Notes under the pieces: model-generated
What the model was told of the DNA's origin: nothing
The model's input: the letters and a program-made list of their open reading frames with translations, nothing else
Database searches by the model: none
Source of the DNA: Candidatus Hydrogenedentota bacterium
GTDB lineage: Bacteria; Hydrogenedentota; Hydrogenedentia; Hydrogenedentales; CAITNO01
Reading direction: 5' to 3'
NCBI GenBank assembly: GCA_012730045.1
Contig: JAAYBR010000106.1
Span: forward strand, 1-64,000
DNA: 64,000 nucleotides
Program-made: the position numbers and the translations under genes
Shown here: positions 1 to 64,000 of the stretch, piece by piece
How positions within the stretch are numbered: position 1 is the stretch's first letter
Layout of the letters: each line of letters starts with the position of its first letter

Positions 1-91
1 CGCGCGGAAGAACCTAAGAGGCCAAGCTGGAGCTTGGCGATCCCAGGGGGCGCGTGGTTTGGGCGATGGAGGGAGCCGGAGCCGGGGCGGG

Positions 92-276
92 ACGAGATTG
101 CCGCAGTCGCTTCGCTCCTTCGCAATGACGTGTGCGTTTCCGTCATTGCGAACGAAGGGAAGCAATCGCTTGCAGGCAGGGCGTTGGCGGAAGGTATGGA
201 GGGAACGAGATTGCCGCGCTGCGCTCGCAGTGACGGGGGGAGTCGTGGCGGAAACGAGATTGCCGCGCTGCGCGTG
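92..276. repeat. Cluster of short palindromic intergenic repeats
   Basis: Bases 1-301 hold no convincing gene. They carry copies of one short repeat: 92-130 (ACGAGATTGCCGC ... CGCAATGACG), 141-170 in the opposite orientation, 205-235, and a truncated copy at 254-276. Copies one and two face each other, so CGCAATGACG (121-130) and CGTCATTGCG (141-150) form a perfect 10-bp stem with a 10-nt loop. Such ACGAGATTGCC/GCAATGACG units resemble dispersed, non-autonomous repeats known from several bacterial genomes; that they are dispersed in this genome is inference. The open frames across this stretch are translations of the repeats. Confidence 0.7.
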
Positions 277-301
277 GTCCGGGTGCTGGGCGTCTGATTT
301 C

Positions 302-1840
302 CTACGGGGCAGGCCGAAGGGTGACTTCCCTCACGCCCGTCTTTTCCGCCCCGGGAACGGACACCGTGCCGGCGCCCCCCCATTTTCCGCCGGAGGCCTC
401 CTCCTCCAGGACCCAGCCGTCCGGAAGGTGGAATTCCGAGGCGGGCGCCGGGGTCTTCTCCTCGGTCCACTGAACGTGCATTGCCCCCCCGGGCTCCGCC
501 ATCCGAACCGCCACCGGAAACCCGCCCACCCGCAGGGGGGAGGGGCGGTTCAGGGAGGGCAGATACGCCGTCTTCTCCATGCCCCGATGGTATTCCCAGT
601 AGAACTCCCCGCAGGTGTTTGCGGCCAGCAGGCCCGTCATGAGCGCGGCCGCGTCGGCACACCGGTCGTTCCCGTAGAAGGCGCCCCATTCCCCCACCAG
701 CAGGGGCATTCCCATCCGATGCGCCTCGGCGGCGCGGTTACGCATCATGATCTCCAGCCGCGCCCGGCTCGGGGCGTGGGCAAGGGGGGTGTCCAGCACG
801 ATGTCGTAGAAGTGGGGCATGTACGCCTGGAAGGGATCCCGCATGCCCTGGTCGTCCGTGAGGGGCTCCAGGGCGGACACCGCGCCGACATTGGCGACCA
901 CGCACGGCTCCAGGAAGAAGATGCCCGTGGGATGGACCTCCCGGACCGCCCGGCGCACGCGCTGGTACATGGGCAGCAGGTGTTCCCGCTCGAAGGCCTG
1001 CATGGCCGGGGTCACGGCGGCCAGGAACCGCTCATAGCGGACCGGGTCTTCAGCAAGCTCCAATAACCAGGAGGGGTAGGGGTCTTCTTTCAAGCTCTCG
1101 AAGAAGGCCAGAGGATTCCGCGGCAGGTCCGCGCCGCGCAGAATGTCCGGCAGCGCCATCCACACCGCCCACCCGACCCGCCGGATGTCGGACCCGATGA
1201 ACGGCTCGTTGAGCATGTCAAAGCCGATGACCGCCGGCTCGTCCCGGTAGCGCGCGGCCACATGCCGCCACGCGAGGGCGAACCGGTCCTGAATGCCCAC
1301 CCCGTCGGGGCCGGGGGCGTTCTGCCAGAAGTGGTCAAAGGCCCGGTGAATCTTCGGACTGACGAAGTAGGCCGTGCTCCACACACCTCCCACGGTGCGG
1401 TGGGGGAGGCCATCGTCCAGGGTGGCCCAGGCGGGCATGCCGTTGCCGCCGGGAATGGCGGGGCCGTAGAGGTCCTGGTGCATGTCCAAAATCACATGCA
1501 GGCCCGCTTCGCGCGCCCACGCGATCCGCTCGTCCACTCCGCGCAGGTATTCCTCGTCGTATTCGCCCGGCGCGGGCTCCACGGCGGACCAGAAGATCAT
1601 GTAGCGGACGGCGGTCATGCCCCACGAACGGAGGCGCTGGAAGTCTTCGGGGGTCTGCCAGGAAAGGTGCCGGTTCTTGGGCGACTTGGAGCCCACATTC
1701 ATGCCGCGCAGGTATACGGTGCGCCCCTCCGGATCCACCAGACGGTCCCCGTCCACGGACACCGCCGGAGAGGAGGGGAAAGCCGCCCCGCACAGGGTCG
1801 CGGCAAAAAACACGATCACCAGGAACCGGGAGGATGGCAA
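302..1840 (-). CDS. Secreted GH5-family glycoside hydrolase
   Basis: A 512-residue secreted (beta/alpha)8 glycoside hydrolase of the GH5 superfamily, closest in feel to the endoglycoceramidase/glucosidase branch. It should cleave beta-linked glucans or glycoconjugates outside the cytoplasm. The family acid/base lies in the N-E-P motif (E212) and the nucleophile in LLVGEWG (E384); an early R-Y-M-I-F-W segment matches the GH5 strand-2 region. I start at TTG 1840 because AAGGAG lies 8 nt upstream and the start leads straight into a hydrophobic signal peptide. A longer TTG start at 1876 lacks a site. The gene lies 64 nt downstream of argS on the same strand and could be read from the same transcript. 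The substrate cannot be read from the sequence. Confidence 0.85.
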   Translation of the reverse strand: MPSSRFLVIVFFAATLCGAAFPSSPAVSVDGDRLVDPEGRTVYLRGMNVGSKSPKNRHLSWQTPEDFQRLRSWGMTAVRYMIFWSAVEPAPGEYDEEYLRGVDERIAWAREAGLHVILDMHQDLYGPAIPGGNGMPAWATLDDGLPHRTVGGVWSTAYFVSPKIHRAFDHFWQNAPGPDGVGIQDRFALAWRHVAARYRDEPAVIGFDMLNEPFIGSDIRRVGWAVWMALPDILRGADLPRNPLAFFESLKEDPYPSWLLELAEDPVRYERFLAAVTPAMQAFEREHLLPMYQRVRRAVREVHPTGIFFLEPCVVANVGAVSALEPLTDDQGMRDPFQAYMPHFYDIVLDTPLAHAPSRARLEIMMRNRAAEAHRMGMPLLVGEWGAFYGNDRCADAAALMTGLLAANTCGEFYWEYHRGMEKTAYLPSLNRPSPLRVGGFPVAVRMAEPGGAMHVQWTEEKTPAPASEFHLPDGWVLEEEASGGKWGGAGTVSVPGAEKTGVREVTLRPAP

Positions 1841-1904
1841 GATGCGGTCTCCTTCACACAGGGTAGGACCGCGCAAAACGCCGCTTTGTTACACCCCCGC
1901 CGGC

Positions 1905-3605
1905 CTACATGCGCTCCGGGGCGGTGATGCCGAGGAGGTGCAGGGCGTTCGTGAGCGTCTGGAGCGTGGCCCGGCAGACGGCCAGGCGGGAGCGCAGCGC
2001 CGCGGGCGTGTCCGCCTTGAGCACGGGGCAGTCCCGGTAGAAGGACGAAAAGAGATGCGTCAGGTCCAGGGCATACCCGGCGACAGGGGCCACGGCGCGC
2101 TGCTGGAGGCAGTCGCGGACCACCTGCGGGAACTCCATGAGCTTGCCCACCACGGCCCACTCGGCGTCGTGGGCCGCCTCGAAGCCGTCCGCGTCAAAGC
2201 GGCCACCCGACTCCGCTCCCGCCTTGCGCAGGATGGAGTTGATCCGCGCGCAGCAGTACTGCACATAGGGGCCCGTGTCCCCCTGGAAGGAGAGGGCGGC
2301 CTCCAGGTCGAAGGTGACGTTCTTGCCCGGTTTCACGCGGAGCACGGCGAAACGGATGGCGGCCACGGCGACCGTCTCCGCGATGGCGTCCTGCTCCTCC
2401 GGGGACAGCTCGGCGCACTGCTCCGCCACGCGCTCCCGCGCCAGCGCGGACGCCTGGTCCAGGAACTGCGAGAGCAGCACCACCTTGCCCTGACGGGTGG
2501 ACATCTTGCCGTCCTTGAGGAGGATGTAGGAGTAATACACCGCCTCGGGGGGGGTGTGTCCGGCGGCCTGGAGAATCATGGCGAGCTGCTGGGCATAGAG
2601 CTTGTGGTCCTCGCCCAGCACCATGAGATTGACGTCCGCGCCCTTTTCCTCCTTGTCCAGCGAATAGGCCAGGTCCCGGTAGCCGTACATGGAGCTGCCG
2701 TTGGCGCGCCGGAGGACGAAATAGCGGCCCTCCTCCTGGGCATGCCCGAGGGGGGCAAGGTCCACGACCAGCCGCTGCTCCTCATCCGTGAACAGGGCCC
2801 CCTTCGCGCGGAGCGCCTCCTCGATTTGGGCGAGGCGCGGGTCGTTCACATACGCCGACTCCCGGTCAAAAATGTCGTAGGTCGCGCCGACCCGGTGGAG
2901 GACCGCCAACTGCCCCTGGAGGCAGAGGTCGGTCACCTGGCGGAACCGCGCCTGCGCCCGGGGGTCGCCCTCCTCCATGTCCGAAAGCAGCGCGTAGCCC
3001 TTTTCGGCGAACGCGGGGTCCGATTCGGCCCGGGCGTTCGCCCGGACATAGGCGTCCAGAATGCCGTCAAAGTCCAGCCCCTTAATCTCGTCCGCAATCA
3101 TGACCAGCAGGCCGATCTGCCGGCCCATGTCGTTGACGTAGTAGTGCACCTCCACATCGTTCCCCTCGAAGCGGAGGAGCCGCGCCAGACTGTCGCCGAT
3201 CATGGCGCAGCGGCCGCGCCCGACATGGGGGCTCGCGTTGGGGTTGATGCTCGTGTGCTCGATGAGCACCCGGCGCCCGGCGCCGGTGTTCCCGCTGCCG
3301 TAGCGGTCCCCGTTCTCCAGCACTTCCGCCACCACGCCCGCGCCCACCCGCGACCGGTCCAGCCGCAGGTTAAGGTAGGGCCCCGCCGCCGCCGCAGACG
3401 TGACCTCCGGGCCGAACACGACCTTTTCCGCAGCCTCCCGGGCCAGCGCGGCGGGATTGCCGCCCAGGCGCTTGGCCGCCAGGAACAGGGGAACCGCCAC
3501 GTCGCCCACCTCCCGGTTGGGCGGGGAAGCGGGGACGACGTCGCCGGGCTGCAGGGCGGGATAGGCGGCAAGCACCGCATCGGTGATGGAGGAAAACAGG
3601 CTCAC
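1905..3605 (-). CDS. argS: Arginyl-tRNA synthetase
   Basis: Class I arginyl-tRNA synthetase of 566 residues, charging tRNA-Arg in the cytoplasm. An N-terminal additional domain is followed by the catalytic fold. The HIGH signature reads HVGR at 127-130, where the family usually has HVGH. The second signature is KMSTRQG at 367-373, and a C-terminal DALR helical domain has the usual Y/F-rich FSSFYRDCPV segment. The start is GTG with AAGGAAG about 6 nt upstream. It begins 42 nt after ileS ends, so the two are probably co-transcribed. Both flanking signatures and the full length support a working enzyme; the HVGR form is probably a subfamily variant rather than damage. Confidence 0.95.
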   Translation of the reverse strand: MSLFSSITDAVLAAYPALQPGDVVPASPPNREVGDVAVPLFLAAKRLGGNPAALAREAAEKVVFGPEVTSAAAAGPYLNLRLDRSRVGAGVVAEVLENGDRYGSGNTGAGRRVLIEHTSINPNASPHVGRGRCAMIGDSLARLLRFEGNDVEVHYYVNDMGRQIGLLVMIADEIKGLDFDGILDAYVRANARAESDPAFAEKGYALLSDMEEGDPRAQARFRQVTDLCLQGQLAVLHRVGATYDIFDRESAYVNDPRLAQIEEALRAKGALFTDEEQRLVVDLAPLGHAQEEGRYFVLRRANGSSMYGYRDLAYSLDKEEKGADVNLMVLGEDHKLYAQQLAMILQAAGHTPPEAVYYSYILLKDGKMSTRQGKVVLLSQFLDQASALARERVAEQCAELSPEEQDAIAETVAVAAIRFAVLRVKPGKNVTFDLEAALSFQGDTGPYVQYCCARINSILRKAGAESGGRFDADGFEAAHDAEWAVVGKLMEFPQVVRDCLQQRAVAPVAGYALDLTHLFSSFYRDCPVLKADTPAALRSRLAVCRATLQTLTNALHLLGITAPERM

Positions 3606-3647
3606 GGGACACTTCCTTTCATGGGAGGCGGCGGGCCGCCGGCAGGC

Positions 3648-6600
3648 TCAGAGGCTGACCAGAACGGACACGCTGCCCCCTTCGGTTTCGGCCATGCGGG
3701 CGCCCTCGCCGGGCTGGTCCGCGAAGAGAATCTCCCGCGCGAGCACCGTCTCGGAGATGGTCCCCTCAAACCGGCGGAGCACTTCGGCGAGTTCCGGCGT
3801 CTGCGGGCTCAACTCCAGCGTGATCCGCGCGTCGTAGGCTACATTCATCTCCTTGCGCATGTCCTGGACCACGCGCACGAAATCGCGCACCCAGCCCTCG
3901 TGCCGGAGTTCCTCGGTGATTTCCGTGGACAGCACCACCACCATCGCGGCGCCCTGGGCGGCGGAGAAGCCCTCCCGGGGCTGAAGCCGCACCTCGACAT
4001 CATCCGGGCCGAGCTCCACCGCCTGCCCGTCGAGGGAAAGCGTGATGCGGCCCGTGTCGCGCATCTGCGCGAAGAACGCGGCGCCGGACCCTGCGGAGAG
4101 AAGCTGGCCGATCTTCTTCACATTGGGGCCATGCTTGGGTCCCAGCACCTTGAAATTCGGCTTGACCAGGTAGGTCACATACTCGTCGGGGTTCTCCGCG
4201 AAGGCCAGCTCCTTGATGTTCAGCTCCTCCAGGATCAAGTCCCGGTGGGTCTCAACGGCATGGCGGCGCGACGCGTCGGAGAGCACGATCTCGCAGCGCC
4301 CGAGGGGCTGCCGCACCTTGAGGTTGGCCGTCCGGCGGGCGTTCAGCCCGAGCGTGACCGCCTCGCGGGTGAGCGCCATGTCCGTGATCATCTCCCAGTC
4401 AATGCCCTCCGCGCTCGCGCGGGGGAAGTCCGACATGTGAACGCTCTCCGGCGCCCCGGGCAGGGGCGCGGCCAGGTTGCGCCACGTCGCCTCGGCGTAG
4501 AACGGCGTGAAGGGGGCCATAAGCTGGGCGAACTTCACCAGGCACTCGTAGAGGGTCCAGTAGGCGTCCGTCTTGTCCGCGCTCCACGCACCCGCCCAGA
4601 AACGCGAACGGCTCCGCCGCACATACCAGTTGGACAGGCCGTCCAGGAACGACGAGAGCGCGCGGGCGGCGGGGTAGGTCTCGTACTGGTCCAGCGCGGA
4701 GCGCACCTCGAGCACCGTGCGCGCCAGCTCGTTGAGAATCCACTGGTCCAGTTCGCAGCGTTCGGCGGCGGGACGGAACGCGGGTCGGTCCGCCGGAGCG
4801 GCGGGGGGGGCGATTGCCGCCGGATCACAGCCGAGGGCGGCCAGGAATTCGGCGGGAGCGTCGGACGGCGAGAAGCCGTCGAGGTTCGCGTAGATCACGA
4901 AGAAGGAGTAGACATTGTGCCAGCGGATGAGCATTTCCCGCTGGGCCTCCTCCACGTTGCGCTCCGTCATGCGGATGCCCGTGGTCGGCGGGTTCTTGGA
5001 GATCAGGCTCCATCGCAGGGCGTCGGCGCTGTACTGGTCGAACAGCTCATTCGGATCCTTGTAGTTCTTCAGGCGTTTGGACAGTTTCAGGCCGTCCTCG
5101 CCGTGGACCAGTCCCAGGCAGATGCAGTTCTTGTAGGGGTGCGGCCAGGGCGTCCGGTCCCCGCCGAAGATCAGCGTGCTGATGGCGAGCATGGCGTAGA
5201 ACCACCCGCGCGTCTGGTCCAGCCCCTCGCTGATGAAGTCCGCCGGGAAATGGCCGGCGAGCAGGGCCTCCGATCCGGGAACGTGAGGATAGCCCCACTG
5301 CGCGAAGGGCATGGACCCCGCGTCGTACCATACGTCAATCACCTCGGTGACGCGCCGCATGCGCGCCGAGGGGTCCTTCGGGCTCTGGTAGGTGACCGCG
5401 TCAATGTAGGGCTTGTGGACGCGCAGGTCGTCGCGCAGCGCCGGGTCGGCCTGTTTCGCCGACTCCCAGACGTCCACCCCCGCGACCCCCGGCTTGGCGA
5501 GCAATTCCGCATACGACGCGACGCATTCCATGTGGCCGGTCTTCTCGCAGACCCAGATCGGCAGGGGGGTGCCCCAGAACCGCTCCCGGGACAGCGCCCA
5601 GTCCACGTTGTTCTCCAGGAAGTTCCCGAAACGGCCGTCCCGGATGTGGCCCGGCTGCCAGTTGATCTGGGCGTTGTTTGCCAGGAACCGGTCGCGGAAC
5701 TCCGAGGTGCGGATGAACCAGCTCTTGCGCGCGTACTGGATGAGCGGGTCATTTTCCGCGCGCGGGCAGAAGGGATAGGAGTGGCGGTACTGCTCGTGCT
5801 TCAGGAGCAGCCCCCGCTCCTTGAGCACCCGGGTGATGCTCTTGTCCGCCTCCTTGCAGAAGCGGCCCGCAATCAGGGACCCGTCAAAGGGGTCGGTGTC
5901 GGTCACCCGCTCATCGAAGGTCCCGTCCGGGCGGACAAAACACAGGAAGCCGATGCCCTGCTCGCGGCAGACCCGGTAGTCGTCCTCGCCGAAGGCCGGG
6001 GCCATGTGCACGATCCCGGTTCCCGTTTCCAGGTCCACGAAATCCCCGGCGATGACCTCCCAGTACCGGACGGCTTCGCGGCCCGTTGCCGGGTCTTTCG
6101 GCAGGTCATAGGCAAACAGGGGCTCGTATTTCAGGCCCAGCAGGGCGCTTCCGGGGAAGACCTTCTCGGGGACGGCGTCATCGCCGAAGTACTTGGCGGC
6201 GAGGGCTTTCGCCATAATGAAGCACCCGCCGGTCTCCGGGTCGCGCACGAGGCAATACTCGATGTCGGTTCCCACGCAGGCGGCGCAGTTGCTGGACAGG
6301 GTCCACGGGGTGGTCGTCCATACGAGCAGGCTGGTTTCCTCCGGCACACCCAGGCGGGCGGCCGATTCCGGGGTCAGCGGCAGACGCACCGTGATGGCGG
6401 GATCGTCCACATCGCGGTAGCCCTCGCCGACCTCGCCCGCGGACAGGGCCGTGCCGCCCTGGGCCCACCACCAGACCACCTTGTGGCCCTGGTAGAGGAG
6501 CCCCCGGTCGAAGAGCTGCTTGAGGGACCACCAGACGCTCTCCACATAGGACTGGTGGAAGGTGACGTAGGCCTCGTCCAGGTTGACCCAGAACCCGATC

Positions 6601-7028
6601 CGGTCGGTCAGGTTCTCCCACTCCTTCTGGTACCTGAAAACGGACTCCACGCAGGCGCGGTTAAACTTCTCGACGCCGTAGTCCTCGATGGCGGCCTTGC
6701 CGCCGTCCATGATCCCCAGCTCCTTGCACACCTCGATCTCCACGGGCAGCCCGTGGGTGTCCCAGCCGGCCTTCCGCTCGCAATACCGGCCATCCATCGT
6801 CTTGTACCGGGGAAAGATGTCCTTGATGGTCCGCGTCAGGCAGTGCCCGGGATGCGGCATGCCGTTCGCGGTGGGGGGGCCTTCATAGAAGACGAACGGC
6901 TTCCCATTCCTGCGGCGCGCCAGGCTTTTCGCATAAATGTCGCCGTCCTTCCAAAACCGGGAAATGTCCCTTTCGGAACCGGCAAACGAGAAATCCGGCG
7001 GGACCGGGTCGAAGACGGGTCTGCTCAT
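3648..7028 (-). CDS. ileS: Isoleucyl-tRNA synthetase, long type
   Basis: Class I isoleucyl-tRNA synthetase of 1126 residues that charges and edits tRNA-Ile. The HIGH motif is HPGH at 59-62, just after a PPTANGMP segment, and the KMSKS motif is KLSKR near residue 648. A CP1 editing region lies between them and an anticodon-binding helical domain follows. The length of about 1,100 residues and the motif forms fit the eukaryote-like type 2 IleRS, which in other bacteria is often less sensitive to mupirocin (family knowledge; not testable here). I start at ATG 7028, with AGGAAGG 7 nt upstream, rather than the longer frame from 7073. It is the first gene of an ileS-argS-GH5 run. Confidence 0.95.
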   Translation of the reverse strand: MSRPVFDPVPPDFSFAGSERDISRFWKDGDIYAKSLARRRNGKPFVFYEGPPTANGMPHPGHCLTRTIKDIFPRYKTMDGRYCERKAGWDTHGLPVEIEVCKELGIMDGGKAAIEDYGVEKFNRACVESVFRYQKEWENLTDRIGFWVNLDEAYVTFHQSYVESVWWSLKQLFDRGLLYQGHKVVWWWAQGGTALSAGEVGEGYRDVDDPAITVRLPLTPESAARLGVPEETSLLVWTTTPWTLSSNCAACVGTDIEYCLVRDPETGGCFIMAKALAAKYFGDDAVPEKVFPGSALLGLKYEPLFAYDLPKDPATGREAVRYWEVIAGDFVDLETGTGIVHMAPAFGEDDYRVCREQGIGFLCFVRPDGTFDERVTDTDPFDGSLIAGRFCKEADKSITRVLKERGLLLKHEQYRHSYPFCPRAENDPLIQYARKSWFIRTSEFRDRFLANNAQINWQPGHIRDGRFGNFLENNVDWALSRERFWGTPLPIWVCEKTGHMECVASYAELLAKPGVAGVDVWESAKQADPALRDDLRVHKPYIDAVTYQSPKDPSARMRRVTEVIDVWYDAGSMPFAQWGYPHVPGSEALLAGHFPADFISEGLDQTRGWFYAMLAISTLIFGGDRTPWPHPYKNCICLGLVHGEDGLKLSKRLKNYKDPNELFDQYSADALRWSLISKNPPTTGIRMTERNVEEAQREMLIRWHNVYSFFVIYANLDGFSPSDAPAEFLAALGCDPAAIAPPAAPADRPAFRPAAERCELDQWILNELARTVLEVRSALDQYETYPAARALSSFLDGLSNWYVRRSRSRFWAGAWSADKTDAYWTLYECLVKFAQLMAPFTPFYAEATWRNLAAPLPGAPESVHMSDFPRASAEGIDWEMITDMALTREAVTLGLNARRTANLKVRQPLGRCEIVLSDASRRHAVETHRDLILEELNIKELAFAENPDEYVTYLVKPNFKVLGPKHGPNVKKIGQLLSAGSGAAFFAQMRDTGRITLSLDGQAVELGPDDVEVRLQPREGFSAAQGAAMVVVLSTEITEELRHEGWVRDFVRVVQDMRKEMNVAYDARITLELSPQTPELAEVLRRFEGTISETVLAREILFADQPGEGARMAETEGGSVSVLVSL

Positions 7029-7346
7029 TGTGCAACCTTCCTGGAAAACGCCGTCCGGATGTTCCAGCACCACGGGTCAAGAAAGGGGGGACGGCCGCCA
7101 AGGCAGTTTCCGGACACGCGGCGGCACCGTGTTCCGACTGCCCGAAGAAGGTGTATTTTCGCGGTTTTTCCCTCCTTTTTTCAAGTTTGCAAGAAACTAC
7201 AAATAATGCAAGAAAGTGTGGTAGACTCCGCGAACAGTCTGCTTTCAGTGTCTGGCTGCGGAGTGGGCGCGTTGCGGTGCCCAGTTGGCCGCGCCGGACT
7301 GGGCTTGTAAACCGGTAGTAATTGTCAAGGGAAAGGAACGGTCAAA
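7029..7346. other. Divergent intergenic region, ileS / outer-membrane barrel
   Basis: 318 bp between divergent genes, with no credible ORF. It should hold promoters for both sides. A TG-extended -10-like element, TGG-TAGACT (TAGACT at 7222-7227), points toward the plus-strand gene but lacks a good -35. An A/T-rich segment at 7166-7213 stands out from the GC-rich surroundings. The leader of the downstream gene contains an inverted repeat GCCCAGT (7279-7285) / ACTGGGC (7298-7304) that can form a hairpin about 40 nt before the start. Its function is unknown. Confidence 0.4.
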
Positions 7347-8924
7347 ATGCGGAGGTTGGGAAATGTCTTCTTGGGCGGTGCGCGCGTTGCCGCCGTCATC
7401 GGCGCGGTGCTCATGGTGTCGTCGCAGGCATGGGCCGAACTCACCCAGGTGGAGATCGGCGGGGAGCTGCGCATCCGGGGCCGCTACTACATGAACACCT
7501 TTGCGCCGCGCGGGGAGCGCATCCCCGCCGCCGCGCTCGGATGGCGCCCGATCGGCTCGCAGCTGGCCACTTCCATTTTCAAGTGGGACAGCGACGGCCC
7601 CGACTGGTCCCGGTATGAGCATGCGCTCCTGCTCAACGTGAAGGCGGACTTCTCGGACAACGTCAGCGCCTTTGTGGAGTTCTACGATTTCTCCATCTGG
7701 GGCGAGGACACGCGCTCCAACTATCTCACCGGGGCCGACGCCCGGGGGGATTCCACGGACGACGTCATGCTCAACCAGGGGTATGTGGAGATCCGGCAAC
7801 TGTTCGACGCCCCTCTCAGGCTCCGTATCGGACGGCAGGCGATAAAGTTTGGGAAGGGCTTCCTCGTTTCCGACATGCTCACCCCCTCCCAGTTCTCCTC
7901 CCACGACGCGGTTCGCCTCACTTGGACGCCGGCGGACGATGTGAGCGTTGACTTTTTCGCCTCCAAAATGGCGGACCGGTACCAGACGGAGCAGGACGGC
8001 GACACGGACTTCTACGGCGTGTACGGCACCTACAACGGATGGGAGCCCCTGTCCATGTCCGCCTACTGGTATTTCCTGCGCGACGCCAGCCACGTGGAAA
8101 CCACGAACCTGACCCAGATCGGGGAATGGTTTGAGGACCTGCGCGGGATGGACGACTACGGCGCCACGCGCCTGCACACCCTGGGAACCCACCTGTTCGG
8201 CAAGTCCGGCGGCTTCGACTACAGCCTCGAACTGGCCTACCAGTTCGGAGACGCGGAGCACCTGGGCGCCACCTTCCTGCCCGTGGGCGGCCTCTACGGC
8301 GACCAGGACGCGGACTACGGCAACTGGGGCGCCGAGCTCAACGTCGGATACACCTTCAAGGACGTGAAATGGGCGCCCCGTCCCTACGTCATGGGCGTCT
8401 ATTTCCAGGGACACGACGAGCGCGACATCTCCTTCGGGGAGTGGCTCAACCCGTTCTACCGGCCGGATGCGAGCACCTCGTTCAACCGCCTCTTCTCGGA
8501 CCTGAACTACATGCCCACCATCAACGACAACGGCTGGCTGTCCAACGTCGCCCAGATACAGCTTGGCGTGGAACTCCAGGCGACCGAAAAGGTGCGCCTC
8601 CACGCGCATGTCGCCAAAGACTGGGCCGTCGCGGCGTTTGATCCGCCCGTCTCATGGAAAATCGGGGACACCTATGTGCCCGTCGCGCCGATGCTCAGTT
8701 TCTGGACCGAGGACGGCAGCGACGACCTGGGCTGGGAAGTGGCCGCCTGGATCCGCTACCAGTATTCTGCGGACCTGTGGTTCCTCTTCTACGGCAACTA
8801 CCTCCTCGCGGGCGACGGCCTGACCCGGGGCGCCTTCTCCCAGTTCAACGGGACGGAAATCACCGCCGGTACCGACGACACCAACGCCGGTTATGTTTTC
8901 TGGATGGCCGTCCTTAAGTTCTAG
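7347..8924 (+). CDS. Alginate-export-like outer-membrane beta-barrel
   Basis: A 525-residue outer-membrane beta-barrel resembling the alginate export (AlgE-type) family. It has a cleavable signal peptide ending near AWA-E (about residues 1-31), alternating amphipathic strands throughout, a conserved-looking LRIGRQAIKFGKGF segment and a C-terminal aromatic residue (LKF), the usual signal for barrel insertion. Family members pass anionic polysaccharides or small solutes through the outer membrane, so its presence indicates a Gram-negative envelope. The start follows AAAGGAA by about 10 nt. It stands alone, with a strong hairpin terminator after it. The ligand is unknown; calling it alginate-specific would be over-reading. 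Confidence 0.75.
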   Translation: MRRLGNVFLGGARVAAVIGAVLMVSSQAWAELTQVEIGGELRIRGRYYMNTFAPRGERIPAAALGWRPIGSQLATSIFKWDSDGPDWSRYEHALLLNVKADFSDNVSAFVEFYDFSIWGEDTRSNYLTGADARGDSTDDVMLNQGYVEIRQLFDAPLRLRIGRQAIKFGKGFLVSDMLTPSQFSSHDAVRLTWTPADDVSVDFFASKMADRYQTEQDGDTDFYGVYGTYNGWEPLSMSAYWYFLRDASHVETTNLTQIGEWFEDLRGMDDYGATRLHTLGTHLFGKSGGFDYSLELAYQFGDAEHLGATFLPVGGLYGDQDADYGNWGAELNVGYTFKDVKWAPRPYVMGVYFQGHDERDISFGEWLNPFYRPDASTSFNRLFSDLNYMPTINDNGWLSNVAQIQLGVELQATEKVRLHAHVAKDWAVAAFDPPVSWKIGDTYVPVAPMLSFWTEDGSDDLGWEVAAWIRYQYSADLWFLFYGNYLLAGDGLTRGAFSQFNGTEITAGTDDTNAGYVFWMAVLKF

Positions 8925-8949
8925 TTCCCCGACTCCCCCGACCCTCCTC

Positions 8950-8991
8950 CGGGAGCCGCCCGAAATACCGGGCCGGCTCCCGTTGTTCTTT
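8950..8991 (+). terminator. Rho-independent terminator of the barrel gene
   Basis: GC-rich hairpin with arms CGGGAGCCG-CCCG (8950-8962) and CGGGCCGGCTCCCG (8969-8982), one bulged base and a 6-nt loop, followed by TTGTTCTTT. It begins 26 nt after the stop codon. Confidence 0.75.
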
Positions 8992-9089
8992 CGGGGGACT
9001 TTGGCGCTCCGGAAGCGGTATACTGTCGCCGCCTCGGCCGGAACGCGTCGAAGCGACCCCACATGAAGACACAATGAAAGGCTGTATTC

Positions 9090-10469
9090 GTGACACATTC
9101 CACCCAGGGCACAACCGGCGGCGGGGGCATCTTCAGAACGGCGTTCAAGTGGGTGTTCCGCGGAGTCCTGCTTGTGGTGTTCATCGTGGTGCTCGCGCTG
9201 TTCCTTGTTTTCCGCGGCGCGCTGTACAACCGCTTTGTGGCCTTTCCCAAGCAGGAGGCGGCCTGGAAGACCATCCGGCAAAACCGCATTCCCGTCCCCT
9301 TTTTCACCGGGTGGAACGAGTACAAGGGGGCCATCCACAACCACTCGGAGATTTCCCACGACAGCGAGGTCCCCTTTGAGCACATCCTCAAGACGATGAA
9401 GGACACGGGCCGCGACTTCATCATCATGAGCGACCACTGCCAGGAGGGGGACAACAACCTCTACGGGCTCCAGTGGAAGGGCATCCACGACGGCGTGCTG
9501 TTCATGCAGGGCTTTGAAATGCAGGACGGGTTCATGCCCGTCGGCCTGCCGGAGGGCACGGTCCTCAGCTGCAAGGACGAGCCGGAGGCGCTTGCGGCGA
9601 AGATCGAGGAGGCCGGGGGAACGGTCTTCATCATCCACGCCGAGCAGAAGCGGCCGTGGCACCTTTCCCAGATTTCCGCCATGGAAATCTACAATATCCA
9701 CCCGGATTTCATGGAAGAGCTGAAGGGCAAGCGCCTCCTGCGGCTTGTCACCAACGTGCTGGTGAACCTGCGCGCCTACCCGGACCAGTGCTTCCGGCTC
9801 TCCTTTGACCCCCCGGTTCAGGTCATGAACACCTGGGACGAGCTGAACATCTCCCGCGACATCGGCGGGTTCGGCGGCAACGACACCCACCAGAACGTCG
9901 GCGTCTACGGCATCTACCAGGCGGACGGCTCGCTCCGCCTGCGGCACGCCGAGGGGGAGGACATCAAGACCTACCCGCTCAATTTCCTCACCCGGGGCCT
10001 GCTGCGGCTGTTCTGCGGCCCCCTGGAGCCCGGGAAGGAGGCGTTCCGCCTCCAGATTGACCCCTACGAGCGGATGACCCGCCATGTGTGCACCCACGTC
10101 CTTGCAAAAGACCTGACAGAGGAGGAAATCCTCGGCGCGATCATGGACGGCCGCGCGTTTGTCGGTTTCGACATGATCGCCGACAGCACGGGGTTCGTGT
10201 GGATGGCCAAGACCGCGGACGCCCAGGCCGTCATGGGGGAGAGCATCCCGCTGTCCCCCGGCCTCAAACTTGTGGGGGCCTCCCCGCATGTGTGCCGGTT
10301 CATCGTGAAGCGGCACGGCGAGGAGGTGTACCGGACCGAGGGGGCCTCCATGGAGTTTGTCCCCGAACTCCCCGGCAAGTACCGCGTGGAGGCGGAGTTG
10401 CGCATTCTGGACGAGTGGGTTCCCTGGGTGTACGCCAATCCCGTGGAGATTACCGGTTCGGCGGGCTGA
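9090..10469 (+). CDS. Membrane-anchored PHP-like metal-dependent hydrolase
   Basis: A 459-residue protein with one N-terminal membrane segment (about 24-43) and an extracytoplasmic domain that looks like a PHP metallophosphoesterase. It has an H-N-H motif at 83-85 (GAIHNHSEISHDS), an S-D-H at 114-116 and later conserved His/Glu positions around IIHAEQ. PHP proteins use two or three metals to hydrolyse phosphoesters, but many extracytoplasmic relatives are uncharacterised. The last 100 or so residues look like a beta-sandwich. The GTG start has AAAGG about 8 nt upstream. A TATACT hexamer at 9019-9024 may be its -10 box. The gene converges on the TPR/peptidase gene with only 8 bp between stops. 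The substrate is unknown. Confidence 0.6.
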   Translation: MTHSTQGTTGGGGIFRTAFKWVFRGVLLVVFIVVLALFLVFRGALYNRFVAFPKQEAAWKTIRQNRIPVPFFTGWNEYKGAIHNHSEISHDSEVPFEHILKTMKDTGRDFIIMSDHCQEGDNNLYGLQWKGIHDGVLFMQGFEMQDGFMPVGLPEGTVLSCKDEPEALAAKIEEAGGTVFIIHAEQKRPWHLSQISAMEIYNIHPDFMEELKGKRLLRLVTNVLVNLRAYPDQCFRLSFDPPVQVMNTWDELNISRDIGGFGGNDTHQNVGVYGIYQADGSLRLRHAEGEDIKTYPLNFLTRGLLRLFCGPLEPGKEAFRLQIDPYERMTRHVCTHVLAKDLTEEEILGAIMDGRAFVGFDMIADSTGFVWMAKTADAQAVMGESIPLSPGLKLVGASPHVCRFIVKRHGEEVYRTEGASMEFVPELPGKYRVEAELRILDEWVPWVYANPVEITGSAG

Positions 10470-10477
10470 GGACCTCC

Positions 10478-11737
10478 TCAGCGATAGGCCGCCCGGACAT
10501 CCTCCTCCAGAACAGCCACGCTCTTCCGGTATATCTGGCGCAGGGCCTGGTCTTCCGTGTCCCCGGACGAGAAACGCGTCAACAGAAGATTTACCTTCCC
10601 TTTGCCGTGGCGTGTGATGAGGAGTTCCATGGTGGCATGGGCCTGCAAATAGGCCTCCTTCAGGCGGTCCGGGGAGAGCTTGCCCGCGAGTTGGGGGGAG
10701 GAAAGGGAGGAAAGCCGGAAGTCGCGCCCGTTCGCGAAAAGCTCGAGCAGCCGCTCCCTGTCCTGCTGGTCCAGGGGGTGTGACAGGGTCTCCGCGATCC
10801 CCTCGTTCACCCACCAGGGCACCTTGTCCCCCGTGATGTTCCGCACCACCACATGAACGTACTCATGCGCCAGCCGCCGCCGGAGTTCCTCGTCCGGGAG
10901 CCAGTTGCCTGAAGGGTCGGTCATCGGCGCCCGGATCTTGCCGTCATAAACCGCCCCCACATGCCCGCCGAGCTGCGTGGCCTCGGAAAACTGCGCCGCC
11001 GTGTAAAGGATGGTCTGGATCGGCGGCGGGGGGAAAACCCCTCCCAGCGCGCGGCCGACATCCACATAGGCCTTGTCCAGAATGGAGACCACCCGGCCGC
11101 GGAGCCGGTCCGGAATGTCGTCGGGGTAACTCACCCGGAAATGCCGGGATTTCCACTTGTTGAAGTCGGACTCCACGGCCTCCTCGCGGAACGCCTTGTC
11201 ATAGCGTTCCCGCAGCGAGGGGCGCGCCGGGTCCATCTCCAGCACATAGTCCCACTGGGCGCGCGCGGAGGAGAGGTCGTTGTCGCGGTAATAGGCCTGC
11301 CCCAGCAGGTCATGGGCGTCCAGATCGCCCGGCCTCGTCACAATGGCCTTCTCCAGACGGTCTATGGCCTTGCCCACATCGTCCAGCCGGAGGTAGTAGG
11401 CCCCCGTCTGGATCAGCGGGGATGCGTTGTCCGGGTCGGCCGCAATGGCCGCCTCGGCCAGCCGGACGGCTGTGCGCACATCCCCCTGCTTCGCGTGCTG
11501 ATCCGCGAGACTTTGCCGCGCGTTGCACAGGTTGCGGCGGACAACCGGATTCTCCGGGGCAATGTCCAGGGCCGTTTCCAGCAGCGTGGTTGCCCGCAGG
11601 AAGTCGCCCCGGTTGTAGGACTCCGTCCCCGCGTTGTTCAGGTCCACCGCGGACTGGGACGCCGCAGAAAAGCAGAATACGAGAACCAGCGCCGCAGTCG
11701 CGGCCAGAAGTGGAAGGGGGAAAGGGCGCCTACGCAT
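10478..11737 (-). CDS. TPR protein with MA-like (gluzincin) metallopeptidase domain
   Basis: A 419-residue exported protein with a signal peptide or anchor in the first 28 residues, three or more tetratricopeptide repeats (about 31-190) and a C-terminal peptidase-MA-like zinc domain. The zinc motif is HEYVH at 291-295 and the distal glutamate lies in NEGIAE (311-316). Such proteins are usually annotated as hypothetical with a peptidase MA-like domain; physiological substrates are not known. I start at ATG 11737. Extending to 11887 would run 50 codons back through ridA in another frame. The start overlaps the ridA stop by 8 nt, so translation is probably coupled. Confidence 0.8.
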   Translation of the reverse strand: MRRRPFPLPLLAATAALVLVFCFSAASQSAVDLNNAGTESYNRGDFLRATTLLETALDIAPENPVVRRNLCNARQSLADQHAKQGDVRTAVRLAEAAIAADPDNASPLIQTGAYYLRLDDVGKAIDRLEKAIVTRPGDLDAHDLLGQAYYRDNDLSSARAQWDYVLEMDPARPSLRERYDKAFREEAVESDFNKWKSRHFRVSYPDDIPDRLRGRVVSILDKAYVDVGRALGGVFPPPPIQTILYTAAQFSEATQLGGHVGAVYDGKIRAPMTDPSGNWLPDEELRRRLAHEYVHVVVRNITGDKVPWWVNEGIAETLSHPLDQQDRERLLELFANGRDFRLSSLSSPQLAGKLSPDRLKEAYLQAHATMELLITRHGKGKVNLLLTRFSSGDTEDQALRQIYRKSVAVLEEDVRAAYR

Positions 11738-12116
11738 CACGCAGGGCCACCGCCTCGATTTCCACCTGGATGTCCAAGGGCAGGCCGCCGGCCTGAATGC
11801 AGGTCCGGGCGGGGAAGCTGTCGGTGAAATATTCCTTGTAGACGGCGTTGAACCGGGCAAACATCTCCATGTCCGCCAGGTAGACATTGACCTTCACCAC
11901 CCGGTCCAGCGAGCTGCCGGCGTCCTCCAGCACCGCCTTCAGGTTCTCGAAGGTCTGCCGGGCCTCCTCTTCCAGACTGCCCCGGAGAACCCCGCTCCCA
12001 TCGGGCCGCATGGGCCCCTGCCCCGAGACATACAGGAAGGGGCCGGCGGCCACCGCATGGGAATACGGTCCGGCTGCGGGGGGGCCGTTCTTGGCGAAAA
12101 TGCACTCTTTTTCCAT
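11730..12116 (-). CDS. ridA: RidA-family enamine/imine deaminase
   Basis: A 128-residue RidA (YjgF/YER057c/UK114) protein. Members form trimers and hydrolyse reactive enamine/imine intermediates such as 2-aminoacrylate released by PLP enzymes. The active-site arginine (R104, in FPART) and the glutamate near the end (E121, in VEIEAVA) are present, as is the GPYSHAV signature at 16-22. The start at ATG 12116 has GAAAGGG 6 nt upstream; a slightly longer start at 12131 is possible. It is the first gene of a two-gene unit with the TPR/peptidase gene. No functional link between the two is evident. Confidence 0.9.
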   Translation of the reverse strand: MEKECIFAKNGPPAAGPYSHAVAAGPFLYVSGQGPMRPDGSGVLRGSLEEEARQTFENLKAVLEDAGSSLDRVVKVNVYLADMEMFARFNAVYKEYFTDSFPARTCIQAGGLPLDIQVEIEAVALRDA

Positions 12117-12336
12117 GCGGAACCCTTTCATTCCCCGGCGGAGACGCCAGCCGCGCCCCAACCGGGGGGCCAAAGTCGTGCTAACCTAACGAACCCGGGC
12201 GCGGTCAGGGCGACAACCCGCCCGCACCGCCTTCCGAAGGTTTCATTTGAATGGAAATTATTGTATCATAGGCCAACCGATAATGGAGACGGTCCGGAAT
12301 GCGCCGGTGCGGCGCCCGGAAACAAAAGGACGGGTC

Positions 12337-13707
12337 ATGAAAAAGAAAATCGCGCTGGCACTGTTCGTTCTGGTCATCCTTGGCCTGGCGTTGCCGGTAT
12401 ATAACCTGTTTGTGCATTTGCCCGCCAACCAGCTTACCGGATACATTTCCCAGCCCCCGCTGGGCGACGTCGCGGCGATTCTGGCGGAAAAATGCGTTGT
12501 TTGCCACTCCCTGGATGCCCCCATGCCGTTCTATGCCATGCTTCCCGTGGCCAAGCAGCTGATGGCTCATGACGTGGCCACGGGGGCAAAACACGTCAAC
12601 ATGACGCGGGAAATCCTCGAGCTGACCCCGGGAACAGTGTCCGAGGCCACCCTGGCCAAGATTGAATACACCACCGAGCGGAACAGCATGCCGCCGGCCC
12701 AGTACCTCATCATGCACTGGAACCACCTCCTGAGCGCCGCCGAGAAGGAGGCGATTTTCGCCTGGATCCAGGCGGAGCGGGCCAAACGCTACGCGGTGGC
12801 CGGGGTCGAGCCGGAACTGCTGAAGCAGGCCGTCCGGCCGCTTCCCGAAAAGATCGAGACCAATCCCGCCAAGGTGGCTCTCGGCGACAAACTCTACAAT
12901 GACGGCCGCCTCTCCAAGGACAACACCATTTCCTGCGCTTCCTGCCATGACCTGGCCAAGGGGGGCACCGATCAGGCCCAGTTCTCCACCGGTGTCGCCG
13001 GACAGGTCGGCGACATCAACGCCCCCACCGTCTTCAACTCCGCCTTCAACATCATGCAGTTCTGGGACGGCCGGGCGGCAAACCTGGAAGAGCAGGCCGA
13101 CGGCCCGCCGAACAACCCCATTGAGATGGCCTCGAACTGGGAGGAAATCGCGGGGAAGCTCTCGCAGGATGCCGAGTTCACCCAGGCCTTCACCGCCGTG
13201 TATCCGGAAGGCTACAAGAAGGAGACCCTCGTCAACGCGATTGCGGAATACGAGCGCACCCTGCTCACGCCGGCCGCCTTTGACAAGTATCTCCGGGGCG
13301 ATCAGGGTGCCCTGTCCGCGGAGCAGAAGCAGGGATACCAGGTTTTCAAGGAGCTTGGCTGCGCAACCTGCCACAGTGGCGTCATCCTCGGCGGGGCAAG
13401 TTTCGAGGTCATGGGCCTCCGGCGCGATTACTACGCGGACCGCGGCAACCCCCACACCCCCGATTTTGGCCGGTTCAACGCGACCAAGAATGAGGCCGAC
13501 CGATTCCGGCTGAAGGTGCCCACGCTGCGCAACATCGAGGTGACCCATCCGTACTTCCATGACGGGTCCACATCGGACCTCGGAAAAGCCGTGGAAACCA
13601 TGGCCAAGTACCAGTCGGGCACCACGCTGTCCGCGCGGGACCGCGACCTGATCGTCGCCTTCCTCGAATCCCTGACCGGCGAGCACGACGGGAAGAAACT
13701 TCAGTAA
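12337..13707 (+). CDS. Triheme cytochrome c peroxidase (YhjA-like layout)
   Basis: A 456-residue membrane-anchored peroxidase with three c-type heme sites. After an N-terminal membrane segment (about 5-25) comes an extra heme domain with CVVCH at 53-57. The di-heme peroxidase core follows, with CASCH at 200-204 and CATCH at 342-346. Di-heme CCPs reduce hydrogen peroxide in the periplasm. An additional anchored N-terminal heme domain is also the arrangement of E. coli YhjA/Ccp, which takes electrons from quinol; that this protein does so too is inference. The start follows AAAAGGA by 7 nt. An A/T-rich patch with TATCAT (12264-12269) is a possible -10. The gene has no operon partner. Confidence 0.85.
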   Translation: MKKKIALALFVLVILGLALPVYNLFVHLPANQLTGYISQPPLGDVAAILAEKCVVCHSLDAPMPFYAMLPVAKQLMAHDVATGAKHVNMTREILELTPGTVSEATLAKIEYTTERNSMPPAQYLIMHWNHLLSAAEKEAIFAWIQAERAKRYAVAGVEPELLKQAVRPLPEKIETNPAKVALGDKLYNDGRLSKDNTISCASCHDLAKGGTDQAQFSTGVAGQVGDINAPTVFNSAFNIMQFWDGRAANLEEQADGPPNNPIEMASNWEEIAGKLSQDAEFTQAFTAVYPEGYKKETLVNAIAEYERTLLTPAAFDKYLRGDQGALSAEQKQGYQVFKELGCATCHSGVILGGASFEVMGLRRDYYADRGNPHTPDFGRFNATKNEADRFRLKVPTLRNIEVTHPYFHDGSTSDLGKAVETMAKYQSGTTLSARDRDLIVAFLESLTGEHDGKKLQ

Positions 13708-13806
13708 CCAAGAGCGCGCCCCGGCAGACATTCTGCCACGCCGCCGCACGCGCCCCGGGCACGGCGGCGCGGCGCGCCTCACCACGCGCCCAAAGGAGAA
13801 CACTTC

Positions 13807-14904
13807 ATGCGACTGGCTGTGAGCATCGGACTGGTTGGCCTGGCGGGCATGCTGTCGGCGTGCGCCACAAGCGGAACGGCAAAACGGGTGTGCCTCTCCT
13901 CAGAGGACTTCGAGAGTAAAACGGTCCAGGCGGGCGGGTTTGTTGAATTCGCCTTCGGCGCGGACCGGCCCTTTCCCCAGTGCCATGCGTCCACGGTCGC
14001 CCGCACCCAGGACGGCACCTTCATCGCCGCCTGGTTCGGCGGAACCAAGGAAAAGGACGACGATGTGGCCATTTGGACCGCGCGCCGCGTGAGCGGGGCG
14101 TGGACCGCCCCGGTGAAGACCGCCAAGATCGAGGACTCGGCCCACTGGAACCCCGTGCTTTTCACCGACGCCCAGGGAAAGACGCATCTGTTCTTCAAGG
14201 TGGGGCCGGAAATCCCCTTCTGGCGCACCTACTGCATGACCACGGGGGACAACGGTACCACCTGGTCCGAGCCCCGCGAGCTGGTCGCCGGCGATGCGGG
14301 CGGACGCGGCCCCGTCAAGAACAAGCCCATCATCCTTTCAGACGGCTCCTGGCTGGCCCCCGCCTCCACGGAGCACGGCGGTTGGAAGCCCTTTGTGGAC
14401 CGGTCGGAGGATAACGGTGCCACTTGGACCCGGTCCGCCGACTTTGCGATAGACAAAGCCACCTTGAAGGGGGAGGGGGCCATCCAGCCCACCCTGTGGG
14501 AATCCTCCCCCGGAAAGGTGCACGCCCTCCTGCGAACCGCCGCCGGCAGGGTGTGGCGCGCCGACTCGGAGGACTACGGAAAAACCTGGTCGCCCGTGCA
14601 TGCGACCCGCCTCCCGAACAACAACAGCGGACTGGACGCGCTCCTGCTGGAGGATGGCCGCCTGCTCCTCGTCTACAACCCGGTGGACAAGAACTGGGGC
14701 CCCCGGACACCCTTGGATTTGGCGGTCTCCACGGACAATGGGAAAACCTTTTCCGCCATCGCGCACTTGGAAAACGACCCCGATCCCGACAGCGAGTACT
14801 CCTATCCGGCGATCATCCGCACGAAGGAGGGTGTCGGCGTCAGTTACACCTACAACCGGGACCTGGTGCGCGTGTGGCACATCCCGCTGTCCGCGCTGGA
14901 ATAG
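13807..14904 (+). CDS. Sialidase/BNR-repeat lipoprotein
   Basis: A 365-residue lipoprotein with a lipobox (LSAC, Cys at 19) and a six-bladed beta-propeller of the exo-alpha-sialidase/BNR-2 type. Asp-box motifs recur: TGDNGTTW, SEDNGATW, SEDYGKTW and STDNGKTF. Many proteins of this family in polysaccharide-degrading bacteria act on other glycans or are uncharacterised, so true sialidase activity is not assured. AAAGGAG lies 9 nt before the ATG. It leads a three-gene plus-strand block (this gene, the rhamnosidase/transpeptidase, a beta-helix protein) that looks devoted to breaking down complex glycans. Confidence 0.75.
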   Translation: MRLAVSIGLVGLAGMLSACATSGTAKRVCLSSEDFESKTVQAGGFVEFAFGADRPFPQCHASTVARTQDGTFIAAWFGGTKEKDDDVAIWTARRVSGAWTAPVKTAKIEDSAHWNPVLFTDAQGKTHLFFKVGPEIPFWRTYCMTTGDNGTTWSEPRELVAGDAGGRGPVKNKPIILSDGSWLAPASTEHGGWKPFVDRSEDNGATWTRSADFAIDKATLKGEGAIQPTLWESSPGKVHALLRTAAGRVWRADSEDYGKTWSPVHATRLPNNNSGLDALLLEDGRLLLVYNPVDKNWGPRTPLDLAVSTDNGKTFSAIAHLENDPDPDSEYSYPAIIRTKEGVGVSYTYNRDLVRVWHIPLSALE

Positions 14905-14929
14905 GCCGCGGCTCACAACAGGATCACCC

Positions 14930-17773
14930 ATGACTGCAACGTTTCTTTGCGCGGCCCTCGGGGCGTGGATGTCCATCGCGGCCCCTCCGGAACTCTTCAG
15001 CCCCCAGGCCCAGTGGATACGCGATCCCCGGGCCGTCGGCCACCCCGTGATGGACCACTACAAGAAGGAAGGGGAAAAGCCCTCTGATCCCAAAGGGCCC
15101 CAAAACCTGCACACCCTTCTGCGGAGGGAGTTCTTGCTGGACGGGCTGCCTGCCGCGGCGCGGATCACCTTCACGGCGGACGACTACGCCATCGTCTTCC
15201 TCAATGGGGAAAAGGTCTTTCAGGGGCCGGAGTCCGGCTATCCCCTCGCCCATCCCTGCCTGGAGGCCGATGTCACCCCCTTCTTGCGGCCGGGGGCAAA
15301 TGTGCTGGCGGTGCACCTCTACTATCAGGGGCTTCGCAACCGTGTGTGGGACAGCGGCGACAACCGGTCCGGGCTGCGGCTCCAGTGTGACCTGCTGGAC
15401 GCGGCCGGCGCCGTCTCCCAAAGCATCGTCTCCGATGAATCCTGGAAGTGCTTCCCCCTGGAGGCCTTTCCCACCGGCGAGACCATCGGCTACAAGACGC
15501 AGTTCCTGGAGAACATTGACATGCGCCTTGTTCCGGCGGGATGGCGGGAGGCGGGGTTTGATGACAGCGCCTGGAGCGCCCCGGTGAACGATCCCCAGGA
15601 CCACGTCTTCGTCCGCCAGCTCACCCCGCCCCTCGAAACCCGGAAGGTCCTGCCGAAAACGTCCGAAGCCCTTCCAAAGGGGCGATGGTTCTATGATTTC
15701 GGCGCCGAAATCGTCGGACATACCCGTCTGAGGCTCCAAGGGGAACCCGGACAGCGGGTGGTCGTCCACCACGGCGAAGAGCTGTCCGGCCCCAAAGAGG
15801 TGCGCTTCGACATGCGCGCCAGCAGCAAGTATGAGGAAACGGTCACCCTCTCGGGCGGCGATGACCTGGTGGAATTCTTCGACTACCGGGGCTTCCGCTA
15901 TTTGGAGCTTCTTGATGCGCCCGGCACGCCCGAGGTCTGGGTGGAGGTCCGCCACCACCCCTTTGACCCGTCCCGCAGCGCCTTCGAATGCGCGGACAGG
16001 GAACTGGAGCAGGTCTGGGACATCTGCCGCAACGGGGTGGTCATGGGTTCCCAGGGCGGGTTTTTGGACTGTCCCACGCGGGAAAAAGGGCAGTATCTCG
16101 GGGACGCGGTCATCACCTCCCGGTCCCATTTCTGGCTCACGGCGGACCCCACCCTGACCCGCAAGGCCCTCCACGACTTCGTCCTCTCCCAGCAGATTTG
16201 CCCTGGAATGATGGCCGTGGCGCCGGGGAGTTTCATGCAGGAGATCACCGAGTATTCCCTCCAGTATCCCCTGATGCTCCTTCAGTTTTGTAAGAACACC
16301 GGTGATGAGGCGTTCACCCGGGACCTCATGAGCCGGTCGTTTGCGCCGCTTTTTGACTATTTCCGGCGGTTTGAGAACGCCGACGGGCTTGTGGAGGGTG
16401 TTACACGCCCCCAGGAGAAGTGGGTGCTCATTGACTGGCCCGCCGAAATGCGGGATGACTTCGACTACGACTACGGCGAGGCAAAAGCCAACGCCGTGGT
16501 CAACGGCTTCTACTACGGCGCCCTGCGTTCTGCGGCGGAACTTGCGCGACTTCTTGGGACGGATGCCGCGGACTTCGACCGCCGCGCGGACCGGGTGGCG
16601 GCGGGGTTTGCCGCGCGCCTCGCTGATCCCGCGACAGGCCTTTACCTTGATGCGCCCGGCTCCAAGCACAGCTCACTGCATGCCAATGCGGTTCCGCTGG
16701 CCTTCGGGCTGCATGCCGGGGCCGACAAGGTGGCCATGCTGGACTTCATCCGCCGGAAGCGCCTGGCCTGCGGGGTGTACATGGCCCCCTATGTCATCGA
16801 GGCCTGCTTCAACAACGGGGTGCCGGAACTGGGCTACGAGCTGCTCGCCTCCAACGACCAACGGTCCTGGCGGGAAATGCTGCGCCACGGGGCCACCGCC
16901 TGCCTCGAGGCCTGGAGCCCCAACGACAAGAAAAACATGAGCTGGTGCCACCCGTGGAGCAGCAGCCCCCTGTTCCTCTGGCCCGAAAGGGTGGCCGGGC
17001 TGTCCCCGGTCGAACCCGGTTGGAAACGCGTCCGGATTGCCCCGCCGGCATTGGCGGGGCTTCCCGAGTTCTTCCTGAAGGCGCCCCTGCCGGAAGGCCG
17101 GACCATCACAGTGCGTCATTTTCCTGAAAGGGGGTATCTCGTGGACCTTCCCACCGGTCTTCCCCATGAGTCGGAAGGGGACAACGTGACGAGCCGCGAA
17201 CGCCGATCTCTCAGCCCTGTCAACCCGGAGCCCGAACTGGACCGCCTGATGGCGCAGTGCGGCTGGAGTGAAAAGGTGGGGGAGGGGACGGGCATCCTGG
17301 TGTCGGTTCCCCTGCAGCGCCTGTGGCTCATCACGGCCGGCGCGCCCGTCTGGACGGCGGACTGCTCCACCGCCAAAGCCGGTGTGGGATTTCTTGAGGG
17401 CAGCGGCATGACCCCCTCGGGATGGCACCAGATAGCCGAAAAGCTCGGCGACGGCGCCCCGTGGGGCCGCATCTTCCAGTCCCGCGCCGCCACATCAAAG
17501 CGCTGGCTGCCGGGCGACAAGACCGAGGAAGACCTTGTGCTTACGCGGATTCTGTGGCTGGAAGGCACGGAAGCCGGCCTCAACCTCGGAAAGGACGCGC
17601 AGGGGAGGGCGGTGGACTCCAAGGCGCGCCACATCTACATCCACGGGACCAACGGCGAGGCGCTCATCGGCACCCCCGCGTCCCACGGCTGCGTGCGACT
17701 CCTGAACGACGACGTGATCGAACTGTTCCAGCGTGTGGAGCCGGGCGCGCCGGTCTTCATCGCCGGCGAATAG
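14930..17773 (+). CDS. GH78 alpha-L-rhamnosidase fused in frame to an L,D-transpeptidase
   Basis: A single open frame of 947 residues. Residues 1-750 or so are an alpha-L-rhamnosidase of family GH78: N-terminal beta-sandwich domains, then the (alpha/alpha)6 barrel with DCPTREKGQYLGD, DWPAEMRDDFDYD (acidic residues typical of the catalytic site) and EAWSPNDKK, and a C-terminal beta domain ending near VDLPTGLP. The last 195 residues are a YkuD-type L,D-transpeptidase with HGTNGEALIGTPASHGCVR; the catalytic Cys is residue 921. The ATG at 14930 has AGGA 7 nt upstream. The two halves normally occur as separate proteins in different compartments. The join sits beside a CCCC run and a hidden GTGA stop/start overlap, so this may be two genes joined by a one-base indel. 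Confidence 0.8.
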   Translation: MTATFLCAALGAWMSIAAPPELFSPQAQWIRDPRAVGHPVMDHYKKEGEKPSDPKGPQNLHTLLRREFLLDGLPAAARITFTADDYAIVFLNGEKVFQGPESGYPLAHPCLEADVTPFLRPGANVLAVHLYYQGLRNRVWDSGDNRSGLRLQCDLLDAAGAVSQSIVSDESWKCFPLEAFPTGETIGYKTQFLENIDMRLVPAGWREAGFDDSAWSAPVNDPQDHVFVRQLTPPLETRKVLPKTSEALPKGRWFYDFGAEIVGHTRLRLQGEPGQRVVVHHGEELSGPKEVRFDMRASSKYEETVTLSGGDDLVEFFDYRGFRYLELLDAPGTPEVWVEVRHHPFDPSRSAFECADRELEQVWDICRNGVVMGSQGGFLDCPTREKGQYLGDAVITSRSHFWLTADPTLTRKALHDFVLSQQICPGMMAVAPGSFMQEITEYSLQYPLMLLQFCKNTGDEAFTRDLMSRSFAPLFDYFRRFENADGLVEGVTRPQEKWVLIDWPAEMRDDFDYDYGEAKANAVVNGFYYGALRSAAELARLLGTDAADFDRRADRVAAGFAARLADPATGLYLDAPGSKHSSLHANAVPLAFGLHAGADKVAMLDFIRRKRLACGVYMAPYVIEACFNNGVPELGYELLASNDQRSWREMLRHGATACLEAWSPNDKKNMSWCHPWSSSPLFLWPERVAGLSPVEPGWKRVRIAPPALAGLPEFFLKAPLPEGRTITVRHFPERGYLVDLPTGLPHESEGDNVTSRERRSLSPVNPEPELDRLMAQCGWSEKVGEGTGILVSVPLQRLWLITAGAPVWTADCSTAKAGVGFLEGSGMTPSGWHQIAEKLGDGAPWGRIFQSRAATSKRWLPGDKTEEDLVLTRILWLEGTEAGLNLGKDAQGRAVDSKARHIYIHGTNGEALIGTPASHGCVRLLNDDVIELFQRVEPGAPVFIAGE
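17186..17773 (+). CDS. L,D-transpeptidase (YkuD) module, possible gene of its own
   Basis: The transpeptidase half of the preceding frame, listed separately because it can be read as an independent 195-residue gene. It has a GTG start at 17186 with GGAAGGGGA 4 nt upstream. Its sequence from LVSVPLQRLWLI onward resembles a stand-alone, signal-less L,D-transpeptidase family that has a DLVLTRILWL segment and the IHGTN ... SHGCVR catalytic motif (Cys169 in this numbering). L,D-transpeptidases cross-link peptidoglycan at meso-diaminopimelate or attach proteins to it. The start overlaps an out-of-frame TGA as GTGA. Deciding between one fused gene and two coupled genes needs read-level or comparative evidence. 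Confidence 0.6.
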   Translation: MTSRERRSLSPVNPEPELDRLMAQCGWSEKVGEGTGILVSVPLQRLWLITAGAPVWTADCSTAKAGVGFLEGSGMTPSGWHQIAEKLGDGAPWGRIFQSRAATSKRWLPGDKTEEDLVLTRILWLEGTEAGLNLGKDAQGRAVDSKARHIYIHGTNGEALIGTPASHGCVRLLNDDVIELFQRVEPGAPVFIAGE

Positions 17774-17861
17774 TCGCCGTTCGCTTTCCACGTTCTTTCC
17801 CGGCGCCGGCGCGCCCCTGCACAACAAGGCATGCGAGCATGCGAGGAGGAGGCTTCCGCCC

Positions 17862-19898
17862 GTGAAGACACTGGTTTCTTCAATGTTCATCCTGCTGCTT
17901 TTTCATCTCCCCGGCGCTGCCGTCGAGCTGCATGTGTCCCCGCAGGGCCGGGATGACGGCCCGGGTTCGGCGGAAGCGCCGCTGGCTTCCCTTGCAGGGG
18001 CCAGGGACATGCTCCGTGAAGCGCGCGCGCAGAATCCCGAATCGGCGGCGGAGGGCGCAACGATATGGATCCACGGCGGGGTGTACGAGCAGACGGCGCC
18101 GTTTGTTCTGGAATCCCGCGATGGGGGCTCCCCGGAAGGACCCGTCATCTATCGGGCCGTCCCGGGTGAAACCCCGTCCATTATCGGCGGCAAGACACTG
18201 CCGCGTGAGGCGTTCACACAGGTGACGGACGATGCCGTGTTGAAGCGCATTGATCCGGCCGCGCGCGCTTCGATACTTTGGGTGGACCTGCCCCCGCAGG
18301 GGATCGCAGACCTTGGCGTGTTCCCAAACGCTTTCTCGACGCCGCCCGCCCTGCCTGAGCTGTTCTTCAACGGGTCGCGCATGGCGCTGGCGCGCTGGCC
18401 CAATGGCGGGGAGTGGGCGACGGTGGCAAAAGTGGTGGACAGCGGTCCGGCGCCGTGGCGCAATCATGAATCCCAGGACACGGGCACGTTTGAGTATTCC
18501 GGGGACCGCCCGGCCCGCTGGGCGACCGCCCCCGCCGTCTGGCTCTATGGCTACTGGTGCTTTGACTGGGCCAGCGAAATCATCGCTGTCAAGTCGCTTG
18601 ACCCGGCACAGCACCGGATCACGCTTTCCAGCCCCCATGTCTACGGCATCGGCTCCGGGAACAAGGCGGAACGCCGCTTCTGCGCCCTGAACCTGCTGGA
18701 GGAACTGGACACCCCCGGGGAGTATTACATTGACCGGGAGCATGGGCGCCTGTATTTCTGGCCGCCGACTCCCGCCACCGGTGACAACACGGTACTTTCG
18801 CTGCTAAAGGAGCCTGTTGTTCAGGTCCGGGACGCCGCCAATATCACCCTGTCTGGATTGACCGTGTCCTGCTGCGCCGGGTCCGCCATTCAGGTGGAAG
18901 GCGGTGCGAATGTCCGTGTTGAGGCCTGCGTGGTGCGCAACACCGGGCTCGACGGGGTGGTGGTGAGGGGCGGCGCCAACCATTTCGTCGCGGCGTGCGA
19001 CCTGTCGGACACAGGCACGGGCGGACTGGTCATGGAGGGGGGCGACCGCAAGACGCTCACGCCCTGCGGCCATGTCGCCGAGAACAACGACATCTGGAAT
19101 CCGGGCCGGAGGAAGCGCACCCACGCCTACAACGTGCACATGGGCGGGGTGGGCGTGCGGCTTGCGCACAACCGCATCCACAGCGCGCCCCACCAGGCCA
19201 TCGGCCTCGGCGGCAACGACCACATCATCGAGTTCAACGAAGTATTCGACATCTGCCAGGAATCCGACGATTGCGGCGCCTTTTACATGGGGCGCAACCC
19301 ATCGGAAAGGGGAACCATCCTCCGGTACAATTTCTGGCGGGACACGGGCGGCCCCCGGTCCCATGGCAGCTGCGCCGTGTACTTCGACGACGGTTCAGGC
19401 GGGCAGACGGTGCACGGCAACGTGTTCCTCCGCGCGGCGGGCGGGAACTTCGGCGCTGTTTTCGTCCACGGCGGCCACAACAACCGGGTTTTCAACAACA
19501 TTTTTGTGGACTGCAAGGCCGCCATGCGCCATGTGCGATGGGATGATGCCGCCTGGGCCGAATGGATCAACGGCGACCTGTGGAAGGAGTGGCTGCTGAA
19601 AGACGTGGACATATCCCGGACACCCTACAAGGAACGCTATCCTGAATTGGCCGGCTTCCTAGATTTCCACGGCGAGAAGCGGACCAACTATTCGGCAAGA
19701 AATGTCGTGGTGCGGTGCCCCATGCTGCTGGACGGCGACTGGGAGCAGGAGAACAATTTCACGACAGAGACGGACCCGGGGTTTGTGGATGCCGCCGCCA
19801 TGAATTTTGAATTGCGGGACGATTCGGAGGTGTTCCGGCAGATTCCGGGTTTTGAGCGCATTCCTTTCGAAAAGATCGGGTTGCAGCGGAAGGAATAA
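17862..19898 (+). CDS. Secreted right-handed beta-helix protein
   Basis: A 678-residue secreted protein with a signal peptide (about 1-21) followed by a right-handed parallel beta-helix. Early segments match the DUF1565-like start (VSPQGRDDGPGS, IHGGVYEQTAPF). The middle holds typical PbH1 repeats, for example ITLSGLTVSCCAGSAIQVEGG and HIIEFNEVFDICQES. This fold serves polysaccharide lyases, epimerases and glycosidases (for example GH120- or GH141-like proteins), so it probably acts on a plant or algal polysaccharide; I cannot name the activity. I start at GTG 17862, with AGGAGGAGG 9 nt upstream, 88 nt after the rhamnosidase/transpeptidase frame. Confidence 0.7.
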   Translation: MKTLVSSMFILLLFHLPGAAVELHVSPQGRDDGPGSAEAPLASLAGARDMLREARAQNPESAAEGATIWIHGGVYEQTAPFVLESRDGGSPEGPVIYRAVPGETPSIIGGKTLPREAFTQVTDDAVLKRIDPAARASILWVDLPPQGIADLGVFPNAFSTPPALPELFFNGSRMALARWPNGGEWATVAKVVDSGPAPWRNHESQDTGTFEYSGDRPARWATAPAVWLYGYWCFDWASEIIAVKSLDPAQHRITLSSPHVYGIGSGNKAERRFCALNLLEELDTPGEYYIDREHGRLYFWPPTPATGDNTVLSLLKEPVVQVRDAANITLSGLTVSCCAGSAIQVEGGANVRVEACVVRNTGLDGVVVRGGANHFVAACDLSDTGTGGLVMEGGDRKTLTPCGHVAENNDIWNPGRRKRTHAYNVHMGGVGVRLAHNRIHSAPHQAIGLGGNDHIIEFNEVFDICQESDDCGAFYMGRNPSERGTILRYNFWRDTGGPRSHGSCAVYFDDGSGGQTVHGNVFLRAAGGNFGAVFVHGGHNNRVFNNIFVDCKAAMRHVRWDDAAWAEWINGDLWKEWLLKDVDISRTPYKERYPELAGFLDFHGEKRTNYSARNVVVRCPMLLDGDWEQENNFTTETDPGFVDAAAMNFELRDDSEVFRQIPGFERIPFEKIGLQRKE

Positions 19899-20008
19899 TG
19901 CTCGGAGGGATCCCGGCTTGATGCGCGCCTGCGGATTCTGCATCCGGCGCGCGGGCCGCGGCAACATCCCCGATGCCTCCCCCACGTCTGCTGATTTTCG
20001 TCATGAAG

Positions 20009-20017
20009 TGGTATATT
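20009..20017 (+). promoter_or_regulatory. Candidate TG-extended -10 for the pseudopilin gene
   Basis: TGG followed by TATATT (20012-20017), an extended -10 element standing out of GC-rich sequence 68 nt before the start codon. No convincing -35 hexamer is visible at 16-18 nt. Confidence 0.4.
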
Positions 20018-20084
20018 TCTCACAGACGGGACGTCCTGTTCAGGCCCTTTTCGGTTCTGGTTTCGAAACGAAAGGATTCGCGCC

Positions 20085-20960
20085 ATGAGAAGAAGAGGCG
20101 GGTTTACCCTGATCGAGCTGCTGGTTGTGATCGCCATTATCGGCATTCTGGCGGCCATCCTGTTGCCCGCGCTGGCGCGGGCGCGCGAGGCGGCCCGGCG
20201 CTCCTCCTGCCAGAACAACCTCAAACAGATGGGTCTGGTCTTCAACATGTACGCCAACGAGGCCCGGGACACGTTCCCGCCCATGAAGATTTTCAACTGC
20301 GACGGGAAAGACCCGGCCAATTCGGCGCACTGGGCGAGGGACGCCTCCTTTGACGGCCCGATGGTGTACCCCGAGTATCTGAGCGATGTTAACGTCCTCG
20401 TGTGCCCGTCGGACAGCGACGCGGACACCGTGCGCCGGGCGTTTCATGAGGACAACGTCCTGGAGAAGCCGGTGCGGCCGTGCGCGCTGGCGCGGGGGAG
20501 CTACTACTACCTCGGGTGGGCGTTCAGCGTTCAGAACCTCACCATTCCCGGCGTTCCGATTCCCCAGGACATCACCACAATCAATGAGGGCAACTTCACC
20601 CAGCTCCTGAACTTTATTGCCCCGGAACTGTTGCAGGCGGCCATTCCAATCGTGCTGACGCAGGGCGGAAAGATACGGCCCGACCAAAAACTGGCAGACT
20701 TTGGTCCGGCGCCCCGGCTGCGCATTGGGATTGAGCGCTTCCTGATCACGGACATCAACAACCCCGGCGCGGCGGCCAAGGCCGCCAGCGAGCTGGCCGT
20801 CATGTGGGACGAGACGGCGGTCTACGGGGCGCCGACCACCTACAACCACGTGCCCGGGGGCGGAAACGTGCTGTACATGGACGGCCACTGCGAGTTCCTG
20901 CGCTGGCCCAGCGAGTTCCCCATTGACCGGCTGGGCATGTACCTGTCGTTCCTCTTCTAG
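20085..20960 (+). CDS. DUF1559-type pseudopilin
   Basis: A 291-residue type II secretion/type IV pilus-like pseudopilin. The N-terminus has the prepilin cleavage motif [11 protein letters not shown] and a long hydrophobic helix to about residue 30, then [18 protein letters not shown]. The C-terminus carries [18 protein letters not shown], a spaced H-x10-DG variant of the H-x9-DG motif of processing-associated proteins abundant in Planctomycetota, Lentisphaerota and relatives. Their role is unknown beyond probable surface or extracellular location. AAAGGA lies 9 nt before the ATG. A paralogue lies at 36691-37704. The gene stands alone and is followed by a strong terminator. Confidence 0.9.
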
Positions 20961-20982
20961 GTTCCTCCACTCCGCGTTTCCC

Positions 20983-21015
20983 CGCCGTCCGGCGTCCACC
21001 GCCGGACGGCGTTTT
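20983..21015 (+). terminator. Rho-independent terminator after the pseudopilin
   Basis: Perfect 12-bp stem CGCCGTCCGGCG (20983-20994) / CGCCGGACGGCG (21000-21011) with a 5-nt loop, followed by TTTTC. It begins 22 nt after the stop and separates the pseudopilin from the next operon. Confidence 0.9.
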
Positions 21016-21025
21016 CATTGCGCTT

Positions 21026-21055
21026 TTGGAACACGGGGGGGGCGTGTGCTACCAT
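21026..21055 (+). promoter_or_regulatory. Candidate promoter of the SDR-LarA-PFK operon
   Basis: TTGGAA (21026-21031), an 18-nt spacer, then TACCAT (21050-21055) preceded by TGC, giving a TG-extended -10. It lies 46 nt before the SDR start and just after a terminator. Confidence 0.5.
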
Positions 21056-21101
21056 TTCCATCCATCCACGAGACACGTCGGGAAAGGAACTGGAGAATCC
21101 C

Positions 21102-21932
21102 ATGGACACGCTGGAACTGTTCTCATTGAAAGGCAAAGTGGCCGTCGTGACCGGCGGGGGCGGGGTTTTGGGCGGCGCAATCGCCGAGGGACTGGCCGGG
21201 GCGGGCGCCACGGTCGCCGTGGCCGACCTGCTTCCCGACATGGCGGACGCCTGCGCGAAGCGCGTCACCGGCGCCGGCGGCACGGCGAAGGGCTACCTGT
21301 TGAACGTGTTTGACCGGGCCACCATCGAGGCCTGCCGGGATGCGGTGGTCCGCGACTTTGGGCGCGTGGACATCCTGGTCAACGGCGTCGGCGGGAACAT
21401 GAAGGGGGCCACCACCTCCGCCGAGCAGAGCTTCTTCGACCTGCCCGAGGACGCCCTGCGCAAGGTTTTCGACCTCAATCTTGTGGGCGGGACCATTGTT
21501 CCCTCCCAGGTGTTCCTCCAGGCCATGCGCGACAACGCCGACGGCGCGGTCATCATCAACATCTCGTCCATGAACGCCTTCCGCCCCCTGACCCGGATTC
21601 CCGGGTACAGCGCTGCCAAGGCGGCGGTGAGCAATTTCACCCAGTGGCTGGCCGTCCATCTGGCGCAGGAATACAACCAGAAGCTCCGGGTGAACGCCAT
21701 CGCCCCGGGCTTTTTCCTGACCGACCAGAACCGGTTCCTCCTCGTGGACAAGGAGACCGGCAAGCCCACGCCGCGCGGCGAGACCATCATGGCGCACACC
21801 CCCATGGGCCATTACGGCGCGCCGGAAGACCTGGTCGGCGCGGCGGTCTGGCTCGCCAGCGACGCGTCGCGCTTTGTCACCGGAATTGTTCTGCCCGTGG
21901 ACGGCGGATTTTCCGCCTTCTCGGGCGTCTGA
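21102..21932 (+). CDS. SDR oxidoreductase, D-mannonate oxidoreductase (UxuB/YjmF) type
   Basis: A 276-residue NAD(P)-dependent short-chain dehydrogenase. The glycine-rich cofactor loop is VVTGGGGVLGG (about 15-25). The catalytic set is Ser155/156 (INISSM), Tyr169 and Lys173 (YSAAK). Segments such as PLTRIPGYSAAKAAVSNFTQ and NAIAPGFFLTDQNR are typical of the SDR-type fructuronate reductases (D-mannonate/fructuronate) of Bacillus YjmF kind, so a sugar-acid substrate is likely; the exact one is inferred. The start at ATG 21102 has TGGAGA 5 nt upstream; the longer frame from 21018 is unlikely. It is the first of six plus-strand genes running to 27347. Confidence 0.8.
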   Translation: MDTLELFSLKGKVAVVTGGGGVLGGAIAEGLAGAGATVAVADLLPDMADACAKRVTGAGGTAKGYLLNVFDRATIEACRDAVVRDFGRVDILVNGVGGNMKGATTSAEQSFFDLPEDALRKVFDLNLVGGTIVPSQVFLQAMRDNADGAVIINISSMNAFRPLTRIPGYSAAKAAVSNFTQWLAVHLAQEYNQKLRVNAIAPGFFLTDQNRFLLVDKETGKPTPRGETIMAHTPMGHYGAPEDLVGAAVWLASDASRFVTGIVLPVDGGFSAFSGV

Positions 21933-21985
21933 GTTTTGCCGCCGACCCGCAAGAACAGCCGCAACCCCTTAAGAAAGGTGCTGAC

Positions 21986-22891
21986 ATGAGTGATCCTGTT
22001 GCCGCGTTGAAGGAGTGGAAGCCCCGGAATGAGTTTCTCATCGCCATAGACTCCGACGGGTGCGCGTTCGACACCATGGAAATCAAACACAAGGAGTGCT
22101 TCATCCCCAACATCATCAAGCACTGGGGGCTTCAGGCCGTTTCCAAGTACGCCCGCGCCGCCGCCGAGTTTGTGAACCTCTACTCCAAATGGCGCGGCGT
22201 CAACCGCTTTCCGGCCCTGCTCATGACGGTTGACCTGCTGGCCGAGTGGGACGCCCCGATGGCCCGCGGCATCGCCCTGCCCGCCATGCCCAACCTTCGC
22301 CGCTGGGTGGAGAACGAGACCAAGCTGGGCAATCCGGCGCTCAAGGCCTACTGCGCCGCCCACTCCGCCGGGGACGAGCCGGACATGCACACCGCCCTGG
22401 AGTGGTCGCTGGCGGTCAACCGCTCGGTGGAGGACATCGTGCAGGGCGGCCTGCCGCCGTTCCCCTATGTCCGCGAGTGCCTGGAAAAGGCGATGGGCGC
22501 CGCCGACATGATGGTCTGCTCCCAGACGCCCGGCGAGGCCCTCGAGCGCGAGTGGGCCGAGCAGGACATGGCGAAGTACGTTTTCGCCATCAACGGCCAG
22601 GAGGTCGGCACGAAGGGCGAGCACATCCAGCACGCGTCCGAAGGCCGCTACGACAAGACGAAGATTCTCATGATCGGCGACGCCAACGGCGACCTCAAGG
22701 CGGCCCGCAAGAACGACGCCCTCTTCTTCCCCATCAATCCGGGCGACGAGGAGGCCTCCTGGAAGCGACTGTACGACGAGGGGCTCGGCCGCTTCTTCGC
22801 GGGCACCTACGCCGGCGACTACGAGGCGTCCCTCATCGCCGAGTTTGACAAGTACCTTCCCGAAGTCCCGCCGTGGAAGCGGAGCCACTGA
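21986..22891 (+). CDS. HAD-superfamily hydrolase
   Basis: A 301-residue haloacid-dehalogenase superfamily protein. Motif I is IDSDG (nucleophile D22, acid/base D24), motif II is likely VCSQTP, and motif IV is IGDANGDLKAA. A large helical cap lies between motifs I and II (about 40-170). HAD enzymes are mostly phosphatases; here the neighbours suggest a phosphorylated sugar acid or hydroxy acid, which is inference. The start at ATG 21986 has AAGAAAGG 7 nt upstream. It lies 53 nt after the SDR and 6 nt before the pdxB-like gene, so it is certainly within the operon. Confidence 0.8.
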   Translation: MSDPVAALKEWKPRNEFLIAIDSDGCAFDTMEIKHKECFIPNIIKHWGLQAVSKYARAAAEFVNLYSKWRGVNRFPALLMTVDLLAEWDAPMARGIALPAMPNLRRWVENETKLGNPALKAYCAAHSAGDEPDMHTALEWSLAVNRSVEDIVQGGLPPFPYVRECLEKAMGAADMMVCSQTPGEALEREWAEQDMAKYVFAINGQEVGTKGEHIQHASEGRYDKTKILMIGDANGDLKAARKNDALFFPINPGDEEASWKRLYDEGLGRFFAGTYAGDYEASLIAEFDKYLPEVPPWKRSH

Positions 22892-22897
22892 CCCGCC

Positions 22898-24049
22898 ATG
22901 CGCATTCTGGTTGACGAGAACGTCCCCTACGGGCGCGAGGCCTTTGGCACCCTGGGCGGGGTGGTCACCGCCCACGGACGCGCCATCTGCCGCGGCATGC
23001 TGGCGGACGTGGACGCCCTCGTGGTGCGCAGCATCACCAAGGTGAACGCGGACCTGCTCGAAGGCACCCCCGTCCGCTTTGTCGGCACCTGCACCATCGG
23101 CGAGGATCATGTGGACAAGGCGTGGCTCGCGGCGAACGGCGTGGCCTTCAGCAGCGCCCCGGGCTGCAACGCCAACAGTGTCGGGGACTACATCACCGCC
23201 GCCCTGCTCACCCTCGAGCAGCGCCTCGGGCTGGACCTGTCCTCCATGAGCCTGGGCGTCGTTGGCGTCGGCAATGTCGGGACGAAAGTCGCGGCCAAAG
23301 CCTCCGCCCTCGGCATGACCTGCGTGCTGAACGACCCGCCCCGCCAGGAACGGGAGGGCGGCGACGCTTTCCGCCCCCTGTCCGACATCCTCGCCTGTGA
23401 CATCATCACTTTCCACGTGCCGCTGGAAAAGGCGGGGGCACACCCGACCTTCCATCTCTGTGACAAGCGCCTCCTCGCGGCCATGAAGCCCGGCGTCATC
23501 GTGCTCAATTCATCGCGCGGGCCGGTGGTGGACAACGCGGCCCTCAAGGCCGCCCTGGCGGACGGCCGCGTGCGCGCCGCCGTTCTGGACGTGTGGGAGG
23601 GGGAGCCCGCCCCCGATCTCGAGCTCGTGGCGGCGGCGGCCATCGCCACGCCCCACATCGCCGGATACTCCTTCGACGGCAAAGTCAACGGCACCCGCCA
23701 AGTCTACGAGGCGCTCTGCCGCGCCCGGGGGCTGCTCCCCGAATGGGATCCGATGCCGCTCCTGCCGCCCCCCGACTGCCCGGAGCTGACGGTGGACCCC
23801 CGCGTACCCGGGGCGCTGTTCGGGGCGGTCAATGCGGTCTACGACATTTCGGCAGACGATGCGCGGATGCGCGGCATTCTGGCACAGGAGGGGAGGGAGG
23901 CCCAGGCGGCCTGGTTTGACCGTCTCCGCAAGGAATACCCGCGCCGCCGCGAATTCTTCAACACGCGGGTCCAAATGGCCGTGCCCGACGCCGGGATGGC
24001 AGGAAAGCTGGGGGGCCTCGGCTTCGCCGTGACCAATGCGGCGAAGTGA
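22898..24049 (+). CDS. pdxB: 4-phosphoerythronate dehydrogenase-like (PdxB family)
   Basis: A 383-residue D-2-hydroxyacid dehydrogenase most like PdxB, which oxidises 4-phospho-D-erythronate in vitamin B6 synthesis. Supporting segments are ILVDENVPYGREAF at the N-terminus, VGTCTIGEDHVD, SSAPGCNANSVGDYI, the Rossmann motif VVGVGNVGTKVA and a C-terminal extension of the PdxB dimerisation type. The catalytic Arg (NSSRG), Glu (WEGEP) and His (ATPHIAGY) are all present. Its place between a HAD hydrolase and a LarA-family protein is unusual for B6 synthesis. The true substrate could be another phospho-sugar acid, so I give the symbol with that caution. Confidence 0.75.
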   Translation: MRILVDENVPYGREAFGTLGGVVTAHGRAICRGMLADVDALVVRSITKVNADLLEGTPVRFVGTCTIGEDHVDKAWLAANGVAFSSAPGCNANSVGDYITAALLTLEQRLGLDLSSMSLGVVGVGNVGTKVAAKASALGMTCVLNDPPRQEREGGDAFRPLSDILACDIITFHVPLEKAGAHPTFHLCDKRLLAAMKPGVIVLNSSRGPVVDNAALKAALADGRVRAAVLDVWEGEPAPDLELVAAAAIATPHIAGYSFDGKVNGTRQVYEALCRARGLLPEWDPMPLLPPPDCPELTVDPRVPGALFGAVNAVYDISADDARMRGILAQEGREAQAAWFDRLRKEYPRRREFFNTRVQMAVPDAGMAGKLGGLGFAVTNAAK

Positions 24050-24075
24050 CGGTCGGCCCATGAGGGAGAACACCC

Positions 24076-25326
24076 ATGGCGGTGCTTGAAAAGATCGCAG
24101 AACAGGGGTACTTGAGTGCGGACGAAATCCGCGCCTTTGTCGCCGAGGCCTGCGGCACCCTGGCCCTCGACGGCAAGTCGGTGCTGTTCATCATCCCCGA
24201 CCAGACCCGCAGCATGCCCATGCCCCTTGTCTTCCGCGCACTGCACGACGCGGTCCACGGCCGGGCGAAGAAGATGGACTACCTCATCGCCCTGGGCACC
24301 CACCCGCCCATGACGGACGCCATGATCCACACACTGCTCGGCATCACACCGGAGGAGCGCGCGGGGAAATTCGGCGACATCGGCATCTTCAACCACGACT
24401 GGAAGAACCCTGAGGCGCTGACCCGGGTGGGGGCTTTCACAGAGGACGACATCGCCGAACTCTCCGGCGGCCTGCTCCGGCGGGGGGCGGAGGTCACCCT
24501 CAACCGCCGCGTGCTGGACTACGACCTCGTGTGCATCGTGGGGCCGGTCTTCCCGCATGAGGTGGTCGGGTTCAGCGGCGGCAACAAATACTTCTACCCC
24601 GGCGTTGCGGGGGAGGACATCCTGAACCTCTTCCACTGGCTGGGCGCCCTCATCACCAACTACGCCATCAACGGCACCAAGCACACGCCCGTGCGCGCGG
24701 TGGTGGACCGCGCGGCCGCCATGATCCCCGTGGAGAAGCGGTGCTTCTGCCTGACGCAGGTGAAGAAGGACACCAAGGCCGTCTTCTTCGGCACGCCGGA
24801 GGAGGCCTGGGACCGCGCCGCGGACCTGAGCGCGAAGACGCACATCGTCTACAAGGACCGGCCCTTCAAGAGCGTGCTGGCCATGGCCCCGCCCATGTAC
24901 GACGAGATTTGGGTCGCCGGAAAGTGCATGTACAAGCTGGAGCCCGTGGTCGCCGACGGCGGCGAGCTGATCATCTACGGAAAGCACATCCACGAGGTCA
25001 GCGTCACCCACGGAAAACTCATCGCGCGGATTGGCTACCATGTCCGCGACTACTTCGTGAAGCAGATGGACCGTTTCACGGACATTCCGGGCGGCATCCT
25101 CGCCCATTCCACCCACGTCCGGGGCATGGGCACCTACGAGGACGGCGTCGAGAAGCCCCGCGTCACCGTCACCCTGGCCACGTCCATTCCCGAGGCGGAA
25201 TGCCGCGCCATCAACCTCAACTACCGTGACCCGGACAGCATCAACCCCGACGACTGGCGCGACCGCGAGGACGAGGGGCTGTTACTCGTGCCGGACGCCG
25301 GCGAGATTCTCTACCGCCTGAAATAG
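24076..25326 (+). CDS. LarA-family nickel-pincer racemase/epimerase
   Basis: A 416-residue homologue of nickel-dependent lactate racemase LarA. All four residues that hold the nickel-pincer nucleotide in LarA are in register: H76 (ALGTHPP), H161 and K171 (PHEVVGFSGGNK) and H187. The H-K spacing of 10 and K-H spacing of 16 equal those of L. plantarum LarA H174/K184/H200. LarA homologues racemise or epimerise 2-hydroxyacids including malate and aldonates. With an SDR of the mannonate type upstream, a C2 epimerase for a sugar acid is my inference. GGGAGA lies 6 nt before the ATG. No larB/larC/larE cofactor genes occur in this window; they must be elsewhere if the enzyme is active. Confidence 0.85.
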   Translation: MAVLEKIAEQGYLSADEIRAFVAEACGTLALDGKSVLFIIPDQTRSMPMPLVFRALHDAVHGRAKKMDYLIALGTHPPMTDAMIHTLLGITPEERAGKFGDIGIFNHDWKNPEALTRVGAFTEDDIAELSGGLLRRGAEVTLNRRVLDYDLVCIVGPVFPHEVVGFSGGNKYFYPGVAGEDILNLFHWLGALITNYAINGTKHTPVRAVVDRAAAMIPVEKRCFCLTQVKKDTKAVFFGTPEEAWDRAADLSAKTHIVYKDRPFKSVLAMAPPMYDEIWVAGKCMYKLEPVVADGGELIIYGKHIHEVSVTHGKLIARIGYHVRDYFVKQMDRFTDIPGGILAHSTHVRGMGTYEDGVEKPRVTVTLATSIPEAECRAINLNYRDPDSINPDDWRDREDEGLLLVPDAGEILYRLK

Positions 25327-25339
25327 GCGACGGACCCCC

Positions 25340-25999
25340 ATGACACTCCCCCTGAAAACAGCTGGCCATTCCCGGACGCGCAAGGCCCTGCGTCTTTGCG
25401 CGGCGGCCGCCCTTGCGCTGCCGCCCCTGGCGCTGGCGGGATGCTACGCGGAAACGGGCCGCGAGCCCGTCTATGTGCCCAAGACCCGCGCCCTGGAACT
25501 TCACCGCGACGCCGCCGCGGCCGCGGCCGCCAAGGATTTCGGGCGCGCCCTGACGCTGGTGGACGCCGCCCTGAAGGAGGACGCGGGCTACGGGGACGCC
25601 GCGCTCACCCGCGCCGTCATTCTCGCCCAGTCCGGGAAGCTGGAGGAGGCTGCCGCAGCCTATTCCGACGTCGCGCAGCAGTGGGACGACCATCCGGAGG
25701 CCCACGTCATGCGCGGGATTGTGCTGGAGAAACTGGGCCGCCGCGACGAGGCCGGCGAGGCGTATGCGCGCGGCCTGGCGGGCTTCGAGGCCCGCGCGGA
25801 AAACCGCCCCAAGCCCCGGGAGGAGCTGATGCACGCCCTGACCGTCTATCTGCACCGGGGGGACAGCGCCGGCCTTGTGGCGTTCAACGCGCTTCTGGGA
25901 AAATACCCCGACTACAAGCCCGCTCTGGAGCTGAAACAGCGCATCCTGGACGGGGACCGCGGATTTGTCATGACCTGGCTCGAGGAGCCCGGCAGATAG
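25340..25999 (+). CDS. TPR lipoprotein
   Basis: A 219-residue lipoprotein: a signal sequence ending in the lipobox LALAGC (Cys35), then alanine-rich tetratricopeptide repeats (about 50-160). TPR lipoproteins usually scaffold envelope complexes; no specific role is visible. It starts 13 nt after the LarA-family gene and ends 58 nt before the phosphofructokinase gene, so it is co-transcribed with metabolic genes although it has no obvious enzymatic part. The ribosome binding site is weak and depends on readthrough from upstream. An internal start is less likely because it would lose the signal sequence. Confidence 0.75.
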   Translation: MTLPLKTAGHSRTRKALRLCAAAALALPPLALAGCYAETGREPVYVPKTRALELHRDAAAAAAAKDFGRALTLVDAALKEDAGYGDAALTRAVILAQSGKLEEAAAAYSDVAQQWDDHPEAHVMRGIVLEKLGRRDEAGEAYARGLAGFEARAENRPKPREELMHALTVYLHRGDSAGLVAFNALLGKYPDYKPALELKQRILDGDRGFVMTWLEEPGR

Positions 26000-26057
26000 G
26001 AAGGACACGGACGCCCCGTCCGCCGCCCGAAATGAAGCACACATAGGGAGAGACCGC

Positions 26058-27347
26058 ATGCCGAAGAATGTGATTGTGGCCCAGTCGGGCGGACCCAGCC
26101 CCGTGATCAACAGCTCCCTGCGCGGCGTGGTGGAGGCGTGCGGGATGTTCCCGGACACCTTCGGCACGGTGTACGGCGGATGGCACGGCATTGAGGGCGT
26201 GCTCCGCGAGGAGCTGCTGAACCTGTCGGCGCAGAGCGACGAGGAGATCGCCCTGCTCCGGTACACCCCCGCCGCCGGCGCCGTGGGCACCTGCCGCTAC
26301 AAGCTCAAGAAGGACCAGCAGGAGGATTTCGCCCGGGTCATGGAGGTCTTCAAGGCCCACGACATCGGCTATTTCTTCTACAACGGCGGAAACGACTCCA
26401 TGGACACGGCGCACAAGATCGCCGTGCTGGCCAGGGAGCAGGGCCTCGACCTCGTCGCCGTCGGCGTGCCCAAGACCATTGACAACGACGTGGGCGACGC
26501 GGAGTTCAAGCTCATTGACCACACGCCGGGCTACGGCAGCGTGGCGCGGTACTGGATGGGCATCGTGCAGAACGCCGACGAGGAGAACCGGGGCTCCTGC
26601 CCGGCGGACCCCGTGCTGGTGCTTCAGGCCATGGGCCGCAAGATCGGCTACATCCCCGCCGCGGCGCGGCTGGCCGACCCGAAGCGCGAGATGCCCCTCC
26701 AGATCTACATGGCCGAGTCGAAGGTCTCCGCGGAGGAGCTCTGCGACAACGTCAACCGGCAGCTCCTGCGCGACGGCCGCTGCGTGGTCGTGGTGAGCGA
26801 GGGCTTTGACGTGGGCGAGCTCGGCGATGTGCGGGACAGCTTCGGCCACACGAACTTCGGCGCGACGCAGATCACCGCCGCCCAGAAGGTGGTCAACCTG
26901 CTCAACGCGAACAAGCTGCCGGTGCCCGGCAAGGCCCGCGGGCAGGTCTCCGGCACCGACCAGCGCAGCACGGCGGCCTACGCCTCCGTGGTGGACCTGG
27001 ACGAGGCCTACAAGGTGGGCCAGCAGGCCGTGCTGATTGCCGTTTCCGGCGAGAATGGCTGGATGTCCACCATCCTGCGCGAACCCGGCCCCATCTACAA
27101 CGTGCGCTACGACAAGGCCCCCCTGGAGCTGGTCGCCAACTCCGAGCGGACTTTCCCCGAGGCGTGGATTTCGCCGTCCAAAACGGACGTCACGGACGAC
27201 TTTGTCCGTTACGCGAAACCCCTCATCGGCGAGGACTGGGCGAGCGTCCCCGTGGTGAACGGCCGCCAGCGCTTCGCGCGGCTGGCCCCCGTCTTCGCGG
27301 ACAAGAAACTCCCCGAGTACCTCCCGCAGGCCCTCCGCAAGAAATGA
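26058..27347 (+). CDS. pfp: Diphosphate-type 6-phosphofructokinase
   Basis: A 429-residue phosphofructokinase of the PPi-using group. The donor-site loop reads GGND (110-113), whereas ATP enzymes have GGDG; the substrate motif is PKTIDND (138-144), again the PPi form. It converts fructose 6-phosphate to fructose 1,6-bisphosphate, reversibly if PPi-dependent, so it can work in glycolysis and gluconeogenesis. GGGAGAG lies 6 nt before the ATG. It is the last gene of the six-gene unit, closed by a hairpin at 27360-27393. Donor specificity is inferred from the motif, not shown. Confidence 0.85.
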   Translation: MPKNVIVAQSGGPSPVINSSLRGVVEACGMFPDTFGTVYGGWHGIEGVLREELLNLSAQSDEEIALLRYTPAAGAVGTCRYKLKKDQQEDFARVMEVFKAHDIGYFFYNGGNDSMDTAHKIAVLAREQGLDLVAVGVPKTIDNDVGDAEFKLIDHTPGYGSVARYWMGIVQNADEENRGSCPADPVLVLQAMGRKIGYIPAAARLADPKREMPLQIYMAESKVSAEELCDNVNRQLLRDGRCVVVVSEGFDVGELGDVRDSFGHTNFGATQITAAQKVVNLLNANKLPVPGKARGQVSGTDQRSTAAYASVVDLDEAYKVGQQAVLIAVSGENGWMSTILREPGPIYNVRYDKAPLELVANSERTFPEAWISPSKTDVTDDFVRYAKPLIGEDWASVPVVNGRQRFARLAPVFADKKLPEYLPQALRKK

Positions 27348-27359
27348 CCGAAACACCAA

Positions 27360-27400
27360 GGGCCGGGACGCCGCACGGGGCGGGTCCCGGCCCGTTGTGT
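27360..27400 (+). terminator. Terminator after the phosphofructokinase gene
   Basis: Stem GGGCCGGGAC (27360-27369) / GTCCCGGCCC (27384-27393) with a 14-nt GC-rich loop, followed by GTTGTGT. It lies between convergent genes and may serve both. Confidence 0.65.
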
Positions 27401-27414
27401 GTTTAGCGTGGGAG

Positions 27415-28449
27415 TCAGCCCCGCCAAGGGGAGGGGAGAATGAGCTCGCGGTAGAGCTGCATGGCGTACTCGTCCGTCATGCCCGCCACGAAATCCGCCG
27501 TGCGGCGGGCCAGGGAGTCCGCCGGATCCGCCTCCAGTATGTCCGGAAGCGGGTGCGCCAACAGGTGCGCATGGAGCGTTTCAAGCATCTGCTCCGCCTT
27601 CTTGATCTCCGTGTCTATGGCCGCGCAGGGGTACACCGTGGAATACAGATAGGTGCGCAGGGTCAGCATGGCGTCCCGCACCTCCGGCACAATGCCCACG
27701 GTCCCGTCCGCGCTTCCGTGGATCACCCCGACCACCATCGTGTTGATGCGTTCGGACGTGGTCTTTCCCAGAACCCCCACGGCGTCGCGGGGCAGGTCCT
27801 CCGGCCGCAGCACCTCCGCGCGCAGGGCGTCGTCTATGTCGTGGCTGATGTAGCCGATGGCGTCCGCGATGGCCACCACCAGCCCCTCCAGTGTGGCGGG
27901 CCCCTCCGCGCCTCGGGGCTTTCCATAGAGCAGGCCCTTGCCCCGGGAGTGGTTCACAATGCCGTCCCGCACCTCCCATGTCAGGTTGAGCCCCGGCCCG
28001 GAGCGCCGCTTCTCCAGCTTCTGCACCACCCGCAGGCTCTGCTCGTAGTGGCGAAAACCGCCCTCCAGCGCGCGGTCCAGCACGCGCTCCCCCGCATGTC
28101 CAAAGGGCGTGTGGCCAAGGTCGTGGCCCAGCGCGATGGCCTCCGTGAGATCCTCGTTCAGAAACAGGGCCCGCGAGATGCTGCGCGCGATCTGGGAGAC
28201 CTCCAGCGTGTGTGTCAGACGGGTCCGGTAATGGTCCCCGGCGGGGGCGAGAAAGACCTGCGTCTTCCGCTTCAGACGCCGGAAAGCCTTCGTGTGCAGG
28301 ATGCGGTCCCGGTCCCGCTGGAATGCGGTCCGGTGCGGGTCCTCCGTCTCCGGATGCTCCCGCCCGCGGGTTTCGGCCGCCCGCGCCGCCCCGGGGCACA
28401 GGGTCATGGACTCCCGCTTCTCCAGTTGCTCTCGGATGGTTTCCGTCAC
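27415..28449 (-). CDS. dGTP triphosphohydrolase-like HD protein
   Basis: A 344-residue HD-domain protein of the deoxyguanosinetriphosphate triphosphohydrolase-like family, which cuts dNTPs to nucleoside and triphosphate. The opening (REQLEKRE ... RGREHPE) and FQRDRDRILHTKAFRRL are typical. The HD residues are H80 (RLTHTLEV), H109-D110 (LGHDLGHTPFGH) and a distal Asp in DIDDALRAE. I start at GTG 28449 because AGGAG sits 8 nt upstream and the alignment-like opening begins there; a longer frame to 28956 would run through a palindromic repeat. A TGC-TATACT element at 28486-28494 is a likely promoter -10. It is monocistronic and convergent with the phosphofructokinase operon. Confidence 0.9.
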   Translation of the reverse strand: MTETIREQLEKRESMTLCPGAARAAETRGREHPETEDPHRTAFQRDRDRILHTKAFRRLKRKTQVFLAPAGDHYRTRLTHTLEVSQIARSISRALFLNEDLTEAIALGHDLGHTPFGHAGERVLDRALEGGFRHYEQSLRVVQKLEKRRSGPGLNLTWEVRDGIVNHSRGKGLLYGKPRGAEGPATLEGLVVAIADAIGYISHDIDDALRAEVLRPEDLPRDAVGVLGKTTSERINTMVVGVIHGSADGTVGIVPEVRDAMLTLRTYLYSTVYPCAAIDTEIKKAEQMLETLHAHLLAHPLPDILEADPADSLARRTADFVAGMTDEYAMQLYRELILPSPWRG

Positions 28450-28485
28450 GGTGAAGACTCCTGACGCGCCCCCGCAGTCCCCAAA

Positions 28486-28494
28486 AGTATAGCA
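28486..28494 (-). promoter_or_regulatory. Candidate extended -10 of the dGTPase gene
   Basis: On the minus strand TGC-TATACT, an extended -10 with five of six consensus bases, 36 nt before the GTG start; it leaves a leader of about 30 nt holding the AGGAG site. The -35 region is poor. Confidence 0.45.
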
Positions 28495-28631
28495 CGCCCC
28501 CCTTGTGGAACATGGGACGGCCGCGCATGCTAGCAGGGTAATCGCACTGAAATGCCCCTCAAGAAGTGCCTGTCCCCGGTATGGACGGTCCTTGGTTATG
28601 TGATTCTGTCTTTGTTGTCCCAGCGGGACAT

Positions 28632-28937
28632 CCGAATATAGCCCAGGCCAGGCCGCCGCCCGAAGGGCCAGGCCTGCCCTGGGGAGGATGCACCCTAAAG
28701 ACTTGCCCTGAAAGGGCAGCCGAAATTGACGCGCCGGGAAGAAGACAAGGCCGGCGGGACGTCGGCGGTAAGAAGCCAGGCCCGGCAGGTCTTTCCGTAC
28801 CGCTGGCGTCCCGCCGGCCTTGTCTTTGGGTACCCGTCCCCATTTCGGCTGCCCCGTTGGGACATGATTCTTTCTGTCCGGGCACCCCAGGGCAGGCCTG
28901 GCCCTTCGGGCGGCGGCCTGGCCTGGGCTATATTCGG
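28632..28937. repeat. Nested long palindrome in a 674-bp gene-free gap
   Basis: The gap 28450-29123 holds no gene. Within it lies a 306-bp element with perfect 53-bp inverted arms (28632-28684 and 28885-28937). Inside are further perfect arms of 13 bp (GGGCAGCCGAAAT 28714-28726 / 28842-28854) and 20 bp (28742-28761 / 28807-28826, core AAGGCCGGCGGGACG). The whole can fold into one branched hairpin. Both strands give open frames, but they are mirror translations of the palindrome. I infer a miniature mobile element or several nested dispersed repeats. The A-rich and G-rich stretch at 28976-29015 follows it. Confidence 0.85.
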
Positions 28938-29123
28938 CAACGCTTTCAGCGTTCAAGAGGGCAAGGAACAGGGAACGAAAAAAACGCTTTTTCAGGAAGG
29001 GGGGGGGATTTTAGCGCGATTGCCCTAAGTATGCTAGGCTTCTAAAAGCGGGTTGGAGAAGAATGCCTGTCCTCCCCAAAAAGCATGCGGCGGCACACGG
29101 GCACCCCCCCAGGAGAACAAGCC

Positions 29124-31250
29124 GTGACACACACACCTCTGCGTCTTTTGGCGGTCGTTGCGACGCTCCTCTGGGTGATGCCCGCCCGGGGAGAGGACGT
29201 CCTCCCGTTCCCGGCCTCGCTGGATGAACTCGGCGGAAGTGTTCAGACCTGCGCGACCTTGGAGCACATGCCCGCATTGGCCAATCTGCACGGGGCGGTG
29301 GCCGCCGGAAGAAATGTGCTTTCGGTCACGGTGGCCACCTTCCCCCCGCTGTCGCAGGGCGGCGAGGCGCTGGCGCTTTCGGTCAACGGCGCGCCGGTGG
29401 CCGCCGAAACCTCCCAATGGCGGGCGTATGAAATCCGGAGAGAGGGGGCTGCGGGCGCCCTCAAGGTCCGCACCACCACGCGCATGGCGGATTCAGACGC
29501 CGGGCTCCTGCTGACCTTCGCCGTGGAAAACCCCACGGACACGGACGCAGCCGCAGTAATCTCCCTCAGCTCCCGAATCATTGTCCGGCGCCAGGAAGGA
29601 ACCTGGGCCTGGGCGCCCCCGAGGCCGGACGACAAGGCACAGGACCACCGCGCTGTTCCGGACGGGGAGGACGCGGTCACTTGGGCCGACAGCAAGTCCC
29701 CCGCCGTGACCGCCATGGTTATGACGCCATCCCCGCGCTCCATGGACGCGGAGGACTGTCTCCATTGGGAGGAGCGGCTGGCCCCCGGCGGCAACCTCAC
29801 CGTGCGGATCACTGTAGCCTTCGGCGCAGACCGGGCGGAAACGCTCCATCGGGCGCACAGTTGGCTGAACGGATTCAACGACCAGCAGGAGACGGCCCGG
29901 ACCGGATGGGAAACGCGCTTCAAGGACGCCTTCACCCCGGGAAACGGGAGGTACAGCGGGCATCTTCCCCTGTTGGCTACGGACGACCGGGCGCTCCACC
30001 GTGTGTATTACGGCAGCGTGCTGAGCTGGCTGTGCATGGAGCGGACCGGCCTTTCGGAGAAGTACCCCAGGGTTTTTGTGACCGCCTCGCCGTTCTACGC
30101 CCCGACGCTCACCTACTTCTGGGACACGCAGTTCTACGGCACCCTCTGGGCGCTGCTGGACCCGGCAGGACTGAAGGAACAGCTCCGGCTCTTCCTGGCT
30201 GCGGACATTCATTCGTGCTATGCCGTGGACTTCCTCACGCTGAAAGGCGTGGGGCCGTGGTACAGCGCCAACGACTACGCGCTTTTCCAGTTGCTCACGA
30301 CCTACATGCGCTTGAACGATGACTGGGCGTTCTTGGAGGAGCGTGTCGGCGGACGGACCATTCTGGAGCACCTCGAATCCCTCGCCACCCACTGGAAGAA
30401 ACTCGCCGACAACCCCTTCGGCATGGCGGACTACGGCACCAAGGACAACCTCCTGGAGACCGTGCCCACCTACACGAACGTTGTGCCATCGTTCAACGCC
30501 GCGAACGTGTGGATGATGCGCACGCTTGCGGGCATGCTGAGGGAGCGGGGCAGGGGGGAGGATGCCGCGCGTCTTGAGGAGGAGGCGGGGGGGCTGGCGG
30601 GGCGCGTGCTTTCCCTGTGCAGCGACGCCAACGGCTGGTTCAGTTGCCTCATGCCGGACGGACGCCGGCAGGAGGTGCGCTCCGTCGTGGACTTCATGAC
30701 CGTCGCCGCGTGCATGGCGGAGGACGTCCCGCCGGGGCTCCGCGGGCGCATGATGGATTCCGTGGACCGCGAACTGTGGACCGGCCAGTGGCTCCGCGCC
30801 CTGTCCATTGAGGACCCCTCCGCCGGGGACACCCTTTCCCGCCCGGAGGTCATGGCCTCGTGGGAAAGCGGCTGGCCGGGCAACTCGCTCCGCGCCGACC
30901 ACGGGTTCACGGGATCCTACACCGCCTGGCCCGCGCAGGTGGCCGAGGCTTTCAGCCGGTGGGGGCGGCGGGACCGGGCGCTGGAAATGCTCCGGGCGGT
31001 GTCACCGGTGCTGGAGGAGGGGCCTTACGGCCAGTCTCACTACATTCCCGCCCCGACCCGCCCCGTGCGCAAGGCTTTCAAAGGAGGACAGGACTACTTT
31101 GAGGGCTGCGGCGGCGCTTTTGCCGAGGTGATTCTCCGCCACTTCTGCGCCGTTTCCGGACCCACGGACAGCATCTCGTTCACTGCGGAGGAAGGTAGCG
31201 GAGAAAATGCTTCTTGGGGCGTGGAACCGCCCGGAGGCTCCGGTGTTTAA
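29124..31250 (+). CDS. Secreted (alpha/alpha)6-barrel glycoside hydrolase-like protein
   Basis: A 708-residue secreted protein with a signal peptide ending at ARG-E (about residue 24), an N-terminal beta-sandwich (about 30-240) and a C-terminal (alpha/alpha)6 toroid. The barrel has YFWDTQFYGTLWALLDP, a motif arrangement like GH37 trehalases and GH63 glucosidases, and later SFNAANVWMMRTLA and WESGWPGNS. I cannot place it in one family with certainty. I start at GTG 29124, with AGGAG 8 nt upstream and a good signal peptide, rather than the frame from 29085. It precedes the DUF1549-DUF1501 cassette by 52 nt and may be co-transcribed with it. Confidence 0.6.
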   Translation: MTHTPLRLLAVVATLLWVMPARGEDVLPFPASLDELGGSVQTCATLEHMPALANLHGAVAAGRNVLSVTVATFPPLSQGGEALALSVNGAPVAAETSQWRAYEIRREGAAGALKVRTTTRMADSDAGLLLTFAVENPTDTDAAAVISLSSRIIVRRQEGTWAWAPPRPDDKAQDHRAVPDGEDAVTWADSKSPAVTAMVMTPSPRSMDAEDCLHWEERLAPGGNLTVRITVAFGADRAETLHRAHSWLNGFNDQQETARTGWETRFKDAFTPGNGRYSGHLPLLATDDRALHRVYYGSVLSWLCMERTGLSEKYPRVFVTASPFYAPTLTYFWDTQFYGTLWALLDPAGLKEQLRLFLAADIHSCYAVDFLTLKGVGPWYSANDYALFQLLTTYMRLNDDWAFLEERVGGRTILEHLESLATHWKKLADNPFGMADYGTKDNLLETVPTYTNVVPSFNAANVWMMRTLAGMLRERGRGEDAARLEEEAGGLAGRVLSLCSDANGWFSCLMPDGRRQEVRSVVDFMTVAACMAEDVPPGLRGRMMDSVDRELWTGQWLRALSIEDPSAGDTLSRPEVMASWESGWPGNSLRADHGFTGSYTAWPAQVAEAFSRWGRRDRALEMLRAVSPVLEEGPYGQSHYIPAPTRPVRKAFKGGQDYFEGCGGAFAEVILRHFCAVSGPTDSISFTAEEGSGENASWGVEPPGGSGV

Positions 31251-31302
31251 CCAGCGGCATCCGGTTTTCAGCACGGTGGAAAGACGCAATGGGTTTGGAC
31301 GC

Positions 31303-32880
31303 ATGAGCGCAACAGCAAAACCGCATTGGGGACTCATCTTTGCCCTCCTCGGGCTTGCCTGCGCGTCATGGGGGAATGCGCAGCCCCGGTCCCCCTTTGA
31401 GAGTGCACGGTCCCGGGAGACCGTGACGGAGCTGGACCGCTTTGTCCGGGATGACCTTTCCGCCCACGGGATCACCCCGGCGCTGCCCTGTTCGGACGCG
31501 GTATTCTTCCGCCGGGTCCATCTGGACATCCTGGGAATCCGCCCCGATCCCAGGGAGGTGACTGCCTTCCTTTCCTCCAAAGAACCCGGAAAGCGGGCCG
31601 CGCTGATTGACGCCCTCCTGCAGCGGCCGGAATACGCCGACTACTGGGCCATGAAATGGTGCGACATCCTCCGCGTCAAGGCGGAGTTCCCCATCAACCT
31701 CTGGCCAAACGGCGCCCAGGCCTACCATGAATGGGTCCGCGCCGCCCTCCGGGACAACCTGCCCTACGATGAGTTCGCACGGACACTCCTCGCCTCCAGC
31801 GGGAGCAATTTTCGGGTGCCCCCGGTGAACTTCTACCGGGCCGTGGAAAACCGGAAGCCAGAGGGGCTCGCCGCGGCCGCCGCGCTCACGTTCATGGGAA
31901 CGCGGACCGATTCCTGGGCCGAAGACCAGCGGAAGGGGTGCGCCGCCTTCTTCTCCGCCCTTGTCTTCAAGCCCTCCGCCGAGTGGAAAGAGGAAATTGT
32001 GATGCCGGACCCGGCCCGGTCCACACCGATTGCCGCCGTCTTCCCCGACGGCGCGCCCGTGGAGATTCCCCCGGAAATGGACCCGCGCCGGGTCTTCGCC
32101 GACTGGCTGACCGCACCGGGCAACCCGTGGTTCGCGCGGGCCGCGGCCAACCGGGTCTGGTTCTGGCTCCTGGGCCGGGGCATTGTCCATGAGGCTGACG
32201 ACCTCCGGACTGACAACCCTCCGGTAAACCCCGCGCTCCTCGCGTATCTTGAAAGCCAGCTCACCGCCTCCGGGTATGACCTCCGCCACCTCCTGCGCGT
32301 CATCCTGAACTCCGCCACCTACCAGCAGTCCTGCATCCCCGCAGCGCCCCACCCGGAGGCCGAGGCCCGGTTCGCCTGCTATGGAACCCGGCGTCTGGAC
32401 GCGGAAGTGCTGGCCGACCTGTTCAGCACCCTCCTCGGCCCGGGCGAGGATTATATGAGCGCCGTCCCGGAACCGTTTACCTACATTCCGAAATACCGTC
32501 CCGCCGTCTCCCTGGCAGATGGAAGTGTCTCCTCGCCGTTCTTGGAGCTGTTTGGCCGCCCTTCACGGGACACGGGCCTCCTCTCGGAGCGCAACAATGA
32601 GCCCACGGAAGCCCAGCGCCTTCATCTGCTGAACTCCAGCACCCTGCGCCGCCGTCTCGCCTCCGCGCCCCTGATCGGCAGGGTGTCCGGAAGGCCGCGC
32701 GAGAAGCCAGCCCAGGCCGTGCGCCAGGCCTATCTCGAAATCCTCTCCCGTCCCCCCACACCGGAAGAGCAGACGGCCGCCCTCGCCCATGCGGAAGAGA
32801 CCGGGCTCTCAAGACGGGAGGCGTTGGAGGATTTGGTCTGGGCCCTGGTGAACACCAAAGAGTTTCTTTACCGGCATTAG
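31303..32880 (+). CDS. DUF1549/DUF1553 secreted protein, short form
   Basis: A 525-residue secreted protein with an N-terminal signal peptide (ending near WGNAQ), a DUF1549 region (about 30-200; IDALLQRPEYADYWAMKWCDILRVK) and a DUF1553 region (about 280-520; FARAAANRVWFWLLGRG, DLRHLLRVILNSATYQQS). These paired domains are hallmarks of Planctomycetota and relatives. Most members are 700-1,100 residues and often carry an N-terminal cytochrome c domain. This one is short and has no CxxCH, so any redox partner must be separate. The start at ATG 31303 follows a weak GGAC site. It lies 25 nt before the DUF1501 gene. The biochemical role is unknown. Confidence 0.85.
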   Translation: MSATAKPHWGLIFALLGLACASWGNAQPRSPFESARSRETVTELDRFVRDDLSAHGITPALPCSDAVFFRRVHLDILGIRPDPREVTAFLSSKEPGKRAALIDALLQRPEYADYWAMKWCDILRVKAEFPINLWPNGAQAYHEWVRAALRDNLPYDEFARTLLASSGSNFRVPPVNFYRAVENRKPEGLAAAAALTFMGTRTDSWAEDQRKGCAAFFSALVFKPSAEWKEEIVMPDPARSTPIAAVFPDGAPVEIPPEMDPRRVFADWLTAPGNPWFARAAANRVWFWLLGRGIVHEADDLRTDNPPVNPALLAYLESQLTASGYDLRHLLRVILNSATYQQSCIPAAPHPEAEARFACYGTRRLDAEVLADLFSTLLGPGEDYMSAVPEPFTYIPKYRPAVSLADGSVSSPFLELFGRPSRDTGLLSERNNEPTEAQRLHLLNSSTLRRRLASAPLIGRVSGRPREKPAQAVRQAYLEILSRPPTPEEQTAALAHAEETGLSRREALEDLVWALVNTKEFLYRH

Positions 32881-32905
32881 CCCAATCCGCGGAGCCAGAA
32901 AATGC

Positions 32906-34237
32906 ATGGAAGCTGAAGGAGCGGACCGGAGCATCCCCCGCCGCACGGCGCTCAAACGGTGCCTGCTGGGGACGGCGGCCTTGGCGGCGGCGGGTCATCG
33001 CCCGACGCACGCCGCCCCCGCGCCCCCGCGCGCCAAGGCCGTCATCCAGATATGGATGTGGGGCGGCCCGTCCCATCTGGACACCTTCGACCCGAAGCCG
33101 GACGCGGGGCGCGACTACTGCGGCCCCCTGGACCAGGTCATCGAGACCAATGTCCCCGGCATTCAGATCAACGCCGCGCTCCCGATGCTGGCCCGGCACG
33201 CGGACAAGTACGCCATCCTCCGCAGCATGACCCACCGCATCAATGCGCACGAAACGGCGTCCTACATGGTGCAAACCGGGTGCGCGCCCGGCCGCCTTGT
33301 TTTCCCCTCCGCCGGGGCCGTTGTCTCGCTCTTTAAGGGCTACGACCACGGTTACAGCGGCATTGTTCCGCCCTACATTGTCCTGACGGAACTCCAGGGA
33401 CGCTTCTCCGAGGCGGGCTTTCTGGGCCAGCGCTACAAGCCCTTTGCCACCGGGGGCGATCCCGCCAAAACCCCCTTCGCCGTGGAGGGCATTGTGGCCG
33501 AGGGGATCTCGGACGACCGGCAGCGGAGCCGCAGAAACTTTCTGCACGCGCTGGACACGCTCGGCCGCGCCCACCCGGACAGTCCCGCCTTCCAGGCCCT
33601 GGACCGCAGCGAGGAAAACGCCTACGGCCTCATGTTCGGCGAGGCGCGCAGCCTCTTCGACCTTTCCACGGAGGGGGATGAGGTCCGCGAACGCTACGGA
33701 AAGAACACCTTCGGCCAGTCCTGCCTGACGGCACGCCGCCTGGTGGAGCGGGGCGTGCCCTATGTCACCATCAACTACAAGGGATGGGACACGCACAAGC
33801 AGCACTTCGAGACCATGAAACGAAAACTCCCCGAACTGGACCGGGGGATGTCAGCCCTGCTGGAAGACCTGCACCAGAGAGGACTGCTGGAGAGCACCAT
33901 CGTCTGGTGGGGCGGCGAGTTTGGCCGGACGCCCAAGGTGCTCTGGGAGGCCCCCTGGAACGGCGGGCGCGGCCATTTTGGCGACTGCTTCTGCTCCGTT
34001 GTCGCAGGGGGAGGGTTTCGCGGGGGTGCCGTGGTGGGGGCGTCGGACGCGCACGGCGAGGAGGTCGCCGAAAGGCCGGTTTACCCCGCGGACCTCATCG
34101 GCACCCTGTACACCCTGCTGGGGATCAACCCGGACGGGCCGCTGCCCAACAGCAAGGGGATCGAGGTGAACGTGCTGCCCGCGCCGGGGCCCGGCGAAAA
34201 ACGGGGGGGACTGCTCAAGGAAATTGTGAAAGCATGA
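32906..34237 (+). CDS. DUF1501 Tat-exported protein
   Basis: A 443-residue DUF1501 protein, an alkaline-phosphatase/sulfatase-like fold usually encoded beside DUF1549/DUF1553 genes. It has a twin-arginine signal (PRRTALKRCLLGTAALAA), so it is exported folded. Family segments include IQIWMWGGPSHLDTFDPKP, THRINAHETASYMVQTG, NYKGWDTHKQHFE and WWGGEFGRTP. Relatives are thought to act with the DUF1549 partner on sugars or sulfated substrates, but no activity is proven. GGAG lies about 11 nt before the ATG. Its stop overlaps the next start as ATGA. Confidence 0.9.
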   Translation: MEAEGADRSIPRRTALKRCLLGTAALAAAGHRPTHAAPAPPRAKAVIQIWMWGGPSHLDTFDPKPDAGRDYCGPLDQVIETNVPGIQINAALPMLARHADKYAILRSMTHRINAHETASYMVQTGCAPGRLVFPSAGAVVSLFKGYDHGYSGIVPPYIVLTELQGRFSEAGFLGQRYKPFATGGDPAKTPFAVEGIVAEGISDDRQRSRRNFLHALDTLGRAHPDSPAFQALDRSEENAYGLMFGEARSLFDLSTEGDEVRERYGKNTFGQSCLTARRLVERGVPYVTINYKGWDTHKQHFETMKRKLPELDRGMSALLEDLHQRGLLESTIVWWGGEFGRTPKVLWEAPWNGGRGHFGDCFCSVVAGGGFRGGAVVGASDAHGEEVAERPVYPADLIGTLYTLLGINPDGPLPNSKGIEVNVLPAPGPGEKRGGLLKEIVKA

Positions 34238-36663
34238 TCCAGACCGCGACGAGATGCCTGTCCGCATGCTGCGTTCTCCTGGTGGTCATCCTGCTGTCCC
34301 CGGCCTCCCGGGCGCAAACAACGCGGCCCATGCCCCGTTTGGGCTACGCCTTCCCGGCCGGCGGCCAGCGGGGGGAGACCTTCAATGTGCTCCTCGGCGG
34401 ACAGTACCTTCAGGGGGCGTCGGAGGTGCATGTCACTGGGACTGGTGTCGGGGCCGCGGTGGTGACCCACTACCGCACCATCAGGAACTTGAAGGCGGAA
34501 CAGCGGCGGGAACTGACGCGGCAGATGAACGCCGCCCTGTCGAGGCATCTGGACCGCATGCCCCCGGAAGACCCCGTGGCCCGCCGACTCCGCAACCAGC
34601 TTGCCTGGCGCGGGAAGGCCCCCGCCCCCCCTCAGGTCATCACGGAACAGACAGGGGAGGGGGGGCTGCCGCCCCATCCGCTGTTCGAGAACATCGCGGA
34701 CAAGAGCCTCAAGGAGCTGCTTCATCTGCATCTTGAGGTCGCGAACTTCCGCCGGCGTCAACCGAACGCGCAAATCGGAGAGATGATCCTGGTGGCCGTT
34801 GCCGTCGCCCAGAACGCGGAGCCGGGGGAACGCGAACTTCGCGTGGTGACGGCGGCCGGCATCTCCAACCCCGTGCGGTTCCAGATCGGAACCCTGCCCG
34901 AAGCGGGCGAGGGGGAACCCAACGATCCCAACCTGCCGTTCCCGCTTCCGGAGGAGCCGCCCCTGGAAACACCGGTGGTGGTGAACGGCCAGGTCATGCC
35001 GGGCGATGTGGACCAGGTCCGCTTCCGCGGCGCCGCCGGACAGCGGCTCGTCGCGATGGTGTCCGCCCGCGCCCTGCTGCCCTTCATGGCGGACGCCGTG
35101 CCGGGCTGGTTCCAGCCCACCCTGCGCCTGTTTGGCCCGGACGGCACGGAATTGGCCTATGCGGACGATTTCCGGGACGCCGCAGACCCCGTGCTGCACC
35201 ATGTCCTGCCGAAGGACGGCGAGTATGTTCTGGAAATCCGGGACGCCGTCTACCGGGGCCGCGAGGATTTTGTCTACCGTCTCGCGCTGGGGGAGCTCCC
35301 CTGTGTCACGGCGGCCTTTCCCCTCGGAGGGCGCCTGGGGGAACAGGCCACGGCGACCCTCTCAGGCTGGAATCTCGGCGGCGCACCCACCCTTTCCTAT
35401 GACACCGCCGGTCAGCCGGGGGACATTCTCGCCGTTGCGCCTCCCTTCCCCACCGGGCCCGCCAACAGCATTTGCTATCAGGTGGGGGCGCTCCCCGAAT
35501 TGCTGGAAACCGAACCGAATGACACGGTGGGCGGCGCGCAGTCCGCAGAACTTCCCGTGACAGTGAACGGACGCATCGGCTTTCCGGGTGATGCTGATCT
35601 CTTCAGGATAGGGGGACACGCCGGGGAGGCGGTGGTGGTGGAGGTCACGGCCCGAAACCTCCAGTCGCCCCTGGACGCCCTGATTCGTCTGCGCAACGAA
35701 GCCGGCGACACTATTGCGTTTAACGACGATGTCATGGAGAAGCGCGGGGAGCTCCATGTGGGGCTGGGAACACTCACACAGGGCGCGGATCCATTTCTGG
35801 AGGCTGTTCTCCCAACGGACGGCGACTACTGGGTCGAGGTGACGGACGCCCGCCGTCACGGGGGCACGGACCACGCCTACCGACTCCGCATCAGCGCCCC
35901 GGCGCCTGACTTCGCCCTGTTCATGACCCCGTCCTCCCTTACCATCCCCCCCGGCCGCGACGCGGTCTTCACGGTGCACGCTCTGCGCCGCGAGGGCTTC
36001 GCCGGGCCGATTGACGTGTCTCTGACAGGCGCGCCGCCGGGCTTCCAGGTGACCGGCGGACGCATTCCCCAAGGCTGCGATTCCGTGCGCATGACCCTTT
36101 CCGCGCCCGCGCGCGGCATCAGGGACGTTTTCCCGCTCACACTGGAGGGGTGCGCGGTGTCTGGGGAAACGCGCGTCTGCCGTCCCGTCCGGCCCGCTGA
36201 TGATGTCATGCAGGCTTTTCTCTACCGGCATCTGGTTCCGGCGCAGACCCTCGTTGGAACTGTTCGCGGAAAAGTCCTCCCCGGCCGGGTGCGCCTTTCC
36301 GCCGGAGAACCCGTCTCCCTGTGTTCCGGAGGAAAGTGCGAAGTCGAAGTGCTCTGTCCCAGGGGCTTCCCTCCGCAGGAGACGCGCCTCCAGCTCAACG
36401 CGCCTCCAGAAGGGGTCTCTCTGGAAGGATTCGAGCGGACACCACGGGGATTCCGGTTCCGGATATCCCTGGCGGGCGCCGCGCTCCCGAACGGGTATGA
36501 GGAGAACCTCATTGTGGAGGCCGTGGCCACGGTGAACACCAAGACCAAGGCGGGCAAAGAGGAAATGCGGGAAGTACTCCTGGGGGTACTTCCCGCAATC
36601 TCCATCCGTGTCGTGGAACCGCAGCCAGCCTCTCCCGGCGGCGCCGCTGTCAACGCGTCGTAG
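34234..36663 (+). CDS. Secreted protein with pre-peptidase C-terminal (PPC) domains
   Basis: An 809-residue secreted protein: signal peptide (about 1-27), an N-terminal Ig-like region, at least two PPC-type beta-sandwich domains (about 245-350 and 430-555; note the paired VNGQVMPGDVDQVRF / VNGRIGFPGDADLFRI and DGEYVLEIRD / DGDYWVEVTD), then C-terminal Ig-like domains. No protease domain or catalytic motif is visible. PPC domains assist secretion and substrate binding in other bacteria. Its start overlaps the DUF1501 stop by 4 nt (ATGA), giving translational coupling, so the three cassette proteins are probably made together. Confidence 0.8.
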   Translation: MIQTATRCLSACCVLLVVILLSPASRAQTTRPMPRLGYAFPAGGQRGETFNVLLGGQYLQGASEVHVTGTGVGAAVVTHYRTIRNLKAEQRRELTRQMNAALSRHLDRMPPEDPVARRLRNQLAWRGKAPAPPQVITEQTGEGGLPPHPLFENIADKSLKELLHLHLEVANFRRRQPNAQIGEMILVAVAVAQNAEPGERELRVVTAAGISNPVRFQIGTLPEAGEGEPNDPNLPFPLPEEPPLETPVVVNGQVMPGDVDQVRFRGAAGQRLVAMVSARALLPFMADAVPGWFQPTLRLFGPDGTELAYADDFRDAADPVLHHVLPKDGEYVLEIRDAVYRGREDFVYRLALGELPCVTAAFPLGGRLGEQATATLSGWNLGGAPTLSYDTAGQPGDILAVAPPFPTGPANSICYQVGALPELLETEPNDTVGGAQSAELPVTVNGRIGFPGDADLFRIGGHAGEAVVVEVTARNLQSPLDALIRLRNEAGDTIAFNDDVMEKRGELHVGLGTLTQGADPFLEAVLPTDGDYWVEVTDARRHGGTDHAYRLRISAPAPDFALFMTPSSLTIPPGRDAVFTVHALRREGFAGPIDVSLTGAPPGFQVTGGRIPQGCDSVRMTLSAPARGIRDVFPLTLEGCAVSGETRVCRPVRPADDVMQAFLYRHLVPAQTLVGTVRGKVLPGRVRLSAGEPVSLCSGGKCEVEVLCPRGFPPQETRLQLNAPPEGVSLEGFERTPRGFRFRISLAGAALPNGYEENLIVEAVATVNTKTKAGKEEMREVLLGVLPAISIRVVEPQPASPGGAAVNAS

Positions 36664-36690
36664 CAGGCGCGCCCGTCCGGTCTGGCGGCC

Positions 36691-37704
36691 TCAACTCACG
36701 TCGAAGCCCGCCGCGAGCAGGCCGAGAAGGTTCGCCACGGCCGGCGTGACGGGCGCGGTGCCTGGATAGCGAACAAACTCGCAGTGCCCGTCCATGTAAA
36801 GGACGTTGCACCCGCCCGGCAGGTGGTTGAACACGCTGAGGCCCGCCCCGGAACCGATCAGGTCGCCCATGATCGGCAGGGTGCTCTGCGCCATGGCGCT
36901 GGCCCCCGGATTGTTGATGTCCGTGATCAGGAACCGCTCAATCCCCTCGCGGATGCGGTGGATGGTGGTCTGGCCCCCGTTGCCGGCCGGCGGCGTCACC
37001 TCGTAGTCGTCATCCATGGCCTGCCGGGCGGGCGACTCCAGCTGCCGGTTTGCCGGGTTAAGCAGTGACGGGAGAAGTTTGGGGAGAAGGAACTCGAAAA
37101 GCTGGGCAAGCTGCACCGGAACATTTTCGGCGAGGGCCCGCGAGACAAGGGCCGGGTCAATGTCGGGAAAGGCCGCCGGCACGGCGCTTGCAAACGCCGG
37201 CGCGCACGCGCTCAGCAGCGCCTCATATTCCGGGCGGCTGTCCATGCGGTCAAACACCCACCCAAGATAGGCGTAACTCTCCTGCATCATGAACGCCCGC
37301 GCCTGGATCCACGTTTCCCCCTTCTGATAGGTGCGGTCCAGAAAGTTGCTGTGCCAGGTCTGGTCGCCGGGATTGTCGCAGCAGTACAGCATGTCCACCG
37401 TGCCGTGGGAATCCGACGGGCAGATCAGAATCGCCACGTCTGTCAGGTACTCAGGGTACGTGGAAAAGGGGTCGGCGGCAAAGGCGACATAGGGCCACGA
37501 CGCCACCGGTGGAAAGGAGCCGCCCTTTGCCTCGTTGGCATACATTTTGAAAATGATGCCCCACTGCTTAAGGTTGTTTTGGCAGCTGGAGCGCCGCGCC
37601 GCCTCGCGCGCCCGCGCCAGTGCCGGCAGAAGAATGGCCGCAAGAATTCCAATGATTGCGATGACAACAAGAAGTTCGATCAGGGTAAAACCGGTCCTTC
37701 GCAT
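36691..37704 (-). CDS. DUF1559-type pseudopilin (paralogue)
   Basis: A 337-residue paralogue of the protein at 20085. It has the same prepilin leader ([12 protein letters not shown]) and [18 protein letters not shown] segment, a shared [14 protein letters not shown] stretch, and [18 protein letters not shown] near the end with the H-x10-DG spacing. The middle parts differ, including a longer acidic/hydrophobic insert (about 150-240), so the two may display different surfaces. I start at ATG 37704, with AGGAGGAG 7 nt upstream; the frame to 37755 is too long. A strong promoter (TTGACA, 17 nt, TATTCT) lies at 37797-37825. It is monocistronic. Confidence 0.9.
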
Positions 37705-37796
37705 AATAGTGCTCCTCCTGGCACACATTACCCCGACGGAATCCCCGCCTCCCATGAGACGGAAACTGCGGACGAGGATCCGTGTGTTTTCACAAT

Positions 37797-37825
37797 AGAA
37801 TAGACCTCCTGCTTGGAATTGTCAA
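37797..37825 (-). promoter_or_regulatory. Promoter of the second pseudopilin gene
   Basis: Minus strand: TTGACA (37820-37825), 17-nt spacer, TATTCT (37797-37802). Consensus -35 and a fair -10, with transcription starting about 85 nt before the ATG. Confidence 0.7.
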
Positions 37826-37992
37826 CACCCCCGTCCCAGGACTTCCCGAATCGCCGGGCAGAAGGGGGCTTCGCGCCGTCTTCAAGCCAACGGCGAACGT
37901 CCGCAAGGGGCCGCTTGCGCGCCCTCTTCACCGGGAATGCGGCCTGGGCAGGGGATGTTATGGAGGCTGCTCCAAATGAAAAGGAGGCGCGC

Positions 37993-38784
37993 ATGACCGC
38001 GTACTTGGTGGTCTGCCTTGTGTCGCTGCTCACCTCCGGCGTCACCCTGTATTCCGGGTTCGGGCTGGGCACCGTGCTTCTGCCGGTGTTCGCGCTCGTC
38101 TTCCCCCCGGAGACCGCCATCGCGGCGACGGCCCTCGTGCACGGGGCCAATAACGTGTTCAAACTGGCACTGGTCGGCGCCAGGGCGGACCGGGGACTGG
38201 TCCTTCGCTTCGGGCTGCCGGCCATCGCGGCGGCTGCCGCCGGCGCGGCCGCCATGGGGTATGTTTCCCATTTCGGCGAGATCGTCCGGTACAGTGTCGG
38301 ACCGCGCGAGGCGGTGGTCACACCGCTCAAACTGGCCATGGCGGGGCTCATGGTGTTCTTCGCCGTGTTTGAGCTTCTGCCCCGGCTGCGCGCGCTTCGC
38401 TTCGACCGCAAGTATCTTGTCTTGGGCGGCCTGCTTTCGGGGTTCTTTGGCGGGTTCTCCGGACACCAGGGGGCTCTGCGCTCCGCCTTCCTCGTGAAGG
38501 TGGGCGTTTCCACCGGGGCTTTTGTGGGCACCAACGCGGTGATCGGCTTCCTGGTGGATGCCGTCCGCATCGCGGTCTACGCCTGGGTGTTTCTGGCGGC
38601 GGGGGAGGGCAGCCCCATCGCCCCCGGCGAATGGCCCCTGATCCTTGTGGCGGCTCTGAGCGCCTTCGCGGGCGTCCTGCTCGGCAAGCGCCACCTTCAC
38701 GCGGTGACCATGGGAACGGTGCAGACCCTGACCGGGGGGCTTCTGGTGGCCATCGCCGTCGCGCTGGGGTCGGGGCTCGTGTGA
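37993..38784 (+). CDS. TauE/SafE-family membrane permease
   Basis: A 263-residue integral membrane protein with about eight hydrophobic segments, of the TauE/SafE (sulfite/anion exporter) family. The first half has GFGLGTVLLPVFALVFPPETAIAATALVHG and the second repeats the pattern with GGLLSGFFGGFSGHQGALRS, the family's two-fold repeat. Members export sulfite, sulfoacetate or other small organosulfur anions, or are uncharacterised. A perfect AAAGGAGG lies 5 nt before ATG 37993, which settles the start against the longer frame from 37813. No sulfur-metabolism gene is adjacent, so the substrate is open. Confidence 0.85.
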   Translation: MTAYLVVCLVSLLTSGVTLYSGFGLGTVLLPVFALVFPPETAIAATALVHGANNVFKLALVGARADRGLVLRFGLPAIAAAAAGAAAMGYVSHFGEIVRYSVGPREAVVTPLKLAMAGLMVFFAVFELLPRLRALRFDRKYLVLGGLLSGFFGGFSGHQGALRSAFLVKVGVSTGAFVGTNAVIGFLVDAVRIAVYAWVFLAAGEGSPIAPGEWPLILVAALSAFAGVLLGKRHLHAVTMGTVQTLTGGLLVAIAVALGSGLV

Positions 38785-38843
38785 GACGCACCCCGCCGCC
38801 CCGCTTGGTGTACACTGGATTCCCAACAGGAAAGGGTCGTTTC

Positions 38844-39635
38844 ATGCCGTGCAGACCGTTCATTCTTGCCGCAACGCTTGCCGCCGTGTGCATTGCCTGT
38901 CTCGTCCCCGCCCATGCCGAAGAGGGCGGCGGGGAATATGTGCCGCTGTTCAACGGGAAGGACCTGGAGGGATGGACGCCCAAAATCAAGGGGTATCCCC
39001 TGGGCGAGAACCACGGCGACACCTTCCGCGTGGAGGACGGGGTCATCAAGGTCTGCTACGACCAGTACAAAGCCTTCGATGAGAAGTTCGGCCACCTGTT
39101 TTACAAGACCCCCTTCACGGACTACCGCCTGCGCGTGGAATACCGGTTCACCGGCGAGCAGGTGGAGGGCGGGGCCGGTTGGGCCTTCCGCAACAGCGGC
39201 GTCATGATCTGCGGGCAGGATCCGAAAACCATGGGCCTCAACCAGGACTTCCCCGCGTCCATCGAGGTGCAGCTTCTCGGGGGCAAGGGCACCGGCGAGC
39301 GCCACACGGTCAACCTCTGCACGCCTGGGACGAATGTGGTGATGAACGGCGCGCTGCACACCGCCCACTGCACCGATTCCACCTCGAAGACCTACCACGG
39401 CGACCAGTGGGTGACGGTGGAAATCGAGGTCAAGGGCGGCAACATCCGCCACATTATTGACGGCGAGACGGTCCTGGCGTACAGCGAGCCGCAGCTCGAC
39501 CCCTCCGACAAGGACGCCAAGGCGCTGTTGGACGCCGGCGCGCCGAAGATCCTGACCGGCGGCACCATCTCCCTCCAGTCAGAAAGCCATCCCGTCGAGT
39601 TCCGCAGAATCGAGATCATGGAACTCAAGAAGTAG
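38844..39635 (+). CDS. DUF1080 (3-keto-disaccharide hydrolase-type) secreted protein
   Basis: A 263-residue secreted protein with a signal peptide ending at AHA-E and a DUF1080 concanavalin-like jelly roll. Family segments include YVPLFNGKDLEGW, FTDYRLRVEYRF, WAFRNSGVMICGQ and SIEVQLLGGKG. Some DUF1080 proteins hydrolyse 3-keto-glucosides or 3-keto-disaccharides; the domain is very common in Planctomycetota and Bacteroidota. The start at ATG 38844 has AGGAAAGGG 8 nt upstream. It lies 59 nt after the TauE/SafE gene; TACACT at 38811-38816 might be its own -10. Confidence 0.85.
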   Translation: MPCRPFILAATLAAVCIACLVPAHAEEGGGEYVPLFNGKDLEGWTPKIKGYPLGENHGDTFRVEDGVIKVCYDQYKAFDEKFGHLFYKTPFTDYRLRVEYRFTGEQVEGGAGWAFRNSGVMICGQDPKTMGLNQDFPASIEVQLLGGKGTGERHTVNLCTPGTNVVMNGALHTAHCTDSTSKTYHGDQWVTVEIEVKGGNIRHIIDGETVLAYSEPQLDPSDKDAKALLDAGAPKILTGGTISLQSESHPVEFRRIEIMELKK

Positions 39636-39658
39636 GCTCCTGCGCGGCGCCCGAACTG

Positions 39659-41512
39659 TTATTGAAGTGCGGCGATGTGCTCCGCCGCCGCGCGCCGGAT
39701 CTTCTGCAGCGTGGAGGTGCGGAGGACTTCGTCTTCGCGGGGTTGCCGGCTCATGGGGTTGTGGAAGGGAAGGGCCTCCACCAGCGCGGCGATCTCTTTT
39801 TCCGCCCGGTCCGCGCGCTTCTGAAGGCGGGGGCTTCCGCCGGCGCGGGCGGTCCTTACCGCCTCCGCCAGCGTGTGCAGGTACAGGTAGTCGTTGTACC
39901 CCTCGCGCAGGGCCTCCCACGCCACTGTCGGGATCGAGCCCTGATAGCTGCTCCAGTCGTTGGGACGCAGCAGGTGCGGGTAGACCGTTGTCTGGTCCTT
40001 CGGCTCGGAATCGTTCTCCGGCGCGCCGTCGAAGTCGTTGAAGGGATCCGCGTGCGGGCGGCTGAAGGTCCAGGTCACCTGGCTCTTGGCGCCCGTCTTC
40101 CAGAAGAACAGCCCCGCCCCGTAGCGGTTGAAGAACAGGCCGGACTCCTGCGGGTACGGGTTGGAGTAGCAGCCCGTGCCGTACCACCAGAACTCTGCGC
40201 CGCTCTTTTCGCACGCCTCGCGGGCCTCCCGCGCCCGCGCCTCCTCCGAAACCAGTCCGGAGACAAAACAGGGGGCGGTGAGGAACTCCGCAGCCTTCTC
40301 CAGGAAGTTGATGTTGAAGAAGGTGGCGTAGGTAAGCGCCCCGGCGGCGTGCCAGCACTGGTACTCCTGGATGGCGAAGGTGTTGTCCCCCGTGGGCTCG
40401 TCCACCCCGTAGAAATACCACGGCGCCCCGGCGTCCTTCGTCGTCTCGACAATCACCCGCGCCGCGTCCGTCACGCCCTTTTTAAGCGCCTCCGGCCAGA
40501 CGTCCTTCGACAGGTCGCATTCCAGGCCCAGCCCCTCGCGCACCCGCGCGGGGATTCCGCTGAAGGAGCACACGTGCGGCCCCGTCATGCCGACAGTCTG
40601 GCAGCGCTCGACCAGCGTGCGGTAGGGCGTGTCGTCAAACGTGATGCGCCCGTCCGCCATTCCCGACAAGTCCAGGTCGCCGAAAGGCACGGACACCAGG
40701 CCGTTGAACCCGTGGGCGGCAAAGTCCCGCAGGTCGCCCATGACCTGCTCCTCGCTCATCGAACTCCAGCGTCCCTCATCGCAGTACAACAGCCAGTGCT
40801 TATCCTCCGGATGCGTCAGGCGGAAGGGGAGTATCTCCAGCGTGAGGGGAAGCACCAGCGCCTTTCCCCCCACTCCGCCCAGGGAAAGCGAGCCCTTGTG
40901 ACGGCCTGGGGCCGCGTCCGCGCGCGCCGACACCGTCAGCCAGATGCCCGCCGTGGCGCCTTTCTTGAGGTCAAAAGGCTCCTCTTTCAGCACCCCGTCC
41001 TTCACCGGAACCGTGCGGTTTCCGCCGGAGAAGGGGAGCAGCAGCTCCGGCACAATGGTCCACCGGCGGGACTTCCAGCCGGTCCGCTGCGGCCAGCAGT
41101 GCAGGTGCCGCAGTTCCACCGACACCGGCGTGTCCTTGGTGTCCACCGCCGCGCAAAGTTTCTGAAAGTCCCTCACCGCGTGGACCCCGACCCATACCGC
41201 GGTGGTCTCGCCGGGCGTCACAACCGCCTCCAGCCCCTTCACCCGTTCCTCCTTCTTCGGCACCCGGTCGGGCACATACTCCCCCGGATCGTCTGTTTGG
41301 AAGGCGATCAGCCCCGCGCCGGACTCCGCCCGGGACGGTTTCGGCGCCGCCCAGTCCCTGCCCGGCGCCGCGGTCATCTCCACGAACGGCTCCCCCTCGT
41401 CCACCACGTCATAGACGACCCCGCCGATTTCCACGGGCGCGGCGAACGCCGCAGGGAACAAAACAAAGAGAAGAAGAAGAGTCCCAGCACACACACCGGC
41501 ACGCGTACCCAT
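39659..41512 (-). CDS. DUF4091 secreted glycosidase-like protein
   Basis: A 617-residue secreted protein with a signal peptide (about 1-24), N-terminal beta domains (30-250) and a TIM-barrel-like C-terminal half with a DUF4091 region near the end (WEALREGYNDYLYLHTL). DUF4091 proteins resemble GH-clan hydrolases, but few have known activity. An acidic pair in WYFYGVDEPTG is a likely active-site element. I start at ATG 41512, with GGGAGG 8 nt upstream. A weak promoter candidate lies at 41558-41587. It is 23 bp from the convergent DUF1080 stop and 132 bp downstream of the PHP gene on the same strand. Confidence 0.75.
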   Translation of the reverse strand: MGTRAGVCAGTLLLLFVLFPAAFAAPVEIGGVVYDVVDEGEPFVEMTAAPGRDWAAPKPSRAESGAGLIAFQTDDPGEYVPDRVPKKEERVKGLEAVVTPGETTAVWVGVHAVRDFQKLCAAVDTKDTPVSVELRHLHCWPQRTGWKSRRWTIVPELLLPFSGGNRTVPVKDGVLKEEPFDLKKGATAGIWLTVSARADAAPGRHKGSLSLGGVGGKALVLPLTLEILPFRLTHPEDKHWLLYCDEGRWSSMSEEQVMGDLRDFAAHGFNGLVSVPFGDLDLSGMADGRITFDDTPYRTLVERCQTVGMTGPHVCSFSGIPARVREGLGLECDLSKDVWPEALKKGVTDAARVIVETTKDAGAPWYFYGVDEPTGDNTFAIQEYQCWHAAGALTYATFFNINFLEKAAEFLTAPCFVSGLVSEEARAREAREACEKSGAEFWWYGTGCYSNPYPQESGLFFNRYGAGLFFWKTGAKSQVTWTFSRPHADPFNDFDGAPENDSEPKDQTTVYPHLLRPNDWSSYQGSIPTVAWEALREGYNDYLYLHTLAEAVRTARAGGSPRLQKRADRAEKEIAALVEALPFHNPMSRQPREDEVLRTSTLQKIRRAAAEHIAALQ

Positions 41513-41557
41513 CGCATTGACCTCCCAGGTTCCCGCGCCGCCCGGCGCGGAGTTCAC

Positions 41558-41587
41558 AGCGTAGCCGACCCCGACCTGTCCGCTCAA
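41558..41587 (-). promoter_or_regulatory. Candidate promoter of the DUF4091 gene
   Basis: Minus strand: TTGAGC (41582-41587), 18-nt spacer, TACGCT (41558-41563). Modest match; it fits the 18-nt spacing seen at other promoters here. Confidence 0.35.
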
Positions 41588-41644
41588 TTTCTTTCCGGGC
41601 TTGGGGGAGACCTCACCCCTCAACTGCGGGATTCATCGTCTGGC

Positions 41645-42994
41645 TCAGGCGTGGGGCTGGGTCCAGGCGACCTTGACTTCGGGGTGAAAATGGCATTTAT
41701 AGTCGCTGTTCACGCTCGATTCGATTTTCGCGCGGACATAGAGGTCGTCGTGCGCCATGCGGTAGGAGGCCTCGACGCCTTCCACGATATCCACTGTTTG
41801 GCCGATTTCGGGGGAATACACGGGGATGGTGCGCGCCGTGTGGCCTTTCACGGCGGGGGCATCCACGGTCCGGACAGTCTGGTCGAAGCCGCGCTTGGTG
41901 GCGATGAAGCGGATGCGGTAGTTCACGCCGGGCTCCGCCTGGACGCTGACGCGCAGGATCCGGCGGCGGGGCTTGAACGTGATGTCATCCAATGACACGC
42001 CGGTCGAGGCGTAGAAATCGCCGGCGTGCATGGCCTTCAGCAGGGCATCGGCGCTGAGTTCGTTCGCGCGCACCATGACCCAGGCATCGGCAACGCGCTG
42101 GTTCGGGGTGCGGTTGATGTAATAGTGCGTGTCATCGGAGCCGGCGCCAAAGAGCAGCGGCGCGCCCTGAACCGAGCGGAAGGCGTTGACCGCATCCCAG
42201 AAGGAGTCGAGCGTCACGTTTTGGGCGTCGGGATGCGGGGCGAAGGAGGAGCCGCCGTTGCAGACCTCGAAGAACCGGACCTCCGGGTTCTCGATCAGGA
42301 AGCGGGGCTGAACATCCCAGTAAATCCACTGCGGATGGTTCAGCATCAGCAGGTGGGGGCGTTTCATCGCGGCGGCCATGGCAGCCGCCTCCCGGGCCGT
42401 TTGGCGGATCACCGCAGTCTCGTCGAGGCCGCTGTCCTTGAAATCCTTGACCAGCGGCCCGCCTTTCACAAAGGGGAGCACGTCGGGCAGGTTGATGTAA
42501 TTCAGGTGGACATTGACCCCGTCCCGGGCGGAGGTCATTTCAACGCCCGGCATCAGGAGAAACTCTCCGGGAACCTCGGAGCGCTTGCGCATCTCGTCGT
42601 AGGTCTTCAGGCGCACCTGTGTCTTGCCCCCGGACTGCCGGGTCTCGGCTTCCTGGGGGTAGTCGCGGAGGTACGCGTCATAAACGGGCGGCGTGACGTC
42701 CGGCGGCCATTTGGATTCTTCCTTCTCGACGTTTTTCCAGTGGTTCGGGTCGTCCGCGAAAACATTGTGTTCGCTCAGGGAGAGGAAGTTGTAGCCCAGC
42801 TTTTTGTAGATGTCAACGGCCTGCTCCGGGAAGGCGCGGCCGTCCGACCAATAGGTGTGCATGTGCAGGTTGCCGCGGAACCACGCGCCGCCGCGCCCCC
42901 CGCGTCCCGCAGTTTGGCATCCCCCCGCCATCAGGGCCAGCGCGCCCCCCCCCATGACTCCCAGCGCCTGCCGGCGCGTAATCCGCATGCTCAT
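41645..42994 (-). CDS. Tat-exported PHP-domain metallophosphoesterase-like protein
   Basis: A 449-residue protein with a twin-arginine signal (MRITRRQALGVMGGGALAL, Cys26 a possible lipidation site) and a PHP domain: H-M-H-T motif (GNLHMHTYWSDGRAF, about 42-56), S-E-H-N, then VEMTS and GAGSDDTHYY, which supply further metal ligands. PHP enzymes hydrolyse phosphoesters using bound metals; an exported form suggests an extracellular or periplasmic substrate. A C-terminal beta domain (about 330-440) follows. AGGAG lies 7 nt before ATG 42994. A strong promoter lies at 43061-43089. It is not closely similar to the other PHP-like gene (9090). Confidence 0.8.
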   Translation of the reverse strand: MSMRITRRQALGVMGGGALALMAGGCQTAGRGGRGGAWFRGNLHMHTYWSDGRAFPEQAVDIYKKLGYNFLSLSEHNVFADDPNHWKNVEKEESKWPPDVTPPVYDAYLRDYPQEAETRQSGGKTQVRLKTYDEMRKRSEVPGEFLLMPGVEMTSARDGVNVHLNYINLPDVLPFVKGGPLVKDFKDSGLDETAVIRQTAREAAAMAAAMKRPHLLMLNHPQWIYWDVQPRFLIENPEVRFFEVCNGGSSFAPHPDAQNVTLDSFWDAVNAFRSVQGAPLLFGAGSDDTHYYINRTPNQRVADAWVMVRANELSADALLKAMHAGDFYASTGVSLDDITFKPRRRILRVSVQAEPGVNYRIRFIATKRGFDQTVRTVDAPAVKGHTARTIPVYSPEIGQTVDIVEGVEASYRMAHDDLYVRAKIESSVNSDYKCHFHPEVKVAWTQPHA

Positions 42995-43060
42995 TCCGAA
43001 ACTCCTCTCCTTGCTGTCATGCGCGCAGAGTGCGCGACAAACAAAGCGTATGCCGCTGCG

Positions 43061-43089
43061 AGTATAGCCTGCAAAAGGGTCCGTTTCAA
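43061..43089 (-). promoter_or_regulatory. Promoter of the exported PHP gene
   Basis: Minus strand: TTGAAA (43084-43089), 17-nt spacer, TATACT (43061-43066); leader about 60 nt. The rest of the 290-bp gap up to 43284 shows no gene. Confidence 0.75.
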
Positions 43090-43284
43090 GAGGACATGGC
43101 CCCCAAACGCCAGATAGAAACCGTCATGGACAGACTCAAGAGTAGGCACGTCATTGCGCGCAGGGCCTGAAGCACCCTCGCTCTCACCCCGGCCCCGGTC
43201 TCACAATGCCTTCTCCGGCGATCAGGGAAGCCGCGTACAAGGACACGCAACGTCAGGCGTGGAGTTCGTAACCCCCGTTTCCCG

Positions 43285-44199
43285 TCATGCAGTCTCCGTC
43301 CAGCCCTGCCCTGGCGTCCAATGGAGGCGGGGCGAATGGCCGGAGAGGACGGAGTCCAGGACCGGTGCGAGAAACCCGCGAAGGGACGAGACAACCTCCC
43401 CGAGGTCAAGGTCCGTTTTGCCGGGAATCGTGCGCCGCAGAAATGCCTTCCACTGCGTCTGCTTGGCTGGGTTGGCGGCAAACTCATCCTCAAGCCCGGA
43501 CGGCAGCCGCGGCGGCAGGTCGCGGCCACGCCGTTTGAGAGTGGCGTCGAGGGCCCGGGCCAGTGCGGCAGCCTCGAACGGAAACTCCCGCGCGAGCGCC
43601 CACAGGTCGTAGTAGTCCTTCATGCGGCTGTTCTGAAGTCCAAGAAGGATCATGGCGTCAACCTTTTCCGCCACAACCGCCTCTCTGGGGTACGCATGCA
43701 TTTCGGGATGTGGGAGGTCGAGCAGGACAGGATAGGCAACCTTCTGTGGGTCGGGCACAACGGCGTCTCCGAATCCGACATCCACTGAGACGCGCAGCTG
43801 AATGTTTCCGAGCTGTCCGGGAATCGTGACCCGCAGTCCCTGATAGTTCTCGGTCTCCCGGATTTCCTCGATCTCGATTCCGGCACTGAGGAACTGGGTT
43901 CCGTCGTCTTCGACGGGCACGGCGCACGCCTCCTCGAAGATGCCTCGCAGGGTTTCGGCCGAAAGATCGCCGAGACCAAGCAGGTCCAGATCCCGTGTGG
44001 GGCGGTGCCCGTCTCCCATCCAAAGAAAGAACAGGACCGCGCCCTTTAGAACAAACCTGTCCGCGTGGGACGAACGCGAGAGACGGTACATCAGGCGTTC
44101 GACCCCATACCGCACCAGGGTGTGGCTGTGGTTCACCCGGCGTTCACGCGAATAGTTCAACAGTCTCGCCTGGATCGAATGAGACCGGGGCGTGCTCAA
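43285..44199 (-). CDS. abiEii: AbiEii-type nucleotidyltransferase toxin
   Basis: A 304-residue nucleotidyltransferase of the AbiEii family, the toxin of type IV AbiE toxin-antitoxin/abortive-infection systems. The nucleotidyltransferase core shows LKGA (51-54) and the metal-binding D-x-D in TRDLDLLG (D70, D72), then AEKVDAMI and NSRMKDYYDLWAL, both typical. Relatives block growth by modifying tRNA 3' ends or binding GTP. The frame opens at TTG 44199, which overlaps the antitoxin stop as TTGA, so it is translationally coupled and probably made in lower amount. No ATG lies near the expected N-terminus. It is convergent with nothing; a 290-bp gap follows. Confidence 0.85.
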   Translation of the reverse strand: MSTPRSHSIQARLLNYSRERRVNHSHTLVRYGVERLMYRLSRSSHADRFVLKGAVLFFLWMGDGHRPTRDLDLLGLGDLSAETLRGIFEEACAVPVEDDGTQFLSAGIEIEEIRETENYQGLRVTIPGQLGNIQLRVSVDVGFGDAVVPDPQKVAYPVLLDLPHPEMHAYPREAVVAEKVDAMILLGLQNSRMKDYYDLWALAREFPFEAAALARALDATLKRRGRDLPPRLPSGLEDEFAANPAKQTQWKAFLRRTIPGKTDLDLGEVVSSLRGFLAPVLDSVLSGHSPRLHWTPGQGWTETA

Positions 44200-44795
44200 A
44201 GCAGCGCCTCCAGGTAGGGCTGCATGACACGCTCGACACGGCAGACCCTGGCGTGTCTCGTGAGATCGTCAATGGTGCCCTTGCGCTGGCGCAGATAATC
44301 CCTTAGCGCTTCGGCGGCCACATCCACGCCGATCTTGTTGCGGTATTTGAAGCTGTCCGCGACGGTTTTTGCGGCCGAAAACACCCGGAGCTCCGCCCCG
44401 TTCACCTCATGGCGTTCCACGCCGTCCTTCAGCGAGTCGGCGGAGAAGCGGGCGATGCGCAGCCGAACAAGGCTGATCCGGGGGATCTCCTTGGACTCGC
44501 CGATGGCAAGCCAGACCTCAAAAGGACTCTGGGTGGTCATGCCGTGAAACTGGAGCGCCGAAAGAAGGCAAATCACCCCGTGCGGCACAAGTGCGCAGAC
44601 TTCGACCAGGCTGCGGTGTTCCGTTTGGACCGCGCCGGGAAGGGAGTAGAGGCCCCGGTCCAGACGTTCAAGCAGCCCGCGCCCGCATGCGACCGACAGA
44701 CACTGGCGCGGGATTCCGTGTCCGGCCAGATCCCGGGCGCGAATCAGCCCTTTCGCCTCGGCCAGATGCAGGAGCTTTTCAAGGGGCGTTGTCAT
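44196..44795 (-). CDS. abiEi: AbiEi-type antitoxin/transcriptional repressor
   Basis: A 199-residue AbiEi-family protein: N-terminal winged-helix (about 1-60; ARDLAGHGIPRQCLSVACGR) and a C-terminal antitoxin domain with RVFSAAKTVADSFKYRNKIG, the usual AbiEi signature. Known AbiEi proteins neutralise AbiEii without forming a stable complex and repress their own promoter through inverted repeats. The promoter here (44805-44834) has a 7-bp inverted repeat over the -35 box, fitting such control. The ATG is only about 10 nt from the -10 box, so the mRNA would be nearly leaderless and lacks a ribosome binding site. Confidence 0.85.
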   Translation of the reverse strand: MTTPLEKLLHLAEAKGLIRARDLAGHGIPRQCLSVACGRGLLERLDRGLYSLPGAVQTEHRSLVEVCALVPHGVICLLSALQFHGMTTQSPFEVWLAIGESKEIPRISLVRLRIARFSADSLKDGVERHEVNGAELRVFSAAKTVADSFKYRNKIGVDVAAEALRDYLRQRKGTIDDLTRHARVCRVERVMQPYLEALL

Positions 44796-44804
44796 AGCAC
44801 CATG

Positions 44805-44838
44805 ATTTTACTTAATCACTGGACTTGCTGTCAAGTCC
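44805..44838 (-). promoter_or_regulatory. AbiE promoter with overlapping operator-like palindrome
   Basis: Minus strand: TTGACA (44829-44834), 18-nt spacer, TAAAAT (44805-44810). A palindrome GGACTTG-ACAG-CAAGTCC (44821-44838) covers the -35, the right place for autorepression by AbiEi. The expected start of transcription is 2-4 nt before the AbiEi ATG. Confidence 0.8.
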
Positions 44839-44958
44839 GGCGGTATTGTAAGAAATGAGGCTCTTGACCAGTTCGCAGCAGTTTGTCTAATCCGACCCGA
44901 TGTCTCGTGGGGATGGGGGAAGGGGCGCGCAAGAACAGCCATAACCGCCTTTACGACA

Positions 44959-44987
44959 AAGGCCCGAGACACAAGGTCTCGGGCCTT
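44959..44987 (-). terminator. Terminator downstream of tRNA-Asn
   Basis: Perfect 12-bp stem AAGGCCCGAGAC (44959-44970) / GTCTCGGGCCTT (44976-44987) with a 5-nt loop; on the minus strand it is followed by TGTC and a short U-poor tail. It lies 42 nt beyond the tRNA 3' end. Confidence 0.65.
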
Positions 44988-45029
44988 CGCGCTGGCGTAT
45001 CCGAACCGCCGTAAGGCGGCAAACATTTC

Positions 45030-45105
45030 TGGCTCCGCGAGCAGGACTCGAACCTGCGACCTAGTGGTTAACAGCCACCCGCTCTACCAACTGAGCTATC
45101 GCGGA
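45030..45105 (-). tRNA. tRNA-Asn (GTT)
   Basis: 76-nt cloverleaf on the minus strand with encoded CCA. Acceptor stem TCCGCGA/TCGCGGA, D arm GCTC/GAGC, anticodon stem GGTGG/CCACT, loop CTGTTAA with anticodon GTT, T arm GCAGG-TTCGAGT-CCTGC, discriminator G. It has its own promoter at 45120-45149 and is followed by a hairpin terminator. Its 3' end faces the AbiE module; I see no duplicated tRNA 3' segment that would mark an integrated island. Confidence 0.97.
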
Positions 45106-45119
45106 AGAATTGTCCAAAG

Positions 45120-45149
45120 ATAATAGCAGACAAACGCCGCATGCTTCAA
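45120..45149 (-). promoter_or_regulatory. Promoter of tRNA-Asn
   Basis: Minus strand: TTGAAG (45144-45149), 18-nt spacer ending in TGC, TATTAT (45120-45125). Strong TG-extended -10; expected start about 8 nt before the mature tRNA. Confidence 0.75.
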
Positions 45150-45198
45150 CTTTTCGGCCGTTGCTTGAGCGCCGGAAGTGCGCTCCGGGGAAGGATTG

Positions 45199-45207
45199 TG
45201 CTACCCT
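45199..45207 (+). promoter_or_regulatory. Candidate extended -10 of the DAHP synthase gene
   Basis: TGC-TACCCT (TACCCT 45202-45207), like the element before the SDR operon, 80 nt before the start; no clear -35. Confidence 0.3.
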
Positions 45208-45287
45208 TGGGCACGGTCTCCCTGCTGCAATGAAAGCCCTTGCACGACCGGAGCGACCAAAACCGGTTATTCGAGAAAGTCCAGAAT

Positions 45288-46610
45288 ATGCCCGATTGGA
45301 GCCCCACTTCCTGGCGGTCGCATGCGGCGGCGCAGCAGCCCGCGTATGACGATCCCGCCGCCCTCGACCGCGCGGTGAAGGAACTGTCCACCAAACCGCC
45401 GCTGGTCGCGATGGGCGAGGTGGAGCGGCTGCGCGCCGAGCTGGCCCTGGCCGCGGAGGGGCGCCGTTTTGTGCTGCACGGCGGCGACTGCGCCGAGCGC
45501 TTCGCCGACTGCACGCGGGAATCGCTCACCGCCAAGTTCCAGGTGCTGCTTCAGATGAGCCTGGTGCTCACCTACGCCACCCGGCGGCCCGTCATCCGCA
45601 TCGGGCGCATCGCGGGGCAGTATGCCAAACCGCGCAGCGCCGACACCGAGACCGTGAACGGCGCGGCCCTGCCCGTGTACCGGGGCGACCTGGTCAACGA
45701 TGTGACCCCGGCGCCGGAGGCCCGCCGGGCCGATCCGGCCCGGCTCCTGGACGGCTATTACCACTCCGCCGCCAGCCTGAACTTCCTGCGCGCCCTCATC
45801 GAGGGCGGCTTCGCCGACCTGCACCACCCGGAGCAGTGGGATTTGGGGTTCATCGAGCAGAGCCGGAACTCCGTCGAGTACCGCCGCGTGGTGGACGCCA
45901 TCCGCGACGCCGTCACGTTCATGGAGACCGTGGGCGGGGCTGCGGAGACCCTTCAGCGGGTCTCGATGCACACCTCCCATGAGGCGCTGCTGCTCCCCTA
46001 CGAGGAGGCCATGACCCGCCGGGAGGGGGAAAGCTGGCTCAACAGCAGCGCGCATTTTCTGTGGCTCGGCTACCGGACGGCCCAGCCCGACAGCGCCCAT
46101 GTGGAGTATCTGCGCGGCGTGCGCAACCCCGTGGGCGTCAAGGTGGGGCCCGGCACCGATGTCGAGCGCCTGCTGGGCATCCTCAACGTGCTGGACCCGG
46201 ACCGGGAGCCCGGACGGGTGACGCTCATCACCCGGTTCGGCGCGGAGCGCGCCGCGTCCGGCCTGCCGCCCCTGCTTCAGGCCGTCTCCGCCACGCGGCG
46301 GCAGGTGGTGTGGAGCTGCGACCCCATGCACGGCAACACGCGCCCCGCCGGCGACGGACGGAAGACCCGCCGCATGTCCGACATTTTCGCCGAGCTCGAG
46401 CAGACCTTCGAGGCCCACGAGGCCGTGGGCACCCGGCTCGGAGGCGTGCATTTCGAGATGACGGGAGAGGCGGTCACGGAGTGCCTCGGCGGCTCCGGCG
46501 GCGTGGAGAAGGAGGACCTGGGCCTCCGTTACCAGACCGCCTGCGACCCCCGCATGAACGGGGCGCAGGCGCTTGAAATGGCCTTCCTGATTGCCCGTTT
46601 CATGCGCTGA
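45288..46610 (+). CDS. aroG: Class II DAHP synthase
   Basis: 3-deoxy-D-arabino-heptulosonate 7-phosphate synthase, class II (plant/Mycobacterium type), 440 residues. It joins phosphoenolpyruvate and erythrose 4-phosphate at the entry of the shikimate pathway. Family landmarks: the opening PDWSPTSWRSHAAAQQP, the metal-binding Cys68 in HGGDCAERFAD, RIGRIAGQYAKPRS, and WSCDPMHGNT with the metal-site His. The length fits the class. I start at ATG 45288, where homologues begin; the frame from 45240 adds 16 unlikely residues. No other aromatic-pathway gene is adjacent. Confidence 0.95.
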   Translation: MPDWSPTSWRSHAAAQQPAYDDPAALDRAVKELSTKPPLVAMGEVERLRAELALAAEGRRFVLHGGDCAERFADCTRESLTAKFQVLLQMSLVLTYATRRPVIRIGRIAGQYAKPRSADTETVNGAALPVYRGDLVNDVTPAPEARRADPARLLDGYYHSAASLNFLRALIEGGFADLHHPEQWDLGFIEQSRNSVEYRRVVDAIRDAVTFMETVGGAAETLQRVSMHTSHEALLLPYEEAMTRREGESWLNSSAHFLWLGYRTAQPDSAHVEYLRGVRNPVGVKVGPGTDVERLLGILNVLDPDREPGRVTLITRFGAERAASGLPPLLQAVSATRRQVVWSCDPMHGNTRPAGDGRKTRRMSDIFAELEQTFEAHEAVGTRLGGVHFEMTGEAVTECLGGSGGVEKEDLGLRYQTACDPRMNGAQALEMAFLIARFMR

Positions 46611-46613
46611 CAC

Positions 46614-46643
46614 TTGCCAAGCCCCCCCGCAATCGCGTATCCT
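46614..46643 (+). promoter_or_regulatory. Promoter of tRNA-Arg
   Basis: TTGCCA (46614-46619), 18-nt spacer, TATCCT (46638-46643), placing transcription start about 9 nt before the tRNA. The -35 begins 3 nt after the aroG stop. Confidence 0.65.
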
Positions 46644-46658
46644 TTCGCCCATTCCGTC

Positions 46659-46733
46659 GCCCCGATAGTTCAGTGGATAGAACGAGCGCCTCCTAAGCGC
46701 TAGACACAAGTTCGATTCTTGTTCGGGGCACCA
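46659..46733 (+). tRNA. tRNA-Arg (CCT)
   Basis: 75-nt cloverleaf with encoded CCA. Acceptor GCCCCGA/TCGGGGC, D arm GTTC/GAAC, anticodon stem AGCGC/GCGCT, loop CTCCTAA with anticodon CCT, T arm ACAAG-TTCGATT-CTTGT, discriminator A. A T5 run follows directly. The HAD gene starts 23 nt later and may share the transcript. Confidence 0.96.
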
Positions 46734-46756
46734 TTTTTCCCCTGCGGAGTCCCCCC

Positions 46757-47512
46757 ATGCCCGTAAAAATCATCCTCTCCGACATAGACGGCTGCATCTC
46801 CCCCGAGGAGTCCATGGCCTGGGACGAGGCCCTGTTCGGCCGCTTCGTCCGCGTGTGCCGTGCGGCGGCGGCGGGGGAGGGGCAGCTGCCCCCCCTGACC
46901 CTCTGCACCGGCCGCCCCCAGCCCTATGTCGAGGTGCTGCTGAAGATTCTGGACATCCGGCTCCCCGCCATCTGCGAGGGCGGCGCCGTGCTCTACTCGC
47001 TCCGCGACAACCGGTCCCTCTTCGTCCCGTCCATCCAGCCGGACCAGATCCGCAAGCTCCAAGCACTCCGCGCCGCCATCCAGGACGAGGTCTTCCCCGC
47101 GTATCCCGAGCTGGTCTACCAGTTCGGCAAGGAGTCGCAGATGTCCCTCTTCTGCGAAGACCCGGACATCTTCCCCGACGTCACCCGGCGGGTGCAGGCG
47201 CTGGTCGCCGCCATCCCCGGACTCAACGTCCACATCTCGCCGTCGCGCTACTACCTCAACATAGACCTCGCGGGCGTCACCAAGGGCGGGGCGATCAAAC
47301 TCCTGCTCGACGGCCTCGGCATCGCCCGCGACGAGGCCGCCGGCATCGGCGACACCATGGGCGACTGGTCCATCCGCGAGGCCGTCGGCTTCTTCGCCTG
47401 CCCGGCCAACGCCGTCCCCCAACTCCGCGAGGCGGCCGACTACGTCTCCCCCCACAACGATCTCGCCGGGATTCTGGACATTCTGGAGCGCCCCGAACTC
47501 CGGATGGGCTGA
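46757..47512 (+). CDS. HAD-superfamily (Cof/SPP-like) phosphatase
   Basis: A 251-residue HAD phosphatase of the C2-cap group (sucrose-phosphate / mannosyl-3-phosphoglycerate phosphatase-like). Motif I is LSDIDGC (D9, D11), motif II is LCTGRPQPY, motif III is the Lys in VTKGGAIKLLLDGLG and motif IV is GIGDTMGDWSIRE. Such enzymes dephosphorylate sugar phosphates or phosphoglycosyl compounds in the cytoplasm; the substrate cannot be set from the sequence. GGAG lies 7 nt before the ATG. It lies just after tRNA-Arg, followed by a 211-bp gap with a tandem repeat. Confidence 0.85.
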   Translation: MPVKIILSDIDGCISPEESMAWDEALFGRFVRVCRAAAAGEGQLPPLTLCTGRPQPYVEVLLKILDIRLPAICEGGAVLYSLRDNRSLFVPSIQPDQIRKLQALRAAIQDEVFPAYPELVYQFGKESQMSLFCEDPDIFPDVTRRVQALVAAIPGLNVHISPSRYYLNIDLAGVTKGGAIKLLLDGLGIARDEAAGIGDTMGDWSIREAVGFFACPANAVPQLREAADYVSPHNDLAGILDILERPELRMG

Positions 47513-47550
47513 CCTCGTTTCGGGGGGCTCCGTTCCCGCCCGCCGCACAC

Positions 47551-47604
47551 GTCCGACCTGTCCGACTTGTCCGACCTGTCGGACCCGTCTGACCGGTCTG
47601 ACTT
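47551..47604. repeat. 9-nt tandem repeat, six copies
   Basis: Six consecutive 9-mers of form GTCcGACcT: GTCCGACCT, GTCCGACTT, GTCCGACCT, GTCGGACCC, GTCTGACCG, GTCTGACTT. It starts 38 nt after the HAD stop and ends 119 nt before the alpha-2-macroglobulin gene. Units near GTCGGAC are partly self-complementary. No spacer structure, so not CRISPR. Confidence 0.85.
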
Positions 47605-47723
47605 CCGCAGCCAATTCCGTCCTTTCTGGAACTCTTTCCCCCGTTCGTGAATAATCTTGGTGTGGCCCCGAGGGGCGTGCGCCCACCGGGGTCCACGGCA
47701 AGCAACTCGAAGGGGTTCCGTCC

Positions 47724-50700
47724 ATGAACCGCCACGCCGCCCGCCTGACACGTTCTCTCCTGCCAACCGCCCTGGCTTTCGCCATGCTGCTGTCCGCGCC
47801 GTCATTGGCGCAGGACACGCCGGCAGCATCGCCGTCCGCGCTCCGGATTACGGGGGTTTATCCCGTGTCCGAACTGCCGTTCACGGACACCATCGTCTTC
47901 TATTTCAACAAGGACCTCGCCGCGCTCCCTGAGAACACGTCGCCTGTGAGTCTTATGACTGTCGAGCCGGAGATTGCCCCATCGAAGGCATTCACGTCGG
48001 GGAACGCCCTGGTCGCGCAGTTCAACAGCTCCAGACTAAAAGATATTGCCTACCTGCGGATCACCCCGTCGCCGACGCTTCTGGCTGCCGACGGGACGAC
48101 GTTTTCGGAAGCGCCCAACGGGTTCTACTTCGCCCTGGGATTCGACCTCCCAAGGATTTCTCTGGACGGCACCCCCGTGCTTGAGGAGGGGCGCATCGTC
48201 TACAAGGTGCTCCTTCCGGTTTCCAGGCAGATGTTCCTCGAGCATTTCACCCTGGAGCTTATTGATGCGGCCCAGTCACCCATCACCTCGCAATTTGCTG
48301 ACGGGAACGGTTCCGACAGAAGCGTGCTTCTCATTTTCCCCGAATCCACAACCTTCCCCGTATCCATGGCCTGCAAAGCCAAAGACAGTCTCCCCTCCGA
48401 ACTCTCCGCAGTCTTCGCGAACGTCCTGTCCGGATCCATTCCGGACCCCTGGATCAAAGCAGAGGCGGTAAACTGGATAACACGGCGGGAGGCGGAATTT
48501 CTCGAGTTGTCCTTTTCGCGAGCCCTGGACCTTGAGGCCTTGAAGGGCGCCCTTACGCTCACCGTGGAGGCAACGGGCGCGCAGGTGCCGTTTCAACTGA
48601 ACGCGGGATACGGGGGCAGGTATGTGGTGTTTCCAGATATTTCCGTTCTGGAGCCGGACAGTGTTGTGCGCGTCACCGTAAAGGCGCCCGTTCCCGGAGA
48701 AAACGGCAACAAGTTGGTAAAGGACTTCTCCAAGACCGTTCAGCGCGTTCCGTCCACATGGGACCAGCCCGAGCCTGAGGCGCAAGAGACCAAGAGCCTC
48801 AACGTCAACTGGAACAGCTGGGAAAACAACGGAGCCCGGGGCCCCTATCATCAGATCGTCTTCAACGCCCCTCCGGACTTGGAGACCCTCAAGCAGTCGC
48901 TGACCATCTCCCCGGAGGTTGCCGACATCACCGTCACCGCCAGGGGGCGCGGCGCGGTCGCCGTGTCGGCCCAGTTCAAAACCGGAATGGTGTACACCCT
49001 CACCATCCCCGAGGGCCTCAAGAGCGCGGACGGCACCCGGACGCTCGGCAATCCCGTCACCCTTGTCACGGAAGAGATGCCGAAATTCACCTTTGCGGGC
49101 TTTGATTTCGGCGGAAAATGCTACATTCCCAACAACGTCTTCGGCCCCCTGGCGCTGAACGCGCTGAATGTCTCCGAGGCGGAGGTTTCGGTTCACCGGG
49201 TTTTCCCCTCCAACATCGCCCGCGCCGTGAACGAGCTTGGGGACACCCCCACCGGATCCTACGTGAATGAAACGCTCGCCGAGCTTCTCAACACCAGGAA
49301 GATCGCCGTTCCCGAGAACCCGGACGTCATGCAGCGGGTGCCTGTGGACATCGCCGCCCTTCTGCCCGCGGACCGGCGCGGCGTGTTCACCCTCTCCACC
49401 CAGCCGTCGGACTGGGCGAACACGCAGATGGTCCTCTGGACCGATCTCGGCGTGGTGGGCCACTGGAAGGACGACGAGGTGCTGGTCTTCGTCCACGACC
49501 TGCACACGCTCGCCCCCGTGGCCGGGGCGACGGTGTCCGTCTGGTCGTCCAAATCGCAGCAGATGGCCGCCCTCGTGACAGACCGCGACGGGATTGCGCA
49601 TTTCTCCGCCTTGGAAAGCCGCCTGGGAACCCCCGTGGTGGCCGTGGTGGAAACACCGAAGGACGCCACCTTCCTCAAGCTGGAGCACCGCGAGCAGGAC
49701 ACGCCGCAGGTGTCGGCGGGCCTCACCCCCTTCGACTATGACGGCTACGACGCCTTCCTCCACTGCGACCGGAACCTCTACCGTCCCGGGGAGACAGTCC
49801 ATGCCCGGTGGATCGTGCGGACACGGTTCACCGAGGCCGCCGCAAACGTCCCCCTGCTGTTCCAGCTCCAGAACCCCAAGGGGCGCGTGATCCAGTCCAC
49901 CCCGGTCACCCTGTCCGAATTGGGCACCGGCGGGCTGGACATCGTCACGGAAAAGTCCCACCTCACCGGAAAATATACGGCGGAGCTGAGGGTGCCCGGG
50001 GCGGACGCCCCCTGCGGCACGGCGGTCTTCACGCTGGAGGAGTTTGTGCCCAACCGGATGAAGGCCACCGTCGCCGTCGGCGCGCCGCTGATCACCCCCG
50101 ACACCCCCGTGGAGATCAAGGTCACGGCCGAGAACCTGTTTGGCGGCCCCGCTGCGGGACGCAACGCCGAGGGCTTCGTCCTCCTGCGCCCCGGCATGTT
50201 TAAACCCGACCAGTGGCCGGGGTTTTCGTTCACCAACGACTCCGTCATGGACCCCATTCTGGAGAAACTGGGCCAGAAAACCACGGACCCCGAGGGGGTG
50301 GCGGCCTTCTCCTACACCTACAAGGGCCGCGAGAACATCACCATGCCCCTGGAGGCCACCATCCTCGGATCGGTCTATGAAATGGGGGGCAGGGAGGTGC
50401 GCGGCAGCGCCCAGGCCCTCGTCTTCCCCGCGCCGGTGGCGCTGGGCGTGGCACTCGCATCCGTCCCCGGAGACACCGGCACCGTGGAGGTCTCCGTGGC
50501 CGCCGTCAAGGCAGACCAGCAGCCCGCGGAACTCGCCACGGTCTCCGTTGTGCTGGAGTCGGAGGACTGGGTCTACAACGTGCGTCGGTACGTTGGACGC
50601 AACGAGCCCTGGTATGTCAAGGTCTTCCGGGCGGTTCAGACCAACGAGGTGCCCCTGACGGCGGGCAGGGGGACGACAAGTTTTCCCGTCAGCGAAGAGT

Positions 50701-53552
50701 GGGGGCGGTTCCGGGTGCGGGTGGTCTCCAAGGAAACACCCCTGTACGCCTCGGCCACCTTCCTCAGCCGCTGGGACCGGTTGGAACTGAACGCCCCGTC
50801 GAGCCCCAGCCTCATCCGCCTCTCGGTGAACAAGGAGGTCCACACCCCCGGCGACGCCTGCGAGCTGCACATCCAGGCGCCCTATGACGGCGTGGCCTTT
50901 GTCGCTGTGCAGAACGACCGGTTCCGCGACGCGAAGGTGGTCCCCGTGGTCAACGGCGAGGCGCTGCTTTCCTTCGTGGTCACACGCGACCATTTCCCCA
51001 ACGCCTGGCTGGAGGTCACGGTGGTCCGCAAATCGGACCCGAACCCGGCGCAGGCGCACCCGTTCAGCAGCTTTGCCATGGCGGAGCTGAAGGTGAGCGA
51101 CGCGTCCAACCGCATTGAGGTGGCCCTGCCGAACCTCCCGACGGAGGTGCGGCCCGCCCAGCATGTGGAGTTCACCGTGGAGACAAAGGACGCGAAGGGC
51201 GTCCCTGTTTCCTCCGAGGTGACCCTGGCGGCCGTGGACGAGGGCATCCACAACATTCTGGAGTTCGCCAACCCCGACCCCTTCACCTTTTTCCAGCGCC
51301 CGCGCCTGCCGCGCTTCAACTACGCCCACTACTACGACAAGGTGGCCTACGACTTCACCCCCGCCAACGTGGGCGGCGACGCCATCCTCAAACGCCTGGG
51401 AGGCGCGCCGCAGATCGGCGACAACTGGATCAAGCCCGTCGCCCTGTGGTCCGGTGCCGTGCGCACGGACGCGAACGGCCTCGCCACCGTCGGGTTTGAC
51501 CTGCCCGAGTTCAACGGCCAGCTCCGCCTCGTCGCCGTGGCGGCGACCCCCGGTTCCACCGGTTCCACGGCGGGCAGCATCTTCGTCCGGCGGCCCTACA
51601 TCCTCCAGACCAGCATGCCGCGTTTTGCCCTGCCCGGCGACACCTTCGCCTGCGGGGCCTCGGTGATCAACACCACCCAGGAGCCCTGCCAGGCCGTCAT
51701 CCGCTGGCGCTCCGAGGGCACCCTGTCCGGGGCGGGGGAGAAAACCCTGACCCTGGCGCCCGGCGCCACCGCGTCGGACCGCTTCGAGTTCTCCGCCTCC
51801 GCCATGGGCCAGGGCCGCATCCTTTGGGAGGCCGACATCCTCCCGGCGGCGGGAGGCGCCCCCCTGGAGCGCCTCGCCCAGGATGCCCCCATCCCCGTGC
51901 GCGCCCCCGCCGCGTGGCAGTCGGAGGTCAAACAATATGTCGTGAATCCCGGCGAAACCCGGTCCTTTGAAAACACCCAGCTCGCCGGGGACCACACCCT
52001 GGAGCACACGCTGAAGGTGTCCGCCAACCCGCTCCACCGGCTGCAGCGGAATCTGGCCTATCTGATTCACTACCCCTATGGATGCGTGGAACAGACCACC
52101 TCCGGCGCCATGCCCCTGCTGCTGCTGCGCCACCACACAGAACTCTTTGAGGGGGTGCTTCCCGGGGCGAACAAAGTCACCCTGGAGATGCTGAACGGAT
52201 ACGTGGCCGCCGGAGTCTCCCGGCTTCTGGGCATGCAGACCCCGTCCGGTGGACTGGGCTACTGGTCCGGGTCCAGCGAGACCTATGTGTACGGGTCGGT
52301 TTACGCCGCCCACTTCCTCACCCTCGCCCGTCTTGAAAACGCGGCGGAAGTTCCCGAGAAGCCGTTCCGTTCTCTTCAGGACTATCTCCGGAAGGTGATG
52401 AACGGGCACTTCAACGGCGGCTATGAGTTCGGGGACCTCTACACCCGCGCCTATGCGCTGTATGTGCTCGCGCTGGACGGGCAACTGGACGCAGTGGAGG
52501 CCATTTCGCGGTTTGACCGCGTCACCATGCCGGAATCCGGAAGATGGCTGCTGGCCGCCGCGTTGGCGCGCAACACCAACGACCCCGCGCGGGTCGCCGA
52601 ATACATCAAGACGGCCCCGGCCAAACCCTACACCGACACCTGGCGGTCCGGCGACCTTAACTCCGAAATCCGCGAGGTCTCGGTGAAGGCGCTCGCGGCG
52701 GTTCAGGCGGGCATGCCCGACACGGAAATCCAGCCGCTGGTGAACCGACTCGTGGAATGGATAGACCAGAATCTCGTCTACTACTCCACGCAGGAGGCCG
52801 CCTTTGTCATCACCGCCCTCAATGCCTGCCTTTCGAGGGCCTCGACGGACTTGACCGCCGCTGCGGGGACCATCACCGGCCCGGACGGGGTGGGGAACGT
52901 GCAGGCCGGCGGTTCCTGGCAGGGTGCGGCGAAGGGGCCGGGCAAGACGTTTACCGTGGCCAACACAGGTGCAACTCCCCTGTATGTCGCGCACACCTGC
53001 ATGGGCCTTCCGACACTGCCCCGGACTGAACCGGTGGCGGAGGGGATGACGCTGTCGCGCACGGTCTCCACTGCGGAAGGCGCGCTTCTGGCAGCCGACG
53101 CCCCGCTCACCCACGGGGGAAGCTATCTCGTGGACCTCGCCATCCAGGTGCCTTCCGATCGGGAGAACGTCATCCTCTCCGACATTCTCCCCGCCGGACT
53201 GGAGATCGCGAATCCGCGGCTGGACCGAAACGCCCTGGTCAAGATGGGCAAGATTGCGGAGACCAAGGCGCAGGACCAGTCCGAGAATCCGGAGGAGGAC
53301 TGGAACGGCGACGCGGAGGCGGAGGAGGCCCGCCGCGAAAAGGAGGAGGGCGTCCAGCCCCAGTATCTGGAGGCCCGCGACGACCGGCTGGTGGTCGCCT
53401 TCGAAAAGCTGAAGGCGGGCACCCACCACTTCTACTACGTCGTGCGCGCCGTGACGCCGGGCACGTTCCGCCAGCCCGCCCTCCAGGGCGAGTGCATGTA
53501 CAACCCCGAAATCCGCGCCGTGACGCTGGACAAGACCGTAACCATCCAATGA
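47724..53552 (+). CDS. Thioester-containing alpha-2-macroglobulin family protein
   Basis: A 1942-residue secreted bacterial alpha-2-macroglobulin, a periplasmic broad-range protease trap. The signal peptide ends near LAQ-D (about residue 29). Many macroglobulin (MG) beta-sandwich domains follow; a bait-like stretch and the alpha-2-macroglobulin core lie around 1100-1350. The thioester motif is YGCVEQT with Cys1454 and Gln1457, followed by the alpha/alpha thioester domain and a receptor-binding-like C-terminus. The intact CVEQ means it can bond covalently to attacking proteases. GAAGGGG lies 7 nt before the ATG. Its stop overlaps the pbpC start (ATGA), the conserved partnership seen in E. coli yfhM-pbpC. 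Confidence 0.95.
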   Translation: MNRHAARLTRSLLPTALAFAMLLSAPSLAQDTPAASPSALRITGVYPVSELPFTDTIVFYFNKDLAALPENTSPVSLMTVEPEIAPSKAFTSGNALVAQFNSSRLKDIAYLRITPSPTLLAADGTTFSEAPNGFYFALGFDLPRISLDGTPVLEEGRIVYKVLLPVSRQMFLEHFTLELIDAAQSPITSQFADGNGSDRSVLLIFPESTTFPVSMACKAKDSLPSELSAVFANVLSGSIPDPWIKAEAVNWITRREAEFLELSFSRALDLEALKGALTLTVEATGAQVPFQLNAGYGGRYVVFPDISVLEPDSVVRVTVKAPVPGENGNKLVKDFSKTVQRVPSTWDQPEPEAQETKSLNVNWNSWENNGARGPYHQIVFNAPPDLETLKQSLTISPEVADITVTARGRGAVAVSAQFKTGMVYTLTIPEGLKSADGTRTLGNPVTLVTEEMPKFTFAGFDFGGKCYIPNNVFGPLALNALNVSEAEVSVHRVFPSNIARAVNELGDTPTGSYVNETLAELLNTRKIAVPENPDVMQRVPVDIAALLPADRRGVFTLSTQPSDWANTQMVLWTDLGVVGHWKDDEVLVFVHDLHTLAPVAGATVSVWSSKSQQMAALVTDRDGIAHFSALESRLGTPVVAVVETPKDATFLKLEHREQDTPQVSAGLTPFDYDGYDAFLHCDRNLYRPGETVHARWIVRTRFTEAAANVPLLFQLQNPKGRVIQSTPVTLSELGTGGLDIVTEKSHLTGKYTAELRVPGADAPCGTAVFTLEEFVPNRMKATVAVGAPLITPDTPVEIKVTAENLFGGPAAGRNAEGFVLLRPGMFKPDQWPGFSFTNDSVMDPILEKLGQKTTDPEGVAAFSYTYKGRENITMPLEATILGSVYEMGGREVRGSAQALVFPAPVALGVALASVPGDTGTVEVSVAAVKADQQPAELATVSVVLESEDWVYNVRRYVGRNEPWYVKVFRAVQTNEVPLTAGRGTTSFPVSEEWGRFRVRVVSKETPLYASATFLSRWDRLELNAPSSPSLIRLSVNKEVHTPGDACELHIQAPYDGVAFVAVQNDRFRDAKVVPVVNGEALLSFVVTRDHFPNAWLEVTVVRKSDPNPAQAHPFSSFAMAELKVSDASNRIEVALPNLPTEVRPAQHVEFTVETKDAKGVPVSSEVTLAAVDEGIHNILEFANPDPFTFFQRPRLPRFNYAHYYDKVAYDFTPANVGGDAILKRLGGAPQIGDNWIKPVALWSGAVRTDANGLATVGFDLPEFNGQLRLVAVAATPGSTGSTAGSIFVRRPYILQTSMPRFALPGDTFACGASVINTTQEPCQAVIRWRSEGTLSGAGEKTLTLAPGATASDRFEFSASAMGQGRILWEADILPAAGGAPLERLAQDAPIPVRAPAAWQSEVKQYVVNPGETRSFENTQLAGDHTLEHTLKVSANPLHRLQRNLAYLIHYPYGCVEQTTSGAMPLLLLRHHTELFEGVLPGANKVTLEMLNGYVAAGVSRLLGMQTPSGGLGYWSGSSETYVYGSVYAAHFLTLARLENAAEVPEKPFRSLQDYLRKVMNGHFNGGYEFGDLYTRAYALYVLALDGQLDAVEAISRFDRVTMPESGRWLLAAALARNTNDPARVAEYIKTAPAKPYTDTWRSGDLNSEIREVSVKALAAVQAGMPDTEIQPLVNRLVEWIDQNLVYYSTQEAAFVITALNACLSRASTDLTAAAGTITGPDGVGNVQAGGSWQGAAKGPGKTFTVANTGATPLYVAHTCMGLPTLPRTEPVAEGMTLSRTVSTAEGALLAADAPLTHGGSYLVDLAIQVPSDRENVILSDILPAGLEIANPRLDRNALVKMGKIAETKAQDQSENPEEDWNGDAEAEEARREKEEGVQPQYLEARDDRLVVAFEKLKAGTHHFYYVVRAVTPGTFRQPALQGECMYNPEIRAVTLDKTVTIQ

Positions 53553-55849
53553 ACCGCCTCCGGCTCCTGTCCGGGCGGAAGCGCGCCGCGCTTTGCGTCC
53601 TCCTGCTCGCGGCGGCAGCCGGCGGGGCCGCGCTGGCCTGGCCGTCCGCCTGCCTGCGGGGGGCGGCGCGGCTGTTGCCGCCGGTCCCGGCGGAGGTCCT
53701 GCTGCGCGTGCCCCCGGGCGCGGAGATGACGGACCGCTCCGGGCGCCAGCTCCACGGTTTCCTGGACGCGGAAGGGCAGTGGCGTTTTCCACGGACCCTC
53801 GACCAGATCAGCTCCCGCGTGGTCGAGGCCACGCTGGCCGCCGAGGACAAGCGGTTCTGGTCGCATCCCGGCGTGGACCCGCACGCCGTCGCGCGGGCGG
53901 CCTGGCTGAACCTGACCCGGGGCCGCATCGCCTCCGGCGCGTCCACCCTGACCATGCAGGTCGTCAAGAACGCGGAGAAGCACCCGCGGTCCTGGACCGC
54001 CAAGACAGTCCAGGCGCTCACGGCCCTGCGCCTCGAGCGCGCCGCTTCGAAGCGCGGCATCCTGGAGGCCTATCTCAACAACGCCCCCTACGGGCGCAAC
54101 CTGGTAGGCGTGGAGGCGGCCGCGCGCCGGTGGTTCGGAAAGCCCGCCGCGGAACTCAGCCTCCCGGAGGCGGCGCTGCTGGCGGGCCTGCCGAAATCGC
54201 CCACGGGCTACGACCCCCTCACGCGTCCCGACCGCGCGCTCCTGCGGCGCAACCAGGTGCTGCGGCTCATGGCGGCGGCCGGGGTCATCACCGCCGCCGA
54301 GGCGGAGGAGGCGCTGGGTGCGCCGCTGGGCGCCTCGTGGCACGACTTTCCCCGGCTCGCCCCGCACCTCGCCGCGCAGGTGGCCGAGGAGGCCCTTCAG
54401 AAGGGCAGGGTGGAGACCACGCTGGACGCGGCCATCCAGGCCGAGGCCGAGGCCGCCGTCGCCAAGCACCTCCTCCGCTTTGACGGCCGGATCACGAACG
54501 GGGCGGTGATCGTCGCCGACGTGGCCGGGGGCACGATGCTCGCGCGCGTGGGCTCGGCGGGGTTCTTCAACGACCGCATCGCGGGACAGGTGGACCTCTG
54601 CGCCCGCCCGCGGTCGCCGGGCTCCACGCTGAAGCCCTTCGCCTATGCCCTCGCCATGGAGAAAAACCTCCTCTACGCCAGCGAGATGCTGCTGGACGAC
54701 GACCTGGACTTCGGCCAGTACCGGCCCTCGAACTTCGACGGCGGCATGAACGGGCTTGTCTCCGCGAAGGAGGCCCTGCGCCTCTCGCTCAACATCCCGG
54801 CGGTGCAGACCCTGGACCGCGTCGGCACGAGGGAACTGCTGGCCTTCCTTCGCCGCGCGGGCATGACCACCCTCACCCGCGGACCGGACGACTACGGCCT
54901 GGGCCTCGTGCTGGGTGGGGCCGAGGTGACGCTGGAGTCCCTGGCGGGGGCGTATCTGGCCCTCGCGCGGCTGGGCGACGCCCGCCCCCTGACCTGGCGG
55001 CGGAAGACAGCGGGGGAGGGGGCGGAACCGCTCATCTCGCGGGGCACCGCGCTGGCCCTGTGGGACATGCTGGAGCAGCCCCTTCCCGGGGAACTCGGCG
55101 GAAATCTGGTGTCCACCGGCATGGCCCCCGCGCGCGTCTGCTGGAAGACCGGCACCTCCGCCGGATTCCACGACGCGTGGGCGGCCGTGTTCAACGCCCA
55201 CTACCTGGTCGCCGTGTGGATGGGCAACAACGATGCCAAGGCAGCGCCGGACCTCGTGGGCGCCCAGGCCGCCCTGCCCCTGGCCGCGCGCGTCTTCCGG
55301 GGCCTTCCGGCGAAAAACACCGCCGCCTGGCCCGACGCCGCGGGCGAACTTGTCCCGGTGTCCGTCTGCGCCGACTCCGGCCTGCCCGCGTCGCCCTGCT
55401 GCGCGGCCACCCGCTCCGTCCTCCTGCCGCGCGGGCAGTATCTCCACCGCCGCTGCGCCGTGCACCAGCCCGCCCTGGACGGCAGGGAAGGGGGGATCGA
55501 ATGCTGGCCCGCCTCTCCCGTGCGCTGGGACCTGGCGCGCCTGCCGCGCCGCGCCCCGTCCGCCGAAGGGGACGGCGGGGAGGGGGTCCGCCGCCTGCTG
55601 GCCATCACCTCCCCGGCGGACCGCGCCGAGTTTGTCCTGTCCGGCACACCGGGCGGCGACCGGGTTCCCCTGAAGGCCTCGCATCAGGAGGCCACGCCCC
55701 TCCACTGGTATGTGAACGGGAAGTACCTCGGCGAATCCAGCCCCGGCAGCCCGCTGGTCATGGACCTCGCGGCGGGGACCAGCCTGATCACCTGCATGAC
55801 CCCCGCCGGCGACACGGCCAAGTCCGTCATCCACGTCACCGGGGGGTAG
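53549..55849 (+). CDS. pbpC: Penicillin-binding protein 1C
   Basis: A 766-residue bifunctional peptidoglycan synthase of the PBP1C type. An N-terminal membrane segment (13-32) is followed by the GT51 glycosyltransferase (catalytic Glu99 in AAEDKRFW; GASTLTMQ), the transpeptidase domain (Ser359 in SPGSTLKPF, SLN motif in RLSLNIP, KTGT at 533-536) and the PBP1C C-terminal domain with paired cysteines. PBP1C and alpha-2-macroglobulin are thought to repair and defend the wall after attack. It starts at ATG 53549, overlapping the macroglobulin stop by 4 nt; the frame from 53492 is not needed. It converges with the next operon, 4 bp between stops. Confidence 0.95.
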   Translation: MNRLRLLSGRKRAALCVLLLAAAAGGAALAWPSACLRGAARLLPPVPAEVLLRVPPGAEMTDRSGRQLHGFLDAEGQWRFPRTLDQISSRVVEATLAAEDKRFWSHPGVDPHAVARAAWLNLTRGRIASGASTLTMQVVKNAEKHPRSWTAKTVQALTALRLERAASKRGILEAYLNNAPYGRNLVGVEAAARRWFGKPAAELSLPEAALLAGLPKSPTGYDPLTRPDRALLRRNQVLRLMAAAGVITAAEAEEALGAPLGASWHDFPRLAPHLAAQVAEEALQKGRVETTLDAAIQAEAEAAVAKHLLRFDGRITNGAVIVADVAGGTMLARVGSAGFFNDRIAGQVDLCARPRSPGSTLKPFAYALAMEKNLLYASEMLLDDDLDFGQYRPSNFDGGMNGLVSAKEALRLSLNIPAVQTLDRVGTRELLAFLRRAGMTTLTRGPDDYGLGLVLGGAEVTLESLAGAYLALARLGDARPLTWRRKTAGEGAEPLISRGTALALWDMLEQPLPGELGGNLVSTGMAPARVCWKTGTSAGFHDAWAAVFNAHYLVAVWMGNNDAKAAPDLVGAQAALPLAARVFRGLPAKNTAAWPDAAGELVPVSVCADSGLPASPCCAATRSVLLPRGQYLHRRCAVHQPALDGREGGIECWPASPVRWDLARLPRRAPSAEGDGGEGVRRLLAITSPADRAEFVLSGTPGGDRVPLKASHQEATPLHWYVNGKYLGESSPGSPLVMDLAAGTSLITCMTPAGDTAKSVIHVTGG

Positions 55850-55853
55850 TTCC

Positions 55854-57230
55854 CTACTGCGCGGGCGCGGCGGCCTCTTCGGGGGGCGGGGCGTCCCCCG
55901 GCATGTCCACCAGGCGGGAGGGGTTGGTGGCGCGGAACTGGTACCGGTCCATCGGCTCTATGACATAGGAGCCGTCCGGCATGACCGCGTACTTCCAGGG
56001 CGAGTCGTCCACGGGGTTTCGCGGGATTTCCGGCACATACGCAGGCGCGAGGTCCTCCAGGACTGCCGGAGGCGCGCCCTTCTCCGCCCGGTAACGCTCC
56101 ACGGCCACGGCCAGCCACACGGCGTCCGTCCAAGCCTCGCATTCCACCTGGCTGCGCAGCACGCTGAGAAGCGGCGGCCATCCGCGGTACCGCGCGAACG
56201 GCCCCTTCTCGCGGATGAAGGTTGCGAACGGGGGGAAGGGCCCCGCCAGCATGCTCCGGATGGTCTCCAGGTGCTCCCGCAGGAATGCCGACTCCTTCCG
56301 CCACTGCCGGTCAAAGAACATGCGGCGGATCCGCACGTCAAAGGGGGTGTCTCCCGGGGCGACATACCGCAGCGTGTCGTCCACGGCCATGCAATAGGAC
56401 CGCAGCACCGCCAGGCGGTCCTCCTGGGCTTTGGCCCGCTCTCCGTCCAGCAGGGCCTGGATCCGCTCCAGCTCGCCGGGCTTTCCGGCGCGCAGCCGCG
56501 CCACAATCGGCAGAAGGCGCAGCGGGCCGGTGCGGACTCCCCAGCTGGAAAACTGCTCCCGGGTGATCTGAATGTCATAGCGGGGCTCGGTTCCAACGAT
56601 CGAGCAGGAGGCCGCCTCGCGGCGGGAGAGGGCGAGATGGCTCCCGGCGAGGTCAAGAAAGCGGTCCGGCCCCTCGTCCCGGTGGGCGTGAAACAGGACC
56701 AGCATGTCCAGGAGGGCGGCCGCCTTGCCATAGGACATGCGAACGTCCGTGTTCTCCTCGCGGACCCCCCCCGAACGCGGGGCAAGATACACCGGACTCT
56801 CCAGCACGCCGGGAAGGCGGGCGAGTACCTCCTCCGCGGACACAAGAAACGCAACCAGCGCCGGGTCGTCGTCTGCGCAGAAACTGGTGGCGCGGGCATA
56901 GGCCGACACCCGGATTCGCTCCTCCCACGAACCGGGCTGTCCAAAGGGCTGGGGAATCTGGACCTTGCCCTCCCCCTGCGGAAGGCACGGGGGGACATCC
57001 CCGAGCGCCCTCGCGGCGGCGTCCAATTCCATGAGCGCGTAGACCCCGTTCTCCGGCAGCAGCCGCTCCGCGGAAATGCGGGTGTATTCCTCCTCCCCGA
57101 GGATGGCCTCGGGTGGCCCGGAGGTGGACAGGGCGAGCGCCGCGATAAGCCCCCCCAGTGCGAGGGGAATCAGGCACAGCAACAGCAGGTTCCGGCGCAC
57201 GGCGCGGTTGATGGGGGGGCGGCGGGCCAT
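55854..57230 (-). CDS. Membrane-anchored protein of unknown function, end of ABC operon
   Basis: A 458-residue protein not recognised as a known family. It has a single N-terminal membrane segment (about 12-36, after RRPPINRAVRRN) and a long, mostly helical extracytoplasmic part with Trp/Arg-rich segments. Near the end, VAVERYRAEKGAPPAVLEDLAP ... is reminiscent of the pseudopilin-like pattern AVERYRLEHGRYPESLEDL found in secreted Planctomycetota proteins. It starts 1 nt after the ABC permease stop (TGA-C-ATG), so it is the sixth gene of the operon and probably part of the same membrane machine. The frame to 57293 overlaps the permease and is unlikely. Confidence 0.65.
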   Translation of the reverse strand: MARRPPINRAVRRNLLLLCLIPLALGGLIAALALSTSGPPEAILGEEEYTRISAERLLPENGVYALMELDAAARALGDVPPCLPQGEGKVQIPQPFGQPGSWEERIRVSAYARATSFCADDDPALVAFLVSAEEVLARLPGVLESPVYLAPRSGGVREENTDVRMSYGKAAALLDMLVLFHAHRDEGPDRFLDLAGSHLALSRREAASCSIVGTEPRYDIQITREQFSSWGVRTGPLRLLPIVARLRAGKPGELERIQALLDGERAKAQEDRLAVLRSYCMAVDDTLRYVAPGDTPFDVRIRRMFFDRQWRKESAFLREHLETIRSMLAGPFPPFATFIREKGPFARYRGWPPLLSVLRSQVECEAWTDAVWLAVAVERYRAEKGAPPAVLEDLAPAYVPEIPRNPVDDSPWKYAVMPDGSYVIEPMDRYQFRATNPSRLVDMPGDAPPPEEAAAPAQ

Positions 57231-57231
57231 G

Positions 57232-58110
57232 TCAGGACCCCGCGACGCGGTTGGAGACGTATTCCCTGCGCCGCACCGCGATAATGCTGGCAACCAGGAA
57301 GGCCGCCGTCACGCAGGCCAGGACCAGCCCGGCCCGCGACGCGCTGACCATGAACACCTGCTTCTGGAAGCTGCCCAGGGCCGTCTGCACCTCCACCACG
57401 CCGCGCTGCGTGGCCAGCACGGGGTACAGGGCGTCCACATACTTCTTGATGGTCAGGAAGTCCACGAGGCCGGGGATCACCGTGGCGATTTTCTGCCAGC
57501 CGTAGAGCAGCAGGAGTCCGTAGACGATGGGCCGCTTCGTGAACGCGCCCAGGAAAACCGCCAGCGCGCCATAGGCCGCCAGGGCGGCGGCGGTAACGCC
57601 AAGGTAATGGGCCAGCAGGACCAGGTTGTTCCGGTCGGTCATCTTCAAATTGGCAAGCGTCGCGCTGGCGAGATAGGTGAGCGTGATGGACACGGACAGG
57701 ATCGCGACGGACACGCACAGGTACGCGATGAAGCGCCCGACCACCCAGCCGGAGCGCGGGATCGGCCGCGTCAGGATGTAGGGCATGGTCTGCATCTCCA
57801 CGTCCTCGGCGACCAGCATCCCCGCAAAGAACAGCGCGAGCAGCGGCGCCAGCACGCTGATGTAGAGCTGCTCGACAAGGCGCACGAAGACCACGTTGCC
57901 CCCGTCCACAAACTGCGTGCGCGAGAGGAACGCCATCGCCAGCGGGATCAGGACGGGCAGAAACGCCACCAGCGCCACCAGGGCGAGGCGCTTCTGCCGC
58001 AGGATGAGCGACGCCGCGTGGCCCGCGCTCCCGCGCACGGCGTTCGCGTAGCCCCGCGCCGCCGGCTTCGCCCCGAGAAAGGCGGCCAATGCTCCGGGTG
58101 TGTGCTCCAT
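57232..58110 (-). CDS. ABC-2 type permease (second pair)
   Basis: A 292-residue integral membrane protein with about six transmembrane segments of the ABC-2 export type. MLVAEDVEMQTMPYILTRPIPRSGWVVGRF matches the conserved cytoplasmic loop seen in Gld/NosY-like permeases (EKExGTLxLLLSxPVSR). It should pair with the ATPase encoded just upstream (58121-59041), 10 nt away. The transported substrate is unknown. It has a long cytoplasmic N-terminus (about 1-40). Confidence 0.8.
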   Translation of the reverse strand: MEHTPGALAAFLGAKPAARGYANAVRGSAGHAASLILRQKRLALVALVAFLPVLIPLAMAFLSRTQFVDGGNVVFVRLVEQLYISVLAPLLALFFAGMLVAEDVEMQTMPYILTRPIPRSGWVVGRFIAYLCVSVAILSVSITLTYLASATLANLKMTDRNNLVLLAHYLGVTAAALAAYGALAVFLGAFTKRPIVYGLLLLYGWQKIATVIPGLVDFLTIKKYVDALYPVLATQRGVVEVQTALGSFQKQVFMVSASRAGLVLACVTAAFLVASIIAVRRREYVSNRVAGS

Positions 58111-58120
58111 CGTTCTCCGC

Positions 58121-59041
58121 CTACTTCTTGGTTAGGTAGTCAAACACGGCCTGAAGGCTGTCGTCCGCGCACTCAATGGTCCGAACCAGCGGATCCTCCC
58201 CGAGCGCAAGGCCGTTCAGCAGGTCATAGCAGCGGTTCGGGTCGCTGGTGCGCAGCACCAGCCCGTCGTCCCGCAGCTCCAGCGAGAGGATGTGGCCCTC
58301 CCCGGCGACGCGCGCCGCCAGCGAGCGCGCGGCGCCGCTGGACACGTGGATCGTGTGCGGCTGGCTGTCGATGAGCGCGCGGATGTCGCGCACCCGGCCC
58401 TGGGCGATCAGCGACCCACCGTAGAGCAGCACCACGTCGTCCGTGATCCGCTCGATCTCGTACAGCACGTGGCTCGACACGACCACCGGCGTGCCGTGCT
58501 CCGCCAGCCGCTGGATCAGGGCGTACATCTCGTCGCGGCCCTGGGGGTCCAGGCCGTTCATTGGCTCGTCGAGCAGCAGGAAGTCCGGGCGCGCCGCCAG
58601 CGCCTGCGCCAGCTTGATCCGCTGGCGCATCCCCTTGCTGTACTCCTCCACCGGGTCGTGCATGCGCTCCGTCATGTGGACCAGGTCGCAGGCCTCCTCG
58701 GCCGCTCGGGCGGCGTCCCGGTTGTTCATGCCCCAGTACCGGTTCATCCAGTACACGAACTCAAACCCGGAGGTATTCGCGTAGAAGTTGTCCGTCTCCG
58801 GACAGTACCCGATGCGGCGCAGCACGGCGGCATTGTTTCGCGGCGGCCCGCCCAGCACCCGCACGCTGCCCCGGCTGGGCGCGTGCAGGCCGAGAATCAC
58901 CTTGATCAGCGTGCTCTTGCCCGCCCCGTTCGGGCCGAGCAGCCCCGTGACGCCCCGGCCGATCTCCAGGTCCAAATTGTTCAGCGCGATGACCTCGCCG
59001 AACCACTTGGAAAGGGATTTCACCTCCACCACGGCGCTCAT
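58121..59041 (-). CDS. ABC transporter ATP-binding protein (second pair)
   Basis: A 306-residue ABC ATPase. Walker A is GPNGAGKST (about 35-43), the signature is YSKGMRQRIKLAQAL, a divergent form of LSGGQ common in ABC-2 exporters, and Walker B is FLLLDEPMNGLDP; the H-loop is VVVSSHVL. A C-terminal regulatory stretch of about 80 residues follows. Its ATG overlaps the stop of the preceding permease gene as ATGA, so the two are translationally coupled. I start at 59041; the frame to 59851 reads backward over the permease. Confidence 0.9.
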   Translation of the reverse strand: MSAVVEVKSLSKWFGEVIALNNLDLEIGRGVTGLLGPNGAGKSTLIKVILGLHAPSRGSVRVLGGPPRNNAAVLRRIGYCPETDNFYANTSGFEFVYWMNRYWGMNNRDAARAAEEACDLVHMTERMHDPVEEYSKGMRQRIKLAQALAARPDFLLLDEPMNGLDPQGRDEMYALIQRLAEHGTPVVVSSHVLYEIERITDDVVLLYGGSLIAQGRVRDIRALIDSQPHTIHVSSGAARSLAARVAGEGHILSLELRDDGLVLRTSDPNRCYDLLNGLALGEDPLVRTIECADDSLQAVFDYLTKK

Positions 59042-59913
59042 GCGGGGATCTCCGCGCGGCGGACGCGGCGCGCCACGATCAACAGGCAAATGAACGCGGT
59101 CGCTGCAAGCAGCGAAAAGGGCCAGTGCCAGGCCATGTCGAAAATGGCGGGGCGGATGCCAAAAAGGTCCTGGCCGAGACGCATGACCGCGAGAGGATAA
59201 GACAGGCCCAGATAACTGCGGGCGCGCAGCGACTGCGAAAGAAGCCCGGCCATGCTGGAATTGGCGATGATCAGCATGAACAGCGTGATGGCGGCGTAGT
59301 TTTGGCCCGGCAGGAGGCTGGAGCAGGCCAGCACAGCCAGCGCCGTGGGAACCACCAGCACGAGCGAGAAGAGGAGAGAGGCGGAGGCCATGTCCACCGC
59401 CTGGCGGACCAGTTCCCAGCTCGGCAGGAGGATGACATGCTCGGCGATGAGAAACAGCGCGGGCAGCGCCGTGACCGAAAGCCCCAGCAGGATGAGCGTG
59501 GCCGCCTTGCCCAGCAGGTAATCGTGCCAGCGCAGGGGCTTGGAAAAGTAGATTTCCATGAGGTTGTTCCGGAAATCGTTGCAGATCATCCCCGCCCCCG
59601 CGTAGAGCAGGATGATGAACATCACCGGCGTCTGAAAATTGATGAAGTCGAAGAAGGTGCTGGACTTGACGGTGATCCCCTCCAGGCGGCTCAGCACGGC
59701 GGCCATGGGGTGGTTGGGGTCCTGCACAATGGTGTCGTAGGCGACGATCTGCACCAGCCGCAGCAGCACCTGGATGCTCGCGAGGAGAACGAGAAACTTG
59801 AAGATGCGCAGGCGCGCCAGCACGCGGAACTCCTGCTCGACAACAATCCACCAGCGGAACCGGTGGCGGAAAACGCCCTCGTAGTTGCGGTAGGTGTGCT
59901 CATACACCGGCAT
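59038..59913 (-). CDS. ABC-2 type permease (first pair)
   Basis: A 291-residue membrane protein with about six hydrophobic segments. The cytoplasmic N-terminus has PVYEHTYRNYEG and RHRFRWWIVVEQEFRVL, seen in NosY/CcmB-like permeases of Planctomycetota. A loop NDFRNNLMEIYFSKPLRWHDYLLGK is the ABC-2 consensus region. AGGA lies 8 nt before ATG 59913. Its 5' end overlaps the first ATPase gene by 14 nt. Confidence 0.85.
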   Translation of the reverse strand: MPVYEHTYRNYEGVFRHRFRWWIVVEQEFRVLARLRIFKFLVLLASIQVLLRLVQIVAYDTIVQDPNHPMAAVLSRLEGITVKSSTFFDFINFQTPVMFIILLYAGAGMICNDFRNNLMEIYFSKPLRWHDYLLGKAATLILLGLSVTALPALFLIAEHVILLPSWELVRQAVDMASASLLFSLVLVVPTALAVLACSSLLPGQNYAAITLFMLIIANSSMAGLLSQSLRARSYLGLSYPLAVMRLGQDLFGIRPAIFDMAWHWPFSLLAATAFICLLIVARRVRRAEIPA

Positions 59914-60835
59914 CGGACGTTTCCTTCCCCAGGGCTTCCATGAACGCGGTTTCAAGGGACCGCCGGGCGGGGCGGAAATGGCGGACCTGCGTGCCCGCCG
60001 CCCGCGCCAGCTCGAAAAACGCGTCCTCCCTCATTTCCGCGGGCGCGCGCACAAGCAGCGTGTCCGAAGGCGCCATGCGGTGCTGGGCGCAGCCGGCCTG
60101 CTCCAGGAGCGCCGCGTAGGCCGCGTCGTTGTCCCGCACGCGCACCTCGTACTGCCGCTCCAGCATGCCCGTGAGCGCCTCGATGCTCCCCTCGCTCAGA
60201 ATGCGCCCCTTGGCCAGCATGGCGACCCGGTCGCAGACATGCTGGACGTCGGGGAGCAGGTGGGAGGAGAGGATCACCGTGACGCCCCGCTGCGACGCGA
60301 TCTCGCGGATCAGCTCCAGCATCTCGACGCGGCCGTCGGGGTCCAGCCCGTTCGTCGGCTCGTCGAGGAACAGCAGCTTCGGGTCGTGGATGAGCGCCTG
60401 GGCCAGCTTCACCCGCTGGAGCATCCCGGTGGAGTAGGTCTCCATGTTCCGGTAGCGGCTCTCGCCGAGGCCCACATAATTGAGCACCTCGTGGGTGCGC
60501 TCCATTGCGTCCACCATGGACATGCCGAACAGCCGCCCGCAGTAGGTCAGGAAGGAGACAGCGCTGATCTTCGGGCTCGTGGACTCGCGCTCGGGCATGT
60601 AGCCGACCCGCTGGCGCACCAGCAGCGCGCTCTTGGGAAGGGGAAGATCGAAGACCTTCACGCTGCCCGACGCGGGGCGCAGGAAACCCAGGATGGTCTT
60701 GATCAGCGTGCTCTTCCCCGCGCCGTTGGGCCCGAGGAGGCCCAGCGCCCCCTCGTCAATCCGCAGGGACACGCCGTTGAGCGCGGGCTCCCGCCCGTAG
60801 GACACGGCGAGGCCGTCAATTTCTATGAGCGCCAT
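59900..60835 (-). CDS. ABC transporter ATP-binding protein (first pair)
   Basis: A 311-residue ABC ATPase with Walker A GPNGAGKST (35-43), signature YSTGMLQRVKLAQAL, Walker B LLFLDEPTNGLDP and H-loop LSSHLLPD. The C-terminal part carries a helical stretch (MLERQYEVRVRDND...). It is similar to but distinct from the second ATPase, so the operon encodes two different ATPase/permease pairs, probably a heterodimeric or dual exporter. It lies 12 nt after the repeat protein gene. Confidence 0.9.
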   Translation of the reverse strand: MALIEIDGLAVSYGREPALNGVSLRIDEGALGLLGPNGAGKSTLIKTILGFLRPASGSVKVFDLPLPKSALLVRQRVGYMPERESTSPKISAVSFLTYCGRLFGMSMVDAMERTHEVLNYVGLGESRYRNMETYSTGMLQRVKLAQALIHDPKLLFLDEPTNGLDPDGRVEMLELIREIASQRGVTVILSSHLLPDVQHVCDRVAMLAKGRILSEGSIEALTGMLERQYEVRVRDNDAAYAALLEQAGCAQHRMAPSDTLLVRAPAEMREDAFFELARAAGTQVRHFRPARRSLETAFMEALGKETSDAGV

Positions 60836-60847
60836 ACGCGTCTTTCG

Positions 60848-63733
60848 TCAGTAGTTCGACACATTGAGCGTCAGCGGGATCACCTCCTCGCTTCCGACGG
60901 AAACCACCTCGGTGTGCACGAAGCGCACCTGCAGCGGGTTCCTTCCGCCCAGCTCGAAGTAGTATACATTGAGTTGCCATTCGCCCGGCGGAACGTCCTC
61001 CAGCAGGAACGTGCCCAGGGGGTTGATGCCCGTGCTTTGGCCCGTCAGCTGCGACAAATCGGCCGTTCCGCCCAGAGGCCCGGGGATCATCCCCGGCATC
61101 TGGAGCACCACGCGCCCGCCAAGCATGTTCGCGGGACCGGGGAAACACTGCCCCTCGATGCGCGCGCCGGAGCGCCCGCCGAAGTCGCACCGCGCGGTGC
61201 GCCCCTCCTCGATCGTGACCTGGAGCCCGCGCGCGCCGTAGACGCTCGAAATGTCGCCGCTGCTCAGCTCGGTGACCATCGCCTGGTACACGCCCGTGGA
61301 GAGCCCGTCCATGTGGTAATAGCCCTGCTCGTCCGTGGTGGTCGTCTTGGTGTCCCCCCCGCCCACCACCATGACGACCGCGCCGGGCGTGGCGCGGCCC
61401 TCGGTGAAGACATAGCCCTCCACCGCGCCGCCGTACCCGAGGCGCAGCCGGATGTTCTCCTGGCGGCCGCCCTGGGAAAGCTCCACGGGCCCCTCGGTGG
61501 CGGTGGCGTAGCGGGGATGCCGCGCGAGGACGAAATAGAGGCCCGCAGGGAGGTTTTCAAAGGCGAAGGCCCCGTCCTGGCCCACCTGGCGCGTCCGGTC
61601 CTGGGGCACATTGGAAGACAGGATCATGGCCTCCGCCGCCGACGCGGCCTCCACCAGAACCACTTCGGCGCCCTGCACGTTGCCGTTGTCCCCGGCGACC
61701 ACGGTTCCGGACACACGTCCGCCGGAATCATCCAGTTCCAGCACAACCCCCTCCAGCACCTCGCCCGCCTCCAGGGTGATCTCCTCGCGCGCGGGGGCGT
61801 AGCCCTCGGCCTTCGCCTCCAGCCGGTGCGCCCCGGCGTCCAGCCGCAGCTCAAACGTGCCGTCGGGGTTGTCAAAGCTCACGCTGTTCGTTGCCCCCCC
61901 GAGCATGCCCATCATGTCCATGCGCCCGCTGCCGTCCGCCGAAAGGGGCTGGGCCGAAACCTGGTACATGGCCGGGGCCCGGCCCGTGTCTTTCGCCTTG
62001 ACAATTCCGCGCACCAGCGCGGACTGCGTCATCACGACGCGGATTTCCTCGTTCAGGCGAACCCGGCGCACGGTCACGGGGGTGTAGCCGTCCTTGTTGA
62101 CCTCCATCGTGTAGGCGCCCTGGCTCACCCCGTCAAAGGTGAACTTGCCCCCGCCGGCGGTGGACTCCGTACGGGAGATGGTGGAGACATCGGCCAGCCC
62201 CATCCCCTCCAGCCGCACCTCCGCCCCGTCCACCCCCATCCCCGTCGCGTCGCTCACCACGCCAAAGACGGAGAAATTCCCCTCGTCCACCGGAGAGAGC
62301 TGCAAACGCACATTGGTCAGGTCGTTGTACCCGTCCGGGTAAATGGGATACCCCTGGATCGGAATCTTGAAACTCTTCGCCTGCGCCATGAGCTGGTACT
62401 CGCCCGGCGGCAGTTCCGCAATCGTGAAGCGGCCGTCGGCGTCCGCCGTGGTGTTGCGGAAGGCCTGCGGGGAGTCCATCGGCGTCAGCAGCTTGGAGTA
62501 CGCCGGGATGCAGGTGATCTGCGCGCCGCCCACCCCGCCGCCGCGCGTGCTCTCCACGACCCCCGTGATGTTCGTGCCGGCGAACATGAAAATGTCCACC
62601 CGGACCGTGCGCTTGGCGGAGGTCAGCAGAAACGGGTCCGCCATCTGCGGCGCATGGGAGGAGACGGTGGAGTAGAGGCGCCACGGCTCGTTCAGGGGCA
62701 CCCCCCGGAGCTCATAGTAGCCCTCCTCGTCGCTGGTGGCGGTCATCGGGGGCGCCTGGCGCGCCATGGCGTTGATCGCCTGGGCGAGGGGGCTGTCGGA
62801 GGTGCACAGCACCACGTCGGCCTTCGCGATGGGATCCCCCTTGTGCGTCTGCACATGCCCCCACACAATCCCGGCGGCCTCCACCTCGAAGTTCACGTTG
62901 GCCACCACCGCGTTGGGCGCTGTCACGCGCACTTTCTTGAACGGAAGCGCCTTCCCCGCCGTGTAGGGCGTGTTGCGCAGGTCCAGGGTCACGGGGATGT
63001 CGCCCGTCTCCACCCCCTGGAGCTCATAGTCGCCGCGGTCGTCCGTCACCGCCGCCACATCCCGCCGCCCCTGGACAATCACGCGGACGCCCACCGCGGC
63101 CGTGGAGCCGCCGGCTTCGGTGACCCGGCCGGAGATCGTGGCCCCGGTGTCCATCTTAAAGGTGAGCTCCGTCTCCGGTTGGTCGGGGCTGAGGCGCGGC
63201 GTCTCCTGAGTCTCGGCAACGAATCCGGGCATGGTCACCGCCACGGTGTAGACGTCCTCCTCAAACACCTCCAGCATATAGGTTCCGTCGGCCCCGGTCT
63301 CCGCCTGGTATCCGGAATTGGAGAAGGCGGACCGGTTGGCCCCCCGGAAGGTGCCCTGGCGCGCCGACACTTGGGCGCCAGCCAGCGGGGACCCGTCGGA
63401 GGCCGCAGTCACCACCCCGCGGATGACAAACCCGGCCGCCTCGTCCACCAAACCCGCGTCGTCTTCTCCGGCGGGTGCGGCGTCCGCCGCGGCCGGTGGC
63501 GGCTTGGGCCGCGTGGCCCGGGGCACCTCGCCCATGGCGGGGGAGGTGTTCTCCCTCTCATTCTGCGGGCCTTTCGGAAGTTCCTGGTAGGAAATGGCGG
63601 ACACGGGGGGAGGGGGGGTGCGCTCCGGCGCGAAAAGAAAGGCGCCCACAACAAGCACCACAAGAACGATCATGGCCGCGGCGATGATCTGCACAGTGGA
63701 CACGGTGGCGTTGCTGCGTCTTCCCCGGCTCAT
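60848..63733 (-). CDS. Membrane-anchored protein of carboxypeptidase-regulatory-like repeats
   Basis: A 961-residue single-pass protein: N-terminal membrane segment (about 14-34, STVQIIAAAMIVLVVLVVGA), a low-complexity linker (PPPP, AAADAAPAGEDD) and about eight or nine carboxypeptidase-regulatory-like / Cna-B-type beta-sandwich repeats (each about 90-100 residues; e.g. VIRGVVTAASDGSPLAGAQV, ISGRVTEAGG, FSVFGVVSDATGMGVDGAEV, GRVSGTVVAGDNGNVQGAEV). No catalytic domain is visible. The repeats suggest a long extracytoplasmic rod for adhesion or binding. I start at ATG 63733, with AGGAAG 4 nt upstream. It leads the six-gene operon. Confidence 0.85.
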   Translation of the reverse strand: MSRGRRSNATVSTVQIIAAAMIVLVVLVVGAFLFAPERTPPPPVSAISYQELPKGPQNERENTSPAMGEVPRATRPKPPPAAADAAPAGEDDAGLVDEAAGFVIRGVVTAASDGSPLAGAQVSARQGTFRGANRSAFSNSGYQAETGADGTYMLEVFEEDVYTVAVTMPGFVAETQETPRLSPDQPETELTFKMDTGATISGRVTEAGGSTAAVGVRVIVQGRRDVAAVTDDRGDYELQGVETGDIPVTLDLRNTPYTAGKALPFKKVRVTAPNAVVANVNFEVEAAGIVWGHVQTHKGDPIAKADVVLCTSDSPLAQAINAMARQAPPMTATSDEEGYYELRGVPLNEPWRLYSTVSSHAPQMADPFLLTSAKRTVRVDIFMFAGTNITGVVESTRGGGVGGAQITCIPAYSKLLTPMDSPQAFRNTTADADGRFTIAELPPGEYQLMAQAKSFKIPIQGYPIYPDGYNDLTNVRLQLSPVDEGNFSVFGVVSDATGMGVDGAEVRLEGMGLADVSTISRTESTAGGGKFTFDGVSQGAYTMEVNKDGYTPVTVRRVRLNEEIRVVMTQSALVRGIVKAKDTGRAPAMYQVSAQPLSADGSGRMDMMGMLGGATNSVSFDNPDGTFELRLDAGAHRLEAKAEGYAPAREEITLEAGEVLEGVVLELDDSGGRVSGTVVAGDNGNVQGAEVVLVEAASAAEAMILSSNVPQDRTRQVGQDGAFAFENLPAGLYFVLARHPRYATATEGPVELSQGGRQENIRLRLGYGGAVEGYVFTEGRATPGAVVMVVGGGDTKTTTTDEQGYYHMDGLSTGVYQAMVTELSSGDISSVYGARGLQVTIEEGRTARCDFGGRSGARIEGQCFPGPANMLGGRVVLQMPGMIPGPLGGTADLSQLTGQSTGINPLGTFLLEDVPPGEWQLNVYYFELGGRNPLQVRFVHTEVVSVGSEEVIPLTLNVSNY

Positions 63734-63807
63734 GGCTCTTCCTGTTCTCCTCGGCGGAACGCCGCTATTCTCGCACAAATACCGGCAGGCGCGCCAAAAC
63801 ATGACAA

Positions 63808-63844
63808 CGCCGTCTACCCGGTGAAGGACGACAGGCAGACGGCG
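63808..63844 (-). terminator. Weak terminator candidate after the partial transporter gene
   Basis: Stem CGCCGTCT / AGACGGCG (63808-63815 and 63837-63844) with a 21-nt loop, followed on the minus strand by TTGTCATGTTTTGG. It lies between the partial transporter and the repeat-protein operon. Confidence 0.35.
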
Positions 63845-63865
63845 CGAAAATGAAACAGCGCGAAA

Positions 63866-64000
63866 TCAGCGGTAGTTCAGGTAACGGCGCAGGGGGCGGA
63901 CGCCCAACGCGATGGTCGCAGCAAGGAGTAGCAGGCTCAGAACCAGCGTGTACGCCCCCGTGTAGTCGCCGAGGGAAAGGCCCAGGGCGGTCGCGTAGTA
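63866..64000 (-). CDS. Partial membrane transporter, C-terminal 44 residues
   Basis: An open minus-strand frame entering from beyond the window and ending at TGA 63866-63868. The visible 44 residues (start YYATALGLSLGDYTGAY, end RRYLNYR) contain one clean transmembrane helix, LVLSLLLLAATIALGV, and a short basic tail. This looks like the last helix of a 12-TM major-facilitator-type transporter, but the family cannot be fixed from this fragment. Confidence 0.6.
   Translation of the reverse strand, partial: YYATALGLSLGDYTGAYTLVLSLLLLAATIALGVRPLRRYLNYR

Follow-up and report, generated by a model that had tools for sequence, protein, structure and literature searches.

The palindrome and the repeat unit around it

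The window (the whole 64-kb stretch of DNA analysed) belongs to an uncultured Candidatus Hydrogenedentota genome (G000; draft of 4.46 Mb in 155 contigs, 97% complete), here called the own genome. It holds a nested palindrome between two divergent genes. The minus-strand gene at 27415-28464 encodes a dGTPase (NF002327, 459 bits), as an earlier note on this DNA had stated. The plus-strand open reading frame starts at 29085 or 29124 and ends at 31250. It has no match in Pfam or NCBIfam, so the name glycosidase proposed for it in the same note is not confirmed.

Sequence comparison within the window shows that the outer arms, 28632-28684 and 28885-28937, are complementary at 53 of 53 bases. The pair 28714-28726 and 28842-28854 is complementary at 13/13 bases, and the inner pair 28742-28770 and 28798-28826 at 27/29, a perfect 20-bp stretch included. 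The geometry given in the earlier note, with perfect 53-bp arms enclosing perfect pairs of 13 and 20 bp, is thus accurate, but its coordinates describe only the middle of the unit, the real ends of which lie about 100 bp further out. A stretch of 371 nt folds with -272.8 kcal/mol, compared with -162 ± 5.7 kcal/mol for shuffled sequence (z = -19.5), well outside what chance would give. The 64-kb window contains no second perfect 20-mer with its reverse complement less than 500 bp away.

Alignment of the copies with their flanks extends the homology from about 28534 to 29026/29027, past the palindrome on both sides. The repeat unit comprises 494 bp and has terminal inverted repeats of ISAs1 type (CAGGGYAATCGCRC). 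The ends of the window copy, CAGGGTAATCGCACTGAAAT and TAGGGCAATCGCGCTAAAAT, are imperfect inverted repeats (16/20). The unit is too short for a transposase of about 370 aa, and short open reading frames overlap it. Its parts are as follows:

28534..29027, no strand: whole MITE, 494 bp, defined by homology extent, ends and target duplications
28524..28533, plus: left target duplication CGCATGCTAG, agreeing with its right-hand counterpart at 7/10 bases
29028..29037, plus: right target duplication AGTATGCTAG
28534..28553, plus: left terminal inverted repeat, ISAs1 type; 16 of 20 bases pair with the right end, and the type is shared with the G004 ISAs1 element
29008..29027, minus: right terminal inverted repeat, ISAs1 type, on the same basis as the left end
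28617..28629, plus: left module, short hairpin 1 (GTCCC-AGC-GGGAC), 95% conserved among copies
28632..28684, plus: left module, long hairpin, which is the left palindrome arm
28704..28718, plus: left module, short hairpin 3 (TGCCCT-GAA-AGGGCA)
28714..28726, plus: left member of the 13-bp perfect pair (edge of hairpin 3 and CCGAAAT)
28742..28826, no strand: core, a REPIN-like inverted pair of REP-type palindromes containing the 20-bp pair of the earlier note; based on pattern hits, stand-alone pairs and the same REP type flanking a RAYT-like gene
28842..28854, minus: right member of the 13-bp perfect pair
28850..28864, minus: right module, short hairpin 3 (TGCCCC-GTT-GGGACA)
28885..28937, minus: right module, long hairpin, which is the right palindrome arm
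28939..28953, minus: right module, short hairpin 1 (AACGCTTTCAGCGTT), 97% conserved among copies

Copies, target duplications and the probable driver

Copies in the own genome were counted by pattern search. The end pattern AGGGCAATCGCAC, with at most one mismatch, has 58 matches, against none for the reversed pattern, and all except a few of these places are ends of the MITE family. Merging of end and arm positions into clusters gives 54 element locations, of which 26 are internal and 28 lie within 300 bp of a contig end. The copy number is therefore about 40-54 and not 54 exactly, because a single copy may span two contig ends. The single-copy case, which the earlier note had named as fatal to its reading, is also contradicted by BLAST of the own genome, which finds many copies. 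Among the 310 contig ends of the G000 assembly, 28 lie inside the MITE family, which is thus a major cause of assembly fragmentation.

In 13 complete copies, about 10 bases outside the two ends match in register (mean 9.2/10). Mismatched pairings of flanks reach 3.8/10, and none of 2000 permutations attains the real value; lengths of 9-12 bp were allowed for real and mismatched pairings alike. In the window copy the duplication has decayed (CGCATGCTAG and AGTATGCTAG, 7/10), and the duplications of other copies include CCGCCACCGG, CTCCCCGGCT, and TCCCCGGAAG. The joined flanks of eight copies, with one duplication kept, were searched against G001, a sister species in the same genus. Empty sites were found for four of them (L057, L006, L059, and L008), with 84-90% identity across the junction; at base level, three of the junctions align clearly and that of L008 weakly. 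At the locus of the window copy, relatives allow no clean empty-site comparison, as the G001 contig ends inside the dGTPase and G002 has other DNA upstream of the dGTPase.

The multiple copies, ISAs1-type ends, 10-bp duplications, and uninterrupted sites strongly support the assignment of the element as a MITE with ISAs1-type ends. The miniature mobile element suggested in the earlier note has thereby been borne out, as have the target duplications (10 bp) and the empty sites (four copies in G001) that were to be looked for.

An ISAs1 transposase is present in relatives. The element G004:C392:1-1540 (L137, genus g4) is 1540 bp long and carries CAGGGCAATCGCA at either end; its 371-aa product is an ISAs1 transposase (NF033564, E 1e-122; PF13808 and PF01609). 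The 13-bp end is identical between this element and the MITE family, with one to two changes per end in the window copy, and the transposase with matching ends envisaged in the earlier note thus exists in a relative. G016 holds a second ISAs1 element, whose ends are related and which has a 10-bp duplication. Searches with PF13808 and with the G004 protein found no ISAs1 transposase in the own genome or in G001. Multi-copy insertion sequences are often missing from draft assemblies. We infer that the ISAs1 transposase family did the moving, and, since the own genome and G001 yielded no such enzyme, that it was supplied in trans. An ISAs1-type DDE transposase, acting in trans now or formerly, would bind the terminal repeats of about 14-20 bp, move the 494-bp unit, and leave the 10-bp target duplication.

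Other MITEs, in G015 (L148-L151) and G007 (L144), genus g7, have the same ISAs1-type ends and different palindromic cargo (AGTCCCCCTTTGAAGGGGGA and similar). One of those in G015 has a 10-bp duplication. In G001, the MITE copy L156 (G001:C438, about 404-1692) appears to be split, at the TA in its right end, by an open reading frame that by eye resembles an IS630-type transposase.

A second lineage of the MITE (type B) is present in the own genome at L054, L055, L057, L059, L060, L123, and L136. It has a GGAGTGCGGCAGCTTGCTGCCGC-type core and a degenerate left arm. Type B copies are bounded by the same outer ends and carry target duplications, which indicates that neither the core nor a perfect palindrome is needed for movement. 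The interior is thus probably passive cargo in transposition. Against this, conservation is higher in the hairpins than in the terminal repeats, a difference that a wholly passive role leaves unexplained.

The layered interior and its alternative explanations

The arm, 52-53 bp in length, is itself self-complementary and constitutes the middle hairpin of a module of about 110 bp. The module consists of a short hairpin, an AGCC-type long hairpin, a spacer of about 25 nt, a short hairpin of TGCCCTGAAAGGGCA type, and the end CCGAAATT. In the own genome, matches to the arm pattern with at most one mismatch occur in MITE copies or at contig C153 only. At C153 (L189), an HUH (Y1_Tnp) transposase gene lies between two modules in inverted orientation, and the right-hand module directly abuts the stop codon. 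This is the sole other inverted module pair found in the own genome, and it amounts to the palindrome of the MITE with a gene at the centre. The C153 protein has only Y1_Tnp in Pfam and no HTH domain, and it scores 46.6 bits to the IS200 profile NF033573 (cut-off 55). A simple motif search shows three of the five Y1 genes of the own genome without a module or REP nearby.

Homologues of the Y1 protein are present in 42/68 genomes of the order. The flanks of 21 homologous genes across the order, located by tblastn and with enough flanking sequence, were compared. Inverted repeats bracket 17 of these genes, mostly as modules of the same build, with a mean flank alignment score of 42, compared with 12 when the flanks come from different loci. 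At the Y1 loci L229-L258 the module sequence is locus-specific and the build constant. Within 14 hand-chosen sequences, eight of 16 consensus pairs have changed on both sides with pairing kept. This covariation is stronger evidence than the DNA fold of a single module, which is only mildly unusual (z -1.9). Solo modules are also present in relatives, one of them beside a Y1 gene. An exact search for the arm across the collection returned a single contig, from a Ca. Hydrogenedentota MAG, and viral contigs contained no relative of the Y1 protein. Two plasmids of Bacteroidota carry Y1 homologues: in Persicobacter (CP012861.1, L259) the gene is flanked by hairpins in the same order as in the Hydrogenedentota module, and in Bernardetia (NZ_CP147018.1, L260) by inverted repeats of another type.

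All 30 fetched Y1 homologues contain the motif Y---Q--HH, the signature of TnpA_Y1 subclass 1.2 (PMC6006769). This subclass is described as occurring mostly in Cyanobacteria and Bacteroidetes and as generally devoid of IS properties and of the terminal structures typical of IS200 (PMC6006769). With the signature in every homologue and a subclass described without typical flanking structures, the modules may be regarded, from sequence, as candidate cognate DNA for this orphan subclass. A stronger form, in which subclass 1.2 has its cognate DNA in the inverted modules and recognition by the enzyme persists within the MITE, is tentative and rather doubtful.

At 28742-28826, the core consists of a GC-rich REP-type palindrome in two inverted copies. 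The core REP pattern has 234 matches in the genome against 42 for the control, many of them in stand-alone inverted pairs 45-54 bp apart. On contig C62 of the own genome, a RAYT-like gene has three repeats of the same REP type on either side, and its protein scores 72.1 bits to NF047646 (cut-off 80). The foot of the REP, read by eye, is GTAC in the own genome and GTAG in the copies of G002. The many inverted pairs and the same REPs around a RAYT-like gene make the core REPIN-like. Transposases matching the inner layers are therefore present in the own genome (C153 and C62), in agreement with the REP-type enzyme anticipated in the earlier note. A core-free MITE at G001:C832 was considered as the pre-insertion state, of which it gives no proof. 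It retains a remnant resembling the end of the core, and is for that reason read as a deletion.

The interior thus has two layers, each homologous to and associated with an HUH-linked repeat system. The first is an inverted pair of the three-hairpin modules, as brackets a Y1 (subclass 1.2-like) gene, and the second, inside the modules, is a REPIN-like pair whose REP type is the one found around a RAYT-like gene. The element may have originated as a gene-less derivative of a Y1 locus, its centre being occupied by a REPIN; this history is read from these likenesses. The idea of repeats inserted within repeats, put forward in the earlier note, holds, with layers of REP and Y1 type inside a MITE. 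The palindrome is very probably the interior of a non-autonomous, ISAs1-ended MITE that moved in trans and drew its interior from two other repeat systems.

Another reading makes the palindrome itself the mobile unit, REPIN-like and moved in single-stranded form by a Y1 (subclass 1.2-like) transposase, with the ISAs1-like ends incidental. It would account for the same inverted modules bracketing a Y1 gene in the own genome and for the solo modules of relatives, including the one beside a Y1 gene. It is already contradicted, however, by the homology and target duplications, which mark the outer ends and not those of the palindrome. Close arm matches in the own genome are confined to the MITE and C153, and type B copies without a full left arm keep the same boundaries. 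Movement by the Y1 enzyme is accordingly very improbable.

Conservation of the hairpins raises the question of a host function. In 11 copies, the mean pairwise identity is 85-100% for the hairpins (arms 96%, inner pair 96-100%), 57-81% for the spacers, 61-80% for the subterminal parts, and 82-85% for the terminal repeats. Arms differ by 0.56 bases within a copy and by 1.18 between copies, and 15 of 5000 permutations are as low. Both observations would suit a hairpin kept by selection as a structured RNA, terminator, or mRNA stabiliser, with transposition secondary. The element, however, has no match in Rfam, no promoter was detected in it, and its terminator-like sites are weak only. The sister species G001 has empty sites for four copies, which argues against site-by-site conservation, and short-read assembly or shared ancestry could equally homogenise the arms. 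Selection for a host function is thus slightly less probable still than movement by the Y1 enzyme.

For the MITE, the likeness of the arms may come from arm-to-arm repair, selection on structure, shared ancestry, or homogenisation in short-read assembly. The separate MAG G001 has similar arms, so assembly is unlikely to be the only cause. The recent origin that the earlier note read from arm identity is not upheld: the arm is among the best-conserved parts in every copy (96%), and perfect arms are no sign that the window copy is young. An assembly artefact, for instance a chimeric inverted read, had been allowed for in the earlier note but has next to no probability. Although 28 of 54 element locations are at contig ends and assemblers do break there, full palindromes lie inside contigs C86, C105, C106, C111, C120, and C136 with different flanks, several of them with clean duplications of their own, and G001, a separate MAG, contains a related full element (G001:C832).

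Significance and comparison with known systems

Bacterial miniature elements can stack repeat systems of unrelated transposases, and palindromes associated with single-strand enzymes are thereby spread by a cut-and-paste enzyme. If the Y1 enzyme does recognise the modules inside the MITE, the element would serve two unrelated machineries, with a DDE transposase at its ends and an HUH enzyme maintaining its palindromic interior. The lasting lead is the arm, which points to an inverted pair of three-hairpin modules as a recurring DNA partner for a Y1 subclass reported generally without typical flanking structures. Defined module substrates make the activity of subclass 1.2 directly testable. No report on MITEs or repeats in the phylum Hydrogenedentota was found in the open-access library searched.

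The element resembles ISAs1-family insertion sequences and the MITEs derived from insertion-sequence ends in its CAGGGCAATCGCA end (G004), its 10-bp duplication (G016), a length too short for a full transposase, and its multiple copies. It differs in its interior, which shares nothing recognisable with the insertion sequence and comprises palindromes of two HUH-associated repeat systems, and in that no autonomous copy was detected in the same genome.

The core is similar to the REPIN/RAYT system (PMC3116915, PMC2817692), as it is a many-copy inverted pair of short GC-rich palindromes, and a RAYT-like gene is flanked by the same REPs. It differs in that the pair is carried within a DDE-type MITE, the foot reads by eye as GTAC in the own genome (GTAG in the G002 copies), and the RAYT-like protein is just under the NCBIfam cut-off.

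The C153 gene and its homologues share with TnpA_Y1 subclass 1.2 (PMC6006769) the Y---Q--HH motif, on which the assignment is based, and few copies per genome. The Hydrogenedentota host and the consistent inverted flanking module set them apart. Like a TIRYT or TIRtron (PMC3733652), the C153 locus has a Y1 gene between long inverted repeats with self-complementary tracts, which are able to form repeat families. Of the published TIRYTs, 20/26 belong to subclass 2.1 and have HTH domains (PMC6006769), whereas the C153 gene has the signature of subclass 1.2 and a fixed flanking module of three hairpins.
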